64,000 bases of DNA, taken from the NCBI RefSeq assembly GCF_000223375.1, contig NC_017384.1:310001-374000 (forward strand). The letters run 5' to 3'. Below the pieces are notes generated by a model. That model was not told the origin of the DNA and searched no databases. It saw only the letters and a program-made list of their open reading frames with translations. The translations under genes were made by a program, and so were the position numbers. Source of the stretch: Ketogulonicigenium vulgare WSH-001 (GTDB lineage Bacteria > Pseudomonadota > Alphaproteobacteria > Rhodobacterales > Rhodobacteraceae). Shown piece after piece: positions 1-64,000 of this stretch; position 1 is the stretch's first letter; every line of letters begins with the position of its first letter.

Positions 1-490
1 CCAGCGCGATGCCCAGCAGGATGTAGTTGATATCGGAATAGACCGGCGCCTCGAGCCGTCGCCATTCGCGTTGCAGCACAAAGGCGCGCAGGCGCTGCGG
101 GTCATCGCCGTAAGTATAGATCGGCTCGACCGCTGGAAACGCCGTGGCATGGCCAAGGCAGTCGCGAAAGGTGACCTGACGCTCCCAACATTTGGGGTCG
201 TATTGACGGAAATCGGGAATGACCGAGGTGATCGGCGCATCGAGGTCGATCTTGCCCTGCACCGCCAGTTGCAAAATGCGCGCGGTGGTAAAGATCACCT
301 TGGACACGGATGCAAGGTCGAACCATGTGCCCGTCGTCATCGGCCGCGCCTCCGGCACGGTCTGGGCGTGACCCACGGCGCGGAAATGGCGGGTGCCGTC
401 ACGGGTCACAAGGCCGAGCACCGCCCCCGGAATGCGACCTGTGTTAATGTGCTGTTCAACGGCGGCAAAAGCCTGATCGAATGGTGTCAT
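1..490 (-). CDS. Serine hydrolase, beta-lactamase/DD-peptidase fold (C-terminus outside window)
   Basis: The first 163 residues are visible and the gene runs off the left edge. A Ser-x-x-Lys motif (S61-V-S-K64) and a downstream Y151-S-D match the nucleophile and second motifs of the class C beta-lactamase/esterase/D-aminopeptidase superfamily. The usual second motif is Tyr-x-Asn, so the Asp is a variant. The ATG at 490 overlaps the stop of the ABC ATPase gene as ATGA, so the gene is translationally coupled to the peptide transporter. That context suggests hydrolysis of an imported peptide or ester, but the superfamily is too broad to name a substrate. No signal peptide is seen at the N-terminus, which fits a cytoplasmic enzyme. 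Confidence 0.8.
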   Translation of the reverse strand, partial: MTPFDQAFAAVEQHINTGRIPGAVLGLVTRDGTRHFRAVGHAQTVPEARPMTTGTWFDLASVSKVIFTTARILQLAVQGKIDLDAPITSVIPDFRQYDPKCWERQVTFRDCLGHATAFPAVEPIYTYGDDPQRLRAFVLQREWRRLEAPVYSDINYILLGIAL

Positions 491-2193
491 ACTTCACTTC
501 TCGACATGTGATCGGGGCCGTGCTGCACCCATCTGGGCGCGGCAGGCTCGTATCCTTTGGGCCGGACCAGCGAGGGGATCTCGGTGGTGTTCAGCGCGAA
601 ATCCTGATGGCGGCGGTGCGTCGATGGCACGGCAGCGATCAAGTGCTGGGTATAGCTGTGCTGCGGATTTGACAGCACGCTTTTGGCGGCGCCAACCTCG
701 ACCATCTGGCCCGCGAACATGACGGCGACACGGTGGACGATGCGTTCGATCACCGCCATATCATGCGAGACGAACAGATAGGCGAGGCCGAATTCCTGTT
801 GCAGATCCACCAGCAATTCCAGCACCTTGGCCTGCACGGATACATCCAGCGCCGACACCGCCTCGTCCAGCACCAGCACTTTGGGGTTCAACATCAGCGC
901 CCGCGCAATACAGATGCGCTGGCGCTGCCCGCCAGAGAACTGGTGTGGATAGCGGGTCAGGCTATCTTCGGGCAGGCCGACGCGGGCAATCAGCCGCTGC
1001 ATCTGCGCGCGATCGGCATCGCTTAGGGTCTTGTTGCGGGCGATGACAGGTTCCGCCAGAATTTCCGCCACTTTCAGACGCGGGTTCAGCGAGGCATTGG
1101 GGTTTTGGAACACCATCTGCACCGCGCCATCCGCGTTGCCGCGCACTTCGCCGCGCAACACCGGCACAAGGTTCAAGATCGCGCGGGCGGTGGTGGATTT
1201 GCCCGAGCCGCTTTCGCCGACAATGCCCAATGTCTCGCCGCGGCGCAGGGTAAAGCCGATCCCCTCGACCGCATGGACCGCGCCCGCGCTGCGGCGCAAA
1301 AAGCCGCCCGAGACCGGAAAGCGCACGGTCAGCCCATCCACATCCAGCAGCACGGGCGCGGCCGCGTCATTGTCATGCCTGACGGCATCGCCGCCCGCGA
1401 AATGCGGCACGGCGCGCAGCAGATGCTGGGTATAGGGATGCTGCGGCGCGTCCAAAATCTGATCCAGCGCGCCATATTCCACCGCAACGCCGTTCTGCAT
1501 CACCATCACCTTATCCGCGATGGCGGCGACAAGGCCGATGTCATGGGTGATGAAAATCATCCCCATACCCGAGGCGCGCCCCAGCTCGGCCAGCAGGGCC
1601 ATGACTTGGGCCTGCGTCGTCACATCCAGCGCGGTTGTCGGCTCGTCCGCGATCAGTAGGCGCGGGTTGCAAGCCAGCGTCATTGCGATCATCACGCGTT
1701 GCAGCATCCCGCCCGACAGCTGATGCGGAAAGTTGCGCAGCCGCCGCGCCGCATCGGGAATGCGCACGCGCTCCAGCGCTTTTTGCGCCGCTGCCATCGC
1801 CGCTGCGCCATGCAAGGCGTGGTGCAGACGAAAGGCCTCGGCCACCTGTTCGCCGATGGTCAGCACGGGGTTCAGCGAGGTCATCGGCTCTTGAAAGATC
1901 ATGCCGATTTCCGCGCCGCGCAATGTCTCCATCACGCTTTCGGGGGCGGTGGCGATATCAACCTGGCTTCCGTCGCGGCGGGTGAAGTCAATCGCGCCGC
2001 CCAGCACTTGACCGCCTGCAAAATCCACCAGCCGGTTCACCGCGCTGCAGGTGACCGATTTGCCCGATCCGCTTTCGCCGACAATCGCCAGCACCTCGCC
2101 TGCGGCAAGGTCGAAACTGACGCCGCGCACAACCTCGGTCACGGATTTGCGGCCAAAGCCGACCCGCAGGTCTTTCACTGAAAGCAGGGTCAT
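487..2193 (-). CDS. Dipeptide/oligopeptide ABC transporter, fused double ATP-binding protein (DppD-DppF type)
   Basis: A single 568-residue chain carries two complete ABC ATPase domains. The first has Walker A at 39-46 (GESGSGKS) and signature LSGGMLQR; the second has Walker A at about 326-333 and signature FSGGQRQR. Each domain is followed by the C-terminal extension typical of peptide-transporter ATPases. It energises the permeases encoded just upstream. Fused DppDF or GsiA-like ATPases are a known architecture, so this is not an assembly artefact. The start overlaps the stop of the DppC-like permease by 4 bp, and the stop overlaps the serine hydrolase start. Confidence 0.93.
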   Translation of the reverse strand: MTLLSVKDLRVGFGRKSVTEVVRGVSFDLAAGEVLAIVGESGSGKSVTCSAVNRLVDFAGGQVLGGAIDFTRRDGSQVDIATAPESVMETLRGAEIGMIFQEPMTSLNPVLTIGEQVAEAFRLHHALHGAAAMAAAQKALERVRIPDAARRLRNFPHQLSGGMLQRVMIAMTLACNPRLLIADEPTTALDVTTQAQVMALLAELGRASGMGMIFITHDIGLVAAIADKVMVMQNGVAVEYGALDQILDAPQHPYTQHLLRAVPHFAGGDAVRHDNDAAAPVLLDVDGLTVRFPVSGGFLRRSAGAVHAVEGIGFTLRRGETLGIVGESGSGKSTTARAILNLVPVLRGEVRGNADGAVQMVFQNPNASLNPRLKVAEILAEPVIARNKTLSDADRAQMQRLIARVGLPEDSLTRYPHQFSGGQRQRICIARALMLNPKVLVLDEAVSALDVSVQAKVLELLVDLQQEFGLAYLFVSHDMAVIERIVHRVAVMFAGQMVEVGAAKSVLSNPQHSYTQHLIAAVPSTHRRHQDFALNTTEIPSLVRPKGYEPAAPRWVQHGPDHMSRSEV

Positions 2194-3023
2194 GCCGTCC
2201 GCTCCTGCGCGCGCGGGTCAAGGATATCGCGGAGCGCATCCCCCAAAAGGTTAAATCCAAGGATGATCAGCATGATCGTCAGCGCCGGAAAAGCCATCAT
2301 CCACGGTGCCATCTCCATCATATTGCGGCTTTCCGACAGCATCAGCCCCAGGCTGGGGGCGGGGGGCTGCACGCCAAGGCCTAGGAACGAGAGGCCCGCC
2401 TCGGTCAGAAAGGACCACGCCAGCGCCAGCGTCACCTGCACCGTCAAAGGCGCGATCAGGTTCAGCATCAGGTGGCGGCGCAGGATATAGCTGCGGGACG
2501 AGCCAAAGGTGCGCGCCGCATCGACAAAATCGCGCGATTTCAGTGACAAGGCAGGGCCGCGCACCACGCGGGTAAAGATCGGCATATAGACCAGCGCAAT
2601 GGCAAAGATCGACGTCCACAGCCCCGCGCCCAGCACGGTGATGATCAGCATCGCCAGCAGGATCGACGGAAAGGCCAGCAGCACATCCATGCCGCGCATA
2701 ATGCCGCCATCGGTATTGCCGCCAAACCATGCGGCCAGCAGCCCCAGCACCGTGCCGATCACCGCCGCAATCGCGACAGAGGCAAAGGCGACGATAAAGC
2801 TTTGTCCCACTGCCATCATCAACCGGCTAAGGACATCGCGCCCGAATAGATCGGTGCCCATCAGGTAGGTGCCATTTGGCGCGCGCATCCGATCAATGCG
2901 GAATTGCTGCAAGGGATCATGCGGTGTCAGGCCCGTCAGGCCCATGACCGCCAGCACCAAAAACACCAGCACGATCAGCCCGCCGATACGGCCGCTGGGG
3001 TGTTGCCAGATACGTTTTAGCAT
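2190..3023 (-). CDS. Dipeptide-type ABC transporter permease (DppC-like)
   Basis: A 277-residue inner-membrane permease of the binding-protein-dependent transport family. The short cytoplasmic N-terminus before the first hydrophobic segment (residues about 12-32), the MGTDLFGRDVLSR element and the EAA-like loop (DAARTFGSSRSYILRRH) are characteristic of DppC/OppC proteins. It pairs with the DppB-like subunit encoded one base upstream and docks the fused ATPase. The substrate is not readable from the permease alone. Confidence 0.93.
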   Translation of the reverse strand: MLKRIWQHPSGRIGGLIVLVFLVLAVMGLTGLTPHDPLQQFRIDRMRAPNGTYLMGTDLFGRDVLSRLMMAVGQSFIVAFASVAIAAVIGTVLGLLAAWFGGNTDGGIMRGMDVLLAFPSILLAMLIITVLGAGLWTSIFAIALVYMPIFTRVVRGPALSLKSRDFVDAARTFGSSRSYILRRHLMLNLIAPLTVQVTLALAWSFLTEAGLSFLGLGVQPPAPSLGLMLSESRNMMEMAPWMMAFPALTIMLIILGFNLLGDALRDILDPRAQERTA

Positions 3024-3024
3024 A

Positions 3025-3984
3025 TCAGCGCCCCTCCAGCCGGATGCGGGGATCTAGTGCGACATAAAGCAGATCGACCAGCAAATTTACCACCAGAAAG
3101 TTCAGCGCGATGAACAGGATAGATCCCTGTACCATCGCATAGTCACGTTGCCCGATTGCCTCCAGCACCACACGTCCAAGGCCGGGCAGGGCAAAGATCT
3201 GCTCAACAATCACCGCGCCGCCCAGCAGATAGCCGAACTCGACCCCGCTGAGGGTCACAACAGGAATCAGTGCATTGCGCAGCGCGTGTTTCCAGATCAC
3301 GTTGCGCCGCTTGACGCCCTTGGCGCGGGCGGTGCGGACGTAATCCTCGCCCAAAACATCCAGCATGGACGAGCGCGAAATCCGCGTGACCGAAGCGGCA
3401 AATGAAAACCCAAGGATCAGCGCAGGCAGCGAGAGCTGCGCCAGACTGCCCAGCGGGTCATCCAAAAACCTGACCGGCCGCCCCATGACCGGCAGGATGC
3501 CAAAGCCTGCCGACAGGATATAGATAATCACAAGCCCGATGACGAAATTCGGCGTCGATTGCCCGATCATCGCCACGATGCGCAGGATGATGTCCGACAG
3601 TCGATCTTGGCGCGTGGCCGCGTAAATCCCCGCAGGCAGGCCGATGATCAGGGCGATCACCAGCGACATGACCGCCAGTTGCAGCGTCATCGGAAAGCGG
3701 TCGCCGATCACATCCAGCACCGGGCGACCAAAGGTCGTGGACAGGCCGAAATCGCCCTGCACCACGCCCCAGATCCACCGCCCGTATTGGACAAACCAAT
3801 TCTGGTCGATGCCGAAATAGGCGGCCAGCGACGCGCGCTGGGCCGGTGTCAAAAGCCCCGATTCCGTTCCCAGCATCGCCGTGATCGCATCGCCGGGTAT
3901 CAGGCGGATCGCGACGAAGACCAGGATCGAGACACCCAGCATGATCAGCGGGAAGGTGACCAGCCGGCGTAGGAAATATGTCAT
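3025..3984 (-). CDS. Dipeptide-type ABC transporter permease (DppB-like)
   Basis: A 319-residue membrane protein with the DppB/OppB hallmarks. The N-terminal segment MTYFLRRLVTFPLIMLGVSI leads into RLIPGDAITAMLG. A cytoplasmic coupling loop follows (DYVRTARAKGVKRRNVIWKH). The C-terminus runs DPRIRL. The gene lies 16 bp after the substrate-binding protein stop and one base before the DppC-like gene, in one operon. Confidence 0.93.
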   Translation of the reverse strand: MTYFLRRLVTFPLIMLGVSILVFVAIRLIPGDAITAMLGTESGLLTPAQRASLAAYFGIDQNWFVQYGRWIWGVVQGDFGLSTTFGRPVLDVIGDRFPMTLQLAVMSLVIALIIGLPAGIYAATRQDRLSDIILRIVAMIGQSTPNFVIGLVIIYILSAGFGILPVMGRPVRFLDDPLGSLAQLSLPALILGFSFAASVTRISRSSMLDVLGEDYVRTARAKGVKRRNVIWKHALRNALIPVVTLSGVEFGYLLGGAVIVEQIFALPGLGRVVLEAIGQRDYAMVQGSILFIALNFLVVNLLVDLLYVALDPRIRLEGR

Positions 3985-4000
3985 CGGGGCTTCTGCCTGA

Positions 4001-5512
4001 TTAGTTCAAAGTAACGCTGGACAGCGAGAACAGCGAGCCCTGCGGCGTCGGCACAAAGCCCGTCACATTGTCGCGCAGCGCCGAATAGGCATAGGCGGTG
4101 TACAGCCAAACCCATGGCGCAGCCTCGGCCAGGTGGGCCTCGAACGCGGCGAAAATCTCGCGCCGGGCGTCCAGATCAGATTCCGCGCGACCCGCCTGCA
4201 TCAGCTCGTCCAGTTCATCATCGATATAGCCCGCGACGCCCTGCAGGTTGCCTGCCTTTGTCCAATAGCGGTTATACATGGTGAACGGATCGGGCTGGCC
4301 GCCGTTCAGCGCGACCGCCATATCGAAATCACCCTTCAGCCAGGTGTCGACATAGACGCTCAGCTCCATCATCTTGATGTCGATGCTGATGCCGATCTCG
4401 GCCAGTTGCGACTGGATCACCTGCGCCTCGGATGCGGCGGTGGGCGGCTCGCCGGTGGCAACGACGACGGTTGTCGAGAAACCATCGGCAAAGCCCGCCT
4501 CGGCCATCAGGGCACGGGCCTGTTCGATATCCTGTTCATAGCAGAACAAATTGGCGGGATCGGTGCGATAGGCGGGCATGGTGAGGGGCCCAGTGACGCT
4601 GCCTTCGCCGATCATGGCGGTGTCCAGCACGTCCTGGCGGTCGATGGCGCAGGAAATCGCCTGACGCACGGCCAGATTATCAAACGGGGGGCGCGAGGCA
4701 TTCAGTTGCAGCACATGATACGACAATTGCGGCGTGCGGTTCAGGGTCAGACCCGCTTGGCTGGGCACCAGCGTCGCGATCAGCGGATCGTTCAGCAGCG
4801 CGAAATCCGTCTGTCCCGCGCGCAGCGAGGCAAGGATCGCGGATTCGTCAGGCAGCACCGAAATCTCTATCCCGTCATAGCTGACATCGCCGCCCGCCCA
4901 ATGTTCATTGACGCCAAGGCTGGCGCGGCTGTTCGGCTCCCACGCGGTCAAGGTGAACGGGCCCGAACCCACGACCGACGTGCCGACCGAGCCATCGGCG
5001 ATCGCCGCCGCTGGCACGATCGAGGCATTGGCCGATGACATCGCCGTCAGCAGCGGCACATCGGCCAGCGACAGGTTGAACACCACGGTCAGATCGTCGG
5101 GTGTGTCGATGCTGGCAATGGCGCCGAAATTCGCGCGCGCCGAGGCGCCGGTTGCCTCGTCCAAAATCCGCTCGAACGTGGCTTTGACGTCGGCCGCGGT
5201 GACCTGCGTCCCGTCCGAAAATTTCGCATCCGGGTCAAGTTTGAAGGTCAGCGTCTGGGAATCATTGGTGAATTCCCAGCTTTCGGCAATAGCGCTTACG
5301 ATGTTCAGATCGGCGTCAAGGCGCACCAGCGGCTCGTAGACCAGCTCCATTAGGCGCAGCGACGGGAAGGCGGTTTGCTTGTGCGGGTCGATGCCGGTCG
5401 CATCCTGCGCCCAGGCAAAACGCAGCACTTCGGCGCTGGCAGGCATGGCGGCCAAGGCGCCGCAGGCGGCCAGTGCAAGGCCGGACAGACGCGTAGCGTT
5501 CAAAAATGTCAT
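4001..5512 (-). CDS. Periplasmic substrate-binding protein of a dipeptide-type ABC transporter (SBP family 5)
   Basis: A 503-residue exported protein. A signal peptide (residues about 1-27, ending ASA before EVLRFAWAQD) is followed by the SBP_bac_5 fold typical of DppA/OppA/NikA proteins: an early IDPHKQ segment, VYEPLVRLD, and a long second lobe. It captures the ligand for the permease-ATPase genes that follow. Family members bind peptides but also glutathione, nickel, opines and sugars, so the peptide assignment is by family only. The 103-bp spacer from dld upstream is highly structured. Confidence 0.92.
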   Translation of the reverse strand: MTFLNATRLSGLALAACGALAAMPASAEVLRFAWAQDATGIDPHKQTAFPSLRLMELVYEPLVRLDADLNIVSAIAESWEFTNDSQTLTFKLDPDAKFSDGTQVTAADVKATFERILDEATGASARANFGAIASIDTPDDLTVVFNLSLADVPLLTAMSSANASIVPAAAIADGSVGTSVVGSGPFTLTAWEPNSRASLGVNEHWAGGDVSYDGIEISVLPDESAILASLRAGQTDFALLNDPLIATLVPSQAGLTLNRTPQLSYHVLQLNASRPPFDNLAVRQAISCAIDRQDVLDTAMIGEGSVTGPLTMPAYRTDPANLFCYEQDIEQARALMAEAGFADGFSTTVVVATGEPPTAASEAQVIQSQLAEIGISIDIKMMELSVYVDTWLKGDFDMAVALNGGQPDPFTMYNRYWTKAGNLQGVAGYIDDELDELMQAGRAESDLDARREIFAAFEAHLAEAAPWVWLYTAYAYSALRDNVTGFVPTPQGSLFSLSSVTLN

Positions 5513-5544
5513 TATGGGTCCCCTCCGCGGACAGTTGGGCAGGG

Positions 5545-5614
5545 GCCGATGTTAGACTCGGCGCCCGTGAATGCCTGCGCCAAGTTTGGCACAGGCCGCA
5601 GGCGTCGTCACGGG
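5545..5614 (-). other. Structured intergenic RNA element between dld and the peptide-transporter operon
   Basis: Nested inverted repeats: CCCGTGA (5564-5570) pairs with TCACGGG (5608-5614), enclosing GCCTGCG (5573-5579) paired with CGCAGGC (5597-5603). Beside it GCCGA (5545-5549) pairs with TCGGC (5558-5562). No T-run follows on the transcribed strand, so it is not a plain intrinsic terminator. It may protect the dld 3' end or control the transporter leader. Confidence 0.5.
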
Positions 5615-5615
5615 G

Positions 5616-7316
5616 TCAGTTCGCCCAGTTACGCTTGCGCGTGGTGCGGCCGATGCCGGGGTTCATCGTATTGGTCGGGTCAAGGCTGCGATAGAAATCC
5701 ACCAGTGCGGGTTTCGCATCATAAAGATGCCCGACGTTATGTTCGGACGGGAATTCAACGCCCCGCGCCGCCAGATGCGCGATAATATCCGCCTCGACCT
5801 TGTGCCAGTCCCAGCCCTTTTTGATCGCGTAATCATAGTGGAACACCATGCACAGGAAGTGACCGGCGGCCATCGTCATCTCGATCGCGGGGCGCACCTC
5901 GACGGGCAGATCCTCGCGCCAGTCGTCAATGTTGCGGGGCAGGGCCATGTCCAGCGAGACAAGGTTATCCAGCCTTTTGTGATGCACAGCGCGATAGCGG
6001 ACCGACGATCCCGCGACCGCATAGCGGTGACGAAAGGCGGCGTCAGCCTCGTCATCCGTGCATTCAAAGAAATCGCCGGTGGCATTCGGGAAACGGGCGG
6101 CAAGCCAAGCGCGGGCCTCGTCAATGCCGGTGCCATCCATGCGCAGCAGGATGTGGTGTTCGTATTTGGCGGCGAAGTCGTTCATCCGCTTGGGCAGGTG
6201 GTTCGGCAGGATACCCATCAGCCCGTTCAGCATCACATCTGACAGATTATCGCCCAGTCCGATGCGTTTTGTGAACGCGTCAAAGCCTGATTTCAGGCGA
6301 TAAAGCGTGCTCATCCGCTCGGTCCCTGCGTATTTCAGCGCGAGGAAAATGTCCTTGCCGTATTTCACCGCTAGCTCATAGGCGTCGCGGCGGATGTATT
6401 CGCCTGCGACCGGCTGCGTCTGGAATGCGGTCAGCACGGCGCGGCGCAGATCCGAGAGTTCATTGGAATCGTTCGATCCGATGTAGAACACTTTGCTGGG
6501 GCCGCCCGAGGGGAAAGTGTCCAGCCGCACCGCAAAGACACACAGCTTGCCTGCGCTGCCCGACGCCTCGTCCAGCAGGCGCGGGTCGTTGTTGTAGCGC
6601 GCAGGCGTCGGCGCATCCAAATCGCGGACGATCTGCGCATAATCGGGGTCCGAGGCGCGCTTGCCCGCGTCGAACAGCACATCGGTCGCATCGTAATCGC
6701 CCGCATCCAGCCGCGCGAGGATCGTCTCGGCCGCCTCGCCAAGGGTGATGTCGAGGTGGTTGACCAGTTCAGCGCGGCCATCCGCTGTCACCCGCGCATA
6801 AAGCGCCAGCTGCGTATAGGCCGGCCCGCGCCGGATCAGCGCGCCGCCCGAATTGTTGCACACGCCGCCCACGACAGTCGCGCCGACGCTGGTCGATCCG
6901 ATCACCGAATGCGGCGCGCGGCCAAGGGGGCGGATGGTCTTTTCCAACTGGTGCAGCGTCGCGCCGGGCAGGCACAGCACCTGTTTGCCGCCGTCGATCA
7001 GGTCGATGCGGTTCATGCGCATCCCGCTGATGACGACAACTTCGCGGTCATATTGATTGTCAAACGGGGTCGAGCCGCCGTTCAGCCCGGTATTGGCGGC
7101 CTGCATAATGACAATACGGCCCGATTCCACGCACAGCTTGAACACCTGCCATTGCTGCAACAGCGATCCAGGCTGCACCACCGCAATCGCCGGGCCGTCG
7201 CCGAACCGATATCCGGTGGTGAAGCGCGCCATTTTTGCGGGGGCGGTCTGCACGAATTCGGCCCCGACGATTTTGGTCAGGCGGGAGATCAGCTCGGCTG
7301 CGGCGATATCGGTCAT
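5616..7316 (-). CDS. dld: Quinone-dependent D-lactate dehydrogenase
   Basis: A 566-residue flavoprotein, close to the roughly 570 residues of E. coli Dld. It oxidises D-lactate to pyruvate and passes electrons to the membrane quinone pool. The N-terminal FAD-binding PCMH domain shows a GNTGLNGGSTP-like stretch (visible as ANTGLNGGSTP near residue 75). The C-terminal part has the membrane-binding and cap regions and ends with LDPTNTMNPGIGRTTR, as in Dld. It precedes the peptide transporter on the same strand, but the structured spacer suggests at least partial transcriptional separation. The assignment is firm because the whole architecture matches Dld rather than GlcD-type enzymes. Confidence 0.93.
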   Translation of the reverse strand: MTDIAAAELISRLTKIVGAEFVQTAPAKMARFTTGYRFGDGPAIAVVQPGSLLQQWQVFKLCVESGRIVIMQAANTGLNGGSTPFDNQYDREVVVISGMRMNRIDLIDGGKQVLCLPGATLHQLEKTIRPLGRAPHSVIGSTSVGATVVGGVCNNSGGALIRRGPAYTQLALYARVTADGRAELVNHLDITLGEAAETILARLDAGDYDATDVLFDAGKRASDPDYAQIVRDLDAPTPARYNNDPRLLDEASGSAGKLCVFAVRLDTFPSGGPSKVFYIGSNDSNELSDLRRAVLTAFQTQPVAGEYIRRDAYELAVKYGKDIFLALKYAGTERMSTLYRLKSGFDAFTKRIGLGDNLSDVMLNGLMGILPNHLPKRMNDFAAKYEHHILLRMDGTGIDEARAWLAARFPNATGDFFECTDDEADAAFRHRYAVAGSSVRYRAVHHKRLDNLVSLDMALPRNIDDWREDLPVEVRPAIEMTMAAGHFLCMVFHYDYAIKKGWDWHKVEADIIAHLAARGVEFPSEHNVGHLYDAKPALVDFYRSLDPTNTMNPGIGRTTRKRNWAN

Positions 7317-7400
7317 AATGGGCCTGCGTCATGGTAAATTACCTTGACTGGCTAGGGCAGCCGCGCCCCCCGTTCAAGGGGGAAAGCTATGCTACGCGCT

Positions 7401-8267
7401 TTAGAACCATTGCCCCGGCTCCATCAGCCCAAGGCTGAGGAGCTGCTGCGAGTTCCATGTGAATGGTACCGAATTGTGCCACATGAAACTTTTGATATCA
7501 AAGCGCGAGCCGGGATTGCGCCGCAATGCCCGCGCTGTGCGGAACGAGGCCATGACCGCCGTTGGGCTGTGGTGCCAGGGGCAGGCATAGGTGTTGTATT
7601 CTGGGATATTCAGCCGGTGATCGGGCAACAATTGTAGCCCGCGCTTATTGCGGAAAATACTGACACGGTCGATGCGGCGATAGCGGGGCAGGACATATTC
7701 CTCGAACCGCCAGCGCAGGCCACCAAAGAAATCCAACTGCCGTTCTTCATAGTTGTTTTCCTTGTCCTTGCGTCCCAGCGCATAATAGCCGGTGCGGTCG
7801 ATATAGGCATCCGACAGGCTGATACCGCTGTCGGTGCGCTGCAGGTCGCCCGGATATAGGTCGATCACATAGGTCAGCACGCTGTCGCGGCGTTCTTCGG
7901 CACAAAAGGTCGTCAATTCGGCGATCGTGCGATGTTCGCTAAAGGCATGGAACAAATATTCGGCATTATAGCTATAGTAGAACCAAACCTTTTCAGGCGC
8001 CGCATCCAGCAGCCGGTTTACGGCCAGCGGCAACCCGTTTTCCGTGAACACATCATATTCGATGTAATGCACCAGATCCGACAGTTCGGGGGCGATGACA
8101 AAGGATTTATGGCCGAAAACAATCAATACCTTAGGCCCGCGGGCAAGGTGATGGCTGATCGTGCTGTCGATCTCGATATTATCGTCGGCATAGATGATGC
8201 CGATGGGGCCTTTGGCCAATACGGCGCTGGCCCCGGTAAGAAAGTGATCGACGCTGGCGTAGCGCAT
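7401..8267 (-). CDS. Conserved-looking protein of unknown function (possibly glycosyltransferase-associated)
   Basis: I do not recognise a characterised family. The protein is 288 residues from the ATG at 8267; an upstream in-frame start at 8369 would add an unlikely low-complexity leader. It is rich in Trp, Tyr and charged residues. It has no signal peptide or membrane segment. Notable stretches are IIYADDNIEIDSTISHH near the N-terminus and a C-terminal run NTYACPWHHSPTAVMASF. The HH and DDN patches could be catalytic or metal-binding. From memory, similar C-termini occur in Rhodobacteraceae proteins labelled as glycosyltransferases, but I cannot verify that. It is divergent from miaB, with a repeat-rich spacer between them. 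Confidence 0.6.
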   Translation of the reverse strand: MRYASVDHFLTGASAVLAKGPIGIIYADDNIEIDSTISHHLARGPKVLIVFGHKSFVIAPELSDLVHYIEYDVFTENGLPLAVNRLLDAAPEKVWFYYSYNAEYLFHAFSEHRTIAELTTFCAEERRDSVLTYVIDLYPGDLQRTDSGISLSDAYIDRTGYYALGRKDKENNYEERQLDFFGGLRWRFEEYVLPRYRRIDRVSIFRNKRGLQLLPDHRLNIPEYNTYACPWHHSPTAVMASFRTARALRRNPGSRFDIKSFMWHNSVPFTWNSQQLLSLGLMEPGQWF

Positions 8268-8328
8268 GGCTGACCTTTGCTGCAACTTTAGATTGCTTGA
8301 ACAAGTGATCGCCCAAAGGCCAAAGCAT

Positions 8329-8411
8329 TGCAAGTGTAGCGCTTGCAGATTATGGCAGGACTTTAGCACGAATTCAGGGGTAGAAACGGGCCCTTGATAC
8401 GAACGATCAAG
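8329..8411. promoter_or_regulatory. Divergent intergenic region with two 6-7-6 inverted repeats
   Basis: Between the unknown gene (start 8267) and miaB (start 8429) lie TGCAAG-N7-CTTGCA (8329-8347) and CTTGAT-N7-ATCAAG (8393-8411). Equal arm and spacer lengths suggest operator half-sites or two short hairpins in the miaB leader. Function is inferred only. Confidence 0.35.
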
Positions 8412-8428
8412 CGCGGGAAGGCCCTGTG

Positions 8429-9751
8429 ATGGACAACCAAGCCGAGAAAACCAAAAAGCTGTTCATCAAGACCTATGGCTGTCAGATGAACGTCTATGAC
8501 AGCGAGCGCATGGCAGAAACGCTGGGCGCGCAGGGCTATGTCACCACAGATAACGCCGAAGAGGCGGATATGGTGCTGCTGAACACCTGTCACATCCGCG
8601 AAAAGGCGGCTGAAAAGGTCTATTCCGATCTGGGCCGCCTGAAGCCGTTGAAAGAGGCAAACCCTCAACTGAAGATCGGTGTCGCAGGCTGCGTCGCGCA
8701 GGCCGAAGGCGCCGAGATCATGCGCCGGATGCCTTTGGTCGATCTGGTCGTCGGCCCGCAAAGCTATCACAATCTGCCCGCGATGGAGGCCCGCGTTCAA
8801 TCGGGCCGCCGCGCCGTCGATACGGATTTCGAGGTTGATAAGTTCACGCAACTCAAGGCGCGTCCGCGCGCCCAGCGCGGCCCGACCGCTTTCCTGACCG
8901 TGCAAGAGGGCTGCGATAAATTCTGCGCCTTCTGTGTGGTCCCCTATACGCGCGGCTCCGAAGTCAGCCGCCCCGCCGATAAGATCATCGCCGAGGCGCA
9001 GGGTCTGGTCGAGGCCGGTGTGCGCGAGATTACACTGCTGGGCCAGAATGTGAACGCATGGCACGGGCAGGGCGCCGAGGGGCTGGGCGATCTGGTGCGC
9101 CGCCTTGCGCGGATCGACGGGCTGGCCCGTATCCGCTATACGACTTCGCACCCCAATGACATGGCCGATGATCTGATCGCCGCCCATGCCGAGGAAGAAA
9201 AGCTGATGCCCTATCTGCACCTGCCGGTGCAATCGGGATCGGATCGCATCCTAAAGGCGATGAACCGCAAACATACGGCGGAACAATATCTGCGCCTGAT
9301 CGAACGCATCCGCGCTGCACGCCCCGATATCGTGCTGTCGTCGGATTTCATCGTCGGCTTTCCGGGCGAGACGGATCAGGATTTCGAAGATACGCTGCAG
9401 CTTTGTGCAGAAGTCGGCTTTGGCGCCTCGTTCAGCTTCAAATATTCGGCACGCCCCGGCACGCCCGCCGCTGAAAAGCCCGAGCTGCCGCCCGCACTGC
9501 TCGACGCGCGGTTGCAGCGTCTGCAGGCGCAGATCATCGCGCAGCAAAACGCCTCGCTGGCCAGTATGGTGGGTCGGACGATCCCTGTTTTGTTCGAAAA
9601 GAAAGGCCGGATGCCCGGTCAACTGATCGGCAAATCCGGTTACCTGCATGCCGTTCACGCCGATGCGCCCGAAAGCGATATCGCTGAAATCCGCATGGTC
9701 GAGATTATGGCGACCAGCACCAATTCGCTTGCCGGCCGTCTGGCCACCTAA
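8429..9751 (+). CDS. miaB: tRNA-2-methylthio-N6-dimethylallyladenosine synthase
   Basis: A 440-residue radical-SAM methylthiotransferase that adds a methylthio group to i6A37 of tRNAs reading UNN codons. The N-terminal MTTase domain begins [13 protein letters not shown]. The radical-SAM cluster motif is C162-x3-C166-x2-C169 (CDKFCAFC). A C-terminal TRAM domain contains [13 protein letters not shown]. The ATG at 8429 is preferred over the adjacent GTG at 8426 because GGAAG at 8416-8420 is then better spaced. It heads a plus-strand run into phoH, ybeY and lnt, an order common in alphaproteobacteria. Confidence 0.96.
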
Positions 9752-9836
9752 ACACGAGGCTTGCGCGATGCAGCATCAGGGGGCAAAACACCCCTATGGT
9801 GTTGCAATTTCCGCTATGGCCACAAAGGAGCACTGA

Positions 9837-10877
9837 TTGTCACTGACGCCGCAGCCGCCCGGGCCGCATCAGCCCGATACGGGCGAGACGATCCTTGAAT
9901 TCCCTGACAACTATCTGCTTATCGACCTGTGCGGTCAGCATGACCGCCATCTGGCCCTGATCGAAGATCGCCTGTCGGTGCAGATCCTGCGCCGCGGCAA
10001 TCAGCTGTCGGTCGTGGGCGAGCCTGATGACCGCACCCGCGCTTGCGACGTCCTTGAGGCGCTGTACCAGCGGCTTGAGGCGGGTAAGGGTCTGGAAACC
10101 GCCGACATTGATCGCGAGATCCGCATGGGCAGCCCCGCCCAGCCCGAAGTGCAGCGCGATGCGCCTGCAGCGCCCCTTGGCGGCCCGCGTCCCTCGCTTG
10201 ATGCGCCGGTCGAGATCCGCACCCGCCGCAAAACGGTCGAGCCGCGCACCGAGGCGCAAAAGACCTATGTCCGCAATCTGATGGACAACGAGTTGGCCTT
10301 TGGCATCGGCCCTGCGGGCACCGGCAAGACCTATCTGGCGGTTGCCGTTGGCGTGTCGATGTTCCTTGGCGGCCATGTCGACCGCATCATCCTGTCGCGC
10401 CCCGCTGTCGAGGCGGGCGAGCGTCTGGGCTTTTTGCCGGGCGACGCCAAGGAAAAGATCGACCCCTATATGCAGCCGCTTTATGACGCGCTGAACGACT
10501 TCCTGCCCGGCAAGCAGGTGCAAAAGATGATGGAGGAAAAGGTGATCGAGATCGCGCCTTTGGCCTTCATGCGCGGACGCACCTTGTCGAATGCTTTTGT
10601 CGTGCTGGACGAGGCGCAAAACGCCACATCCATGCAGATGAAGATGTTCCTGACCCGTCTGGGCGAGGGGTCGCGCATGGTGATCACGGGCGACCGCACG
10701 CAGGTCGACCTGCCGCGCGGCGTGACCTCGGGCCTCTCCGAGGCCGAGCGTCTGCTGAAGGGCATCAAGCGGATCAGCTTTAACTATTTCACCGCGCAGG
10801 ATGTGGTGCGTCACCCGCTGGTGGCGCGGATCATCGCCGCCTATGAGGCGGATGACGAAAGGAATGCCGCGCGATGA
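9837..10877 (+). CDS. PhoH family P-loop ATPase
   Basis: A 346-residue cytoplasmic ATPase of the PhoH (YbeZ) family, thought to work with YbeY in RNA metabolism. The P-loop is at about 158-165 (GPAGTGKT) and the Walker B-like segment reads FVVLDEAQNAT. An N-terminal KH-like region precedes the ATPase core. It starts with TTG at 9837, supported by AAAGGAG at 9824-9830 with ideal spacing. The stop overlaps the ybeY start as ATGA, so the two are translationally coupled. Confidence 0.93.
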   Translation: MSLTPQPPGPHQPDTGETILEFPDNYLLIDLCGQHDRHLALIEDRLSVQILRRGNQLSVVGEPDDRTRACDVLEALYQRLEAGKGLETADIDREIRMGSPAQPEVQRDAPAAPLGGPRPSLDAPVEIRTRRKTVEPRTEAQKTYVRNLMDNELAFGIGPAGTGKTYLAVAVGVSMFLGGHVDRIILSRPAVEAGERLGFLPGDAKEKIDPYMQPLYDALNDFLPGKQVQKMMEEKVIEIAPLAFMRGRTLSNAFVVLDEAQNATSMQMKMFLTRLGEGSRMVITGDRTQVDLPRGVTSGLSEAERLLKGIKRISFNYFTAQDVVRHPLVARIIAAYEADDERNAAR

Positions 10878-11371
10878 ACGTCGATTGCCTGATCGAGGAA
10901 ACGCGTTGGCATGCCGTCGATCTGGATGCTTTGGCGGTCAAGGCGGCGGCGGGCGTTGCCGCCCGCCTGCAACTGCCGGCGGATCTAGAGATCAGCCTGC
11001 TCGCGTGCAACGACGCGCGCATCGCAGAACTCAACGCCGATTTTCGCGGCAAGCCAAAGCCCACGAATGTGCTCTCTTGGCCGTCCGAGGAACGCGGCGC
11101 GCGCACCGCCGGCGATATGCCGATGCTGCCGCAAGCGGGCGATGACCCCGAGATCGGCGATATCGCCATCGCCTTTGAAACCTGCGCCCGCGAGGCGGAT
11201 GAGGGCGGCAAAGCGCTGGATGTGCATGTGACGCATCTTTTGGTGCATGGCTGCCTGCATTTGCTGGGATTTGATCACGAACGCGACGAAGATGCTGCGC
11301 TGATGGAAGGTCTGGAAACAGAAATCCTTGGCAAAATGGGCATCGCTGACCCATATTCGGATCACAACTAA
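10874..11371 (+). CDS. ybeY: rRNA maturation factor / endoribonuclease YbeY
   Basis: A 165-residue metalloprotein needed for 16S rRNA 3' maturation and ribosome quality control. The zinc motif H-x3-H-x5-H is intact (H125, H129, H135 in HGCLHLLGFDH). It overlaps the PhoH-family gene by 4 bp, matching the usual partnership, and is followed by the CorC-like gene as in the E. coli ybeZ-ybeY-ybeX-lnt order. Confidence 0.96.
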   Translation: MNVDCLIEETRWHAVDLDALAVKAAAGVAARLQLPADLEISLLACNDARIAELNADFRGKPKPTNVLSWPSEERGARTAGDMPMLPQAGDDPEIGDIAIAFETCAREADEGGKALDVHVTHLLVHGCLHLLGFDHERDEDAALMEGLETEILGKMGIADPYSDHN

Positions 11372-11377
11372 TTTTTC

Positions 11378-11398
11378 GGACGGGTGAAACCCCCGTCC
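11378..11398 (+). other. Intercistronic hairpin between ybeY and the CorC-like gene
   Basis: GGACGGG (11378-11384), loop TGAAACC, CCCGTCC (11392-11398). There is no following T-run, so it is probably an RNA-stability or partial attenuation element rather than a terminator. Confidence 0.4.
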
Positions 11399-11422
11399 CC
11401 CATCGGTTTCAGGAAGGAGACC

Positions 11423-12307
11423 ATGTCAGACGCGAGCAATCAGCCCCCGTCAACCCAGAACGGGTTGCACGAGGAGCAAGGCGAGGCTGCCTCTAACGAG
11501 GGGCAAAGTCGTGGCGGCTTTCTGAGCCGTATCTTTGATGCCCTAAACCCGCAGGACAGCGTCAAAACCGCCGAGGCCATTGGGCCCGTGCTGGGTATTG
11601 GCAATCTGCGCCGCCTCGAGGTCGAGGATGTCGCAACCCCGAAAGCCGAAATCGTCGCGCTGCCGGTTGACAGCAGCTTTGACTTTCTGGTCGAGACGTT
11701 CCGCGAAACCGGGATGAGCCGCATTCCTGTCTACGAGGGAACGCTGGATACGCCCCTTGGCATGGTCAACCTGAAGGATCTGGCGCTGAAATTCGGCTTT
11801 GGCGCGGATGTGACAGGCTTTGATCTGCGCGGCATTTTGCGCCCCGTGCTGTATGTGCCCCCGTCGATGCCGCTTGGCGCGCTTTTGGCCAAAATGCAGG
11901 CCGAACGCATCCATATGGCACTCGTGATCGACGAATACGGCGGCACCGACGGATTGCTGACCATCGAAGACCTGATCGAAACCGTCGTCGGCGAGATCGA
12001 GGACGAGCATGACATCGAAGAGCTGGACGATCTGACGCAGGAATCCCCGCTGGTCTGGGAGGCCGATGCCACGGTCTCGCTGCAAAATTTTGCCGCGCAA
12101 TCGGGCTTTGATCTGACCGCCGATGACGGCATCGACGAAGAAGAGGTCGAGACCCTTGGCGGTCTTGCCTTTATGCTGTCGGGCGATGTGCCCGAAACCG
12201 GCGAGATTATCGCACATCCCGCAGGCGCAAGTTTCGAGGTGCTCGATGCCGATAATCGCCGCATCAAACGTCTGCGGATCAATCTGCCCGAGGCCGTTCC
12301 GGAATAA
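11423..12307 (+). CDS. CorC/HlyC-family CBS-domain protein (YbeX-like)
   Basis: A 294-residue protein with two CBS domains (about 65-190) and a C-terminal CorC_HlyC transporter-associated domain (about 205-290, with GGLAFMLSGDVPETGE). It has no membrane segment, so it is the soluble YbeX-like type rather than the membrane-anchored CNNM type. Homologues are linked to magnesium handling or ribosome metabolism. The ATG at 11423 has a strong AAGGAGA at 11414-11420; an upstream GTG at 11384 lies inside the hairpin and is less likely. The stop codon abuts the lnt start codon. Confidence 0.9.
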   Translation: MSDASNQPPSTQNGLHEEQGEAASNEGQSRGGFLSRIFDALNPQDSVKTAEAIGPVLGIGNLRRLEVEDVATPKAEIVALPVDSSFDFLVETFRETGMSRIPVYEGTLDTPLGMVNLKDLALKFGFGADVTGFDLRGILRPVLYVPPSMPLGALLAKMQAERIHMALVIDEYGGTDGLLTIEDLIETVVGEIEDEHDIEELDDLTQESPLVWEADATVSLQNFAAQSGFDLTADDGIDEEEVETLGGLAFMLSGDVPETGEIIAHPAGASFEVLDADNRRIKRLRINLPEAVPE

Positions 12308-13780
12308 ATGAAGCGTTTGAAATTAGATCGCGGCCGCGCCATGCGCGCGGTCGCATGGATGGCTCTGGGGGCGCTTGCCGGTTTTGGCATAGCGCCCTTT
12401 GGTCTTTGGCCGCTGACCATTCTGGCGCTGGCGATTTTCTTTGCCAAAGCAGGCAGCGGCTTTCGCAGGTTCTGGCTGTTTGGCTTTGGCTATTTCGCGC
12501 TGACCCTGTGGTGGATTGTCGAGCCGTTCTTGGTCGATATCGCCCGACACGGCGCACTGGCGCCCTTTGGCCTGTTCGCAATGTGCGGCGGCATGGCATT
12601 GTTTTGGGGCCTTGGCGGCTGGCTGATGCGCCGCCTGCACCTGTCCGGCCCTTTTGCCGCGGCCGCGGTGATCGCGCTGGCGGAACTCGTGCGCGCGCGG
12701 ATTTTTACCGGCTTTCCGTGGGCGATGCCGGGCGAGATCTGGATCGACACGCCCATCGCGCAATATGGGGCGTGGGGCGGGCCGCTGGGGCTGACGTTCC
12801 TCACACTTGGTCTTGCGGCGGCGCTGGCGTGGCTGGGCCCGCGCGCCCGCACGATGGCGGTGCCGGGCGGGATCGCGGCGCTGTGGGCCGCATCGCTTGC
12901 GCTATTCCCCGCGCTGCCTGATCCGACCGGCGGGCCGCTGGTGCGCATGGTACAGCCCAATATTGCACAGGCCGATAAATGGCGGCCCGAGACGGTCGAG
13001 ACTCTGATCCCGCTGATGCGCGATCTGTCGGTGGGCGGTGCGACGCCCGATCTGGTCGTCTGGCCCGAATCCGCAACGCCATGGCTGCTCGAGGATGCGC
13101 GCGGCCTGTTCGAGGCGATTGCCGAGGAATCCGGCGCCCCACTGATGGTGGGGGCGGTGTCCTTGCGCGGCGAGGAATTCTTTAATTCGCTGGCATTGGT
13201 CGAGCCTGATGTGCCGCTGCAGGTCTATGACAAAGTGCATCTGGTGCCCTTTGGCGAATATATCCCGTTCGGCGAGACGCTCTCGCAATGGGGCATCAGC
13301 GGTTTTGCCGCCCGTGATGGGGCGGGTTTCGATATCGGCACCGGGCCGGGGCGGCTGGATGTGCCGGGCATCGGCTGGGCGCAGGCGTTGATCTGCTATG
13401 AGGGCATCTTCGCCCCCGAGGTGCGCGCCGCCGTGAATGCCGCAGGCGCGCGCCCGCGTCTCATGGTGCTGGTGACCAATGATGCTTGGTTCGGCCGCTT
13501 TGCCGGTCCTTACCAGCATCTGGTGCAGGCGCGGATGCGCGCGATCGAGCTGGGCCTGCCGATGGTGCGGGTCGGAAATAACGGTGTCTCGGCGATGATT
13601 GATCCGCGCGGGCGGATGACGGCCAGCCTGCCGCTGGATCAGGCAGGGCGTTTGGATGCGCTGCTGCCGCAGGCCCTCGGTGCAACACCCTATGCACGCT
13701 TTGGTGATTGGCCCGCATTTGCGGCGATTTTTCTGCTTTTGGGCGCGCTTATCACCATCCGCGCGCGCAAACCGCATTGA
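12308..13780 (+). CDS. lnt: Apolipoprotein N-acyltransferase
   Basis: A 490-residue inner-membrane enzyme that transfers an acyl chain to the N-terminal cysteine of lipoproteins. Several N-terminal hydrophobic segments (residues about 15-210) precede a nitrilase-like domain. The catalytic triad is readable: E254 (VVWPES), K309 (YDKVHLVPFGEY) and C363 (LICYEGIF). It starts directly after the CorC-like stop. A bulged GC-rich hairpin at 13790-13812 follows the gene. Confidence 0.95.
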   Translation: MKRLKLDRGRAMRAVAWMALGALAGFGIAPFGLWPLTILALAIFFAKAGSGFRRFWLFGFGYFALTLWWIVEPFLVDIARHGALAPFGLFAMCGGMALFWGLGGWLMRRLHLSGPFAAAAVIALAELVRARIFTGFPWAMPGEIWIDTPIAQYGAWGGPLGLTFLTLGLAAALAWLGPRARTMAVPGGIAALWAASLALFPALPDPTGGPLVRMVQPNIAQADKWRPETVETLIPLMRDLSVGGATPDLVVWPESATPWLLEDARGLFEAIAEESGAPLMVGAVSLRGEEFFNSLALVEPDVPLQVYDKVHLVPFGEYIPFGETLSQWGISGFAARDGAGFDIGTGPGRLDVPGIGWAQALICYEGIFAPEVRAAVNAAGARPRLMVLVTNDAWFGRFAGPYQHLVQARMRAIELGLPMVRVGNNGVSAMIDPRGRMTASLPLDQAGRLDALLPQALGATPYARFGDWPAFAAIFLLLGALITIRARKPH

Positions 13781-13789
13781 CCCCAGCGC

Positions 13790-13812
13790 GGGGCAGGCAT
13801 AGGCCTGTCCCC
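13790..13812 (+). terminator. GC-rich hairpin after lnt
   Basis: GGGG-CAGGC (13790-13798) pairs with GCCTG-T-CCCC (13803-13812), one T bulged. No T-run follows. It separates lnt from the metK riboswitch and may end the lnt transcript weakly. Confidence 0.35.
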
Positions 13813-13818
13813 AGCATC

Positions 13819-13868
13819 CCCCACAACGGCTTCCTGACGTGGCGGGTAAGATTGAAATGGAGCAATTT
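13819..13868 (+). promoter_or_regulatory. SAM/SAH riboswitch controlling metK
   Basis: The segment carries the conserved core of the SAM/SAH riboswitch class known upstream of metK in Rhodobacterales. CCAC (13821-13824) and GTGG (13839-13842) form the stem. Its loop holds AACGGCTTCCTGAC. The 3' element ATGGAGCAATTT (13857-13868) can pair through GGAGC with GCTTC of the loop to form the pseudoknot. GGAG (13859-13862) is also the metK ribosome-binding site, 9 bases before the ATG, so ligand binding should hide it and repress translation. I recognised it by motif, not by covariance search. Confidence 0.9.
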
Positions 13869-13871
13869 CTC

Positions 13872-15053
13872 ATGGCCCGACAGGACTATATCTTCACTTC
13901 GGAATCGGTTTCCGAAGGGCATCCCGACAAGGTGTGCGACCGTATTTCGGACTCGGTGCTTGACGCCTTTATCGCCGAAGAGCCCGAGGCGCGCGTCGCC
14001 TGCGAGACCTTTGCCACCACCAACCGTGTGGTTATCGGCGGCGAGGTCGGCCTGTCCGACAAGGCACGCCTGCATGAATTCATGGACAAGGTCGAGGGCA
14101 TCACCCGCGAGGCGATCCGCGACATCGGCTACGAGCAGGACGAGTTCCACCACGCCACCGTCGAGGTGACGAACCTGCTGCACGAGCAGTCCGCCCATAT
14201 CGCCCAAGGCGTCAATGCGCGTGACAATAAGGACGAGGGTGCAGGCGATCAGGGCATTATGTTCGGTTACGCCACCACCGAGACGCCCGAGCTGATGCCT
14301 GCGCCGATCCAATACGCCCATGCGATCCTGCGCCGTCTGGCCGAGGCGCGCAAATCCGGCGCCGCGCCGCTGCTGCGCCCCGATGCAAAGTCGCAAATCT
14401 CGCTGCGCTATGCGGGCGGCAAACCGGTCGAGGTGACCTCGATCGTGCTGTCCACCCAGCATGCCAGCGCGGCGCAAAGCTCGGATGATATCCGCGCGAT
14501 TGTCGAGCCTTATATCACCGAAGTCCTGCCCGAGGGCTGGCTGACGGATAAAACCGAATGGTGGGTGAACCCCACGGGCACCTTTGTCATTGGTGGCCCC
14601 GATGGCGATGCGGGCCTGACCGGGCGCAAGATCATTGTCGATACCTATGGCGGTGCGGCCCCCCATGGCGGCGGCGCGTTCTCGGGCAAGGACCCGACAA
14701 AGGTTGACCGCTCGGCCGCCTATGCCGCGCGTTATCTGGCGAAAAACGTGGTGGCGGCGGGCCTTGCCGAACGCTGCCTGATCCAAGTGTCCTATGCTAT
14801 TGGTGTGGCCAAACCCCTGTCGATCTATGTCGACACCTATGGCACGGGCGAGGTGGACGATGCCGCGATCGAAAAGGCGCTGGGCCAAGTTATGGACCTG
14901 TCGCCGCGCGGTATTCGCAACCACCTGCAACTGAACCGCCCGATCTATGCGCGCACCTCGGCCTATGGCCACTTTGGTCGCGCGCCGGATGCGGATGGCG
15001 GATTTAGCTGGGAACGCACCGATCTGATCGACGCGCTGAAGCGCAGCGTCTAA
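13872..15053 (+). CDS. metK: S-adenosylmethionine synthetase
   Basis: A 393-residue enzyme making SAM from methionine and ATP. The N-terminal GHPDKVCD motif (from residue 16), the central [14 protein letters not shown] segment ([12 protein letters not shown]) and the C-terminal [16 protein letters not shown] stretch are typical. The start at 13872 is set by the GGAG at 13859-13862; the upstream in-frame GTG 13839 and ATG 13857 lie within the riboswitch and would destroy its logic. A terminator follows at once. Confidence 0.97.
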
Positions 15054-15059
15054 GATGAT

Positions 15060-15090
15060 AAGGCCCCGGTGTTCCGGGGCCTTACTTTTA
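15060..15090 (+). terminator. Intrinsic terminator of metK
   Basis: AAGGCCCCGG (15060-15069), loop TGTT, CCGGGGCCTT (15074-15083), then ACTTTTA. A strong 10-bp stem with a T-rich tail. Confidence 0.85.
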
Positions 15091-15110
15091 TCCAACGATC
15101 GAGACCACTG

Positions 15111-15407
15111 ATGCGCCTGACCCTGACAGCTTTACTTGCCCTTGTTTTTCTTGCCGGTTGTGGCGGCGGCTCGATGGCCAGCTATGGCGGCACGACCACG
15201 GTCAGGGGTGTCGGGCAGAATGATCTTTTGAAACTACGCGCAGGCCCCAGCCTTGAATATGCCGTGATTCTGGGCCTGCCTGACGGCACGCGCCTGCGCC
15301 GTCAGGATTGTGTCACGGAGCTGGGGCAGCGGTGGTGCCGCGTCAGCCTGGCGGCGGCACCCGGTATTCACGGCTATGTCTCGGCCGATTACCTGACCGC
15401 CAACTAA
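15111..15407 (+). CDS. Small SH3-domain lipoprotein
   Basis: A 98-residue exported protein. The signal peptide ends in a lipobox (L14-A-G-C17), so it should be lipidated at Cys17. The remaining 80 residues resemble a bacterial SH3 (SH3b) domain: LKLRAGPSLEYAVILGLPDGTRLRR followed by WCRVSLAAAPGIHGYVSADYL. Such domains bind cell-wall or protein ligands. The ATG at 15111 is chosen because it gives a proper signal peptide. The stop abuts the stop of the convergent oxidoreductase gene. Confidence 0.8.
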   Translation: MRLTLTALLALVFLAGCGGGSMASYGGTTTVRGVGQNDLLKLRAGPSLEYAVILGLPDGTRLRRQDCVTELGQRWCRVSLAAAPGIHGYVSADYLTAN

Positions 15408-16712
15408 TTACAGCCCTAACCTGTCGCGCAGCGCGAACCACGTCATCGCCAGCGTCAACAGCGGCGCGCGAAACGCCGTGCCGCCCGGAAAGGGCGTCAC
15501 GGGCAGCGCGCCCATCACGTCGAACTTGCCCGCTTGGCCCAGCACTGCCTCGGCCATGACGCGGCCTGCCATACCGGCCAGCGCGACGCCGTGGCCCGAA
15601 TAGCCCGAGGCGGACAGGATATTGGGCGCCACCCGCGCCACATAGGGCAGGCGCGACATGGTGATCGCCAATGTGCCACCCCAGACATGGCTGATTTTTA
15701 CGCTCTGCAGTTGCGGGAACAGCGACAACATCCGCGCTTGCAGCGCCGTTCCGATATCCTTGGGGTAGCCGATGGAATAGCTTTCACGCCCGCCAAACAG
15801 GAAACGGCCATCCTCGGACATGCGATAGTAATTCACCACGAATTTGCTGTCCGCAACCGCGATATCCTCGGCCAGAACCTGGGCCGCCAGATCACCCAAG
15901 GGTTCGGTCGCGCCGATGAAACTGTTGATTGGCATGACGCGGGCGGGGACTTTGGGCACGATATCGGTCAGATAACCATTGCCCGCCGTGATGACCCAAT
16001 CGGCGGTGACGCTGCCGTTTGGGGTATGGACGGTCGCGGGCTGGCCTTGGTCGATGCGGATCGCTTCGGACTTTTCAAAGATCACCGCGCCCGCTTGCTC
16101 GGCGCTCGCGGCCAGCGCCAGCGCATAGCGCAGCGGATGGACATGTCCCGCGCCGCGGTCGATCTGGCCCGCGACATAAGACTCCGTTTTCACCAGCGCC
16201 CGGATGCCGTCCTTGTCCAGCGAGGTGATCTTGTCATAGCCATAGCGGTCGCGCAGGAAATCAGCCTCGGCGCGCATCTCGCGCCCCTCGGTCGCGGAAT
16301 ATTCGCCATGGGCGACGCCGGGGCGATAGCGGGCCTCGGGCGCGGTCACGCTGCAAAAATCGACCAGTTGGGATTTGGCGTCCTCGGCCACATCCCATAG
16401 CGCGCGGGCGCGGGTCGCGCCCAGCCGCTTTTCCAGCCAGATCTGGCCCTTGTTATAGCCCGAGCCAACCTGCCCGCCATTGCGGCCAGAGGCGCCAAAG
16501 CCGGGGCGGTGCGCGTCCAGCACGATGACCGACAGTCCCGCGGCCGCCAGCGTTTTAGCCGCCCAAAGACCGGTATAGCCCGCGCCGATCACGCAGGCAT
16601 CAACCCGATGCGCGCCATGCAGCTGCGGGCGGGCAGGGGGAATGGTCGCGCTGGCTGTGTACCAGCTGGGCGGATACTCCCCCGGTTTGTCGTTGCGATA
16701 GAGAGGGTTCAT
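15408..16712 (-). CDS. FAD-dependent amine oxidoreductase (gamma-glutamylputrescine oxidase, PuuB-like)
   Basis: A 434-residue DAO-family flavoprotein. The Rossmann motif sits at DACVIGAGYTGLWAA (residues about 40-55), followed by GFGASGRNGGQVGSGYNKGQ, a pattern shared with PuuB and OrdL. In the Puu pathway it oxidises gamma-glutamyl-putrescine to the aldehyde with release of ammonia and peroxide. Its ATG overlaps the stop of the upstream PuuA-like gene by one base. It ends the operon. The amine substrate is inferred from context. Confidence 0.85.
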   Translation of the reverse strand: MNPLYRNDKPGEYPPSWYTASATIPPARPQLHGAHRVDACVIGAGYTGLWAAKTLAAAGLSVIVLDAHRPGFGASGRNGGQVGSGYNKGQIWLEKRLGATRARALWDVAEDAKSQLVDFCSVTAPEARYRPGVAHGEYSATEGREMRAEADFLRDRYGYDKITSLDKDGIRALVKTESYVAGQIDRGAGHVHPLRYALALAASAEQAGAVIFEKSEAIRIDQGQPATVHTPNGSVTADWVITAGNGYLTDIVPKVPARVMPINSFIGATEPLGDLAAQVLAEDIAVADSKFVVNYYRMSEDGRFLFGGRESYSIGYPKDIGTALQARMLSLFPQLQSVKISHVWGGTLAITMSRLPYVARVAPNILSASGYSGHGVALAGMAGRVMAEAVLGQAGKFDVMGALPVTPFPGGTAFRAPLLTLAMTWFALRDRLGL

Positions 16713-18067
16713 CAGACGTTCAGCAGCAAATGTTCACGTTCCCACGGGCTGATCACCTGCAGGAATTCATCATATTCAGTGTGTTTCACGATGGAATAGA
16801 CGCGGGCAAAATCCGGCCCCATCACCTCGTGCAGGGCCTTTGACTCGTCAAACAGGTCCATCGCATCGCCCAGCGAGGTCGGGATATCCTCGCCCTCGGC
16901 ATCGCCCGCATCGCCGTGATAGCGCTTTTCGGGCCAGATCTCGTTCACCATACCCAAATAGCCGCAGGCCAGGCTGGCCGCGATGGCAAGATAGGGATTG
17001 CAGTCCATCCCGGCCAAACGGTTCTCGATCCGGCGGGCCTCGGGCGGCGAGATCGGAATGCGGATGCCGGTCGTGCGGTTGTCGCGGCCCCATTCCAGAT
17101 TGATCGGCGCGGCAAAGTTGCGCACATAGCGGCGATAGCTGTTCACATAGGGCGCCATCACCGCGATGGCCGCAGGCATATGTTCCTGCAAGCCCCCGAT
17201 GAAGTGGAAGAACAAATCGGTCTCGCCGCCATGGGGGCCGTTGAACAGATTGCGGCCCTGTAGGTCGATGATCGAATGATGAATATGCATGGCGCTGCCC
17301 GGCTCACCCTCGATCGGTTTGGCCATGAAGGTCGCGTAGCAATCATTCTTCAGCGCGGCTTCGCGGATCAGACGTTTGAAATAAAAGATCTCATCCGCCA
17401 GTTTCACCGGATCGCCGTGGCGCAGATTGATCTCGATCTGGCCGGCACCGCCCTCTTGGGTGATGCCGTCGATCTCGATGCCCTGCACTTCGGCGAATTC
17501 ATAGATGTCGTCGATGACGGGGCCGTATTCATCCACGGCGGTCATCGAATAGGCCTGCCGTGCGGCGGCGGGACGGCCGGTGCGGCCCATCATGGGCGAG
17601 ATCGCCTTGGCCGGATCGGTATTGCGGGCGACCAGATAGAATTCCATCTCGGGCGCGACAACGGGCGTCCAGCCGCGCGCTTTATAAAGCGCGACGACGC
17701 GCTTTAGCACATTGCGCGGCGAGCAGGCGACCGGATTGCCCTTTTGATCAAAGGCGTCATGGATGACCTGCAGCGTGCCATCCTTGGCCCATGGCGCAGC
17801 CGAGGCGGTTGACAGGTCGGGGCGCAGAACCATGTCAGGCTCGACATAGCCCTCGGGGCCTGCAGCCTCGGCCCATTCGCCGGTGATCGTCTGGAAAAAG
17901 ATCGAATTAGGCAGATGGAAATATTGCTGGCGCTCCCATTTCATGGCGGGAACGGCTTTACCCCGGGCGATGCCAGGGAAATCGGCAATGACACATTCGA
18001 CCTCGTCCAGCTTGTTCGCCTCGAGGTAGTCGCGCGCAGCTTGTGGGATCTGGTCGGTCCAGCTCAT
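16712..18067 (-). CDS. Glutamine synthetase-family ligase (gamma-glutamylputrescine synthetase, PuuA-like)
   Basis: A 451-residue protein of the glutamine synthetase fold. Catalytic-domain elements include PEMEFYLV, GAGQIEINLRHGDP, MHIHHS and RRIENRLAGMDCNPYLA. It lacks features of housekeeping GlnA, notably the adenylylation tyrosine region, and is shorter. Together with the oxidase, amidotransferase and importer it fits ATP-dependent gamma-glutamylation of putrescine or another amine. It overlaps the amidotransferase stop by 4 bp. A second, divergent paralogue lies at 18813-20144. Confidence 0.88.
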   Translation of the reverse strand: MSWTDQIPQAARDYLEANKLDEVECVIADFPGIARGKAVPAMKWERQQYFHLPNSIFFQTITGEWAEAAGPEGYVEPDMVLRPDLSTASAAPWAKDGTLQVIHDAFDQKGNPVACSPRNVLKRVVALYKARGWTPVVAPEMEFYLVARNTDPAKAISPMMGRTGRPAAARQAYSMTAVDEYGPVIDDIYEFAEVQGIEIDGITQEGGAGQIEINLRHGDPVKLADEIFYFKRLIREAALKNDCYATFMAKPIEGEPGSAMHIHHSIIDLQGRNLFNGPHGGETDLFFHFIGGLQEHMPAAIAVMAPYVNSYRRYVRNFAAPINLEWGRDNRTTGIRIPISPPEARRIENRLAGMDCNPYLAIAASLACGYLGMVNEIWPEKRYHGDAGDAEGEDIPTSLGDAMDLFDESKALHEVMGPDFARVYSIVKHTEYDEFLQVISPWEREHLLLNV

Positions 18068-18750
18068 GCAGGGATCTCTTTGGTTTTCAGGAAACGGGCG
18101 ATGCGCGCGCCAAGGCGGCCCGCATCAAGGGGCAGGTCTGCTGCCGCGCGGGCGCGCGACAGCAGATCATCAGGCACAATGCCGGGGCCGCGCTGTTCGA
18201 TCATATCGTGGCCATAGGCGGTGCCGAATTCGGGATGGGGCTGGATGGTGAAAATACTGTCGCCATAGACCACAGCCGCGTTTTCGCACATCGGGCCGCT
18301 GGCGATGCGGCGCGCACCTGCGGGCAGATCCAGCACTTGGTCTTGGTGCCATGCGTTCAGGGCCAGTGTCTCGCCGCCGAAATCGTAATCGAACCGCCCG
18401 ACGCGCCAGCCGCCATCGAATTTCTCGACCCGGCCACCCAGCGCCTTGGCGATGATCTGGTGACCAAAGCATACGCCGACCAATGGCTTGCCGCTGGCCT
18501 GAATGTCGCGGATGAACTGTTCCAGCGGCGGGATAAAGGCGTGATCCTCGTAAACGCCATGCTTCGATCCGGTAATCAGCCAAGCATCAGCCTGATCGGT
18601 GCCGGTCGGAAAATCCATGTCGACGACGCGCCATGTCTGAAAGTCGAAATCCTGACCGTCCAGCAGCTTGATGAACAGATCCGGGAAATCGCCATGGGTA
18701 AGCTGTAACGCATCGGGAGCGTAGCCGGTTTGCAGGATACCGATTTTCAT
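18064..18750 (-). CDS. Class I glutamine amidotransferase-like protein
   Basis: A 228-residue stand-alone GATase-1 domain. The nucleophile elbow GVCFGHQ places Cys94, and the HPEF segment supplies the His and Glu of the triad. The start at 18750 (MKIGILQTGY) is chosen over an upstream in-frame start because homologous proteins begin at this beta strand. Within a gamma-glutamylation operon it may hydrolyse gamma-glutamyl amides, the PuuD role, although its sequence looks closer to GMP-synthase-type GATases. Both neighbours are glutamine synthetase-like ligases. Confidence 0.85.
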   Translation of the reverse strand: MKIGILQTGYAPDALQLTHGDFPDLFIKLLDGQDFDFQTWRVVDMDFPTGTDQADAWLITGSKHGVYEDHAFIPPLEQFIRDIQASGKPLVGVCFGHQIIAKALGGRVEKFDGGWRVGRFDYDFGGETLALNAWHQDQVLDLPAGARRIASGPMCENAAVVYGDSIFTIQPHPEFGTAYGHDMIEQRGPGIVPDDLLSRARAAADLPLDAGRLGARIARFLKTKEIPA

Positions 18751-18812
18751 GGAGTCACCATTTGGCTTGTTACTGGGGACCTTAGCGAAAATTGACCCTT
18801 CGGGCAAGGCGG

Positions 18813-20144
18813 CTAGACCGTGTCCAAATACAGTTCCAGCCGTTCGGCGGGGGTCAGCTCGGCCATGTAATGCATTTCCTGCCGTTTGGTGCGCACCAGA
18901 TTATCAACCAAAGCATCGGGGAAAATGCGCCGCACCAGTTCCGATCCGGCAAAGGCGTCGATCGAGGCCTCCCAACTGACAGGAATTTGCGGCAAAGGCT
19001 GATCATAGGCGCTGCCCTCAATCGCGGGCGGGGGGCGCATGTCATCCTCAAGGCCGATCAGCGCCGCGCCAAGAATCGCCGTCAGCAGTAAATAGGGGTT
19101 CACATCGCCGCCCGCGACGCGGTGTTCAATCCGGCGGGCCTGAAATTCAGACGCGGGCACGCGGATCGAGGCGGTGCGATTGTCATGGGCCCAGCAGATC
19201 CCGGTCGGCGCATGGCTTTCGGGGACAAGGCGTTCATAGCTGTTGGCATGGGGCGCAAAGATCAGTGCGCAATCGGGAATGGCCTGCAAACAGCCCGCAA
19301 TCGCGCGATACAGCACCTTGGTGCCGTCATGCGTGTCATTGGCAAAGACATTGCGGCCATGTTCGTTGATCAACGAGAAATGCACATGCAGCCCGTTGCC
19401 GGCAAAATCGGGATAGGGCTTTGCCATGAAACTGGCGGCCATCTTGTGTTTGCGCGCAAGGCCGCGCGTCAGCATCTTGAAAAACCAGGCATCATCGGCG
19501 GCCCGCAAGGCATCGGGAACATGCTGCAGGTTGATTTCGAACTGGCCGGGGCCAACCTCGGACATGGCGGCTTCGGCGGGGATATCCATCGCCTCGCAGG
19601 CGTCATAGAGGTCGTTGAAAAAGGCGTCAAAGGCATCGAGCACGCGCAGCGACAGGCTTTCGGCCCCGATGCGCCGCTTGCCTGATCGGGGTGATCGCGG
19701 CACGCGCAGATCGGCTTCGCTGTCATCGACCAGATAGAATTCCATCTCGGTTGCAACGACCGGGCGCAGGCCGCGTTCGGCAAACCGGTTTTGAATGGCG
19801 CTAAGGGCGTGGCGGGCGTCACCCTCGAACGGGTCGCCGTTGTCTTTGAACATCCAGACGGGAAGCAGCGCCGATGTGCCGTCCAGCCATGGCATGGGCA
19901 CATATCCCCGCTCGGTCGGGCGCAACAGGCCGTCGGGGTCGCCCTCTTCGAACACCAAGGGGCTGTCTTCGACATCCTCGCCCCAAATATCCAAATTCAG
20001 GGCCGAGGCGGGAAATCTTGTGCCACTTTCTTCGATACGGCGGGCAAACCGGCTGGGGGTGCGTTTCCCGCGCGCCTGACCGTTCAGGTCAACGGCTGCG
20101 GTGCGGACTGATTTGATATGCGGATTGTCATCAAGCCAACTCAT
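18813..20144 (-). CDS. Glutamine synthetase-family ligase, second paralogue
   Basis: A 443-residue member of the glutamine synthetase superfamily. It has EMEFYLVD, GPGQFEINLQHVPDALRAADD, HVHFSLINEHG and a C-terminal RRIEHRVAGGDVNPYLLL. It is clearly distinct from the 16712-18067 paralogue, for example in its N-terminal LNGQARGKRTPSRF. The two may act on different amines or different steps. Its ATG overlaps the upstream permease stop by 4 bp, so ligase and importer are translationally coupled. Confidence 0.88.
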   Translation of the reverse strand: MSWLDDNPHIKSVRTAAVDLNGQARGKRTPSRFARRIEESGTRFPASALNLDIWGEDVEDSPLVFEEGDPDGLLRPTERGYVPMPWLDGTSALLPVWMFKDNGDPFEGDARHALSAIQNRFAERGLRPVVATEMEFYLVDDSEADLRVPRSPRSGKRRIGAESLSLRVLDAFDAFFNDLYDACEAMDIPAEAAMSEVGPGQFEINLQHVPDALRAADDAWFFKMLTRGLARKHKMAASFMAKPYPDFAGNGLHVHFSLINEHGRNVFANDTHDGTKVLYRAIAGCLQAIPDCALIFAPHANSYERLVPESHAPTGICWAHDNRTASIRVPASEFQARRIEHRVAGGDVNPYLLLTAILGAALIGLEDDMRPPPAIEGSAYDQPLPQIPVSWEASIDAFAGSELVRRIFPDALVDNLVRTKRQEMHYMAELTPAERLELYLDTV

Positions 20145-20947
20145 CTTATCAATCGTAGTCGGAGCTTTATCCGACTGCGCCTTTCCTGCGGAAGATGTCG
20201 GTTCAGTCGTTTATTCACCACCCCCATTATCAGGGTGATCAGCAATGTCAGCAGGATGAAATAGCCCGCCAAAATCGGATAGGAAATGAAAGGGTTGAAC
20301 GTCTTGCCTGCAAGATAGCTGGCATAATACAGCGCGTCACCTTGTTGTTGCACCGCCGGAAAGCCGGAAAAGAACACCAGCGTCGTTGCGTGGAACAGAA
20401 AGATCGCCTCGTTTGTATAAGACGGCCAGGCAAGGCGCAGCATGTTGGGAAAGATGATGCGGCGAAAGCGGGAAAAGCCCGAGAAGCCATAGGCATCGGC
20501 GGCCTCGACATCGCCCTTGGGAATGGCACGCAGCGCGCCCAGAAAGATCTCGGCCGAATAGGCGGCGGTGTTCATGAACAGCACCACCAGCGCGCCGTAA
20601 ACCGCCGAAGTCAGGAACCCCAATTGCGGCACCCAGCCGCGCAGCGACAGGAACAGGAAATAGCAGAAAAAGAACTGGATGAACAAAGGCGAGCCGCGGA
20701 AGATGAAAATGAACCACGCCGCGGGCTTTTGCACCCAAAGGTTCCGGCTGTCTTTGGCCACCGCCAGTGCGACGGCGGCGACAAAGCCGAAAATCACCGC
20801 GATAATGCCGAAATAGACGTTCCAGATCATGCCCGATCCGATCAGAACGAATTGATCGCACAGGGTAATATCGGCGCTGGGCAGCGCGCGCGGCCCGATG
20901 CCGATGCTGCGCAGACCGTAAGTTGTTAAAGTGTCCCAGCAGCTCAT
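20141..20947 (-). CDS. Polar amino acid-type ABC transporter permease (HisM/ArtM-like)
   Basis: A 268-residue inner-membrane permease of the polar amino acid (His/Glu/Tyr-aa) transporter family. Several hydrophobic segments surround the EAA coupling loop DVEAADAYGFSGFSRFRRIIFPN. The FIFRGSPLFIQFFF element is typical of this family. It forms a heterodimer with the permease encoded just upstream, sharing an ATGA overlap. Confidence 0.92.
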   Translation of the reverse strand: MSCWDTLTTYGLRSIGIGPRALPSADITLCDQFVLIGSGMIWNVYFGIIAVIFGFVAAVALAVAKDSRNLWVQKPAAWFIFIFRGSPLFIQFFFCYFLFLSLRGWVPQLGFLTSAVYGALVVLFMNTAAYSAEIFLGALRAIPKGDVEAADAYGFSGFSRFRRIIFPNMLRLAWPSYTNEAIFLFHATTLVFFSGFPAVQQQGDALYYASYLAGKTFNPFISYPILAGYFILLTLLITLIMGVVNKRLNRHLPQERRSRIKLRLRLIR

Positions 20948-21828
20948 GCGACGGCCTTTCGTAGGGCCTCGCCGCCCGTCGTGGCTTGCCCTGCGCTAAA
21001 GCGGCGCTGCAAGCGGTCGAAACCGATCTCGGAAATTTTGGTCAGCGTCAGATAAAACACCAACAGGAACAGGAAATACCACATCCGCCAGTCGCCATGC
21101 GGATAGCTGGTGAATTGCGGCGTGCGCGATGCGCCCAGTTCCCGCGCCCAATAGACCACATCTTGAATGCCCAACAGGAACAGCAGCGGCGTTGCCTTGA
21201 TCAGCACCATCCACAGGTTCGACAGGCCCGGCAGCGCGTAAAGCCACATTTGCGGCACGGTGATGCGCCAAAAGATCTGGCCATGGGACATGCCATAGCT
21301 TTCGGCGGCCTCGATCTGGCCGCGCGGCACGGATTTCATCGCGCCAAACAGGATATTCGCGGCGAATGCCCCGAAAACAATGGAAAAGGTCAGAACCGCA
21401 AGCGCAAAGGCGTAAAGCTCATGCACCCAAGCTGGGTCTGTGGATAGCGGCAGTTTCGCCGCCGCGCAGACCAGAAAATCGCTGCCCTGCCGGATCGGCT
21501 GATCCCAATCGGGGCATTTCACATGGTGACGGACGATTTCAAACGCCTGATCCAGCGCGATGACAAAGAACATGAAAAAGGCGATATCCGGCACGCCGCG
21601 CACAATCGCGATATAGGCTTTGCCGAACCAGCGCACCGGCGCGATCCGCGCCCGTGCGGCCATGGCGCCGCCAAAGCCAAAAGACAGTGCCACAACCGCC
21701 GTAATCAGCAGCAGCGCGATGACCGTTCCAAATGACGTGTAAAAAGCCAGATGGCGGGGGTTCGTCAAATAGCACAGCATCCATGCCGGGCCCGAGAGGC
21801 TTGCGGGATCTGCGCAGAAACTACCCAT
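20944..21828 (-). CDS. Polar amino acid-type ABC transporter permease (HisQ-like)
   Basis: A 294-residue permease. The coupling loop EAAESYGMSHGQIFWRITVP and YIAIVRGVPDIAFFMFF mark the family. An unusually long periplasmic insertion lies between the early membrane segments (about residues 108-135, with two cysteines). It follows the binding-protein gene after a hairpin and overlaps the second permease by 4 bp. Confidence 0.92.
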   Translation of the reverse strand: MGSFCADPASLSGPAWMLCYLTNPRHLAFYTSFGTVIALLLITAVVALSFGFGGAMAARARIAPVRWFGKAYIAIVRGVPDIAFFMFFVIALDQAFEIVRHHVKCPDWDQPIRQGSDFLVCAAAKLPLSTDPAWVHELYAFALAVLTFSIVFGAFAANILFGAMKSVPRGQIEAAESYGMSHGQIFWRITVPQMWLYALPGLSNLWMVLIKATPLLFLLGIQDVVYWARELGASRTPQFTSYPHGDWRMWYFLFLLVFYLTLTKISEIGFDRLQRRFSAGQATTGGEALRKAVA

Positions 21829-21849
21829 ACCGTCTTTCCTAATCGAGGG

Positions 21850-21871
21850 AATGGCGGCCCAAAGGCCGCCA
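21850..21871. other. Intercistronic hairpin between binding protein and permease genes
   Basis: AATGGCGGCC (21850-21859) pairs with GGCCGCCATT (near 21864-21873), loop CAAA. Placed right after the binding-protein stop, it can block 3' exonucleases and raise binding-protein levels over permease levels. The T-run is on the plus-strand side only, so termination of the minus transcript should be weak. Confidence 0.6.
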
Positions 21872-21880
21872 TTTCATTTT

Positions 21881-22612
21881 TTATTCAAAGGTTTCGGCTT
21901 CGGCACCGAACCATTTCACCATCAACTCGTTGATGGTGCCGTCAGCTTTCATGCTGGCGATGGCGGTGTTGAACGTCTCGGCCAGTGCGGTGTCCGACTG
22001 GCGCAGGCCAACACCGATACCGCCACCGATTTGCACCGAATCCACAACGACCAGCGCGCCGCCAGATGCCTCGATCGCGGGCAGCAGGCTGTCGCCGTCA
22101 GCCAAAACGGCATCCGCCTCGCCGCTGGTCACAGCCGCGAGCGCGTCGTCAAAGGTCGCAAATTCCAGCAAGGTGGCGGCGGTCTCGGACACATGACCCG
22201 CTTGGATCGTGCCGGTTTGCGCGGCGACGACGGCGGTGTTCACATCGACGCCTTCGGTCTGTGCGACATAAAGCGAGCTTTGCGCCGGAACATATTCGTC
22301 CGAGAAAGCAATGACTTGGCGACGCTCATCGGTGATCGACATGCCCGCCATGATCGCGTCATAATTGCCCGAGACAAGGTTCGGAATGATCGAATCCCAG
22401 TCGTTCTGCACCCATTCACAGGTGATGCCGGCGCGCAGGCACAGCTCGTTGCCCAGCTCGATCTCATAGCCGTCCAGCTGGTTCTGGTCGTTCACGAAAT
22501 TATAGGGCGCATAGGCGCCTTCGGTGCCGATACGGACGATATCTTGGGCCATCGCGCCCGAGGCAAGCAGCCCCAGCGACAGGATCGCGGTGGAACGCAG
22601 CAGGGTTTTCAT
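21881..22612 (-). CDS. Periplasmic binding protein of the polar amino acid type (SBP family 3)
   Basis: A 243-residue exported protein. A signal peptide (1-22, ending AMA) precedes a SBP_bac_3 fold with GTEGAYAPYNFVNDQNQLDG and DYDAIMAGMSITDERR-like segments. It likely delivers the substrate of the adjacent gamma-glutamylation enzymes. Polyamine binders normally belong to the SBP_bac_1/PotD type, so a lysine/arginine/ornithine-like or amine ligand is possible. The ligand is inference. Confidence 0.9.
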   Translation of the reverse strand: MKTLLRSTAILSLGLLASGAMAQDIVRIGTEGAYAPYNFVNDQNQLDGYEIELGNELCLRAGITCEWVQNDWDSIIPNLVSGNYDAIMAGMSITDERRQVIAFSDEYVPAQSSLYVAQTEGVDVNTAVVAAQTGTIQAGHVSETAATLLEFATFDDALAAVTSGEADAVLADGDSLLPAIEASGGALVVVDSVQIGGGIGVGLRQSDTALAETFNTAIASMKADGTINELMVKWFGAEAETFE

Positions 22613-22615
22613 GGT

Positions 22616-23413
22616 CTACTCCTTGTTGGCGAAAGTTGCGTGTGGCTGGCCTGCGGACAGGAATTGCTGCAGACGTTGGCTTTGCGGCGCACCGAAAACG
22701 GCCTCTGGCGGGCCTTCTTCTTCGATGCGGCCTTGGTGCAGGAAGATGACATGATCGCTGATATCGGCGGCCATGCGCATATCGTGCGTGACGATGATCA
22801 TGGTGCGCCCCTCGGCGGCGAGATCCTTGATCACCTTGATCACTTCTTGTTCCAACTCGGGATCGAGGGCGCTGGTCGGCTCGTCGAACAGCAGGGCCTG
22901 CGGCTCCATACACAGGGCGCGGGCGATAGCGGCGCGCTGTTGCTGGCCGCCCGATAGCTGCGAGGGCCAGGCGTCGGCCTTATCGGCGATGCCGACCTTG
23001 GCCAGATAGGCGCGGGCCTTTTCCTCGACCTCGGCGCGGTCGCGCTTTTGCACGATGATCGGCGCTTCCATCACGTTTTGCAGCACCGTCAGATGCGACC
23101 ACAGGTTGAACTGCTGGAACACCATCGACAGGTTGGTGCGGATCTGGCGCACCTGCGCGGGGCTGGCGGGGCGGCGATCAAGGCCTGCGCCCGCCCAAAG
23201 CACCGGTTTGCCGTCGAACAAAATCTCGCCATCTTGGCTGTCTTCCAACAGGTTGCAGCAGCGCAGCAGCGTCGATTTTCCCGATCCGGACGAGCCGATC
23301 AGTGCGATCACATGTCCCTTTGGCGCGGTGATATCCACGCCGTTCAATACGGGCAGATCGCCATAGGATTTATGCAGGTTGTGGATCGCAATGACAGGAG
23401 CGCTATGGGTCAC
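22616..23413 (-). CDS. Polar amino acid-type ABC transporter ATP-binding protein (HisP/GlnQ-like)
   Basis: A 265-residue ABC ATPase. Walker A is at 40-47 (GSSGSGKS), the signature is LSGGQQQR and Walker B is ALLFDEPTSALDPE. It begins with GTG at 23413 with only a weak ribosome-binding site. It is the first gene of the eight-gene minus-strand operon reaching 15408, so the promoter should lie in 23414-23528. Confidence 0.93.
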   Translation of the reverse strand: MTHSAPVIAIHNLHKSYGDLPVLNGVDITAPKGHVIALIGSSGSGKSTLLRCCNLLEDSQDGEILFDGKPVLWAGAGLDRRPASPAQVRQIRTNLSMVFQQFNLWSHLTVLQNVMEAPIIVQKRDRAEVEEKARAYLAKVGIADKADAWPSQLSGGQQQRAAIARALCMEPQALLFDEPTSALDPELEQEVIKVIKDLAAEGRTMIIVTHDMRMAADISDHVIFLHQGRIEEEGPPEAVFGAPQSQRLQQFLSAGQPHATFANKE

Positions 23414-23528
23414 GAGGAGTTCTATTCCGTTTTACCTTCTGGTCAGGTTGGCTGCATCTGGCTTTTTTTGCAACGCTTTCAGCAGATGCCAGTGCCCGCA
23501 ATGGGGCGGTTGCCCAAAGCTGTGGCAG

Positions 23529-24305
23529 TTAAAGCTGCGCGAACAGGCCTGACAGGCGTTCAAGCTCGGGGATAAGCCCATAGGGTGGGTTCAGGATGAA
23601 CAGGCCCGAGCCGACCATGCGGTGTCCTTCGCGTGCGGGCGGAAAGGTCACTTCGTGGCGCAGGGCATCGGGGAAATCATCGGCCAATGCCTGCAGCATC
23701 GGCAAATGCGGCGCGTCCGAGAGGATCGGATACCACAGCATAATGATGCCGACCGGCCATTTGCGGGCGATGGCCGCGATCTTGCCGGGGATCGCGGCGT
23801 AATCGCTGCGGATTTCGTAACTGGGATCAATCAGCAACAGGCCGCGGCGCGGATCGGGCGGCGTCAGCGACAAGGCCATGTCGAACCCGTCTTTTTGGTG
23901 GATGCGCGCGCCAAAGGGGGCAATCGCATTTTGCAGCGCCACGTTTTCGCGTGGGTGCAGATCGGCCAGATGCAACGTGTCCAGATCGCGCAGGATCTGC
24001 GCGGCGATCAGCGGCGAGCCGGGATAGGCGCGGGGGCCATGATCGCGGCGGGTCGCGGCAATCGCGCGGGCATAGGGGTGGCCATCGGCGAACCAATGCG
24101 CCACCTTTTCAATGCCTTGCGCGGCCTCGCCGGTCTTTAGCGCCTCGGGCGCGTCCAGCAGATACAGGCCCCGACCCGCATGGCTTTCCATATAGGTCAG
24201 GGGTTTGTTCTTTTGCGTCAGATAATCCAGCGCCACGGCAAGGGCCGCGTGCTTTTGCACGTCAGCCAGATTCCCGGCGTGATAGATATGCTGATATGAT
24301 AGCAT
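23529..24305 (-). CDS. rlmJ: 23S rRNA (adenine(2030)-N6)-methyltransferase
   Basis: A 258-residue SAM-dependent methyltransferase matching RlmJ over its whole length, starting [20 protein letters not shown]. The N6-adenine catalytic motif appears as DPSYE, where E. coli RlmJ has DPPYE. Its ATG overlaps the pyrG stop by one base (TAATG), so it is coupled to pyrG. Confidence 0.93.
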   Translation of the reverse strand: MLSYQHIYHAGNLADVQKHAALAVALDYLTQKNKPLTYMESHAGRGLYLLDAPEALKTGEAAQGIEKVAHWFADGHPYARAIAATRRDHGPRAYPGSPLIAAQILRDLDTLHLADLHPRENVALQNAIAPFGARIHQKDGFDMALSLTPPDPRRGLLLIDPSYEIRSDYAAIPGKIAAIARKWPVGIIMLWYPILSDAPHLPMLQALADDFPDALRHEVTFPPAREGHRMVGSGLFILNPPYGLIPELERLSGLFAQL

Positions 24306-25948
24306 TAAACGAGGCGCGAGTTATCCAGCGCCGCCTTGATAAAGCCAGCAAACAGCGGGTGAGGGGCGAAGGGCTTGGACTTTAGTTCGGGGTGGTATTG
24401 CACGCCGATGAACCACGGATGGTCCTTCCATTCGACCGTTTCAGGCAGGCGGCCATCAGGGGACATGCCCGCAAAATCAAGGCCGCAGGCCTCGAGCTTG
24501 TCCTTGTAGCGGGTGTCGACCTCATAGCGGTGGCGGTGACGCTCTTCGATCTCGGTCGCGCCGTAAATCTCGGCGATCTTCGATCCGGCCTTCAGGTTGG
24601 CGTTATAGGCGCCCAGACGCATGGTGCCACCCTTGTCGTCGTCCCGCTTGCGCGCGATGACATGGTTGCCCTGCACCCATTCTTTCAGGTGATAGACCAC
24701 GGGTTCAAAGCGCTGGACGCCCGCCTCGTGGTCGAATTCCTCGGAACCGGCGCTGTTGATGCCCGCGACGTTACGCGCACCTTCGATTACGGCCATCTGC
24801 ATACCCAGGCAGATGCCAAGGTATGGCACCTTATGCTCGCGCGCGAATTGGGCGGCGCGGATCTTGCCCTCGGTGCCACGCTCGCCAAAGCCGCCGGGCA
24901 CCAGGATCGCGTCGAACTGTTCCAGCGTATTGGCGGGATTGTCGTTTTCCAACAGCTCGGCATCGACCCAAGCGATTTTCACCTTGGTGCGGTTGGCCAT
25001 GCCGCCGTGGGTCAGCGCCTCGGAGATCGACTTATACGCATCTTCCAGACGGGTATATTTGCCGACGATACCGATTTTAACCTCGCCCTCGGGGTTGGTC
25101 AGGCGATCAATGACATCTTCCCAAACGGTCATGTTCGGTTTGGGCGCAGGCTCGATGCCAAAGGCGTTCAGCACGGCATCATCAAGACCCGCCTCGTGAT
25201 AGGCGAGGGGCGCCTGATAGATCGACTTCAGGTCATAGGCGGGGATCACGGCATCCTTGCGGACGTTACAGAACAGGGCGATCTTTTCGCGTTCTTTTTC
25301 CGGGATCGGCTGCTCGCTGCGGCAGACCAGCACATCGGGGGCAAGGCCGATCGACTGCAATTCCTTGACAGAATGCTGGGTCGGCTTTGTCTTTAGCTCG
25401 CCCGAGGCGGCAAGGTAGGGCAGCAGCGTCAGATGCATCAAGATGCATTCGCCGCGCGGACGCTCGTGAATGAACTGACGGATGGCCTCAAAGAAGGGCA
25501 GCCCCTCGATATCGCCGACAGTGCCACCGATTTCGCACAGCATGAAATCAACCTCGTTGGCGCCGATCGAGAGGAAGTCTTTGATTTCATTGGTGACATG
25601 CGGGACGACCTGAATGGTCTTCCCCAGATAATCGCCGCGACGCTCTTTCTCCAGAACGTTGGAATAGATCCGGCCGGACGAGATCGAATCGGTCGTGCGC
25701 GCCGCAACGCCGGTAAAGCGTTCATAGTGGCCCAGGTCTAGGTCGGTTTCCGCGCCGTCGTCGGTCACGAAAACCTCGCCATGTTCAAAAGGCGACATCG
25801 TGCCGGGGTCAACGTTCAGATAGGGGTCCAGTTTGCGCAGGCGCACCGAATAGCCGCGCGCTTGCAGCAAGGCGCCCAACGCGGCAGAGGCAAGGCCCTT
25901 ACCCAGCGAGGAAACCACACCGCCTGTAATGAAAATATAGCGTGCCAT
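24305..25948 (-). CDS. pyrG: CTP synthase
   Basis: A 547-residue enzyme converting UTP to CTP with glutamine. The N-terminal amidoligase domain starts [18 protein letters not shown]. The C-terminal GATase domain carries nucleophile Cys380 in LGICLGMQ. The start at 25948 is fixed by homology; an in-frame upstream extension to 26035 is leader. The leader holds a 13-bp tandem repeat. Confidence 0.97.
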
Positions 25949-25963
25949 CTGTGGATGTCCCCG

Positions 25964-25989
25964 TGTTGCCAGATCATGTTGCCAGATCG
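25964..25989. repeat. 13-bp tandem duplication in the pyrG leader
   Basis: TGTTGCCAGATCA (25964-25976) is followed at once by TGTTGCCAGATCG (25977-25989), differing only in the last base. It lies 16 bp upstream of the pyrG start. Function unknown. Confidence 0.8.
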
Positions 25990-26097
25990 AATTGCATAGA
26001 ATCATACGGCCAGCGCATGAAAATGCGCTTACCACGGGATTTAACTATAGCCGATTATGGCCGGCTTATGCAACCCGCTGACCGCGAAATAATGGGT

Positions 26098-26116
26098 GAA
26101 GCGGCAAAGCCGCTTC
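26098..26116 (-). terminator. Hairpin after secG
   Basis: GAAGCGGC (26098-26105), loop AAA, GCCGCTTC (26109-26116). On the secG strand no T-run follows, so it is a weak terminator or a 3'-end stabiliser between secG and pyrG. Confidence 0.45.
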
Positions 26117-26140
26117 TAGATTTTGTGGTAAAGGCGGGAA

Positions 26141-26509
26141 TCAGTTCCCGCTGGGCAGCAACGAATTGCTTTCCGTCGTGCCAGCCGCAGGCGGCAGCAG
26201 GCCAGAGGCCGCAGGCGCGTCAGATGCGGGCGGGGGCAGCAGCAGATCAGGGTTGCTCATCAGGCCCGAGCCCGAATTGCCCGTAGCAGCCAGGATCGTC
26301 AACACCAGCGAGGTCACGATGAATGCGCCTGCCAGCCACCAGGTGGCTTTTGCCAGCGCGGTCGTGCCCGAACGCCCCGTCGAGGGCAGGCCGCCGTTGC
26401 CGCCGCCAGCGCCCATTCCAAGGCCGCCGCCTTCCGAGCGTTGCAGTAGGACCACGCCGATCAGCACCAGTGCCAGGATCAGGTGAACGATGATGACAAC
26501 AGTTTCCAT
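26141..26509 (-). CDS. secG: Preprotein translocase subunit SecG
   Basis: A 122-residue inner-membrane protein. Two hydrophobic segments (about 3-22 and 52-72) flank the conserved VLLQRSEGGGLGMG loop. A Pro/Ser-rich C-terminal tail follows, as in other alphaproteobacterial SecG proteins. It is divergent from purA and upstream of pyrG, a common neighbourhood in this order. Confidence 0.94.
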   Translation of the reverse strand: METVVIIVHLILALVLIGVVLLQRSEGGGLGMGAGGGNGGLPSTGRSGTTALAKATWWLAGAFIVTSLVLTILAATGNSGSGLMSNPDLLLPPPASDAPAASGLLPPAAGTTESNSLLPSGN

Positions 26510-26694
26510 TGGAAGGGGGTCCTACTTCTGCGATGCGCGTCTGTCTAAAGCCAAGTGCCGCGCGCCGCAACCCCTGCCGGTCCATTTGCGCGGATCAGAC
26601 GTAAATGCGTCGCCGGGGTGAAAAAGCGGTTTCACATATGGCTGTGCCTCGCTATAGGGTGCGCGGTATTTTTGCCGGACGAGGAGTTCAGGGC

Positions 26695-27987
26695 ATGGCA
26701 AACGTAGTCGTCGTTGGCGCCCAATGGGGCGATGAAGGCAAAGGCAAAATCGTGGACTGGCTGTCCGAACGCGCGGATATCGTCGCGCGTTTCCAAGGGG
26801 GTCATAACGCGGGCCATACTTTGGTCATTGGCAATCAGGTCTATAAGCTAAGCTTGCTGCCCTCGGGCATCGTGCGGGGCGGGAAACTGAGTGTGATCGG
26901 CAACGGCGTCGTGCTGGACCCGTGGCACCTCGAGGTTGAGATCGCCAAGCTGCAAGGGCAGTGTGTTGATATCAACCCCGACAACCTGCTGATCGCCGAG
27001 AACACCTCGTTGATCCTGCCGCTGCATGGCGAGCTGGACCGTGCGCGTGAAAGCGCTGTCGGCGTTGCCAAAATCGGCACCACCGGTCGCGGCATCGGTC
27101 CGGCCTATGAAGATAAAGTCGGCCGCCGCGCGATCCGCGTCGCCGATCTGGCAGATAAAGCGACGCTCGAGCTGCGCGTTGATCGGCTGCTGGCGCATCA
27201 CGACGCATTGCGTCGCGGCCTCGGCCTCGATCCGATCGACCGTGATGCCCTGATCCAGCAACTGCTGGACGTCGCACCCAAAGTGCTGCCCTATGCCGCG
27301 CCGGTGTGGAAAGTGCTGAACGATGCCCGCCGCGCGGGCAAGCGGATCTTGTTCGAAGGCGCACAGGGCGCGCTGCTGGATGTGGATTTTGGCACCTATC
27401 CCTATGTGACCTCGTCGAACACCTTGGCCGGTCAGGCCGCGACCGGCGTCGGCCTTGGCCCGACCGCGATTGATTTCGTGCTGGGCATCGTCAAAGCCTA
27501 TACGACCCGTGTGGGCGAAGGCCCGTTCCCGGCCGAGCTGAACGACGAAGATGGTCAGCGTCTGGGCGAGCGTGGCCATGAATTCGGCACCGTCACCGGC
27601 CGCAAGCGTCGTTGTGGTTGGTTCGACGCGGTTCTGGTACGCCAGACCTGCGCCACCTCGGGTGTGTCGGGCATCGCGCTGACCAAGCTCGACGTGCTGG
27701 ACGGCTTTAAGACGCTGAAAATCTGCGTCGGCTATGAGCTGGACGGTGCGATTGTCGACTACCTGCCGACCGCTGCGGATCAACAGGCCCGCTGCACGCC
27801 GGTTTATGAAGAGATGGAAGGCTGGTCGGAGACCACCGCAGGCGCCCGTAGCTGGGCCGATCTGCCGGCGCAGGCGATCAAATACGTCCGCCGCATCGAG
27901 GAGCTGATCCAGTGCCCCGTCGCGCTGCTGTCGACCTCGCCCGAGCGGGACGACACGATTCTGGTGACCGACCCCTTTGCGGATTAA
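26695..27987 (+). CDS. purA: Adenylosuccinate synthetase
   Basis: A 430-residue GTP-dependent enzyme joining IMP and aspartate in AMP synthesis. The N-terminal P-loop reads [11 protein letters not shown]. Further hallmarks are [22 protein letters not shown] and TSSNTLAG. The start at 26695 has GAGGAG at 26681-26686. The stop overlaps that of a small convergent gene by 4 bp. Confidence 0.97.
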
Positions 27988-28241
27988 TCCGCCGGGGTCT
28001 CATCGGGATGGAGTAGGCGAGGCGGCACAACATGTGTCGCCTCGTTTTCATTTGGCACACGTTGTTCCGGCGACAGGCGCAAGGGCAGCAGCGCGGGCGG
28101 GTTTTTCGGCACATTCATATGCGGCAGGTCGCGCATGATGGTGGCGATCGCTTCCAGAATCGCCTCGGGGGCATCATAACCCTCGACCGAGACTGTCAGC
28201 TCGCCATAGGTGACGGTCACAATCTTGCGTGCGGTCATCAT
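27984..28241 (-). CDS. Small hypothetical protein (85 residues)
   Basis: The N-terminal part, [20 protein letters not shown] and the following acidic helix, looks folded. The rest is Pro-rich and probably disordered. From memory, this N-terminal pattern opens several large Rhodobacteraceae proteins, so this may be a short stand-alone version or a remnant. GGGGAA just upstream of the ATG pair at 28241/28238 could serve as ribosome-binding site. It converges on purA, with overlapping stop codons, and is divergent from the thiamine pyrophosphokinase gene. Confidence 0.6.
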
Positions 28242-28298
28242 TTCCCCGATCGTATGTGTTGCGCGTTCGGCGGCAGTTTAACGGATAAGGGGCCCGTT

Positions 28299-28937
28299 CT
28301 GAAACCTATTCATTTCGACAAGCCTGTGATGTTGATCGGCCCGGTGCCTGTGGATCACCTGCCCCCGGCACAAGGGGCCGCCATTGTCGCGGTGGATGGC
28401 GGTGCGGATCAATGCCTGCGCCATGGATTGCAGCCTGATCTGGTCATTGGCGATCTTGATTCGCTGGGCGATGCGGCCCGCGCGGCCTTTCAGGACCGGC
28501 TGGTACAGGTGAACGAGCAGATCACCACCGATTTCGAAAAGGCGCTGATCCACGTCGGTGCGCCGCTGCGCTTGGCCGTTGGCTTTTGGGGCGGGCGGGC
28601 CGATCATGCCTTGGCGGTGCTGGGGGCGCTGGCGGGGCATCCAGACCGGCGCACCATTGTCATCGGGACAGATGACATCATCTTTCACTGTCCGCCCGCG
28701 TTTCACATGGAACTGCCCGCAGGCACCCGCGTCTCGCTGTTTCCACTGGTGGCGATGGAATGCGACAGCACGGGGCTGGAATGGGCGACGCATGGCCTGC
28801 ATCTGGACCCGCTGGCGCGCACGGGGGTGTCCAATAGCGCAAAGGGCGGGCCGATTTTCATCGCACCCGCCCGCACTGGTCTATTGGTGATTCTGCCGCG
28901 GGCAAGCTTGCCCGCAGCCGTGGCCGCGCTGGGTTAA
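28299..28937 (+). CDS. Thiamine pyrophosphokinase
   Basis: About 212 residues. It transfers pyrophosphate from ATP to thiamine. The family motifs AAIVAVDGGADQCLRHG, VIGDLDSLGD and TTDFEKAL are present, with a C-terminal thiamine-binding segment including SNSAKGGP. The start is uncertain. AAGGGG at 28286-28291 points to a CTG at 28299. ATG codons at 28254 (no ribosome-binding site) and 28329 (cuts into the first strand) are alternatives. The stop overlaps the purD stop by 4 bp in convergent orientation. Confidence 0.88.
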   Translation: MKPIHFDKPVMLIGPVPVDHLPPAQGAAIVAVDGGADQCLRHGLQPDLVIGDLDSLGDAARAAFQDRLVQVNEQITTDFEKALIHVGAPLRLAVGFWGGRADHALAVLGALAGHPDRRTIVIGTDDIIFHCPPAFHMELPAGTRVSLFPLVAMECDSTGLEWATHGLHLDPLARTGVSNSAKGGPIFIAPARTGLLVILPRASLPAAVAALG

Positions 28938-30187
28938 AGCGCGCGCCAGCCGATATCTGTGCGGAAAAAGCCCTCGGGCCAGTCAATCGCCTCGGCCATG
29001 TGATAGGCGGCGATCTGGGCGACCTGCAGGCTGCTGCCGCGCGCCGTGGCCGCCAGAACACGGCCACCCGCCGCCACAATCTGGCCATCCGCGCCAAAGG
29101 CGGTGCCCGCATGGAACAGCTTGTGATCGGGGTCGTTGGGCAGAGCCGAGAGGCCGTCAATCACGCTGCCTTTCACGTAATCGCCCGGATAGCCACGGCT
29201 CGCCAGCACCACGCTGAGGGCATGGTCATCCGCCCATGCGACCTGCACTTGATCCAGACGCCCCTCGGCACAAGCCAGGATCAGATCCAGCGCCTGCGGC
29301 CCCAGCCGCATCATCAGCGCCTGACATTCGGGATCGCCAAAGCGGACGTTATATTCCACCAGCCGCGCCTTGCCGTCCTTGATCATCAGGCCCGCGAACA
29401 GCACGCCTTGGAACGGCGTGCCGCGACGGGTCATCTCGGCCATGGTGGGGCGAATAATCTCGTCCATCACTTGGCGTTCAATCGCCGGGGTGAAGACGGG
29501 GGCGGGGGAATAGGCCCCCATGCCGCCGGTATTGGGGCCGGTATCGCCGTCAAAGGCGCGCTTGTGGTCCTGCGCCGATCCCACTGCAAGGGCGGTTGTG
29601 CCGTCGAACAGCACGAAATAGCTGGCTTCCTCGCCGTCCATGAATTCTTCGATCACGACTTCCGCGCCAGCATCCGCGAACAGCGCATCAATGGCCGCGC
29701 TCGCCTCGGGGACGGTCATGGCGACGGTGACGCCCTTGCCCGCCGCAAGGCCGTCAGCCTTGATGACAATCGGCGCTCCTTCGCGGGCGATATGGGCATG
29801 GGCCTCGGCGGCATTATCGAACCGTGCCCACGCGGCGGTCGGCGCGCCTGCGGCGTCGCAAACCTCTTTGGTGAAACCCTTGGAGGCCTCGAGCATCGCG
29901 GCGGCTTGGCTCGGGCCAAAGGTCAGGATACCGGCGGCGCGCAATGCATCGGATACGCCAGCGGCCAGCGGAGCCTCGGGGCCGACGATTACGAAATCGA
30001 CGCCTTGCGCCTTTGCCAGCGCCACAACGGCGGCGGGGTCCAGCGGGTCGACGGCCATACAGGTCGCATCCGCCGCGATACCCGCATTGCCCGGGGCCAC
30101 GATCAGATCGGTGCATGTGGGATTTTGCTTGATAGCCCAAGCCAGCGCATGTTCGCGCCCGCCCGATCCCAGAATAAGAATCTTCAC
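28934..30187 (-). CDS. purD: Phosphoribosylamine-glycine ligase
   Basis: A 417-residue ATP-grasp enzyme of purine synthesis, making GAR. The N-terminus KILILGSGGREHALAW, the central GLAAGKGV and FDGDTGPNTGGMGAYSPAP are diagnostic. It starts with GTG at 30187, preceded by AAGGGGGC at suitable distance. It is divergent from xseA with a 75-bp spacer that must hold both promoters. Confidence 0.97.
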   Translation of the reverse strand: MKILILGSGGREHALAWAIKQNPTCTDLIVAPGNAGIAADATCMAVDPLDPAAVVALAKAQGVDFVIVGPEAPLAAGVSDALRAAGILTFGPSQAAAMLEASKGFTKEVCDAAGAPTAAWARFDNAAEAHAHIAREGAPIVIKADGLAAGKGVTVAMTVPEASAAIDALFADAGAEVVIEEFMDGEEASYFVLFDGTTALAVGSAQDHKRAFDGDTGPNTGGMGAYSPAPVFTPAIERQVMDEIIRPTMAEMTRRGTPFQGVLFAGLMIKDGKARLVEYNVRFGDPECQALMMRLGPQALDLILACAEGRLDQVQVAWADDHALSVVLASRGYPGDYVKGSVIDGLSALPNDPDHKLFHAGTAFGADGQIVAAGGRVLAATARGSSLQVAQIAAYHMAEAIDWPEGFFRTDIGWRAL

Positions 30188-30262
30188 GTCAGCCCCCTTT
30201 GCCTTACTGCTTTGGGGTCTTAAAGTCGGCGCGACATGCAGGCAAGACGACAAAGGCGCGCT

Positions 30263-31606
30263 ATGGAACTGTTCGAGGACGAGAAGCCCAAAGACAATGC
30301 ACCCGAATTCAGCGTGTCCGAGCTGTCGGGCGCGGTGAAGCGCATGGTCGAGGGCGAATTCGCCCATGTCCGCGTGCGGGGCGAGCTGGGGCGCATTTCG
30401 CGTCCGTCGTCCGGTCACATCTATCTGGATCTGAAGGATGACCGCTCGGTTCTGGCGGCGGTGGTGTGGAAAGGGCAGGCCGCGCGCCTGTCTGCGCGCC
30501 CCGAGGAGGGGCTGGAGGTCATCGCGACCGGCCGTCTGACCACCTTCCCCGGCCAGTCGAAATACCAGATGATCATCGAGGATATCGCCCCCGCAGGCGC
30601 CGGTGCCCTGATGGCGCGGCTGGAAAAGCTAAAGGCGCAGCTGGGCGAAGAGGGCCTGTTTGATCCCGCCCGCAAAAAGCCGATCCCGTTTCTGCCCGAG
30701 GTGATCGGGGTGATCACCTCGCCCTCGGGGGCTGTGATCCGTGATATTTTACACCGCTTGCGCGACCGATTCCCCCGCAAGGTCATCGTCTGGCCGGTCG
30801 CCGTGCAGGGGCAGGCGGCGGCGGGCGAGGTCGCCCGCGCGATCGCCGGGTTCAACGCGCTGACACCGGGCGGTGCGATGCCGCGTCCCGATCTGCTGAT
30901 CGTGGCGCGCGGTGGCGGCTCGGTCGAGGATCTATGGGCCTTTAACGAAGAGGTCGTCGTGCGCGCGGCTGCTGCCTCGGACATTCCGCTGATCTCGGCG
31001 GTGGGACACGAGACGGATACCACGCTGATCGATTATGCCGCCGACCGCCGCGCGCCGACGCCCACCGCTGCGGCGGAAATGGCGGTGCCGGTGCGAATGG
31101 ATCTGTTCGCGCAGATGCAAAGCCTAGAGGCGCGTCAATCGCGTGCGATGCAGCAGGTGCTGACACGGCGCGGCCAGCGTCTGTCCGATCTGTCGCGGGC
31201 CTTGCCGCGCGCCGATGCGCTGCTGGCGGGGCAGGCGCAGCGGCTGGATTTCGCGGCGCAGCGGCTGGATGCGGCGCTGCAGACCGGCATTGATGCGCGC
31301 GCCCTGCGCCTTGCCCGCAACGCGCTGACCCCCAGTGTCCTGCGCACGCGGATCAACAATGATCTGCGCACCATCGACGTGCTGGCCACCCGCGCCAGCG
31401 CCGCGACCGAACGGTTGATGCGGCAAAAAGAACAGGCGGTCGAAAACATCGACCGCCTGCGCGAAACTTTAGGCTATGCGGCGACGCTGAAGCGCGGCTT
31501 TGCGGTGGTGCGCGCCGATGGCCATGTCGCAACCAGCACCGCCGCGCTGGAAGCGGCCACTTCGGTCGAGGTTGAACTGACCGACGGCCGCGTGCGCATT
31601 CGCTAG
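30263..31606 (+). CDS. xseA: Exodeoxyribonuclease VII large subunit
   Basis: A 447-residue nuclease subunit. The N-terminal OB-fold (FSVSELSGAVKRMVEGEFAHVRVRGEL) precedes the catalytic domain with VITSPSGAVIRDI and LLIVARGGGSVEDLWAFN, then GHETDTTLIDYAADRRAPTPTAAAE. A long helical region follows. The small subunit XseB is not in the window. The stop abuts the convergent tldD stop. Confidence 0.95.
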   Translation: MELFEDEKPKDNAPEFSVSELSGAVKRMVEGEFAHVRVRGELGRISRPSSGHIYLDLKDDRSVLAAVVWKGQAARLSARPEEGLEVIATGRLTTFPGQSKYQMIIEDIAPAGAGALMARLEKLKAQLGEEGLFDPARKKPIPFLPEVIGVITSPSGAVIRDILHRLRDRFPRKVIVWPVAVQGQAAAGEVARAIAGFNALTPGGAMPRPDLLIVARGGGSVEDLWAFNEEVVVRAAAASDIPLISAVGHETDTTLIDYAADRRAPTPTAAAEMAVPVRMDLFAQMQSLEARQSRAMQQVLTRRGQRLSDLSRALPRADALLAGQAQRLDFAAQRLDAALQTGIDARALRLARNALTPSVLRTRINNDLRTIDVLATRASAATERLMRQKEQAVENIDRLRETLGYAATLKRGFAVVRADGHVATSTAALEAATSVEVELTDGRVRIR

Positions 31607-33028
31607 TTACTTGCCCGCGCCGCCCACGGTCAGCCCGCCGATCAGCAGGCTGGGCTGGCCGACACCCACCGGCACCCATTGGCCGGCCTTGCCGCAATTG
31701 CCGATACCGGGGTCCAGTTGCAGATCATTGCCGATGCCGCGAATATGCTGCAAGGCGGTCGCGCCATCGCCGATCAGCGTTGCGCCCTTGACCGGCTCGC
31801 CCACCACGCCGTTGCGGACGCGGTAAGCCTCGGTGCAGGAAAACACGAATTTGCCGCTGGTGATATCGACCTGACCGCCGCCAAAGCCGACGGCATAGAT
31901 GCCGTCCTTCAATTCCGCCACCAGACTTTCGGGCGCGGCATTTCCGGCCAGCATATAGGTGTTGGTCATGCGCGGCATCGGCGTATGGGCAAAGCTTTCG
32001 CGCCGCCCGTTGCCGGTGGGTTTTACGCCCATCAGCCGTGCATTCTGGCGATCCTGCATGTAACCCACCAAAATTCCATCCTCGATCAACACGTTACGCG
32101 CGGATGGGGTGCCCTCGTCATCGAAATTGAGTGAGCCGCGACGATCCGGCATGGTGCCATCATCCAGCACAGTCACGCCCGGCGCGGCAATGCGCTGCCC
32201 CATCAGACCGGCAAAAGCGGACGAGCCCTTGCGGTTAAAGTCGCCCTCGAGCCCGTGGCCGATGGCCTCATGCAGCAAAATGCCCGGCCAACCCGGCCCC
32301 AGCACCACATCCATCACACCCGCAGGGGCGGGGACGGCATCAAGGTTCACGGTCGCGATTCGCAGCGCTTCGCGCGCAGCGGTTTGCCAGTGTTTGGGGT
32401 CCATCAGGCCTTCCAGCCCGAACCGGCCGCCCGCACCCGTGCCGCCGGTTTCGCGGCGGCCGTCACGTTCAACCGTGACCGAGATGTTCAGCCGCGAGAG
32501 GGGACGGAAGTCGGTATATTCGCCGCCCTCGGGGCGCAGAATCACCACCTGCTGCAGCCCCGCCGAGACGCTGGCCGACACCTGCACCACACGGGGGTCA
32601 AGCCCGCGGGCATAGGCGTCAATCGCGCGCAGCAGTTCGACCTTTGCCGGGAATGTCGCCGATTCCAGCGGGTCTATATCGGTATAAAGACGTTGGTTCG
32701 TATGGGCGGGCGCATCGGCCAGCGTGCCGCCCCCTGCGCCCACCGCAAGGCGCGCGGTCGATACGGCGCGCTTGACCGCAGCCTCGGAAATCTCGGTCGA
32801 ATGGCTATAGCCGGTCGTCTCGCCATTCACCGCGCGCAGGCCAAAGCCTTCGCTGGCGTCATAACTTGCGGTTTTCAGCGTGCCGTCATCAATGGCCATG
32901 GCCTCGGAATGGCGGCGCTCCATGAACAGCTCTCCGTCATCGGCGCCCGCAACGGCCGCCCGCAGCTGCGCAAGCGCCACATCGCGGTCGAGCGATTCAT
33001 CAAAAGGGCGGAAAGTTGTATCGGTCAT
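31607..33028 (-). CDS. tldD: Metalloprotease TldD
   Basis: A 473-residue member of the TldD/PmbA family. The zinc motif HEAIGHGLEGD is intact, as is the C-terminal glycine-rich region. TldD normally acts with PmbA (TldE) on unfolded or modified peptides; PmbA is not in the window. The gene is divergent from ctaC across a 222-bp spacer that must carry both promoters. I saw no convincing promoter boxes there. Confidence 0.94.
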   Translation of the reverse strand: MTDTTFRPFDESLDRDVALAQLRAAVAGADDGELFMERRHSEAMAIDDGTLKTASYDASEGFGLRAVNGETTGYSHSTEISEAAVKRAVSTARLAVGAGGGTLADAPAHTNQRLYTDIDPLESATFPAKVELLRAIDAYARGLDPRVVQVSASVSAGLQQVVILRPEGGEYTDFRPLSRLNISVTVERDGRRETGGTGAGGRFGLEGLMDPKHWQTAAREALRIATVNLDAVPAPAGVMDVVLGPGWPGILLHEAIGHGLEGDFNRKGSSAFAGLMGQRIAAPGVTVLDDGTMPDRRGSLNFDDEGTPSARNVLIEDGILVGYMQDRQNARLMGVKPTGNGRRESFAHTPMPRMTNTYMLAGNAAPESLVAELKDGIYAVGFGGGQVDITSGKFVFSCTEAYRVRNGVVGEPVKGATLIGDGATALQHIRGIGNDLQLDPGIGNCGKAGQWVPVGVGQPSLLIGGLTVGGAGK

Positions 33029-33250
33029 CGTCAGAGCCTTGTCCTGCAGATCGCTGTTAAGACCAGATAAAGCCTTGTGCGTCGGAAAAACAGGGAAGGT
33101 GCAAGAATTTCGTCATATTCGGGGCGCGCGCGCCGATCCTTTTGCTTGCCCTGACCTGCGGTTTATGTGAAAGACACGGGCAAAGGATAAGCGGATGCTG
33201 GCCCTTTCCCGGGGCGGTTGCGCGCGCATTGCACGAGACAAGGGATAGAG

Positions 33251-34117
33251 ATGAATATCACCAAGACCTTTGGGAAGCTGTGGTTGGGCGGCATTACCGC
33301 TGTTGCAGGCATGGTGAGCGGGGCTGCGGCCTTTGCGCAGAACATGTACGACGAGGTTCTGCCCGCAGACCTGCCCGTTATCGGCCGTCCGGTGCCCAAT
33401 GGCATCAACTTCCAGCCTGCCGCGACTGAGCTGGCGCGTGATATCCACTTCCTGGATAACATGCTGCTGGTCATCATTTTCGCGATCAGCATCTTTGTGC
33501 TGGCGCTGCTGGCGATCATCATTTTCCGCTTTAACGAAAAGCGGAATCCGAAAGCCTCGCAGTTCACCCATAACACGCCGCTGGAAATCGTCTGGACGAT
33601 TGTTCCGGTTGTGATTCTGGTCTTCATCGGTGCGTTCTCGCTGCCGGTGCTGTTCAAACAGCAAGAGTTCCCCGAGGGTGACATCGTCATCAACGTCGAG
33701 GGTCGTAGCTGGTACTGGAACTACACCTACCCGAACGACGGCATCATGCTGGACGGCTATATGCTGGATCAGTCGGACCTGGAATATTACGGCTATACCG
33801 AAGACGATTACCTGCTGGCGACCGATACCGCCATGGTCATCCCGTCGGGCCGCAAGATCCTGCTGCAAGTCACCGGCGGTGACGTGATCCACTCGTGGAC
33901 GATCCCGGCCTTTGGCGTCAAGCAAGATGCGGTTCCTGGCCGTGTTGGCCTGATCTGGTTCGAAGTCGATCCGGGCATGGAAGGCATCTACTTTGGTCAA
34001 TGTTCGGAACTGTGCGGCAAAGACCACGCCTACATGCCGATCACCGTCAAAGTCGTGACGCCCGAAGTCTATGAAGAGTGGCTGGTTGCAGCCGCCGACG
34101 AGTATCCGGCCTACTAA
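33251..34117 (+). CDS. ctaC: Cytochrome c oxidase subunit II
   Basis: A 288-residue aa3-oxidase subunit. A signal peptide (about 1-29) and two membrane segments precede a periplasmic CuA domain. The CuA ligands are C251, C255, H259 and M262 in CSELCGKDHAYM. It accepts electrons from cytochrome c and passes them to subunit I, whose gene ctaD is not here, as is usual in Rhodobacter and Paracoccus relatives. It heads the cta cluster. Confidence 0.97.
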   Translation: MNITKTFGKLWLGGITAVAGMVSGAAAFAQNMYDEVLPADLPVIGRPVPNGINFQPAATELARDIHFLDNMLLVIIFAISIFVLALLAIIIFRFNEKRNPKASQFTHNTPLEIVWTIVPVVILVFIGAFSLPVLFKQQEFPEGDIVINVEGRSWYWNYTYPNDGIMLDGYMLDQSDLEYYGYTEDDYLLATDTAMVIPSGRKILLQVTGGDVIHSWTIPAFGVKQDAVPGRVGLIWFEVDPGMEGIYFGQCSELCGKDHAYMPITVKVVTPEVYEEWLVAAADEYPAY

Positions 34118-34150
34118 TCAGGCCCGCTGGCATCGCCAACGCCATCACAT

Positions 34151-34223
34151 CCCGGCCATTACTGGCCGGGATAAATTTCAAGTCCGGGGTGCGTCCCGGA
34201 GTTTGGCGGATGTGGCGATCCGC
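34151..34223 (+). other. Three consecutive stem-loops between ctaC and ctaB
   Basis: CCCGGCCA/TGGCCGGG (34151-34170), TCCGGG/CCCGGA (34183-34200) and GCGGAT/ATCCGC (34206-34223). No T-runs follow, so they are likely mRNA stability or processing elements that let ctaC be expressed above the assembly genes. Confidence 0.6.
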
Positions 34224-34242
34224 TAAAAGATGAGGAACCGCC

Positions 34243-35208
34243 ATGAGCGACAGCAGCATCCAACCGGGCGTCAGGACAGAACCTGGCGAGGCAGGGTTCG
34301 GCGATTATTTTACGCTGCTCAAACCCCGTGTCATGCCGCTTTCGATCTTTACCGCCTTTGTCGGTATGGTCGTCGCACCTGGTGGCATTCATCCCTTTAT
34401 CGCCTTCGTCGCAATCTTATGCATCGCCGTTGGTGCAGGTGCGGCGGGCGCGCTGAATATGTGGTGGGACGCCGATATCGACGCCATCATGCGCCGCACG
34501 CGTAACCGCCCGATCCCTGCAGGTCGCGTCCAGCCCGGCGAAGCTTTGGGCATTGGTGTCACGCTGGCCTGTTTCGCGGTCGTGATGCTGTATCTGGCGA
34601 CCAATATCGTCGCCGCTGGCCTGCTGGCCTTTACCATCTTTTTCTATGTCGTGATCTATTCGGTCTGGCTGAAACGCCGCACGCCGCAGAATATCGTGAT
34701 CGGCGGCGCCGCAGGGGCCTTTCCACCCATGGTCGGCTGGGCTGTTGTCACCGGCGGTGTGTCGGTTGAAAGCATGCTGCTGTTCATGCTGATCTTCATG
34801 TGGACGCCGCCCCATTTCTGGGCGCTGGATCTGTTCATGAAGGGCGATTACGCCAGCGCCAACGTGCCCATGATGACCGCCACCCGCGGTCAAAAGGCGA
34901 CGCGCATCCATATTCTGGTCTATGCGATCTTGTTGATCCCTTTCGCGGTTGGCGTCAGCTTTACCACGATTGGCGGGCCGGTTTACCTCGCGATTTCGGC
35001 TGTACTGAACCTGCAGTTCGTGCTGGGCGCCTATCGGGTCTGGTCGCGTAATAAAGACATCTCGGACGCCGACAATTACGCCGGCGAACGCAAACTTTTC
35101 CGCCTGTCCCTCAGCTATCTGTTCCTGCATTTTGGTGCGCTTTTGATCGAAGCGGCACTGCGGGGCTTTGGCATTGATGGCTGGGCCTACATCATGGGGT
35201 GGTTCTAA
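34243..35208 (+). CDS. ctaB: Protoheme IX farnesyltransferase (heme O synthase)
   Basis: A 321-residue UbiA-type prenyltransferase with about nine membrane segments. It converts heme B to heme O on the way to heme A for aa3 oxidase. The prenyl-diphosphate motif NMWWDADIDAIMRRTRNRPI and the second motif region near YTSVWLKRRTPQN (here YSVWLKRRTPQN) are clear. AGATGAGGAA precedes the ATG. The stop overlaps the next start by one base. Confidence 0.95.
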   Translation: MSDSSIQPGVRTEPGEAGFGDYFTLLKPRVMPLSIFTAFVGMVVAPGGIHPFIAFVAILCIAVGAGAAGALNMWWDADIDAIMRRTRNRPIPAGRVQPGEALGIGVTLACFAVVMLYLATNIVAAGLLAFTIFFYVVIYSVWLKRRTPQNIVIGGAAGAFPPMVGWAVVTGGVSVESMLLFMLIFMWTPPHFWALDLFMKGDYASANVPMMTATRGQKATRIHILVYAILLIPFAVGVSFTTIGGPVYLAISAVLNLQFVLGAYRVWSRNKDISDADNYAGERKLFRLSLSYLFLHFGALLIEAALRGFGIDGWAYIMGWF

Positions 35209-35417
35209 TGGCCATTCGCGTCGAACATGAGTTGCACCAGCGTCGCAAGGGACGCAATTACGGCCTGCTGGCTGTTCTGATCGGCTTTGTCGCCATCGTT
35301 TTCGGACTGACTGTTGTAAAGGTGACGAGCCTTGATGACATCTCGCAGTTCGAGGCCTTCGACCACGTTGCCCGTCCTCAGCTGGTGCCCGGCCAGATTG
35401 ATGGAGGCACACAATGA
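35208..35417 (+). CDS. Small membrane protein of the cta cluster (putative oxidase assembly)
   Basis: A 69-residue protein with a charged N-terminus (MAIRVEHELHQRRKGRN), one hydrophobic segment (about 19-38) and a short periplasmic tail. It occupies the position of the small open frame between ctaB and ctaG in Paracoccus and Rhodobacter cta clusters, sometimes labelled CoxF. Its start overlaps the ctaB stop (TAATG) and its stop overlaps the ctaG start, so it is tightly coupled. A structural or assembly role is inferred from position. Confidence 0.8.
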   Translation: MAIRVEHELHQRRKGRNYGLLAVLIGFVAIVFGLTVVKVTSLDDISQFEAFDHVARPQLVPGQIDGGTQ

Positions 35418-36034
35418 AGAAATTCAAAGACATGTCCCCGGTGGCGCGCACGGCTGCGACCGCAACCGGCGTCGTTGTTGTGATGGGCGCTTTGGCCTGG
35501 GCGGCAGTTCCGTTCTATAACTGGTTCTGTTCGGTCACGGGCTACGGCGGCACGACGATGCTGGCGGATGGCGAATCGGAAATCGTGCTGGACCGCGAAA
35601 TTCTGGTGCGTTTCTCGGCCGCTGTGGCCGATGACATGCCGTGGCGTTTCCGCGCGGTCGAGCCCGAGATGCGCATCCGTATCGGCGAGACCGGCCTTGC
35701 CTTTTACGAGGCGACCAATATGTCCGACAAACCCATTGCAGGCACTGCGGCCTATAACGTCGCGCCCTATGCTGCAGGCGAGTTTTTCGACAAGATCGAG
35801 TGCTTCTGCTTTACGCTGCAAGTGCTGCAACCGGGCGAGACTGTGCTGATGCCTGTCAGCTTTTATGTCGACCCCGAAATGGTGAATCACCGCGAGGCGA
35901 AATATATCAACGCCATCACGTTGAATTACACTTTCTACGAAAGCCCGATGCCGGCAGATAATCTGCAAGCTGGGCTACAGGGCGGTGCCGCTGCACCTTT
36001 GACAAGCGACGAGACAGTCGCCATACAAAACTGA
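35414..36034 (+). CDS. ctaG: Cytochrome c oxidase assembly protein CtaG (Cox11 family)
   Basis: A 206-residue copper chaperone that delivers CuB to subunit I. One N-terminal membrane anchor (about 13-36) is followed by a periplasmic Ig-like domain. The copper ligands lie in IECFCFTLQ, and the conserved PVSFYVDPE segment is present. It sits between the small cta protein and ctaE, the canonical order. Confidence 0.95.
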
Positions 36035-36057
36035 AGACATCCCGAGGGACATCACCA

Positions 36058-36930
36058 ATGGCAAGCGTCAAGAATCACGATTACCAAATCCTACCGCCCT
36101 CGATTTGGCCGTTTGCGACAGCGACTGCGCTGTTTACAACGCTTTTCAGTGCAGCGCACTGGTTCGAGAGCATGCGTGCAAACGCCACGCTGTCGCCGGA
36201 AGCCGGCCGCACCTATATGATCATCGGCTTTGTCGCGTTTGCGACTGCGATTTTCTGCCTTTATTCGTGGTGGGCGGCCGTCAGCCGCGAGGCGAATGAG
36301 GGCGAGCATACCCCCGTCGTTCAGATCGGCGTGCGTTATTCGTTCATCTTGTTCATCACCTCGGAAGTCATGGTTTTCGCGACCTTCTTCTGGGCGTTCT
36401 TTAAATACGCGCTGCACCCGATGGCCGTCGACGGGACTTTCCCGCTGAACTACGGCGTCTGGCCGCCTGCAGGCGTAGAGACCCTCAGCCCGTGGCACCT
36501 GCCGCTGGTGAACACCATCCTGCTGCTGTCCTCGGGCGCGGCTGCAACCTGGGCGCACCACGCCATCGTCCACGGCGACCGCAAGAAAACCGCGATTGGC
36601 CTAGCGATTGCCATCGGCCTTGGCTGGATCTTTACCCTGTGCCAAGCCTATGAATATTATGAAATCGTCCATACCGAAGCGTTCTCGTTCTCGGGCAATG
36701 TGTATGGCGCGGTCTTCTTCATGGCGACGGGTCTGCACGGCGCGCACGTTCTGATCGGTTCGATCTTCCTGCTGGTCTGCCTGATCCGCATCCTGCGCGG
36801 TGCGATGTCGGCAAAACAGCACGTCGGTTTCGAGATGGCCGCATGGTACTGGCACTTTGTTGACGTCGTCTGGCTGTTCCTGTTCGTCGCCGTCTACATC
36901 TGGGGCGCCGGCGGCGTCAGCGCTCACTAA
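36058..36930 (+). CDS. ctaE: Cytochrome c oxidase subunit III
   Basis: A 290-residue protein with seven predicted membrane segments. Family hallmarks are the N-terminal [14 protein letters not shown], the glutamate-bearing [15 protein letters not shown], and the C-terminal [18 protein letters not shown]. It stabilises the catalytic core and its lipids. Two hairpins follow; the second is a strong terminator. Confidence 0.97.
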
Positions 36931-36939
36931 GGATAGACT

Positions 36940-36960
36940 GGCAGCGCCCTTGGCGCTGCC
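36940..36960 (+). other. Hairpin directly after ctaE
   Basis: GGCAGCGCC (36940-36948), loop CTT, GGCGCTGCC (36952-36960). No clear T-run follows; it probably protects the ctaE 3' end ahead of the stronger terminator. Confidence 0.5.
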
Positions 36961-36980
36961 ATCGCTTTGGTTTAAGCGGG

Positions 36981-37011
36981 ACGCGCGGGTCTAAGGCCTC
37001 GCGCGTTTTTT
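36981..37011 (+). terminator. Intrinsic terminator of the ctaC-ctaE cluster
   Basis: ACGCGCG (36981-36987) pairs with CGCGCGT (near 37000-37006), extended by a GG/CC step with one bulge and followed by a run of six Ts. It separates the cta genes from the SURF1 gene, which must be read from its own promoter or by read-through. Confidence 0.75.
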
Positions 37012-37029
37012 CTTAGGACGAGGTGGCAC

Positions 37030-37707
37030 GTGGCCTCATTTTCACGCAAACTCGGGTTCTCGCTGCTGTTCGGCTTAAGCGGGTTTGCCATTCTGATCGG
37101 TCTTGGCATCTGGCAGCTGGAACGCTTGCAGTGGAAAGAGGCGATCCTTGCCGAAATCTCTGCGCGCATCGCCGCCGCGCCCGTGCCTTTGCCTGCAAAT
37201 CCCGACCCCGCCACCGATACCCGTCTGGCGGTGACGGTTGCCGGGGATCTGCCGGGCCAGCAGCTTTTCGTCTTTGCGCCGCTGGATGGGGCAGGGTACC
37301 GCGTCATCGCCGCGATGCAGACGGATGATGGGCGCCGCATCATGGTCGACCTCGGCTTTGTGCCGCAGGACCAGCGCGCCGCCCCCTATGTCGTCGAAAA
37401 TCTGCAAGTCACCGGCAATGTCCATTGGCCGGTCGAGGTCGACGGCTTTACCCCCGCGCCCGAGGGCGATGTCTGGTACGCCCGCGATGTGACAGCGATG
37501 GCGAGCGCGCTGCAGACCGACCCCGTTTTGGTGATCGCCCGCGAAACCACGCCCGCGCTGCCTGCCCAGCCTTGGCCGGTCACCACCGATGGCGTTAAAA
37601 ACGACCACCTTGGCTATGCCATCACATGGTTTACCTTGGCCGCGGCTTGGGCGGCTATGACCGCCGCCTTTGTGCTGCGCGGCACGCAATCAAAGAAGAA
37701 GGACTAA
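37030..37707 (+). CDS. SURF1 family cytochrome oxidase biogenesis protein
   Basis: A 225-residue protein anchored by membrane segments at both ends (about 9-26 and 198-216). Between them is a periplasmic domain with family elements LGIWQLERLQWKEAILAEI near the start and NHLGYAITWF-like NDHLGYAITWF near the end. SURF1 aids heme A insertion into subunit I. It starts with GTG at 37030, preceded by GGACGAGG. Confidence 0.92.
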   Translation: MASFSRKLGFSLLFGLSGFAILIGLGIWQLERLQWKEAILAEISARIAAAPVPLPANPDPATDTRLAVTVAGDLPGQQLFVFAPLDGAGYRVIAAMQTDDGRRIMVDLGFVPQDQRAAPYVVENLQVTGNVHWPVEVDGFTPAPEGDVWYARDVTAMASALQTDPVLVIARETTPALPAQPWPVTTDGVKNDHLGYAITWFTLAAAWAAMTAAFVLRGTQSKKKD

Positions 37708-37709
37708 GG

Positions 37710-39098
37710 ATGCGCTATATCTCGACCCGGGGCGCGGCACCCGTTCTGACGTTTGAACAGGCCATGATGACCGGCCTTGCGCGCGACGGCGGTCTGTATA
37801 TTCCCGAAACCGTGCCGCAATTCACCGCGGACGAGATCGCGGCTTTCGCGGGCCTGTCTTATGCCGAGGTCGCGCTGCGCGTGCTGACCCCCTTTGTCGG
37901 CGATAGCTTTCAGCAAGACGAACTGCGCAGCCTGATCACCGCTGCCTATGCCGGGTTCAACCACGATGCGCGTGCGCCGCTGGTACAGCTTGCGCCGAAC
38001 CACTTCTTGCTAGAGCTGTTCCACGGCCCGACGCTGGCGTTCAAGGACTTTGCCATGCAGGTCATCGGCCAGTTGATGCAGGCGGCGCTGGCGCGTTCGG
38101 GCAAGCGCATCACCATCGTTGGCGCCACATCCGGTGATACCGGATCGGCCGCGATCGAGGCGTTTCGCGGTCTTGCCAATGTCGATGTCTTTATCCTGTT
38201 CCCCGACGGCCGCGTGTCCGATGTACAGCGCCGCCAGATGACCACGCCCTCCGAGGCAAATGTCCGCGCCATCGCACTGGCCGGTGATTTCGACGATTGC
38301 CAGGCGCGCCTGAAAGACATGTTCAACGACTTTGCCTTCCGCGATGCGGTCAGCCTTGCCGGTGTGAACTCGATCAACTGGGCGCGCGTGCTGTCGCAGG
38401 TGGTTTACTATTTCACCGCCGCCGTCAGCCTTGGCGGGCCGATGCGTCCGGTCAGCTTTACCGTGCCGACCGGCAATTTCGGCGATATTTTCGCCGGTTA
38501 CATCGCGCGCCAGATGGGCCTGCCGATTGAAAAGCTGGTTATCGCGACGAACCAGAACGACATCCTGCACCGCACACTGCAAAGCGGCGCGCATACCAAA
38601 CAGGGGGTCAATCCCTCGATCAGCCCCTCGATGGATATTCAGGTCTCGTCGAATTTCGAACGCCTGCTGTTCGACGCCTATGGCCGCGATCCCAAAGTGG
38701 TGGCGGAACAAATGCGCGCATTGGCGGAAGAGGGCGGCTTTACCGTCGGACAAGGCGCGCTGGAATTCCTGCGCGACGGCTTTGCCTCGGGTCGCGCCTC
38801 GGAAGAGGAAACGCTGGCCGAGATCGCCCAGACGCTGGCCGAGACGGGCGAGCTGATTTGCCCCCATACCGCCGTTGCGGTGAAGGTTGCGCGTGACTAT
38901 CTGGGCACAGTGCCAATGATCACATTGGCCACCGCCCATCCCGCAAAATTCCCCGATGCGGTCGAACGCGCCACGGGCGTCCGCCCCGCGCTGCCCGCGC
39001 ATATGGCCGATCTGTTCGACCGGCCCGAGCGTCAGACAAAACTGCCCAACGACCTTTCGGCGTTGGAAGCCTTTATTACGGAGCAACTGAACCCTTGA
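37710..39098 (+). CDS. thrC: Threonine synthase
   Basis: A 462-residue PLP enzyme converting O-phosphohomoserine to threonine. The PLP lysine lies in GPTLAFKDFAMQ; TSGDTGSAAIEAF and VPTGNFGDIFAGY are further hallmarks. It begins 3 bp after the SURF1 stop with GGACTAAGG in front. Its stop overlaps the TTG start of the M16 protease. Confidence 0.96.
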   Translation: MRYISTRGAAPVLTFEQAMMTGLARDGGLYIPETVPQFTADEIAAFAGLSYAEVALRVLTPFVGDSFQQDELRSLITAAYAGFNHDARAPLVQLAPNHFLLELFHGPTLAFKDFAMQVIGQLMQAALARSGKRITIVGATSGDTGSAAIEAFRGLANVDVFILFPDGRVSDVQRRQMTTPSEANVRAIALAGDFDDCQARLKDMFNDFAFRDAVSLAGVNSINWARVLSQVVYYFTAAVSLGGPMRPVSFTVPTGNFGDIFAGYIARQMGLPIEKLVIATNQNDILHRTLQSGAHTKQGVNPSISPSMDIQVSSNFERLLFDAYGRDPKVVAEQMRALAEEGGFTVGQGALEFLRDGFASGRASEEETLAEIAQTLAETGELICPHTAVAVKVARDYLGTVPMITLATAHPAKFPDAVERATGVRPALPAHMADLFDRPERQTKLPNDLSALEAFITEQLNP

Positions 39099-40360
39099 CC
39101 GTTCAGATTCACACCCTTTCCAACGGTTTTCGCATCGCAACCGAGGTGATGCCCGGCCTGCAATCCGCGACCATCGGTATTTGGGTCAGCGCGGGTGGCC
39201 GCCACGAGGCGCCGCAGGAAAATGGCATCGCCCATTTTCTGGAGCATATGGCCTTTAAGGGCACGAAGACCCGCAGCGCGCTGCAAATCGCCGAGGCGAT
39301 CGAGGATGTCGGCGGCTATATCAACGCCTATACATCGCGCGAGACGACCGCCTATTACGCCCGTGTCCTGTCCGGTGATACCGCGCTGGCGCTGGATATC
39401 GTTGCAGATATTTTGCTGAATCCGACCTTTGATCTGAACGAGATCGAGGTCGAGCGCGGCGTGATCTTGCAAGAAATCGGTCAGGCGCTGGACACGCCCG
39501 ATGATATCATCTTCGACTGGCTGCAAGAGGTTTGCTATCAGGATCAAGCGATTGGTCGTAGCATTCTGGGCCCGGCCGAGCGCGTATCCAGCTTTCAGCA
39601 GGCTGACCTGCGCCGCTTTGTCGCGCAGCATTACACGCCTGAGCAGATGATCCTCTGTGCGGCGGGCGGTGTCGATCATGATGCCATCGTCCGTCAGGCC
39701 GAAAGCCTGTTCGGCCATCTGCCGCCCGCGAACCGGCTTTCCGCGATTGAACCCGCCCGCTTTACCGTGGGCGAGCGGCGCGAGATCAAAAAGTCGCTGG
39801 AACAAGTGCATTTCGCCCTAGCGATCGAAGGTCCGGGCGTGCGTGCGTCCGATATTTACACGGCGCAGCTATGGTCGACGGCGCTGGGCGGGGGCATGTC
39901 CTCGCGCCTGTTCCAAGAGGTGCGGGAAAAGCGGGGCCTTTGCTATACGATTTTCGCGCAGACCGGCGCCTCCGAAGACACTGGCGCCACCACGATCTAT
40001 GCAGGCACCTCGTCCGAGCAGATCCTTGATCTGTCGCGCATCACGATGACGGAACTGGCGCGCGCGGCGGATGACCTGAGCCAAGCCGAGCTGGACCGCG
40101 CACGCGCGCAAATGAAGGCGGGGCTGCTGATGGGGCAGGAAAGCTCGTCCAACCGGGCCGAGCGTTTGGCGCGGATGCTGGCGCTGTGGGGCCGCGTGCC
40201 CGATCTGTCCGAGGCGGTGGCGAAAATCGACGCGGTCAATCTGTCCGAGCTGCGCGGCTTTGCGGCGCAGATGGCCGCCGCGCCGATGTCACTGGCCCTT
40301 TATGGCCCCGCGGATCAAGCGCCCAGCCTTGCTGATCTGAAAGCAAGGCTCGCCGCCTAA
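39095..40360 (+). CDS. M16 family zinc protease (processing peptidase-like)
   Basis: A 421-residue pitrilysin-family protein like the alphaproteobacterial relatives of mitochondrial processing peptidase beta. The inverted zinc motif H47-F-L-E-H51 (HFLEHMAFKGT) is intact, and the downstream glutamate region RGVILQEI is present. The C-terminal half repeats the fold without the motif. It starts with TTG at 39095, overlapping the thrC stop, with GGAG at 39080-39083. Confidence 0.93.
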   Translation: MTVQIHTLSNGFRIATEVMPGLQSATIGIWVSAGGRHEAPQENGIAHFLEHMAFKGTKTRSALQIAEAIEDVGGYINAYTSRETTAYYARVLSGDTALALDIVADILLNPTFDLNEIEVERGVILQEIGQALDTPDDIIFDWLQEVCYQDQAIGRSILGPAERVSSFQQADLRRFVAQHYTPEQMILCAAGGVDHDAIVRQAESLFGHLPPANRLSAIEPARFTVGERREIKKSLEQVHFALAIEGPGVRASDIYTAQLWSTALGGGMSSRLFQEVREKRGLCYTIFAQTGASEDTGATTIYAGTSSEQILDLSRITMTELARAADDLSQAELDRARAQMKAGLLMGQESSSNRAERLARMLALWGRVPDLSEAVAKIDAVNLSELRGFAAQMAAAPMSLALYGPADQAPSLADLKARLAA

Positions 40361-40361
40361 G

Positions 40362-40952
40362 ATGCTGATGTTCCGGCGTTCTCCCTTGGTGCAGATCGAG
40401 ACTGAGCGCCTTGTGCTGCGGCCGCCGGAACATCAAGACTTCGCCGCCTGGCGCGACCTGCGCTTTGCTTCGGTCGATTTTCTGCAACCGTGGGAGCCGG
40501 TCTGGGCGCCCGATCACCTGTCCCGCCGCGCGTTTATGAACCGCGTCCACTGGTCGCGCCGCGCGATCAGGGATGGAATCGCGGTGCCGCTGATGCTGTA
40601 TCGTCGCACCGACGGCGCGCTGCTGGGCGGCGTCACGCTGGACAATATCCGCCGCGGCCCCGCACAAACCGGCACCACCGGCTATTGGATGGGTGCGCCC
40701 TATGCCCGCCACGGCTATATGCGCGAGGCGCTGAACGGCCTGGTGCATTACGCTTTCACGCATTTGAACCTGTCGCGGATCGAGGCGGGTTGCCTGCCCG
40801 AAAATACGCCGTCGCGCCGCCTGCTGGAAACCTGCGGCTATAAATATGAGGGCGTGGCGCAAAGCTATTTGCAGATCAATGGCCGTTGGCGCAACCATGT
40901 GCTTTATGCGAATTTGCGGATTGATAGACGGGGAAAGACCGATGCCGGATAG
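40362..40952 (+). CDS. GNAT family N-acetyltransferase (RimJ-like)
   Basis: A 196-residue acetyltransferase. It opens with the RimJ/RimL pattern IETERLVLRPPEHQDFAAW and carries the acetyl-CoA loop region (MGAPYARHGYMREAL) and SRIEAGCLPENTPSRRLLETCGY. RimJ acetylates ribosomal protein S5, but this group has diverse targets. It starts one base after the protease stop; ATG 40368 is an alternative. The end overlaps the following oxidoreductase start by 11 bp in another frame. Confidence 0.88.
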   Translation: MLMFRRSPLVQIETERLVLRPPEHQDFAAWRDLRFASVDFLQPWEPVWAPDHLSRRAFMNRVHWSRRAIRDGIAVPLMLYRRTDGALLGGVTLDNIRRGPAQTGTTGYWMGAPYARHGYMREALNGLVHYAFTHLNLSRIEAGCLPENTPSRRLLETCGYKYEGVAQSYLQINGRWRNHVLYANLRIDRRGKTDAG

Positions 40953-42360
40953 ATTGAACGATGCGGATCAGGCCTTTGTCGATCATCTGCGTGGCCTGCT
41001 GCCTGCCGCCGCCTTTCTGGACGCCAGCGATACATTCTTGACCGAGCCGCGCGGACGCTATCGCGGCAAGGGCGTCGTCGTCGCGCCCGCCACGACGGAT
41101 GAGGTCGCCGCGCTGATACGTGCCTGTAACGCGGCCCGCGTCGGCGTCGTGCCGCATGGCGGCGGCACTGGCCTTGTCGGCGCGCAGGTGCTGGTGGAGG
41201 GCGCAGTGCCGATCATCTTGTCGCTGTCGCGCATGACCCGTGTGCGCGCGATCTACGCGGAAGAGGGCGTAATGATCGCCGATGCGGGTGCGGTTCTGGC
41301 CGATCTGCAAACTGCTGCACTGAATGCGGGCAAGATGTTCGCCCTGTCGCTGGGGTCCGAGGGCACGGCGCGCATCGGGGGCCTCCTATCCACCAATGCA
41401 GGCGGCCTGAACGTGCTGCGCTATGGCACCGCCCGCGCGCAATGTCTGGGGCTCGAGGTTGTCACGCCCGAGGGCGAGATCTGGCACGGCCTGACCCGAC
41501 TACACAAGGACAACACCGGCTATGATCTGCGCGATATTTTCATCGGGGCCGAGGGGACATTGGGTGTTATCACCGGCGCTGCGCTGAAACTCTCGCCCAT
41601 TCCGGCGGTCGAGGGATCTGCCCTGCTGGCCGTCACCGATCCCGCCGCCGCCCTGTCGTTGCTGTCACTGGCACGCGATATCGTCGGCGAGGGGCTGTCG
41701 GGGTTCGAGCTGATGTCGCGTGTCGGCTTTGATTTCATGATGGAAACCGGGCTGATGGCGGCACCGCCCCTGCAACCCTTGCCCGATTGGCAGGTGCTGC
41801 TGCGCGTTGGCCTTTCCGCCGGATCGGATGCTGATGACGCGCTGGAACGGATTTTCACTGCCGCGAGCGAAGCGGGCCTTGTCCAAGACGGGCTGATTGC
41901 GACCACCACTGACGAGGCCAATCGCCTGTGGGCCATGCGCGAGACGATCCCCGAGGGGAACCGTCTGATCGGGTCAATCGCCTCGCATGATATCTCGTTG
42001 CCGCTGTCGCGGATCGCGGATTACATCCCCGAGGCGGCGCGGCGCATCGCGGCGCTGGGGCCGCTTCGGATCAATTGTTTCGGGCATCTGGGCGACGGCA
42101 ATCTGCATTACAACGTCTTTGCGCCCAAGGGCGAGGATCGCAAAGCCTATGACCCGATCCGCAAGCAGGTCTCAGCCATTGTGCATGATCTAGCGGTGGA
42201 GATGGGCGGCTCGTTCAGCGCCGAGCACGGCGTTGGCCGCCTGAAAGTGGGCGAGGTCGAGCAATATAACGACCCCGTCCGCCTGAACCTGATGCGCCGG
42301 ATCAAAGCAAGCTTTGATCCGAACGGCATTATGAACCCCGGTGCGATGCTGCGGTCTTAA
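40942..42360 (+). CDS. FAD-linked 2-hydroxyacid dehydrogenase (GlcD/D2HGDH type)
   Basis: A 472-residue flavoprotein of the FAD-binding PCMH / FAD-oxidase C family. The glycine-rich [12 protein letters not shown] and [20 protein letters not shown] segments bind [15 protein letters not shown] and the end [13 protein letters not shown] mark the C-terminal domain. Candidate substrates are glycolate, D-lactate or D-2-hydroxyglutarate. No glcE/glcF partners are present, which favours a single-subunit D2HGDH-like enzyme. GGGGAAAGA precedes the ATG at 40942. Confidence 0.88.
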
Positions 42361-42887
42361 TGGCCGGGAAAGACGCAGAGGGCTTGGACATTCATGCCAA
42401 GCCCTTCCAGCAGCGCGCGCCCGCCAAGGTCGGGCAGGTCGATGACAAAGGAGCAGGCGACAACCTCGCCTTGCAGGCGCTGGATCAGTTTGATGCCGGC
42501 CTCGGCCGTGCCGCCGGTGGCGATCAGGTCGTCGACCAACAGGACACGCTCGCCCGGCAGGATCGCGTCTTCATGCACTTCGACAGTGGCGGTGCCATAT
42601 TCCAGCGCGTAATCCTGCTCGATCGTTTTCCATGGCAGCTTGCCCTTTTTACGGATCGGCACGAAACCGACGCCCAGTTGATGCGCGATCGCGCCGCCCA
42701 GGATAAAGCCGCGCGCCTCTAGCCCCGCGACCTTGTCGATGCGCTGACCCGCAAAAGGGTGCAGCATTTGATCAACCGCCATGCGAAAGCCGCGCGGATC
42801 GCCAAACAGCGTCGTCACATCGCGGAACAAGATCCCCTCATGCGGGAAATCGGGGATGGTGCGGATGTAATCCTGAACGGTTTTCAT
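42357..42887 (-). CDS. apt: Adenine phosphoribosyltransferase
   Basis: A 176-residue salvage enzyme forming AMP from adenine and PRPP. The N-terminal [18 protein letters not shown] and the PRPP loop [16 protein letters not shown] are diagnostic. It is preceded by MTA phosphorylase in the same orientation, so adenine released from MTA can be recycled directly. Its stop overlaps that of the convergent oxidoreductase. Confidence 0.96.
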
Positions 42888-42897
42888 GGGCAGTCTT

Positions 42898-43761
42898 TCA
42901 CAATATGCGGGCGGCGACAGCGTCCAGCTTTGCCAGCAGGGCAGGGTCGCGTTTATCAGACGCAGTCATGATCGCATGATCCAGCGCGCGATCACAGCCG
43001 CAGGGGCAGGGGTCAAAGGGTTGCAGATGCGCAGGCAGCGCGCCGACCAGCGCCTTGCCCGCAGTGGAATTTGCGGTCAGCGTCGCGATGACGGCGGCGA
43101 CATCGACAGAGTCGTGACCGGGATGCCAACTATCATAATCGGTGACCATTGCCACTGTGGCGTAACAGATCTCGGCCTCGCGCGCGAGTTTCGCCTCGGG
43201 CATGGCGGTCATGCCGATCACATCGCAGCCCCAGCCGCGATACATCAGGCTTTCGGCGCGGGTCGAGAATTGCGGCCCCTCCATCGCAAGATAGGTGCCG
43301 CCGCGGTGCATGTTCAGTCCGAATGCCGCGCCCGCCGCAGCGACCGCATCGCCAAGACGCGTGCAGGTCGGATGGCCAAAGCCGACATGGGCGACGCAGC
43401 CGGTCCCAAAGAACGACTTGTCGCGCGCGAAAGTGCGGTCGATGAACTGGTCGACAATGACGAAATCGCCCGGGGCCAGTTCCTCGCGGAACGACCCAAC
43501 GGCCGAGATCGAGACGATATCCGTGACGCCAAGCCGCTTTAACGCGTCGATATTGGCGCGGTAAGGCACGGCGCTCGGGCTATGGACATGGCCGCGCCCG
43601 TGGCGGGGCAGGAAGGCAATCGGCAATCCCCCCAGCACTCCGGTCAGGACCGCATCCGATGGCGTGCCCCACGGACTGTCCACCTGATGCCAAGCCGCGC
43701 CCTCTAGTCCCGCGATGTCATAAAGACCCGAGCCGCCGATAATCCCCAACTTGCGCTGCAT
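42898..43761 (-). CDS. mtnP: S-methyl-5'-thioadenosine phosphorylase
   Basis: A 287-residue phosphorylase cleaving MTA to adenine and methylthioribose-1-phosphate. Hallmarks are [36 protein letters not shown] and [15 protein letters not shown]. The ATG at 43761 (GAGG nearby) is preferred; 43770 is possible. It is divergent from the LuxR-type regulator gene and is followed by apt. Confidence 0.94.
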
Positions 43762-43874
43762 CTGCCTCATTCCGCTTGTACAGGCGCAGAATGTCGTCCG
43801 TGCCTCCACGATGCAAGGGTGCGCGGCCCGGCCAGAGATGATAAAGCTGTGGGGTCAAGCCTTGGGATGCAAAA

Positions 43875-46181
43875 GTGACCATTTCCCCCCTGCCGCGCCG
43901 CGCCCTGATCGCGCGTATCCTTGCCGATCCGGCCGAGATTATTGTGATCGAGGCACCCGCGGGCATGGGGAAAAGCTGGCTGTTGCGGCAGTTGCAGGAC
44001 ACGGGACGCGCGCTGCATGATGTCGGGGCAGGGCCATCGCCCGTGATCCCAGACGACCCCGGGCCGCGCGGCATGATCATCGCGAAACGCCCCGAAGTGC
44101 AGCTACGCGGTCTTGCACGGGCGGTGATCTATGGCCGCACCAGCTTTTATCGCGCCGAGGATCTGGTTTTTACGCGCGATGATATCGCTGCCGCTGGCCT
44201 TTCGCCTGCGGTCTTTACCCGCAGCGGCGGCTGGCCCTGCCTGCTGCCTTGGGCCAGTGCAGAGGCACCCGATCCCGATGATCTGACCGCATTCTTGCAT
44301 GACGAGATGCTGGTGAGCCTTTCGCCCGCGCAGATCGCCAGCCTGCATGCGATGCTGGTTGATCCGCGCTTGCGTCCCGATCCGGCTGTGCTGCGCGGCA
44401 CGCCTTTGGGGACGGCGGTGCTGGCCCCGGCGGTGGCCGCCATTCGTCCCGCGCTGCAAGCTGCCGCCGCGCAGCGCCTGCGGGAATTGTCGCAAAACAT
44501 GGCCCATGCCCGTGCCATCGCCCGCACCCAAGTGGCGCTGGGCCTTGTGCCGCAGGCGATCGAAACGCTACAGCGCGTCGGCGCGACGACCACCGCGCTG
44601 CAGGTCTATGAGGCGGCGGGCGGGTTCTATACGATCCACCGCTTTGGCCCCGAGGCGTGCCGCCGTTTGCTGGCGGGCTTTCCGCAGCAGATGCAGAACG
44701 AGACCGAGGCGCTGGTGCTGGGCCGCGCGATGGTGGCCGTAAAGCAGGGCGATGTGCGGCTGGCGCAGTTGATCATGCGCGATTTTTATGGCGACGCGAC
44801 GCGCGACCCTGTCGCCTTCATCCGTGACGCCCGCCATTTCAGCTTTCAGGCGCGCCTGTTCCGGCTGCTGCTGCGCATTTGGGAGGATGCCGATCTGACC
44901 GAAGCCGATGTCGCGCCGGTCTATGACCTGCTGGCCGAAGTGCCGGTCGACGACGATCTGCGGCGCGGCTCGATTTATAATGTCGTGCTGGACATCTATG
45001 TGCGCCTGCGCCGCTTTCCCGAGGCTGAACAAGTCGCCCGCCAAGCTGCCATCCACTATGCCCGCGCGGGCGTGCCGGTGCTGTCGTTCTATATCGCGCT
45101 GCATAGCGTGGTGATCCGGTTGTTCATGGGCGAGCCTTTGGTCGCGCAAACCCATGTACAAGCGGCATGGGGGTGGCTGCATCAGGTCGATGACAATGCA
45201 TCCGACGCGCGGCTGCTGCGTCTGGCCGAGGCTTGCGTCGCCTTTGAGATGGGACAGGTGGATGGGCTGTTGCGGTTCATTGCCGAGGACCATGATGCCT
45301 TTGTGAATGGTGAGACCTGGGGCTCGATTGTCGAGCTGTTGTTGACCTATGGCCCCCAGGCGCTGGCGCTGACACAATCGCATCTGGCGGCGCGGGCGCT
45401 GCTCGACCGTTGGCGCGTGACGGGCGAGCGGTCGCATCAATTCAGTGCGCTGATTGATAACCGCGAGATTTTGCTGATGCAAAACGCCGGCCGCTGGATC
45501 GAGGCCGCGCAAAAGGCGCAAAGCCTGTCCGGTCCGATCACCCGCGCCGGGATCGAGGGGGACGCCGCCCTTGCCGAGGTGCAGGGCCGCGGCGAAGTCG
45601 CCATCGCCCTGCTGTGGCTGCGGCATTTCGTGCATCAAACACCGCGCCTGTCCGGTTTGGGCGACAAGCTGGATGCGATGCGCGGCAATACCCATCTGAC
45701 ATGGCGCCAGCATATCGCCGTCAGCCTGTGGCAGGCGCAATACGAGGCGCGCCAGAACAATATGGCCGAGGCGCAAACTCTGCTGCTGCATGCGCTGGGC
45801 GCGATGCAATCGCGCGGCGCAGTGGCGATTTTGGATGAAGAGGCGGCGACGCTTGCCGATCTTTTGCGCCGCAAACGTCTGCTGGACGCGGTTGAACATG
45901 ATCCCCGCCTGCGCCGTTTCCTGCGGCAATCCAGCCTGCTGTCGCAGCATGTGCAGGGCGGCGTTGATTCAGATCGCGGCGCAGCGCTGGGCCTGACCCG
46001 GCAAGAGATGCGCGCCATGTATGCCCTGATCGAAGGGGCGACGAATAAGGAAATCGCGAAACTGCTGGGTCTGTCCGAGGCGACGGTGAAATTTCACCTG
46101 AAAAATCTGTATCGTAAACTTGGCTGCGCGACCCGGGCCGAGGTGCGCATCGCCGCTGCCGCGTTAGATTTGACACGTTAA
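43875..46181 (+). CDS. Large LuxR-family (MalT-like) transcriptional regulator
   Basis: A 768-residue regulator. A P-loop lies at 27-34 (APAGMGKS) near the N-terminus. A long helical, TPR-like middle region follows. The C-terminal LuxR helix-turn-helix spans about 707-765, with LTRQEMRAMYALIEGATNKE and ATVKFHLKNLYRKLG. This layout matches MalT-type ATP-dependent activators that respond to small ligands. It starts with GTG at 43875. It sits directly before the transporter-enzyme operon starting at 46364 in the same direction and is the obvious candidate regulator. The ligand is unknown. Confidence 0.88.
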   Translation: MTISPLPRRALIARILADPAEIIVIEAPAGMGKSWLLRQLQDTGRALHDVGAGPSPVIPDDPGPRGMIIAKRPEVQLRGLARAVIYGRTSFYRAEDLVFTRDDIAAAGLSPAVFTRSGGWPCLLPWASAEAPDPDDLTAFLHDEMLVSLSPAQIASLHAMLVDPRLRPDPAVLRGTPLGTAVLAPAVAAIRPALQAAAAQRLRELSQNMAHARAIARTQVALGLVPQAIETLQRVGATTTALQVYEAAGGFYTIHRFGPEACRRLLAGFPQQMQNETEALVLGRAMVAVKQGDVRLAQLIMRDFYGDATRDPVAFIRDARHFSFQARLFRLLLRIWEDADLTEADVAPVYDLLAEVPVDDDLRRGSIYNVVLDIYVRLRRFPEAEQVARQAAIHYARAGVPVLSFYIALHSVVIRLFMGEPLVAQTHVQAAWGWLHQVDDNASDARLLRLAEACVAFEMGQVDGLLRFIAEDHDAFVNGETWGSIVELLLTYGPQALALTQSHLAARALLDRWRVTGERSHQFSALIDNREILLMQNAGRWIEAAQKAQSLSGPITRAGIEGDAALAEVQGRGEVAIALLWLRHFVHQTPRLSGLGDKLDAMRGNTHLTWRQHIAVSLWQAQYEARQNNMAEAQTLLLHALGAMQSRGAVAILDEEAATLADLLRRKRLLDAVEHDPRLRRFLRQSSLLSQHVQGGVDSDRGAALGLTRQEMRAMYALIEGATNKEIAKLLGLSEATVKFHLKNLYRKLGCATRAEVRIAAAALDLTR

Positions 46182-46184
46182 ACG

Positions 46185-46227
46185 GTGATCTTGCGCAACT
46201 TTTGCTAAAATTATAGGCGCCGATCAC
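46185..46227 (+). promoter_or_regulatory. Candidate operator/promoter upstream of the second peptide-type transporter
   Basis: GTGATC (46185-46190) and GATCAC (46222-46227) are inverted half-sites flanking an AT-rich segment (46201-46216) that holds TAAAAT and TATAGG, possible -10 elements, with TTGCGC at 46191-46196 as a possible -35. No experimental or conservation support. Confidence 0.3.
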
Positions 46228-46363
46228 GTCTATACCTACCCATATGATGGAAAAACCTATCCTTGCGCGCGGTTGCGACAGGGCAGTCGCTGGATCAGAC
46301 TTTCCAGACGCACGGGGGCCAATAACCCGGGACTGACAGAACCACATCACAGGGATTAGGGCT

Positions 46364-47926
46364 ATGAAGGCAAAGTTTCTGACCGCCACCGCAGCGACCG
46401 CGCTGCTGGCAGGTGCGATCACCACTGCGACGGGCGCTGTCGCACAGAATATCGTGACGATGAACACGGTGCAGATCTTTGGCTCGATCGACCCGGCCAA
46501 AATCTCGGATTACACCGATTATATGGCGGCGGTGAACCTCTATGATGGGCTGATCACCGTCGCGCCCGACGGCAGCCTGATCCCGCGCCTTGCCGAAAGC
46601 TGGACGGTTTCGGATGATGCGACCGAGGTGGTCTTTACCCTGCGCGCCGATGCGACATTCGCCGATGGCTCGCCCGTTGAGGCCAAGGATGTCGTCTATA
46701 CGTTCGAGCGTCTGCTGCGCCTGAACCAAGGCCCCTCGAACCTGTTTGCGGGTATTGTCGCCCCCGGCGCGGTCGAGGCGATTGACGACAAGACGGTGAA
46801 ATTCACCCTGTCGCAGACCTTCTCGCCCTTTATGGCAACCATGCCCGCGCTGATGATCGTCAACGCCGATCTGGTCGAGGCGAACGCGGGTGATGACGAT
46901 GCCCAAAGCTATCTGGCGCAAAATGTCGCCGGCGCCGGTGCCTATGATCTGGTGACATGGGATCGCGGCGCGCGCATGGTGATCCGCCGCAACACCGATT
47001 ACTACGGCGGCTTCCCCGAAAACGCGATTGACGAAGTGCGCTGGGTCGTCACGAACGACGAGGCGACGGTGCGCGCGATGGCCGCCTCGGGCGAGCTGAC
47101 CATGACCTCGCAATATCAATCGACCGAGACCTATGACGCGCTGGCGGCGATGGGCCGCTTCCGCGTCGAAAGCTTTGCCACGCCGACCGCGTTCTACATG
47201 AAGCTGAACAACCAGACCGCGCCGACCGATGACGTGCATATCCGCCGCGCCATTGCCTATGCGACCGATTTCGACACGATCCGCGAAGTGCTGTTCCCCG
47301 GCGAGCCGATGAATACCGTACTGCCCGGCAGCTTCTCGGCCTTCCTGAACACGGATGTCGTCGCGCCGACCTATGATCTGGAAAAAGCTGCCGCCGAAAT
47401 CGCGCTGTCGGCCTATGCCGGCCAGCAGATCCCGATCACCCTGTCGTACGTCGCAGGCACCCAGTTCGAGGAAGATATCTCGCTGCTGATGCAGGCGAAC
47501 CTTGAAAGCCTCGGCTTTGTTGTGACTCAGCAGCCCGAGCCATGGAACCGTGTGACGGAACTGGCCGCCACCGTCGAGGGCACCCCGAACCTGAACCAGA
47601 TTTTCTACGGTCCGACCTATCCCTCGCCGGACAGCATGTTCTTTCCGCAATACCATTCGAACGGGGCAGGGACGTGGATTTCGATGGATTGGGCGGCCTC
47701 GCCCGAGGTTGATGCCCTGATCGATGCCGCGCGCGCCACCGGCGATACCGAGGCACAGGCCGCGCTTTACCGCGACGTGCAGCAAATTCTGGCGGATCAG
47801 CAAGTGACCATCCCGCTGCTGTCGCAACTGCAGATGCATGCCATCGACCAATGTCTGCAAGGCATGGAAATGGTCCCGATGATGAGCTTTGAGTTCGATT
47901 TCCGCAAGTTCCACTGGGACTGCTAA
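46364..47926 (+). CDS. Periplasmic substrate-binding protein of a dipeptide-type ABC transporter (SBP family 5)
   Basis: A 520-residue exported protein. The signal peptide (about 1-28, ending AVAQ) is followed by a SBP_bac_5 fold with FGSIDPAKISDYTDYMAAVN, LYDGLITVAPDGSLIPRLAE and a long second lobe. It is the ligand-capturing component of the importer encoded next and is the first gene after the LuxR-type regulator. The downstream enzymes suggest a hydantoin- or thiohydantoin-like or N-acyl ligand rather than ordinary dipeptides, which is inference. Confidence 0.92.
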   Translation: MKAKFLTATAATALLAGAITTATGAVAQNIVTMNTVQIFGSIDPAKISDYTDYMAAVNLYDGLITVAPDGSLIPRLAESWTVSDDATEVVFTLRADATFADGSPVEAKDVVYTFERLLRLNQGPSNLFAGIVAPGAVEAIDDKTVKFTLSQTFSPFMATMPALMIVNADLVEANAGDDDAQSYLAQNVAGAGAYDLVTWDRGARMVIRRNTDYYGGFPENAIDEVRWVVTNDEATVRAMAASGELTMTSQYQSTETYDALAAMGRFRVESFATPTAFYMKLNNQTAPTDDVHIRRAIAYATDFDTIREVLFPGEPMNTVLPGSFSAFLNTDVVAPTYDLEKAAAEIALSAYAGQQIPITLSYVAGTQFEEDISLLMQANLESLGFVVTQQPEPWNRVTELAATVEGTPNLNQIFYGPTYPSPDSMFFPQYHSNGAGTWISMDWAASPEVDALIDAARATGDTEAQAALYRDVQQILADQQVTIPLLSQLQMHAIDQCLQGMEMVPMMSFEFDFRKFHWDC

Positions 47927-47933
47927 CACCTTC

Positions 47934-47956
47934 GGCGCGGCCCCACTGGCCGCGCC
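47934..47956 (+). other. Intercistronic hairpin between binding protein and permease genes
   Basis: GGCGCGGCC (47934-47942), loop CCACT, GGCCGCGCC (47948-47956), then ACCTTTCG. As at 21850, it sits just behind a binding-protein gene and may raise its mRNA level over that of the permeases. Confidence 0.6.
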
Positions 47957-47984
47957 ACCTTTCGCGTAAACTCAAGGGGCGACA

Positions 47985-49010
47985 ATGGAATTTCTGGCTT
48001 TCCTTGTCCGGCGGCTGCTGTGGTCGCTGCTGGTGCTGTTTGGCCTGTCGGTGATCATTTTCACCATCGCGCGCGTCGTTCCGGGTGATCCGGCCCGTAT
48101 GGCGCTGGGCCCGACCGCAAGTGCCGATCAGGTGCTGGCACTACAAGAACGGCTGGGTCTGAACCTGCCGCTTTATGAACAATATGTCCGATTTATCAGC
48201 GGGCTTTTTCAGGGCGATCTGGGCCTGTCGCTGCTGACGCAGCGCGCCGTCTCGCTGGATATCGCCGCCGCCTTTCCTGCGACGCTGGAATTGGTGCTGG
48301 TGACGATCCTTTTGGCCTTTGCCTTTGGCGTGCCGCTAGGTGTGGTGGCCGCGCATTGGAAAGACCGCTGGCCCGATAACCTTGTGCGGGCGATAGCGAT
48401 TGTCTCGGCGGTGATGCCGTCCTTTTTGATCGCGCTGCTGCTGCAACTTTTGGCGGGCTATGTGCTGAAGGGCTTTCCCACCACCGGCCGCTTGCCGATG
48501 GGCCTTGAATTCAACGCCGATATCACCGGACTTCTGCTGATCGACGGCCTGCTGCGCGGGCGGCTGGATGTGGTGGCCGAGGCGGCGCGCCATGTGATTT
48601 TCCCGGCAACCGCACTGGCGCTGGCCACGATGGGGCAGATCGCGCGGATTACCCGCGCCTCGATGATCGACGTATCGCGTCAGGATTATATGGAGGCCTC
48701 GCGCGCCTTTGGGGTGCCCAGTTTCCTGCGTATGTTCAAATACCAGCTGCGCCCCAGTTTCGTGCCGCCGCTGACGATCCTTGGCCTTGAGTTTGCCTCG
48801 CTGATCGGCGGCGCTTTCGTGGTCGAGTTGATCTTTGCCTGGCCGGGGATGGCCGCTTACGGGCTGCGCGCCATCACGCAAAAGGATCTGAACGCGATCA
48901 TGGCCGTGGTCATGGTGTCGGGCCTGTTCTTTGTCATCGTCAACCTGCTGATCGACATTCTTGTCGGCATCGTCGATCCGCGCATTCGTATCAGGGGCAA
49001 ACGCGCATGA
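47985..49010 (+). CDS. Dipeptide-type ABC transporter permease (DppB-like)
   Basis: A 341-residue permease. The family start MEFLAFLVRRLLWSLLVLFG leads into IARVVPGDPARMALG. The coupling loop is DYMEASRAFGVPSFLRMFKY and the end is IVDPRIRIRG. AAGGGG precedes the ATG. The next permease start overlaps the stop by 4 bp. Confidence 0.93.
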   Translation: MEFLAFLVRRLLWSLLVLFGLSVIIFTIARVVPGDPARMALGPTASADQVLALQERLGLNLPLYEQYVRFISGLFQGDLGLSLLTQRAVSLDIAAAFPATLELVLVTILLAFAFGVPLGVVAAHWKDRWPDNLVRAIAIVSAVMPSFLIALLLQLLAGYVLKGFPTTGRLPMGLEFNADITGLLLIDGLLRGRLDVVAEAARHVIFPATALALATMGQIARITRASMIDVSRQDYMEASRAFGVPSFLRMFKYQLRPSFVPPLTILGLEFASLIGGAFVVELIFAWPGMAAYGLRAITQKDLNAIMAVVMVSGLFFVIVNLLIDILVGIVDPRIRIRGKRA

Positions 49011-49864
49011 GCCAGAATATGAGCCACGCCGCGCAGAACTGGTATCGTTTCTCGCGCAATCCAACGGCGGTGATCGGCGCGCTGATCGTGATCATCTGCC
49101 TGCTTGCCGCGATTTTCGCGCCCTATATCACGCCCTATCCCGATCATGTCGGCGCGGTCGTCGATTTCCGCAATCGTCACCAGCCCCCAAGCTGGGAGCA
49201 TTGGTTCGGCACGGATCAAGCGGGCCGCGACCAGTTTACCCGTGTGATTTTCGGGATGCGCGTCTCGCTGGCTTTGGCCTTTGTCGTGCTGGTGATCGCG
49301 GTGCCGCTGGGCACGCTTTTGGGGATGCTGGCCGGATACTTTGGCGGCTGGACCGAGATTGTCATCATGCGCCTGACCGATATTGCCCTTGCGCTGCCGC
49401 CCTTGGTGATGGCGCTGGCGGTTGCGGCGGTGCTAGAACCTTCGCTGACCAATGCCATGCTGGCGATTTCGGCCCTATGGTGGACATGGCACACGCGGCT
49501 GGTGTTCAGCCTGACCCGCCAGATCCGCGCGCAGGAATATATCGAGGCGGCAGAGACGCTGGGCGCATCGAAATTCCACATCATCTTCCGCGAGATCCTG
49601 CCCAATTGCATCTCGGCTGTGGCGGTGAAAACCTCGCTTGATGCGGGCTTTGTGATCCTTGTCGGGGCCTCGCTGTCGTTCATCGGCCTTGGCATCCGCC
49701 CGCCGACGCCCGATCTGGGTACCATGGTCGCGGCAGGTGCCGCATTCCTGCCGGGCTATTGGTGGGAGGCGCTGCTGCCGGGCGCTGCGATTCTATTCGT
49801 CGCGCTGGGCTTTAACCTGCTGGGCGACGGCCTGCGCGATCTGTTCGATGTGGAGAACGTGTAA
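49007..49864 (+). CDS. Dipeptide-type ABC transporter permease (DppC-like)
   Basis: A 285-residue permease with the DppC layout. A cytoplasmic N-terminus (WYRFSRNPTAVIGALIV) is followed by FGTDQAGRDQFTRVIFGMRV and the coupling loop EYIEAAETLGASKFHIIFRE. Its stop overlaps the ATPase start by one base (TAATG). Confidence 0.93.
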   Translation: MSQNMSHAAQNWYRFSRNPTAVIGALIVIICLLAAIFAPYITPYPDHVGAVVDFRNRHQPPSWEHWFGTDQAGRDQFTRVIFGMRVSLALAFVVLVIAVPLGTLLGMLAGYFGGWTEIVIMRLTDIALALPPLVMALAVAAVLEPSLTNAMLAISALWWTWHTRLVFSLTRQIRAQEYIEAAETLGASKFHIIFREILPNCISAVAVKTSLDAGFVILVGASLSFIGLGIRPPTPDLGTMVAAGAAFLPGYWWEALLPGAAILFVALGFNLLGDGLRDLFDVENV

Positions 49865-50697
49865 TGCAGCCCGCGCTTCATGTTGAAAACCTGCATGTCA
49901 GCTTCAAAACCTATGGCCGCACGACCGAGGTGCTGAAAGGCGTCAATCTGACGGTGCCAAAAGGGGCGCAGGTCTCGCTGGTGGGCGAGAGCGGCTCGGG
50001 CAAGTCGGTCACGATGAAAACCATCATGGACCTGCTGCCGGGCAATGCGACGATTACCGACGGCGCCATGATGTTCGACGGGCAGAACCTGCTGACCATG
50101 CCGCGCCGCGACCGTCTGCGGCTGCGCGGCACCGCTATGAGCATGGTGTTCCAAGACCCGATGTCCTCGCTGAACCCGGTCTTTACGATCAAGGATCAGT
50201 TGATGACGATCCTGAAATACGCCGACCGCCGCCTTGGCCGCGACCGCAGCAAAGCGGGCCGTTATGCCCGCGTGATCGAAGTGCTGACCCAAGTGCGTAT
50301 GCGCGAGCCCGAACGTGTCGCAGCATCCTATCCCGTCATGCTGTCGGGCGGGATGCGTCAGCGCATTTTGATCGCAATGGCGCTGCTGTCCGAGCCGCGC
50401 CTGCTGATCGCGGACGAGCCGGGCACCGCGCTGGATGTCACGACGCAGGCGCAGATCCTGAAGCTGCTGAAAGATCTGGTCAGCGAACATCACCTGTCGC
50501 TGTTGATGATCACCCATAACCTCGGCGTTGTGCGGGAAACCTCGGAATATGTCTATGTGATGAACAAGGGCGAGATCGTGGAACACGGGGCCACCAGTGC
50601 GTTGTTCGCCAATCCGCAGCAGCAATATACCCGCGATCTGATCGCGGCGGTGCCAAAACTGACAGGACGCGATAAGATGCCCGAGGTGCGCCCATGA
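49864..50697 (+). CDS. Dipeptide-type ABC transporter ATP-binding protein (DppD-like)
   Basis: A 277-residue ABC ATPase. Walker A is at 41-48 (GESGSGKS), the signature is LSGGMRQR and Walker B is LLIADEPGTALD; DEPTTALD is the more usual form, so the Gly is a minor variant. The C-terminal peptide-transporter extension includes PQQQYTRDLIAAVP. In this locus the two ATPases are separate genes, unlike the fused one at 487-2193. Confidence 0.93.
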   Translation: MQPALHVENLHVSFKTYGRTTEVLKGVNLTVPKGAQVSLVGESGSGKSVTMKTIMDLLPGNATITDGAMMFDGQNLLTMPRRDRLRLRGTAMSMVFQDPMSSLNPVFTIKDQLMTILKYADRRLGRDRSKAGRYARVIEVLTQVRMREPERVAASYPVMLSGGMRQRILIAMALLSEPRLLIADEPGTALDVTTQAQILKLLKDLVSEHHLSLLMITHNLGVVRETSEYVYVMNKGEIVEHGATSALFANPQQQYTRDLIAAVPKLTGRDKMPEVRP

Positions 50698-51575
50698 CCC
50701 CCGCATTGGAACTGCGCAATGTGACCAAGACCTTTACCCTAAAGGGTGGTTTTGGCCGCGTGAAATCGGTGACGACGGCGGTGAATAATGTCTCGCTGTC
50801 GATCATGCCTGGCGAAAGCTTTGGTCTGGCGGGGGAAAGCGGCTCGGGCAAATCGACCATCGCGCGGATGATCATGGGGCTGGCGCTGCCCGATAGCGGC
50901 GACATTCTGGTCGATGGTGTCAGTATCCTCTCGAAAGAGGCGCCGCGCGATCTGAAGTCGCGGGTGCAGATGGTGTTCCAAAGCTCGTCTTCCTCGCTGA
51001 ACCCGCGCCGCACCGTGGGGCAGTCGATTGCCGTGCCGTTGGTGGCGCATGGCTATGGCGGCCATCGCGCCGCGCGGATCGCGGAACTGCTGGAAATGGT
51101 GCAACTGCCCGCCGCTTTCGCGAACCGCTATCCGCATGAACTGTCGGGCGGCCAGAAACAGCGCGTTGCCATCGCCCGCGCGTTGGCTGTGGGTGCAAAA
51201 CTGCTGGTGCTGGACGAGCCGACCTCGGCGCTCGATGTCTCGGTGCAGGCAAAGGTGATCGAACTGCTCGAGGGCCTGCAGCGCGAGATGGGCCTGACTT
51301 ATCTGTTCATCAGCCATGACCTGTCGCTGATGCGCAATTTTACCAGCCGTGTTGGCGTCCTGTATCGCGGCGATGTGGTTGAAACCGGCGCGACGCCTGC
51401 GGTCTTTACCCATCCCCAGCATGATTACACGCGGCTTTTGCTGGCCTCGGTTCCGGTTGTTTCCGCCGAGGAAGAAGCCCTGCGTCCCATAATCCCCTTA
51501 ATCAATGGCGAACTGCCCACCGCAGAAGAATTGCTTGCCCTGCGGCAAGCCGGTGGCGTTCAGGAAAGGAAGTGA
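50694..51575 (+). CDS. Dipeptide-type ABC transporter ATP-binding protein (DppF-like)
   Basis: A 293-residue ABC ATPase. Walker A is at 47-54, the signature is LSGGQKQR and Walker B is LLVLDEPTSALDVS. The C-terminal extension includes PQHDYTRLLLASVP. It partners the DppD-like ATPase, whose stop it overlaps by 4 bp. The stop lies one base before the hydantoinase-family start. Confidence 0.93.
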   Translation: MTPALELRNVTKTFTLKGGFGRVKSVTTAVNNVSLSIMPGESFGLAGESGSGKSTIARMIMGLALPDSGDILVDGVSILSKEAPRDLKSRVQMVFQSSSSSLNPRRTVGQSIAVPLVAHGYGGHRAARIAELLEMVQLPAAFANRYPHELSGGQKQRVAIARALAVGAKLLVLDEPTSALDVSVQAKVIELLEGLQREMGLTYLFISHDLSLMRNFTSRVGVLYRGDVVETGATPAVFTHPQHDYTRLLLASVPVVSAEEEALRPIIPLINGELPTAEELLALRQAGGVQERK

Positions 51576-51576
51576 C

Positions 51577-53124
51577 ATGATCCGTATCGGTATTGACGTG
51601 GGTGGCACCAACACCGACGCTGTCATCATGGACGGCGCCGATGTTCTGGCCGCCGTCAAATCGCACACCACATCGGATGTGATGTCGGGTGTCGTCTCGT
51701 CGCTGAACCTTGTGCTGGCCGAGGCTGGCAAATCGGCAAGCGATGTCGATGTGGTTATGATCGGCACCACGCATTTCACCAACGCCGTCGTGCAGCGTCG
51801 CGATCTGGCGCAGACCGCCGCCGTGCGCCTGTGCCTGCCCGCAACCCAAAGCCTGCCGCCCATGGTCGACTGGCCCGAGGATCTGCGCGATGTCATCGGC
51901 AACACCTGGTATCTGGCGCATGGCGGTCATGAATTCGACGGCCGCGTGATCTCGCCCCTGAATGAGGACGAGCTGGTCGGCATCGCCGCCGATATCAAAG
52001 CCAAGGGGATCAACACGATCGCAATCACCTCGGTCTTCTCGCCCGTCTCGGCCGAGTTCGAGGCAAAAGCCGCCGAGATTTTCGCCCGTGAACTGCCCGG
52101 CGCGCATATCACTGTCTCGAGCGAGATCGGCCGGATCGGTCTTTTAGAGCGTGAAAACGCCGCCATCATGAACGCCTGCCTGCGCGATCTGTCGCATGAG
52201 GTGATACAGGCGTTTCGCGATGCGTTGGCGGGGATCGGCTTTACGGGCCGTTTCTTTTTGACGCAAAACGACGGCACTTTGATGGAGGCCGAATTCGCCG
52301 AGAAATTCCCGGTGCTGACCTTTGCCTCGGGTCCGACCAATTCGATGCGCGGCGCGGCGTTCCTGTCGGGCGTCAAGGACGCCATTGTGGTCGATATCGG
52401 CGGCACCACCGCCGACGTTGGCAGCTTGCAAAAGGGCTTTCCGCGCCAAGCGACCGTTGCGGTCGAGGTGGGCGGCGTGCGCACCAATTTCCGTATGCCG
52501 GATGTGTTCTCGATTGGCCTCGGCGGTGGCAGCCTTGTGGTTGATGCGGCGGGTGGCGTGAAAGTCGGCCCGACCTCGGTCGGTTATCGCATCGCGACCG
52601 AGGCGCTGGTCTTTGGCGGCAGCACGCTGACGACGACCGATCTGGTGGTCGCCGATGGCGGCGCGGTGATCGGTGATCCCGCCAAGGTCGCGCATCTGGA
52701 CAAGGATCTGGTGGCCCGCGGCCGCGCGCGTATCGCCGAAATGCTGGACGATTGTGTCGAGCGCGCCCGCGTCTCTGCCGATCCGCTGCCGGTGATTGTT
52801 GTGGGCGGCGGCTCGGTCATCGTGGGCGGGCCGATTGCCGGTCTGCAACTGATCAAGCCGAACCATTTCGCCTGCGCGAACGCCGTGGGCGCGGCCATTG
52901 CGCAGGTCTCGGGCGAGGTGGATCGCGTCTACGCCATGGCCGAAATCTCGCGCGATAAGGCGCTGGAGGATGCCAAGACGCAGGCGGTGAACGCCGCCGT
53001 TGCGGCAGGGGCCAAACGCGAAACCGTTGAAATCGTTGACGTCGAGGACGTGCCCCTGGCCTATCTGCCCGGCAATGCCACGCGCGTCCGCGTCAAAGCT
53101 GTGGGTGAGCTGCATGTCGGCTGA
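51577..53124 (+). CDS. Hydantoinase/oxoprolinase family protein (HyuA-like, short form)
   Basis: A 515-residue protein with the actin-like (ASKHA) fold of the hydantoinase A / 5-oxoprolinase family. The N-terminal phosphate loop is IGIDVGGTNTDAVIMD (residues about 4-18). The second loop, DIGGTTADVG, is near residue 275 and a C-terminal glycine-rich VGGGSVIVGGP is near 408. It is shorter than classical HyuA, about 680 residues, and no HyuB partner follows. Instead two DUF917 genes do. The family opens cyclic amides such as hydantoins or 5-oxoproline with ATP. AAAGGAAG precedes the ATG at 51577. Confidence 0.88.
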   Translation: MIRIGIDVGGTNTDAVIMDGADVLAAVKSHTTSDVMSGVVSSLNLVLAEAGKSASDVDVVMIGTTHFTNAVVQRRDLAQTAAVRLCLPATQSLPPMVDWPEDLRDVIGNTWYLAHGGHEFDGRVISPLNEDELVGIAADIKAKGINTIAITSVFSPVSAEFEAKAAEIFARELPGAHITVSSEIGRIGLLERENAAIMNACLRDLSHEVIQAFRDALAGIGFTGRFFLTQNDGTLMEAEFAEKFPVLTFASGPTNSMRGAAFLSGVKDAIVVDIGGTTADVGSLQKGFPRQATVAVEVGGVRTNFRMPDVFSIGLGGGSLVVDAAGGVKVGPTSVGYRIATEALVFGGSTLTTTDLVVADGGAVIGDPAKVAHLDKDLVARGRARIAEMLDDCVERARVSADPLPVIVVGGGSVIVGGPIAGLQLIKPNHFACANAVGAAIAQVSGEVDRVYAMAEISRDKALEDAKTQAVNAAVAAGAKRETVEIVDVEDVPLAYLPGNATRVRVKAVGELHVG

Positions 53125-54217
53125 AGGCTATATCCTGCGTGAGGAGGATCTGCTGCCCCTGTCCATCGGGGCGGCGATCCTGGGCACGGGCGGCGGCGGC
53201 AATCCCTATATCGGGATGCTGCGTGCGCGCGAATTGATCCGGGCGGGCGCGGTTGTGCGCGTGCTGCCGCTGCATGCGCTGCCGGACGACGCCTATATCG
53301 GCGAAGTTGGCGGCATCGGCGCGCCGGTCGTCGGCATTGAAAAGATCGAGCAGGGCGAGGAATGCCTGCGCGCGATGCGCGCTGTCGAGGAAGCCGCAGG
53401 CGTGCAGATGTATGCGGTGATCTCGGCCGAGATCGGCGGCTCGAACGCGCTCGAGCCAATCATCACCGCCGCCCAATCGGGCCTGCCGGTGGTGGACGGC
53501 GACGGCATGGGCCGCGCCTTTCCCGAAGTGCAGATGTGCACATGGTTCATCTATGGCGCCAAGGCCTCTCCGGCTGCGATTGCGGATGAAAAGGGCAATG
53601 TCGTCGTCTTTCGCCATGTGCAGGATATGTTCTGGCTGGAACGCTTTGCCCGCGATACCGCTGTGGCAATGGGCGCGGCGGCGGGCCTTGCGATTGCGCC
53701 GATGCGCGGCGATTTCGTGAAAAAGGTCGCCGTTCCGGGCACCGTCACACAGGCGCTAGAGCTGGGCCGCGTGGTGCTGGATGCGCGCGCAAAACGCCAT
53801 AATGTCGTCGACCGCATCTGCGGCGCGACCGGCGCCACGCTGTTCTTTACCGGCAAGGTTGTCGATGTCGAACGGGGCATGTCGGGCGGCTTTAACCGTG
53901 GCACCGCCGTGATCGAGGGCGCGGGCGAATGGGCCGGTTCCACCGCGCGCATCGCCATCCAGAACGAGAACCTGATCCTGTGGATCGACGACAAACCCGT
54001 GTTGATGGTCCCCGACCTGATTATGAACGTCGACCCGGAAACGGGCGAGCCGATCACCACCGAAGTGCTGCGTTTCGGCCAGCGCGTCGCAGTACTGGGC
54101 CTGCCTGCGCATGATCTGATGAAAACGCCCGAGGCGATGGCCATCGTCGGCCCCAAGGCCTTTGGCTATCCCGATATCGCATTTAAGCCGCTGGCGCTGG
54201 GCCAGATTACCGCGTGA
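53114..54217 (+). CDS. DUF917 family protein, first copy
   Basis: A 367-residue protein. The family signature is a glycine-rich motif near the N-terminus (24-32, GTGGGGNPY). A central DGDGMGRAFPEVQM follows, then a beta-rich C-terminal half. I recall this family (PF06032) being tied to thiohydantoin desulfurisation; treat that as a hint. Its ATG overlaps the end of the hydantoinase-family gene by 11 bp, implying coupled translation and a shared pathway or complex. No signal peptide or membrane segment is seen. Confidence 0.85.
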   Translation: MSAEGYILREEDLLPLSIGAAILGTGGGGNPYIGMLRARELIRAGAVVRVLPLHALPDDAYIGEVGGIGAPVVGIEKIEQGEECLRAMRAVEEAAGVQMYAVISAEIGGSNALEPIITAAQSGLPVVDGDGMGRAFPEVQMCTWFIYGAKASPAAIADEKGNVVVFRHVQDMFWLERFARDTAVAMGAAAGLAIAPMRGDFVKKVAVPGTVTQALELGRVVLDARAKRHNVVDRICGATGATLFFTGKVVDVERGMSGGFNRGTAVIEGAGEWAGSTARIAIQNENLILWIDDKPVLMVPDLIMNVDPETGEPITTEVLRFGQRVAVLGLPAHDLMKTPEAMAIVGPKAFGYPDIAFKPLALGQITA

Positions 54218-54228
54218 AAGGACAAGTC

Positions 54229-55314
54229 ATGAAAATCTTTCGCGAAGTGGATGTCGCCGAGATCGAGGATATGGCCGCAGGCGGTGCCGTTCTGGGCACC
54301 GGCGGGGGCGGCGATCCCTATATCGGCAAACTGATGGCGCAACAGGCGATCCGCAAGTTCGGCAAGGTGAAACTTGTCCGTACCGAGGATCTGCCCGATG
54401 ACGCGCTGGTCGTGCCGGTCTGCATGATGGGCGCGCCCACCGTGATGACCGAAAAACTGCCGCAGGGCGACGAGCTGGTGAATGCCTTTGTCGCGCTGGA
54501 AAAGCTGCTGGGCCGCAAGATCGACGCAGTGTTGTGCGGCGAGGCGGGGGGCGTGAACTCGATGACGCCCTTTGTTGTCGCGGCGGCCACCGGCCTGCCA
54601 CTGGTCGATGGCGACGGTATGGGCCGCGCGTTTCCGGAACTTCAGATGGAAACATTCGCCCTTGCCGGTGTTAGCGCGACGCCGATGGTTCTGTGTGATG
54701 ACAAGGGCAATACAGTGACGTTCGAGACCGTCTCGAACCGCTGGACGGAACGTCTGGCGCGGGCGGCGACGGTGGAAATGGGCGGCTCGGCGCTGTTGGC
54801 GTTTTATTCGATGTCGGGTGCCAAGGCCAAGGAATGCGTTGTGCGCGGCACGCTGACCCTTTGCGAATCCATCGGCCGCACCCTGCGCGAGGCCAAGGCC
54901 AACCACGGCGAGCCGGTCAAGGCGCTGGCAAGCCTTTTGCAGGCGCATAATATGTTCGAAGGCCGCATCGTCGATATCGAACGGCGCACCGTCGGCGGTT
55001 TTGCCCGCGGCAAGGTGATCCTGAACGGCACCGACGATTGGAAGGGGCATGAGATGTCCATCGACTTCCAGAACGAGTTTTTGCTGGCGATGCGCGACGG
55101 CGAAGTTGTCGTGACTACGCCCGATCTGATCAGTCTGGTCGATGCGGAAACCGGCCTTGCGGTGACGACGGATTCGCTGCGCTATGGTCAGCGCCTTGTG
55201 TGCCTTGCCTATCCCTGCAACCCGATGTGGCGCACGCCACTGGGGATCGAGGTCGCAGGCCCGCGTTACTTTAAATATGATGTGGATTATCAGCCGCTGG
55301 CTGCGGCCGAGTAA
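54229..55314 (+). CDS. DUF917 family protein, second copy
   Basis: A 361-residue paralogue of the preceding gene. It keeps GTGGGGDPY (23-31) and VDGDGMGRAFPELQM, but diverges elsewhere. AAAGGA ahead of ATG 54229 favours this start over GTG 54214, which overlaps the previous stop. Two adjacent copies could form a heteromer or act on two related substrates. It closes the operon, with a terminator 8 bp after the stop. Confidence 0.85.
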   Translation: MKIFREVDVAEIEDMAAGGAVLGTGGGGDPYIGKLMAQQAIRKFGKVKLVRTEDLPDDALVVPVCMMGAPTVMTEKLPQGDELVNAFVALEKLLGRKIDAVLCGEAGGVNSMTPFVVAAATGLPLVDGDGMGRAFPELQMETFALAGVSATPMVLCDDKGNTVTFETVSNRWTERLARAATVEMGGSALLAFYSMSGAKAKECVVRGTLTLCESIGRTLREAKANHGEPVKALASLLQAHNMFEGRIVDIERRTVGGFARGKVILNGTDDWKGHEMSIDFQNEFLLAMRDGEVVVTTPDLISLVDAETGLAVTTDSLRYGQRLVCLAYPCNPMWRTPLGIEVAGPRYFKYDVDYQPLAAAE

Positions 55315-55321
55315 CCAAGGC

Positions 55322-55354
55322 TGGCGCTGCCTGCATATGGGCAGCGCCATTTTT
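55322..55354 (+). terminator. Intrinsic terminator of the DUF917 operon
   Basis: TGGCGCTGCC (55322-55331) pairs with GGCAGCGCCA (55340-55349), followed by TTTTTC. It also lies just past the stop of the convergent cold-shock gene. Confidence 0.85.
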
Positions 55355-55560
55355 CATTCTGGCTTGAGATTGCCCGCCATCTGGCGCCCGTCGCGCCCTT
55401 CGATCAGGTCAAAAGTCACCTTTTGATCATCGCTAAGGCCGGTCAGCCCGGCCTGTTCGACGGCCGAGATATGCACAAACACATCCTTGCCGCCGCCTTC
55501 TGGCGCGATGAAACCATAGCCTTTGGTGGTGTTGAACCATTTTACGGTGCCGTTCGGCAT
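55354..55560 (-). CDS. Cold-shock domain protein (CspA family)
   Basis: A 68-residue single cold-shock domain that binds single-stranded RNA and DNA. RNP1 is KGYGFI (13-18) and RNP2 is VFVHI (27-31). The ATG at 55560 is chosen because GGGAG (about 55568-55572) is correctly spaced; ATG 55566 would be too close. The 212-bp divergent gap up to 55773 should hold its promoter and possibly a temperature-sensing leader. Confidence 0.93.
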   Translation of the reverse strand: MPNGTVKWFNTTKGYGFIAPEGGGKDVFVHISAVEQAGLTGLSDDQKVTFDLIEGRDGRQMAGNLKPE

Positions 55561-55772
55561 CGCCATTCTCCCTTGTCGTTCCGCCGCCCGCAGCGGGCTT
55601 TCGTAATCGTGAGACGCAGATTGCCCAAGCGTCAATGCCAGCCTTCACTTGTCCAGCTTTCGATTATCAACGACAAAAATCAAATACGAAGCATATCGCG
55701 CGCCATGAAATTGCGTGCAAAATTCGAATATGCACACAGACACAGCATTGAACGTGCAGTGAAAGGGCAGGA

Positions 55773-56099
55773 ATGAAATTCATCGGATTATCAAATTGCG
55801 ACACGTGTAAAAAAGCACGCACGGCAATTGCCGCGGCAGGGCTGCCGATCGAGATCACGGATATTCGCAAAGACGGGCTGGATCAGGCGCTGATTTCCAG
55901 CATTTTGGACGCGCATGGCGATAGCGCGATCAACAAATCCTCGACCACATGGCGCGGATTGTCCGACGACGAAAAAGAAAAGCCGGCGGCGGAATTGCTG
56001 GCGGCCTATCCGACATTGCTGAAACGCCCGGCCATCTTGAAAGACGGCATGTGGCATTTGGGGTGGAAGCCCGCACAGCAACAGGCGGTGCTGGACTAA
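55773..56099 (+). CDS. ArsC/Spx-family thioredoxin-fold protein (YffB-like)
   Basis: A 108-residue protein with the ArsC-like fold. It keeps a C9-x-x-C12 pair (SNCDTCKKA), the KSSTTWRGL segment and RPAILKDG. This matches the YffB group of glutathione-dependent reductase-like proteins rather than true arsenate reductase in an ars operon. No arsenic genes are nearby. The ATG lies just after a GGGCAGGA ribosome-binding site. Confidence 0.85.
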   Translation: MKFIGLSNCDTCKKARTAIAAAGLPIEITDIRKDGLDQALISSILDAHGDSAINKSSTTWRGLSDDEKEKPAAELLAAYPTLLKRPAILKDGMWHLGWKPAQQQAVLD

Positions 56100-56125
56100 A
56101 AAGGGGGGCGATATCGCCCCCCCTT
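56100..56125. terminator. Bidirectional terminator between yffB-like gene and thrS
   Basis: AAGGGGGGCG and CGCCCCCCCTT around an ATAT loop, immediately after the YffB-like stop and 6 bp past the convergent thrS stop. AA/TT flanks on both sides allow action in both directions. Confidence 0.75.
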
Positions 56126-56130
56126 AATCG

Positions 56131-58077
56131 TTACGCCAGATCGGGCGGCAGCGCCGAGGCGCGGGTTTCGGCCAAGATCGCATCCAGCGACATGGTCGCG
56201 GTCTGGTTCTCGCCCAGACGGCGGACGGTCACGGTGCGCTCCTCGACCTCGCGGGCGCCGATCGCCAGGATCAGCGGCACTTTGCCCAGGCTATGCTCGC
56301 GCACTTTGTAGTTGATCTTCTCGTTGCGGGTGTCGGCCTCGGCGCGGACGCCGGCGGCGGAAAGTGCCGCCACAACCTCGTGGACGTAATCATCCGCATC
56401 CGAGACGATCGAGGCGACGACCACTTGGCGCGGGGCCAGCCAGAAGGGCAGCTTGCCGGCAAAGTTCTCGATCAAGATGCCCACGAACCGCTCGAACGAT
56501 CCAAGGCAGGCGCGGTGCAGCATGATCGGGCGATGTTTCGCGCCGTCTTGGCCGATGTAATTGGCGTCCAAACGCTCGGGCAGGTTGGGGTCGACCTGCA
56601 GTGTGCCGCATTGCCAGTCGCGGCCGATGGCGTCGGTCAGCACGAATTCCAGCTTTGGCCCGTAAAACGCGCCTTCGCCTTCTTGCAGCTCGTAATCATA
56701 ACCGGCCTTGCGGCAGGCATTGCCCAACGACTGCTCGGCGTGATCCCAGCTTTCTTCGGTGCCGATGCGCTTTTCAGGGCGGGTCGACAGCTTCACGCGC
56801 CAGCTTTCAAAGCCGAGATCGGCATAGACGCTGGCCAGAAATTCGATGAATTTCTTGGTTTCCGATTCAATCTGATCTTCGGTGCAGAAGATATGCCCGT
56901 CGTCCTGCGTAAAGCCGCGCACGCGCATAATGCCGTGCAGCGCGCCCGACGGCTCATACCGCGCACAGGACCCAAACTCGGCCATGCGCAGCGGCAATTC
57001 GCGATAGGATTTCAGCCCGTGGTTAAAGATCTGCACATGGCAGGGGCAGTTCATCGGCTTAAGCGCGTTGACCACCTTTTCCTTGGCGCCTTCCTCGTCC
57101 ACCTCGACGATGAACATATTGTCGCGATAGTTCTCCCAGTGGCCGGATTTCTCCCACAGCACGCGGTTTACCACTTGGGGGGTGTTCACCTCGACATAGC
57201 CGTCCTTGCGTTGGCGGCGGCGCATGTAATCTTGCAGCGCGGTATAGACCGTCCAGCCGTTCGGATGCCAGAACACCTGACCGGGGGCCTCCTCCTGCAT
57301 GTGGAACAGATCCATCTCGCGGCCAAGGCGGCGGTGGTCGCGTTTGGCGGCCTCCTCCAGCATGGTCATATGCGCCTTCAGATCCTCGCGGTTGCGGAAG
57401 GCGACGCCATAGATGCGCTGCAGCATCGGGCGGCTGCTGTCACCCAGCCAATAGGCACCGGCGACATGGGTCAGCTTGAACCCGTCAGCGGGCACTTGGC
57501 CGGTGCTTTGCAGGTGCGGGCCGCGGCACAGATCCTGCCAATCGCCGTGCCAATACATGCGCAAAGGCTCGTCGCCCGGAATGCGGTTCACCAATTCGAT
57601 CTTATAGGGCTCGCCGCGATCCTCGTAATAGGCGAGGGCGCGGGCGCGCTCCCACACTTCGGTGCGGACAGGCTCGCGCGCGTTGATGATCTTTTTCATC
57701 TGCGCCTCGATCGCGCCCAGATCTTCGGGGGTAAAGGGCTCGGCGCGGTCAAAGTCATAGAACCAGCCGTAATCGCGGACGGGGCCGATGGTGACTTTCA
57801 CATCGGGCCAGATCTCTTGCACGGCGCGCGCCATGATATGCGCCAGGTCGTGGCGGATCAGCTCTAGCGCGGGGGCTTCGTCCTTCATCGTGTTCAGCGC
57901 GATGGAGGCATCTGCGGTGATCGGCCATTGCAGATCCCAATGCTGGCCATCCAGCTGTGCGGAAATCGCGGCCTTTGCCAGCGATTTCGAGATCGACTCG
58001 GCGACGGCAGCGGCGGTGATCCCGGCGGGATATTCGCGTTTGTTACCATCAGGGAATGTCAGGGAAATAAGGCTCAT
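56131..58077 (-). CDS. thrS: Threonyl-tRNA synthetase
   Basis: A 648-residue class II synthetase. The N-terminal TGS domain ([20 protein letters not shown]) precedes the editing domain with the [12 protein letters not shown] motif. The catalytic core contains [29 protein letters not shown] and [12 protein letters not shown]. The C-terminal anticodon domain includes WLAPRQVVV. Full length and all motifs present. Confidence 0.97.
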
Positions 58078-58240
58078 GGCCTATAGCTCCTCGTCGGTTT
58101 GGCGCCCACTGAACGCCCGGTTGCGGGTTATGTGTGCGCGCTTTGTGATACTGGCGCGCGCTGACGTCAAGGGGGCGTCTAGGCTTGTCTTTGTCGCCGA
58201 TCAGGGCCAGTTTCAGCACAGTATTTCCCAGGAGGCCGCC

Positions 58241-58978
58241 ATGATCGAACGTTTCACCACCTCCGAGGGGCGCGAGATCGCCTTTGAACACCTGCCCGCA
58301 AAGGGGCCGACCGTCATGTTCTGCGGCGGCTACCGCTCGGATATGGAGGGGACAAAGGCCATCGCCCTGCGCGAGATGACGGCCGACAAGGGCCTCGGGT
58401 TTATGCGGTTCGATTATTCGGGCCATGGCGTATCCGGCGGCGTGTTCGAGGATGGATCGATCGGTGATTGGGCGGCGGATGCGCGCGCGGTCATGGCGCG
58501 GATCGACGGGCCGGTGGTGCTGGTCGGCTCATCCATGGGCGGCTGGATTTCCCTGCTGCTGGCACGCGCTTTTCCCGAGCGGATCAAGGGGCTGGTGACC
58601 ATCGCCGCTGCCCCTGATTTTACCGAGGATCTGGTCTGGCCGCGCCTGTCGCCCGAGGAACAAGCCCAGATGCAGCGCTTTGGCAAGGTGCTGCGCCCCT
58701 CGGAATACGGCGATCCCTATCCCTATACCTGGAAGCTGATCGAGGACGGCAGGCGTAATCTGGTGCTGCGCAGCCCGCTGCATCTGCCATTCCCGACCCG
58801 GTTCTTGCAAGGCACGGCGGATGTCGATGTGCCCCCTCAGGTCGCCTATCGCCTGCTGGATCATGTCACCGGCGGTGATATCCGCCTGAAAGTGGTCAAA
58901 GGCGCCGATCACCGCTTTTCCACGCCCGCCTGCCTGCGCATGATCGAGGCGGCCGTCGCCAAGGTTGCCCAGGACTGA
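58241..58978 (+). CDS. Alpha/beta hydrolase
   Basis: A 245-residue alpha/beta-hydrolase-fold protein. The nucleophile elbow G96-S-S98-M-G100 places Ser98; the catalytic His is likely in GADHRFSTP near the C-terminus. AGGAGG before ATG 58241 gives a confident start. It resembles small serine esterases or depalmitoylase-like hydrolases; the substrate is unknown. Its stop overlaps the priA ATG (TGATG). Confidence 0.88.
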   Translation: MIERFTTSEGREIAFEHLPAKGPTVMFCGGYRSDMEGTKAIALREMTADKGLGFMRFDYSGHGVSGGVFEDGSIGDWAADARAVMARIDGPVVLVGSSMGGWISLLLARAFPERIKGLVTIAAAPDFTEDLVWPRLSPEEQAQMQRFGKVLRPSEYGDPYPYTWKLIEDGRRNLVLRSPLHLPFPTRFLQGTADVDVPPQVAYRLLDHVTGGDIRLKVVKGADHRFSTPACLRMIEAAVAKVAQD

Positions 58979-61157
58979 TGGAGCCTGATTTCCCCGCAGG
59001 CGCGCTGGTGGCGGTTCTAACCGCCCAGCCCATCGACCGGATGCTGGATTATCGCGCGCCCGAAGGCGGCTGCGATATCGGCGCGCTGGTCGAGGTGCCC
59101 TTGGGGCCGCGCAAAGTGCTGGGCGTTGTTTGGGGGCCGGGGCAGGGCGGCTTTGACCCCGCCAAGGCGCGCAGCATTCTGCGCCTGCATGATGTGCCGC
59201 CCTTGCGCGACGAGATGCGCCGCTTTTTGGAAAAGGTGGCCGATTACACGCTGACCCCGATGTTCCAGATGCTGCGCATGACGGTGCGCGCCCCCGCGCT
59301 CGAGGATGCGGTGCGGCTGGTCTATCGCGCCACCGGCGCTGTGCCCGATCGCATGACGCCTGCGCGCGAAAAAGTGCTGCAAGTGATGCGCGATTTTGGC
59401 GGGTTGTCGTTCACACTGGGTGAGCTTGCCGGGGCTGCGGATGTGACGCCCTCGGTGATCAAGGGTCTCGTGAAAGCGGGCGCGATATCCGAGGAGGTCG
59501 CCCCAAAGGATCTGCCGTTCCAGCGCCTGAACCCCGCCCATCCCGGCAAGGCGCTGACTGATGAGCAGACCGCTGCCGCAGATGCCCTGCGCACCTCGGT
59601 GCGCAGCGGGCAATATGGCACGACGCTGCTGAAAGGGGTGACGGGATCGGGCAAGACCGAAGTTTACCTCGAGGCGGTGGCCGAAACCTTGCGCGCGGGC
59701 CGTCAGGCCTTGGTGCTGCTGCCTGAAATCGCGCTGTCGGGTGAATTCCTGCGCCGCGTCGAGGAGCGTTTCGGCGCGCGCCCCGCTGAATGGCATTCTG
59801 GCATCACCATGACCGAACGCCGCCGCGTCTGGAAGATGATCGGGACGGGCGATGCGCAGGTGGTGGTGGGTGCGCGATCCGCATTGTTCCTGCCGTTCCA
59901 AGACCTTGGGCTGATCGTGGTCGATGAGGAGCATGACGGATCATATAAACAGGGCGATGGCGTGCTGTATAACGCGCGCGACATGGCGGTGCTGCGCGCC
60001 AGTTTGAATGCGGCGCAGGTGGTGCTGGCCTCGGCCACGCCCAGCCTCGAGACATGGGTGAATGCCGATACGGGCAAATACGCCCGCATCACGCTGGATG
60101 CGCGCTTTGGCGTGGCCGTGATGCCCGATATGCGCCCCATCGATATGCGGGCCGAGAAGCTGCCGGGCGGGCGCTGGATTTCCCCCACCTTGCAGGGCGC
60201 GATTCTGAACAGGATGAAAAAGGGCGAGCAATCGCTGCTGTTCCTGAACCGGCGCGGTTTTGCGCCGGTGACCCTGTGCCGCGCCTGCGGCCAGCAGGTC
60301 GCCTGCGATCACTGCGATGCACGCATGGTCGAGCACCGCTTTCAGAACCGCCTTGTCTGCCACCAATGCGGCGCGAACCGCCCCGTTCCAGACGCCTGTC
60401 CCTCCTGCGGTGTCGAGGGCAAAATGGTGCCCGTCGGCCCCGGTGTCGAGCGGTTGGAGGAAGAGGTGAAAGCCGTCTTTCCCGAGGCCCGCGCCACTGT
60501 ACTATCGTCTGACCTGTTCGGCACCGCCCGCGCGCTAAAAGATCGGATTGCCGAGATTGCGGCGGGCGGGGCGGATATCATCATCGGCACCCAGATCGTG
60601 GCCAAGGGGCATAACTTTCCAAAGCTTACGCTGGTCGGCGTCATCGACGCGGATCTGGGACTGCAAGGGTCGGATCTGCGCGCCGCCGAAAAGACCTTTC
60701 AACTGATGCGGCAGGTGGCGGGACGGGCGGGCGGGCCGAGGCGCCGGGCGTCGCGCTGCTGCAAACCTATCAACCCGAACATCCGGTGCTGCGCGCGATC
60801 ATGTCGGGCGATGACGAGGGGTTCTGGCAGGCCGAGGCCGATCAGCGCCATGCGGCGGGCGTGCCGCCCTTTGGCCGGATGGCGGGGGTGATTATCTCGT
60901 CCCCGGATTTGCAGGCGGCGTTCGATGTCGGCAACCGGCTGGCGCGCAACGCAGGCCCGCTGTTGCAGGTCGGGGCCGAGGTTTACGGCCCTGCGCCTGC
61001 GCCTATTGCCCGCGTGCGGGGGCGGCACCGCGTGCGGCTGCTGGTCAAAGCCGCGAAAGGCGCCGCGCTGCAGGCCGCGCTGGCCCAGTGGATCGCCATC
61101 CCGCTGCCGCCCGATCTGCGGCTGACCATTGACATTGACCCACAATCTTTCTTGTAA
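58978..61157 (+). CDS. priA: Primosomal helicase PriA, interrupted by a one-base frameshift
   Basis: The superfamily 2 helicase PriA restarts stalled replication forks. The first frame (58978-60891) has Walker A GVTGSGKTE, VVDEEHDGSYK, and the zinc cysteines in CRACGQQVACDHC and CHQCG...CPSC. The rest, GVALLQTYQPEHPVLRAIMS and the C-terminal domain ending DPQSFL, continues in the next frame to 61157. One C appears to be missing near 60732 in a CGGGCGGGCGGGCC tract, exactly at helicase motif VI (QVAGRAG then R lost). Restoring it gives about 726 residues, the normal length. A sequencing error is likelier than loss of an important gene. Confidence 0.88.
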
Positions 61158-61229
61158 GGCAAAGCCGTCGCAATCCGCGACAAGACCACCTATATCTAGG
61201 CCAACCCGATTCATTGAAAGGCAAATGCC

Positions 61230-61877
61230 ATGTTTTCGCTTTTTGGCGCCAAGGATGTCATGGTGGCTCCGCAAGACGCCCTGCCGGGCCGTGCAAACGC
61301 CATTCAGACCGCGCAAACCCATTTCGTCAACGGCTCTGACCTGCACAAAGTGCCGGCTGGCATGGAAGTTGCCATGTTCGGCGCGGGGTGTTTCTGGGGG
61401 GTCGAGCGCCTGTTCTGGGAGCTGCCGGGTGTCTATTCGACCTCGGTCGGTTACGCGGGCGGCTATACGCCGAACCCGACCTATGAAGAGGTCTGCACCG
61501 GCCTCACCGGTCATACCGAAGTTGTCCGTATCGTCTTTGATCCGGCAAAGATCAGCTTTGACGATCTGATGAAGACATTTTGGGAAAACCACGATCCGAC
61601 CCAAGGCATGCGTCAGGGCGGCGATAAGGGCACGCAGTACCGCTCGGCCATCTATACCTATAGCGGCGCACAAAAAGATGCGGCGCTGGCCGCGCGTGAG
61701 GCTTATGGCGCGCGTCTGGCCGCCGCAGGTTTTGGCGCGGTGACGACCGAGGTGCTGTCGGTGCCGAACTATTTCTATGCCGAGGATTACCACCAGCAAT
61801 ATCTGGCCAAGAACCCCGATGGTTACTGCGGCATCGCAGGCACGGGCGTCACTTGCCCGATCGGCCTTGGCGTTTAA
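61230..61877 (+). CDS. msrA: Peptide methionine (S)-S-oxide reductase
   Basis: A 215-residue repair enzyme reducing S-methionine sulfoxide in proteins. The catalytic cysteine is C54 in [12 protein letters not shown]; resolving cysteines C200 and C209 lie in the C-terminal tail. [19 protein letters not shown] and [19 protein letters not shown] are conserved. No secretion signal, so cytoplasmic. MsrB is not present nearby. Confidence 0.96.
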
Positions 61878-61892
61878 CGGAAAGACGACTTT

Positions 61893-62756
61893 ATGACGAT
61901 GTATTCGGCCCATACGACCCTGCCTGATCAAGACAGCGCCGAGGCGCTGGGCGAGGCGCTGGAGGATCTGGAACCCTTTGGCGTTGGTGTATTCGAGATC
62001 GAGGACGGCTCGGGCCTATACGAGATCGGTGTTCATTTCGAAGAGCAGCCCGACGAGATCATCCTCGATCTGCTGGCCGCAAGCTTTGGCGCGAAACCCT
62101 TTGTCGTCTCGGAAGTGCCGGATGTCGACTGGGTCGCCAAGGTCAAGCGCGAGCTGTCCCCCGTCGAGGCGGGCCGCTTTTTCGTCTATGGCGGCCATGA
62201 TGCCGACAAAGTCCCCGAAGGCCGCTTGCCGCTGTTGATCGAGGCCGCAATGGCCTTTGGCACCGGCCACCATGGCACGACGCTGGGCTGCCTGCGCGCG
62301 CTGGACCGGCTGGAGACCCAAGGGTTCAAATCCGCGAACACCGCCGATATCGGCGCGGGTACCGCTGTTCTGGCGATGGCCGCGGCGCATCTGTGGCCTG
62401 AAACGGTTGTGGCGGGCGATATCGACCCCGTCGCCGTTGATGTCGCCGCCGCCAATGCCGAGGCGAACGGTATGAAGGGTCGCGTCATCTGTGTCGAAGC
62501 CGCAGGCTTTGATGCTGCCGAGATTCGCGCCCGTGCGCCGTTCGAGCTGGTCTTTGCCAATATCCTGAAAGGCCCGCTGGTCGCCCTTGCCCCCGAAATG
62601 GGCGGCAATGTCGTGTCGGGCGGCGTCATCATCTTGTCGGGTATCCTCAACGAGCAGGCCGATAGCGTGATCGAGGTCTATAACACCGCTGGTTTCACGC
62701 TGAAATGGCGTGACGAGGTGACGGACTGGACCACGCTGACGATGGTGAAAAACTAA
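61893..62756 (+). CDS. prmA: Ribosomal protein L11 methyltransferase
   Basis: A 287-residue SAM-dependent methyltransferase that trimethylates L11. A short N-terminal substrate domain precedes the Rossmann domain with DIGAGTAVLAMAAA and VFANILKGPL (the NIL variant of the NPPF-like motif). GTGHHGTT ahead of it is characteristic of PrmA. It begins 15 bp after msrA and is followed by a terminator. Confidence 0.94.
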   Translation: MTMYSAHTTLPDQDSAEALGEALEDLEPFGVGVFEIEDGSGLYEIGVHFEEQPDEIILDLLAASFGAKPFVVSEVPDVDWVAKVKRELSPVEAGRFFVYGGHDADKVPEGRLPLLIEAAMAFGTGHHGTTLGCLRALDRLETQGFKSANTADIGAGTAVLAMAAAHLWPETVVAGDIDPVAVDVAAANAEANGMKGRVICVEAAGFDAAEIRARAPFELVFANILKGPLVALAPEMGGNVVSGGVIILSGILNEQADSVIEVYNTAGFTLKWRDEVTDWTTLTMVKN

Positions 62757-62760
62757 TAAA

Positions 62761-62788
62761 AAGGGCGGCCATCGGGGCCGCCCTTTTC
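62761..62788. terminator. Intrinsic terminator between prmA and rodA
   Basis: AAGGGCGGCC (62761-62770), loop ATCGG, GGCCGCCCTT (62776-62785), then TTC. It touches the stop of the convergent rodA gene and has A-rich sequence upstream, so it can act on both transcripts. Confidence 0.85.
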
Positions 62789-63927
62789 TATCTCGGCCGA
62801 TGCACATGGGCGCTTTGCAGCAGCCCAAATGCCGCCAGCATCACCATCAACTGTGATCCGCCATAAGACACCAGCGGCAGCGGCACGCCCACCACGGGGG
62901 CAAGTCCCATCACCATCATCATATTCACCGCAAATAGCGTGAAGAACGTCGCCGAAATCCCCACGATCATCAGCGAGGCATAGCGGTCACGGTTCGACAG
63001 CGCCGATGAGATGCAAAAGAACATCACCAGCGCATATAGCGACAGCAGCGTGATCGAGCCGATAAAGCCGAATTCTTCCGCCAGCGTGTTAAAGATAAAG
63101 TCCGTCTGCTTTTCCGGCAGGAAGTTCAGTCGCGACTGCGTGCCCTGCATAAAGCCGCGCCCCGTCAGGCCCCCAGATCCCAGCGCAATCGTCGCCTGAT
63201 TGATATTGTAACCCGCGCCCAGAGGGTCATTTGCAGGGTTCAGGAACGTGTCGATCCGGCGGTATTGGTAATCGTGCAGGAATTGCCAACTGGTGCCGCG
63301 CGCTGCGAAAATCGCCCAAACCCCGCCTGCCGCTGCGCTGACGACCGTTGCGAAATAGGCCCAATGCACGCCCGCGACCCACATCATAATGCCGCCCGTC
63401 ATGATGATCAGCATCGATGTGCCAAGGTTCGGCTGCAAGAACACCAGCCCCGCCGGGATCAGGATCAGCAGCACCGGCAGCAGCACCCAAAACGGATGCG
63501 AGACCTTTTTCACCGGCAGCCAGTCATAATAGGCCGCCAGCATCATCACCATGGCGATCTTGGCAGGCTCGGAGGGCTGGATGCGGATCGGCCCCAGTTC
63601 CAGCCAGCGCTGCGCGCCCATGCCGACATGGCCGAACAATTCCACCCCGACCAGCAGCGCCAGTGCGATCAGGTAGAAGATGATGGACATATTCTTCCAG
63701 ATCCAGATCGGCACCATCGCGATGACGAACATCGCCACCATGCCGACGGCGAAACGCTTCATCTGCGGCTCGGCCCAGGTTTCCATCCGCCCGCCGGCAA
63801 TGGAATAGAGCATCAAAAAGCCCGCGCTGCACAGGGCGACCACCAACAAGATGATCGGCCAGTTCAGGTAAAGCAGCTTGCGGATGCCCGTGGGCACAGA
63901 GCGCAGGTTGTAATTCAGATAGGTCAT
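62788..63927 (-). CDS. rodA: Rod-shape peptidoglycan polymerase RodA
   Basis: A 379-residue SEDS-family membrane glycosyltransferase that polymerises lipid II during cell elongation. About ten hydrophobic segments are visible. Family elements are WLELGPIRIQPSEPAKIAMV, FLQPNLGTSML and the C-terminal GVPLPLVSYGGSQLM. Its ATG overlaps the stop of the partial PBP2 gene as ATGA, the classical mrdA-mrdB pair. Confidence 0.96.
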   Translation of the reverse strand: MTYLNYNLRSVPTGIRKLLYLNWPIILLVVALCSAGFLMLYSIAGGRMETWAEPQMKRFAVGMVAMFVIAMVPIWIWKNMSIIFYLIALALLVGVELFGHVGMGAQRWLELGPIRIQPSEPAKIAMVMMLAAYYDWLPVKKVSHPFWVLLPVLLILIPAGLVFLQPNLGTSMLIIMTGGIMMWVAGVHWAYFATVVSAAAGGVWAIFAARGTSWQFLHDYQYRRIDTFLNPANDPLGAGYNINQATIALGSGGLTGRGFMQGTQSRLNFLPEKQTDFIFNTLAEEFGFIGSITLLSLYALVMFFCISSALSNRDRYASLMIVGISATFFTLFAVNMMMVMGLAPVVGVPLPLVSYGGSQLMVMLAAFGLLQSAHVHRPR

Positions 63928-64000
63928 GCGCGGTTCTGATGGGCGCGGTCGCGGGCTTCCATCAGGGCCCGGACGCGGTTTTGAATTTCCTCGGCCCGGC
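63924..64000 (-). CDS. mrdA: Penicillin-binding protein 2, C-terminal fragment
   Basis: Only the last 24 residues are in the window, reading AEEIQNRVRALMEARDRAHQ and then NRA before TGA. The fragment has no motif of its own. The assignment rests on its position, a 4-bp overlap with rodA, and on the charged helical tail usual for PBP2. The remainder lies beyond 64000. Confidence 0.65.
   Translation of the reverse strand, partial: RAEEIQNRVRALMEARDRAHQNRA

Follow-up and report, generated by a model that had tools for sequence, protein, structure and literature searches.

ATP-dependent hydantoinases, 5-oxoprolinases and caprolactamases are described as pairs of a HyuA-type and a HyuB-type protein (HyuA/HyuB, CapA/CapB). 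Thiohydantoin and S-methyl thiohydantoin desulfurases (NF058529 and NF058532) belong to a different, two-domain family, DUF917. In Agrobacterium, the Aga system for the opine agropinic acid reportedly combines a lactam importer of solute-binding protein (SBP) family 5 with adjacent HyuA-type genes, agaF and agaG. DUF917 genes also appear in cyclodipeptide-oxidase clusters, which passages of PMC11055893 describe as enriched in DUF917, hydantoin racemase, AroM and dipeptide transporters. The same passages term DUF917 experimentally uncharacterised and suggest hydantoinase activity for it; the term HyuA has 0 occurrences in the main text of that source.

Here we analyse a locus of Ketogulonicigenium vulgare WSH-001 that encodes a short HyuA together with two DUF917 proteins. 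The window is the whole stretch of 64,000 nucleotides examined (genome G000, contig C1, positions 310001-374000), and all feature positions are relative to it. What is new is a short HyuA without the adenosine motif, the C-terminal domain or an operon HyuB, almost always encoded beside DUF917. Read from sequence, HyuA and DUF917 probably form one ATP-dependent cyclic-amide hydrolase in which DUF917 replaces HyuB.

Architecture of the locus

An ORF and domain check found nine genes, all on the + strand from 43875 to 55314, where the original prediction had placed them. A LuxR-family regulator (43875..46181) is followed by an SBP of family 5 (46364..47926; PF00496, E 1.4e-70), permeases of the DppB/OppB type (47985..49010; PF00528, PF19300) and the DppC/OppC type (49007..49864; PF00528, PF12911), and ATPases of the DppD/OppD type (49864..50697; PF00005) and the DppF/OppF type (50694..51575; PF00005, PF08352), with NCBIfam relatives of both ATPases below cut-off. 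These domain hits bear out the predicted complete dipeptide-type importer, encoded in one operon. The remaining genes encode a 515-aa HyuA of the ASKHA ATPase family (51577..53124; PF05378 and, in part, PF01968) and two DUF917, or S-Me-THD-like, proteins with both the N and C domains of that family (PF06032 and PF20906): DUFa (53114..54217; 367 aa, paralogue clade a) and DUFb (54214..55314; 366 aa).

The HyuA start, ATG 51577, lies 1 bp past the stop of the preceding ATPase gene; HyuA and DUFa overlap by 11 bp, and DUFa and DUFb by 4 bp. DUFb starts at GTG 54214, with another ATG downstream at 54229. Because these three genes abut or overlap, the gene chain spans 47985-55314: it is contiguous, as predicted, and the end first given for it, 54217, has to be moved to take in DUFb. 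A single terminator closes the chain, again as predicted; it is strong, with a 12-pair stem followed by TTTTT (55322..55349, + strand). Its stem is the longest among 11 terminator-like sites in 46100-55450, a region in which 7.6 (sd 3.4) are expected.

A regulator with a candidate operator

The regulator (768 aa) carries a C-terminal LuxR helix-turn-helix (PF00196, 55.8 bits, residues 707-757) and a Walker-A-like motif, APAGMGKS, at residue 27. As a pattern match, [AG]x4GK[ST] occurs within the first 160 aa of 45 of 49 such regulators, the window's counted, and the narrower Gx4GK[ST] in one of the 49. The protein had been called MalT-like; this is apt for its architecture and fails for its family, with 29.3 bits on the MalT model against a cut-off of 537.

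Between the regulator and the SBP gene lies a direct repeat, ACCTACCC / ACCTATCC, with a period of 21 bp (46234..46262, + strand; boxes beginning at 46234 and 46255). Tandem boxes of the form ACCTA[GTC][ACT]C were found in 39 of 44 regulator-SBP gaps, the window's included, 38 of them spaced exactly 21 bp, and a pair arose in zero of 200 rounds of single-base shuffling. The pattern was derived from the same 44 sequences in which it was counted, and a fair test is provided by loci outside them. Four of 35 further loci scanned contain the pair (L091, L096, L098 and L103); they have the same regulator in a different gene order, and the pair falls in the gap that separates the regulator from the first permease gene. 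There was no tandem-box match in L018, whose regulator scores 323 bits. A degenerate version of the tandem pattern matched the genome once, at this locus, and a backward control likewise gave one match, on the opposite strand. The tandem AAACCTA boxes, two helical turns apart, are likely to be the binding site of the regulator, and the cassette is, to judge by this arrangement, very likely inducible.

A sporadic unit with a conserved core

The cassette is a self-contained presence/absence unit with a sporadic distribution. A profile search of a genome of the same genus (G001) gave no PF06032 match, and its homologues of the genes flanking the cassette (42901-43764 and 56134-58077) are spaced 868 bp apart, versus about 12 kb here; from their sequences we take these flanking genes to be MTA-phosphorylase-like and threonyl-tRNA-synthetase-like. 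PF06032 is sparse more widely, occurring in 8 of 61 genomes and in 11 of 299 Pseudomonadota genomes (10 above the family cut-off), with the Ketogulonicigenium source genome included in both sets.

We compared gene order in other loci chosen by HyuA similarity, the best 80 of 306, a sample biased toward close kin. By fixed score thresholds, the nine-gene order of the window is found in 42 of these 80. A further 11 run permeases-ATPases-HyuA-DUFa-DUFb-binding protein, and in four the regulator comes first and the binding protein last. The recurrence of the nine-gene order argues that regulator, importer and enzymes are one unit and, with the conserved candidate operator, upholds the prediction of a dedicated uptake-plus-enzyme unit.

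In the same best 80 of 306, DUFa and DUFb both lie downstream of HyuA in 70 loci, and in one more with DUFb split in two. DUFa stands alone in four (including L080 and L081; in L029 and L072 the contig stops there), DUFb stands alone in four (including L076 and L079), and in one the contig breaks off within HyuA. Since L080 and L081 have DUFa, and L076 and L079 DUFb, as the single copy, the pair is not obligatory. The two are old paralogues that are inherited together. Past the DUF917 pair, in the 67 loci (window counted) with both genes and further sequence, the binding protein is the sole large group (13 loci) and the next group has 3. The downstream genes and the DUF917 counts together define HyuA, DUFa and DUFb as the conserved enzymatic core.

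The transporter of short-HyuA loci varies: it is of the Dpp type in the window clade and of the NCS1 family in L017 and L080, and annotated cytosine permeases are found at HyuA-DUF917 loci on plasmids of Streptomycetaceae, Parageobacillus, Limosilactobacillus, Enterococcus and Sodalis. HyuA and DUF917 stay constant across these changes of partner. The predicted linkage of the enzymes to an importer of this type is thus broken only in part, by some relatives that are paired with other transporters.

Short HyuA is paired with DUF917

Short HyuAs were called in Pseudomonadota with profile A1 at E <= 1e-60. They occur in 6 of 299 genomes, all 6 within the 11 that have DUF917 (hypergeometric P 5e-10), and all eight of their loci adjoin a DUF917 gene. 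A survey of 385 Alphaproteobacteria gave 31 matches in 27 genomes; one, in G388 (208 bits, partial, in a genome without DUF917), was set aside as another kind of HyuA. Adjacency to DUF917 holds for 28 of the remaining 30; the two exceptions (L141 and L146) are in genomes with DUF917 elsewhere (G480 and G573). Both surveys include the two short-HyuA loci of the source genome.

The two proteins are also found joined. Using the HyuA, DUFa and DUFb letters joined as one query, with a length rule that shuts out single proteins, we obtained 1061 matches, and 116 of the 120 among the matches listed contain both halves. Hosts named for some of these 116 are amphioxus, molluscs, corals, echinoderms, Trichoplax, green algae and amoebae. 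P0009, P0019 and P0035 of the 116, and also P0001, have junctions that look frameshifted or truncated and were given no weight. A quick tree built on 49 HyuA rows places 16 of the 17 fusions sampled on one side of a branch with SH-aLRT 99. The other, P0010, groups amid unfused bacterial proteins, so fusion arose at least twice by this tree.

An AlphaFold2 model of P0010, a protein from outside the window, was built from an alignment of 59 fusions and reached pLDDT 89.0 and pTM 0.89; residues 520-546, which link the halves, are under 50 in pLDDT. A pTM of 0.89 for two halves some 517 and 360 residues long suggests that the halves have a defined mutual orientation. HyuA and DUF917 had originally been seen as separate enzymes; adjacency, fusions and the fusion model point instead to parts of one enzyme.

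Comparison with classical HyuA

The window HyuA resembles HyuA/CapA proteins in its phosphate motifs and in its fold over about 500 residues, and lactim phosphorylation would, by analogy, be the chemistry expected in common. Across 34 sequences, the phosphate 1 and phosphate 2 ASKHA motifs are invariant at D7, V8, G9, G10, T11, T13 and D14 and at D273, G275, G276, T277 and D280. At 515 aa, however, the window protein is shorter than the four long HyuAs (687-692 aa). The adenosine motif GxxPGP, present in those four, is missing from the four short HyuAs and three fusions aligned, and the short-HyuA consensus at this place is VGPxSVGYRLxxEALVFGG (34 sequences); ATP use by short HyuA is uncertain for this reason. 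Hydant_A_C (PF19278), found in the long HyuA of the same genome, has no match in the window HyuA, and HyuB (PF02538) has none among the nine operon proteins, where DUF917 occupies its place. Family, fold and gene linkage agree with the proposed role of HyuA as a cyclic-amide ring opener, an activity that is itself predicted. Classical HyuB-like genes lie close to some short-HyuA loci (L004 and L168), so other enzymes may do the ring opening.

Proposed mechanism and alternatives

Our explanation of the cassette, which we consider more likely than not, is an importer switched by a regulator and operator and coupled to an ATP-using HyuA-DUF917 ring-opening enzyme. The LuxR-family P-loop regulator would bind the tandem operator and turn on the genes for the Dpp-type importer and the enzyme. 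HyuA, with its ASKHA kinase fold, would spend ATP on phosphorylating the lactim oxygen of the imported cyclic amide, and DUF917, docked on HyuA as HyuB is in classical hydantoinases, would open the activated ring. DUFa and DUFb may be retained together either to form a heteromer or to give HyuA a choice of partner for two ring types or enantiomers. The broader proposal, to which we give about an even chance, is that HyuA-DUF917, with DUF917 for HyuB, constitutes a class of ATP-dependent cyclic-amide hydrolase yet to be characterised, which in bacteria is a two- or three-gene unit with interchangeable importers and in animals, algae and amoebae is fused.

ASKHA proteins reactivate diol dehydratase, and activators serve CoA-type reductases and dehydratases. 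By that precedent HyuA could use ATP to reactivate or chaperone DUF917 instead of being the kinase half of a hydrolase, which we regard as quite unlikely. The two could also be separate enzymes for consecutive steps of one pathway, kept adjacent by operon selection alone. The gene pair is indeed found in either order, DUF917 branches without HyuA are known here, and DUF917 alone may hydrolyse hydantoin-like rings, as passages of PMC11055893 suggest, for which reason we rate consecutive steps higher than we otherwise would. Against this, adjacency is near-constant despite the varied transporter contexts, the fusions and the high pTM of the P0010 model join the two proteins, and the window HyuA lacks the C-terminal domain found in its classical relative; on balance consecutive steps seem unlikely.

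Thiohydantoin catabolism would have the DUF917 proteins take sulfur off an imported thiohydantoin before HyuA opens the resulting hydantoin. DUFa and DUFb do share with the desulfurases the S-Me-THD-like, two-domain family and the fold of 2o3i, itself without assigned function, and at one Streptomycetaceae locus two DUF917 genes enclose an OsmC gene and the gene of a PLP enzyme, assigned by annotation to the cysteine synthase family, which reaches 572 bits on the model for the L-cysteine desulfhydrase Cds1, just short of the cut-off of 600. This locus counts against our own explanation. On the two desulfurase models, however, DUFa scores 104 and 94.5 bits and DUFb 122 and 93.9, against cut-offs of 450 and 440, about a quarter or less of what membership takes. 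Five of ten other DUF917s scanned (L024, L117, L118, L119 and L123) pass NF058529 with 574-604 bits, and these positive controls differ from DUFa and DUFb in having no HyuA hit in their fetched loci (19 kb for L024, about 3.4 kb for each of the others). In L024 the DUF917 gene has on one side a thiourocanate hydratase that scores 1006 bits against a cut-off of 930, and on the other a histidine-ammonia-lyase relative, the context expected for the pathway; none of the nine window operon proteins belongs to the thiourocanate pathway. This control lowers our rating further, and desulfurisation, which the original prediction had linked to DUF917, is here very unlikely.

If the hydrolase reading is true, it would give a working frame for the HyuA-associated part of the DUF917 family and for many fusions, now called 'uncharacterized' or 'hydantoinase', from marine animals, algae and protists, and it would add a second catalytic partner to those known for ATP-dependent activation of lactams. 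The cassette also offers assay handles in its binding protein, suited to ligand screening, its regulator with a short candidate operator, suited to a search for inducers, and its two- or three-protein enzyme.

Clues to the substrate

The substrate class is probably a hydantoin, a diketopiperazine or a lactam. By sequence, the best solved relative of the binding protein is AgaA (6hlx), at a modest 100.8 bits, 2 bits over the next (98.7). The ligand of AgaA is agropinic acid, a lactam. The Aga system is said to have HyuA/HyuB-type genes where the window has DUF917. The hydantoin carrier Mhp1 belongs to NCS1, and the NCS1 permeases at L017 and L080 hint at a ring substrate.

As in the clusters described in passages of PMC11055893, short-HyuA loci have DUF917, an Asp/Glu/hydantoin racemase, AroM-type regulators and Dpp-type transporters nearby, the racemase gene adjoining DUFb of L084; unlike those clusters, the nine window operon proteins include no cyclodipeptide oxidase domain. 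The second short-HyuA locus of the source genome, L004, lies beside a classical HyuA/HyuB pair. Like the racemase gene and the AroM-type regulators, this pair is a further hint at a ring substrate. A domain search of the nine operon proteins found no carbamoylase, which tips the balance slightly toward a ring that, once opened, would suit housekeeping enzymes, such as a cyclic dipeptide or a lactam. Downstream steps are hinted at by one locus each: a PepE dipeptidase above cut-off (L175), an amidase (L170), an asparaginase (L164) and an enolase-family protein above the o-succinylbenzoate-synthase cut-off (L083). Enolase-family proteins of that kind can be N-acylamino-acid racemases.

Gene contexts of related loci

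In locus L024 (7018-11441; fetched from G051:C1:22000-41000), the DUF917 protein scores over the cut-off of the thiohydantoin desulfurase model and is flanked by a thiourocanate hydratase on one side and a relative of histidine ammonia-lyase on the other; this is likely an ergothioneine-type breakdown cluster. On a Streptomycetaceae plasmid, a row of genes (L105, 7577-15847) runs in the order cytosine permease, HyuA, DUF917, OsmC, Cds1-like PLP enzyme and second DUF917, and possibly represents a sulfur-linked version of the HyuA-DUF917 module.

An Enterococcus raffinosus megaplasmid (L108, 4934-16317) carries a PucR-cytosine permease-DUF917-HyuA unit twice in succession, bordered by proline-reductase and selenium-metabolism genes. 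In Clostridioides difficile R20291, CDR20291_1615-1617 encode a permease, a DUF917 protein and a hydantoinase, and the values for all three are positive in an hcpR nitrosative-stress expression table (PMC12915319).

The HyuA-DUF917 locus L175 (2920-5743) is adjoined by PepE dipeptidase and DUF1177 genes, together with an AroM-LuxR-like gene; this context hints at a dipeptide as the product of ring opening. We also identified a second short HyuA and DUF917 pair in the genome of K. vulgare WSH-001 itself (L004, 8001-16678, within G000:C2:185000-204500). It sits beside a classical HyuA/HyuB pair, an Opp-type transporter, a regulator in which AroM and LuxR are fused, and an M20-like hydrolase.

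Variation in HyuA and DUF917 genes

Three proteins from the fusion search (P0002, P0008 and P0014) are long frames with ~250-310 other residues ahead of HyuA, for which an ABC-ATPase domain is listed in P0002 and P0008; they may be natural fusions or read-through. Between HyuA and DUFb on Mesorhizobium japonicum pMLa (L110, 13538-14944), most of DUFa seems to have been lost, because the annotation shows nothing but a 234-bp gene for a hypothetical protein at the place that DUFa occupies in other loci. In two DUFb-only loci, the DUF917 frame (L076, 11600-12820; L079, 4486-5697) carries a lysine-rich N-terminal extension.
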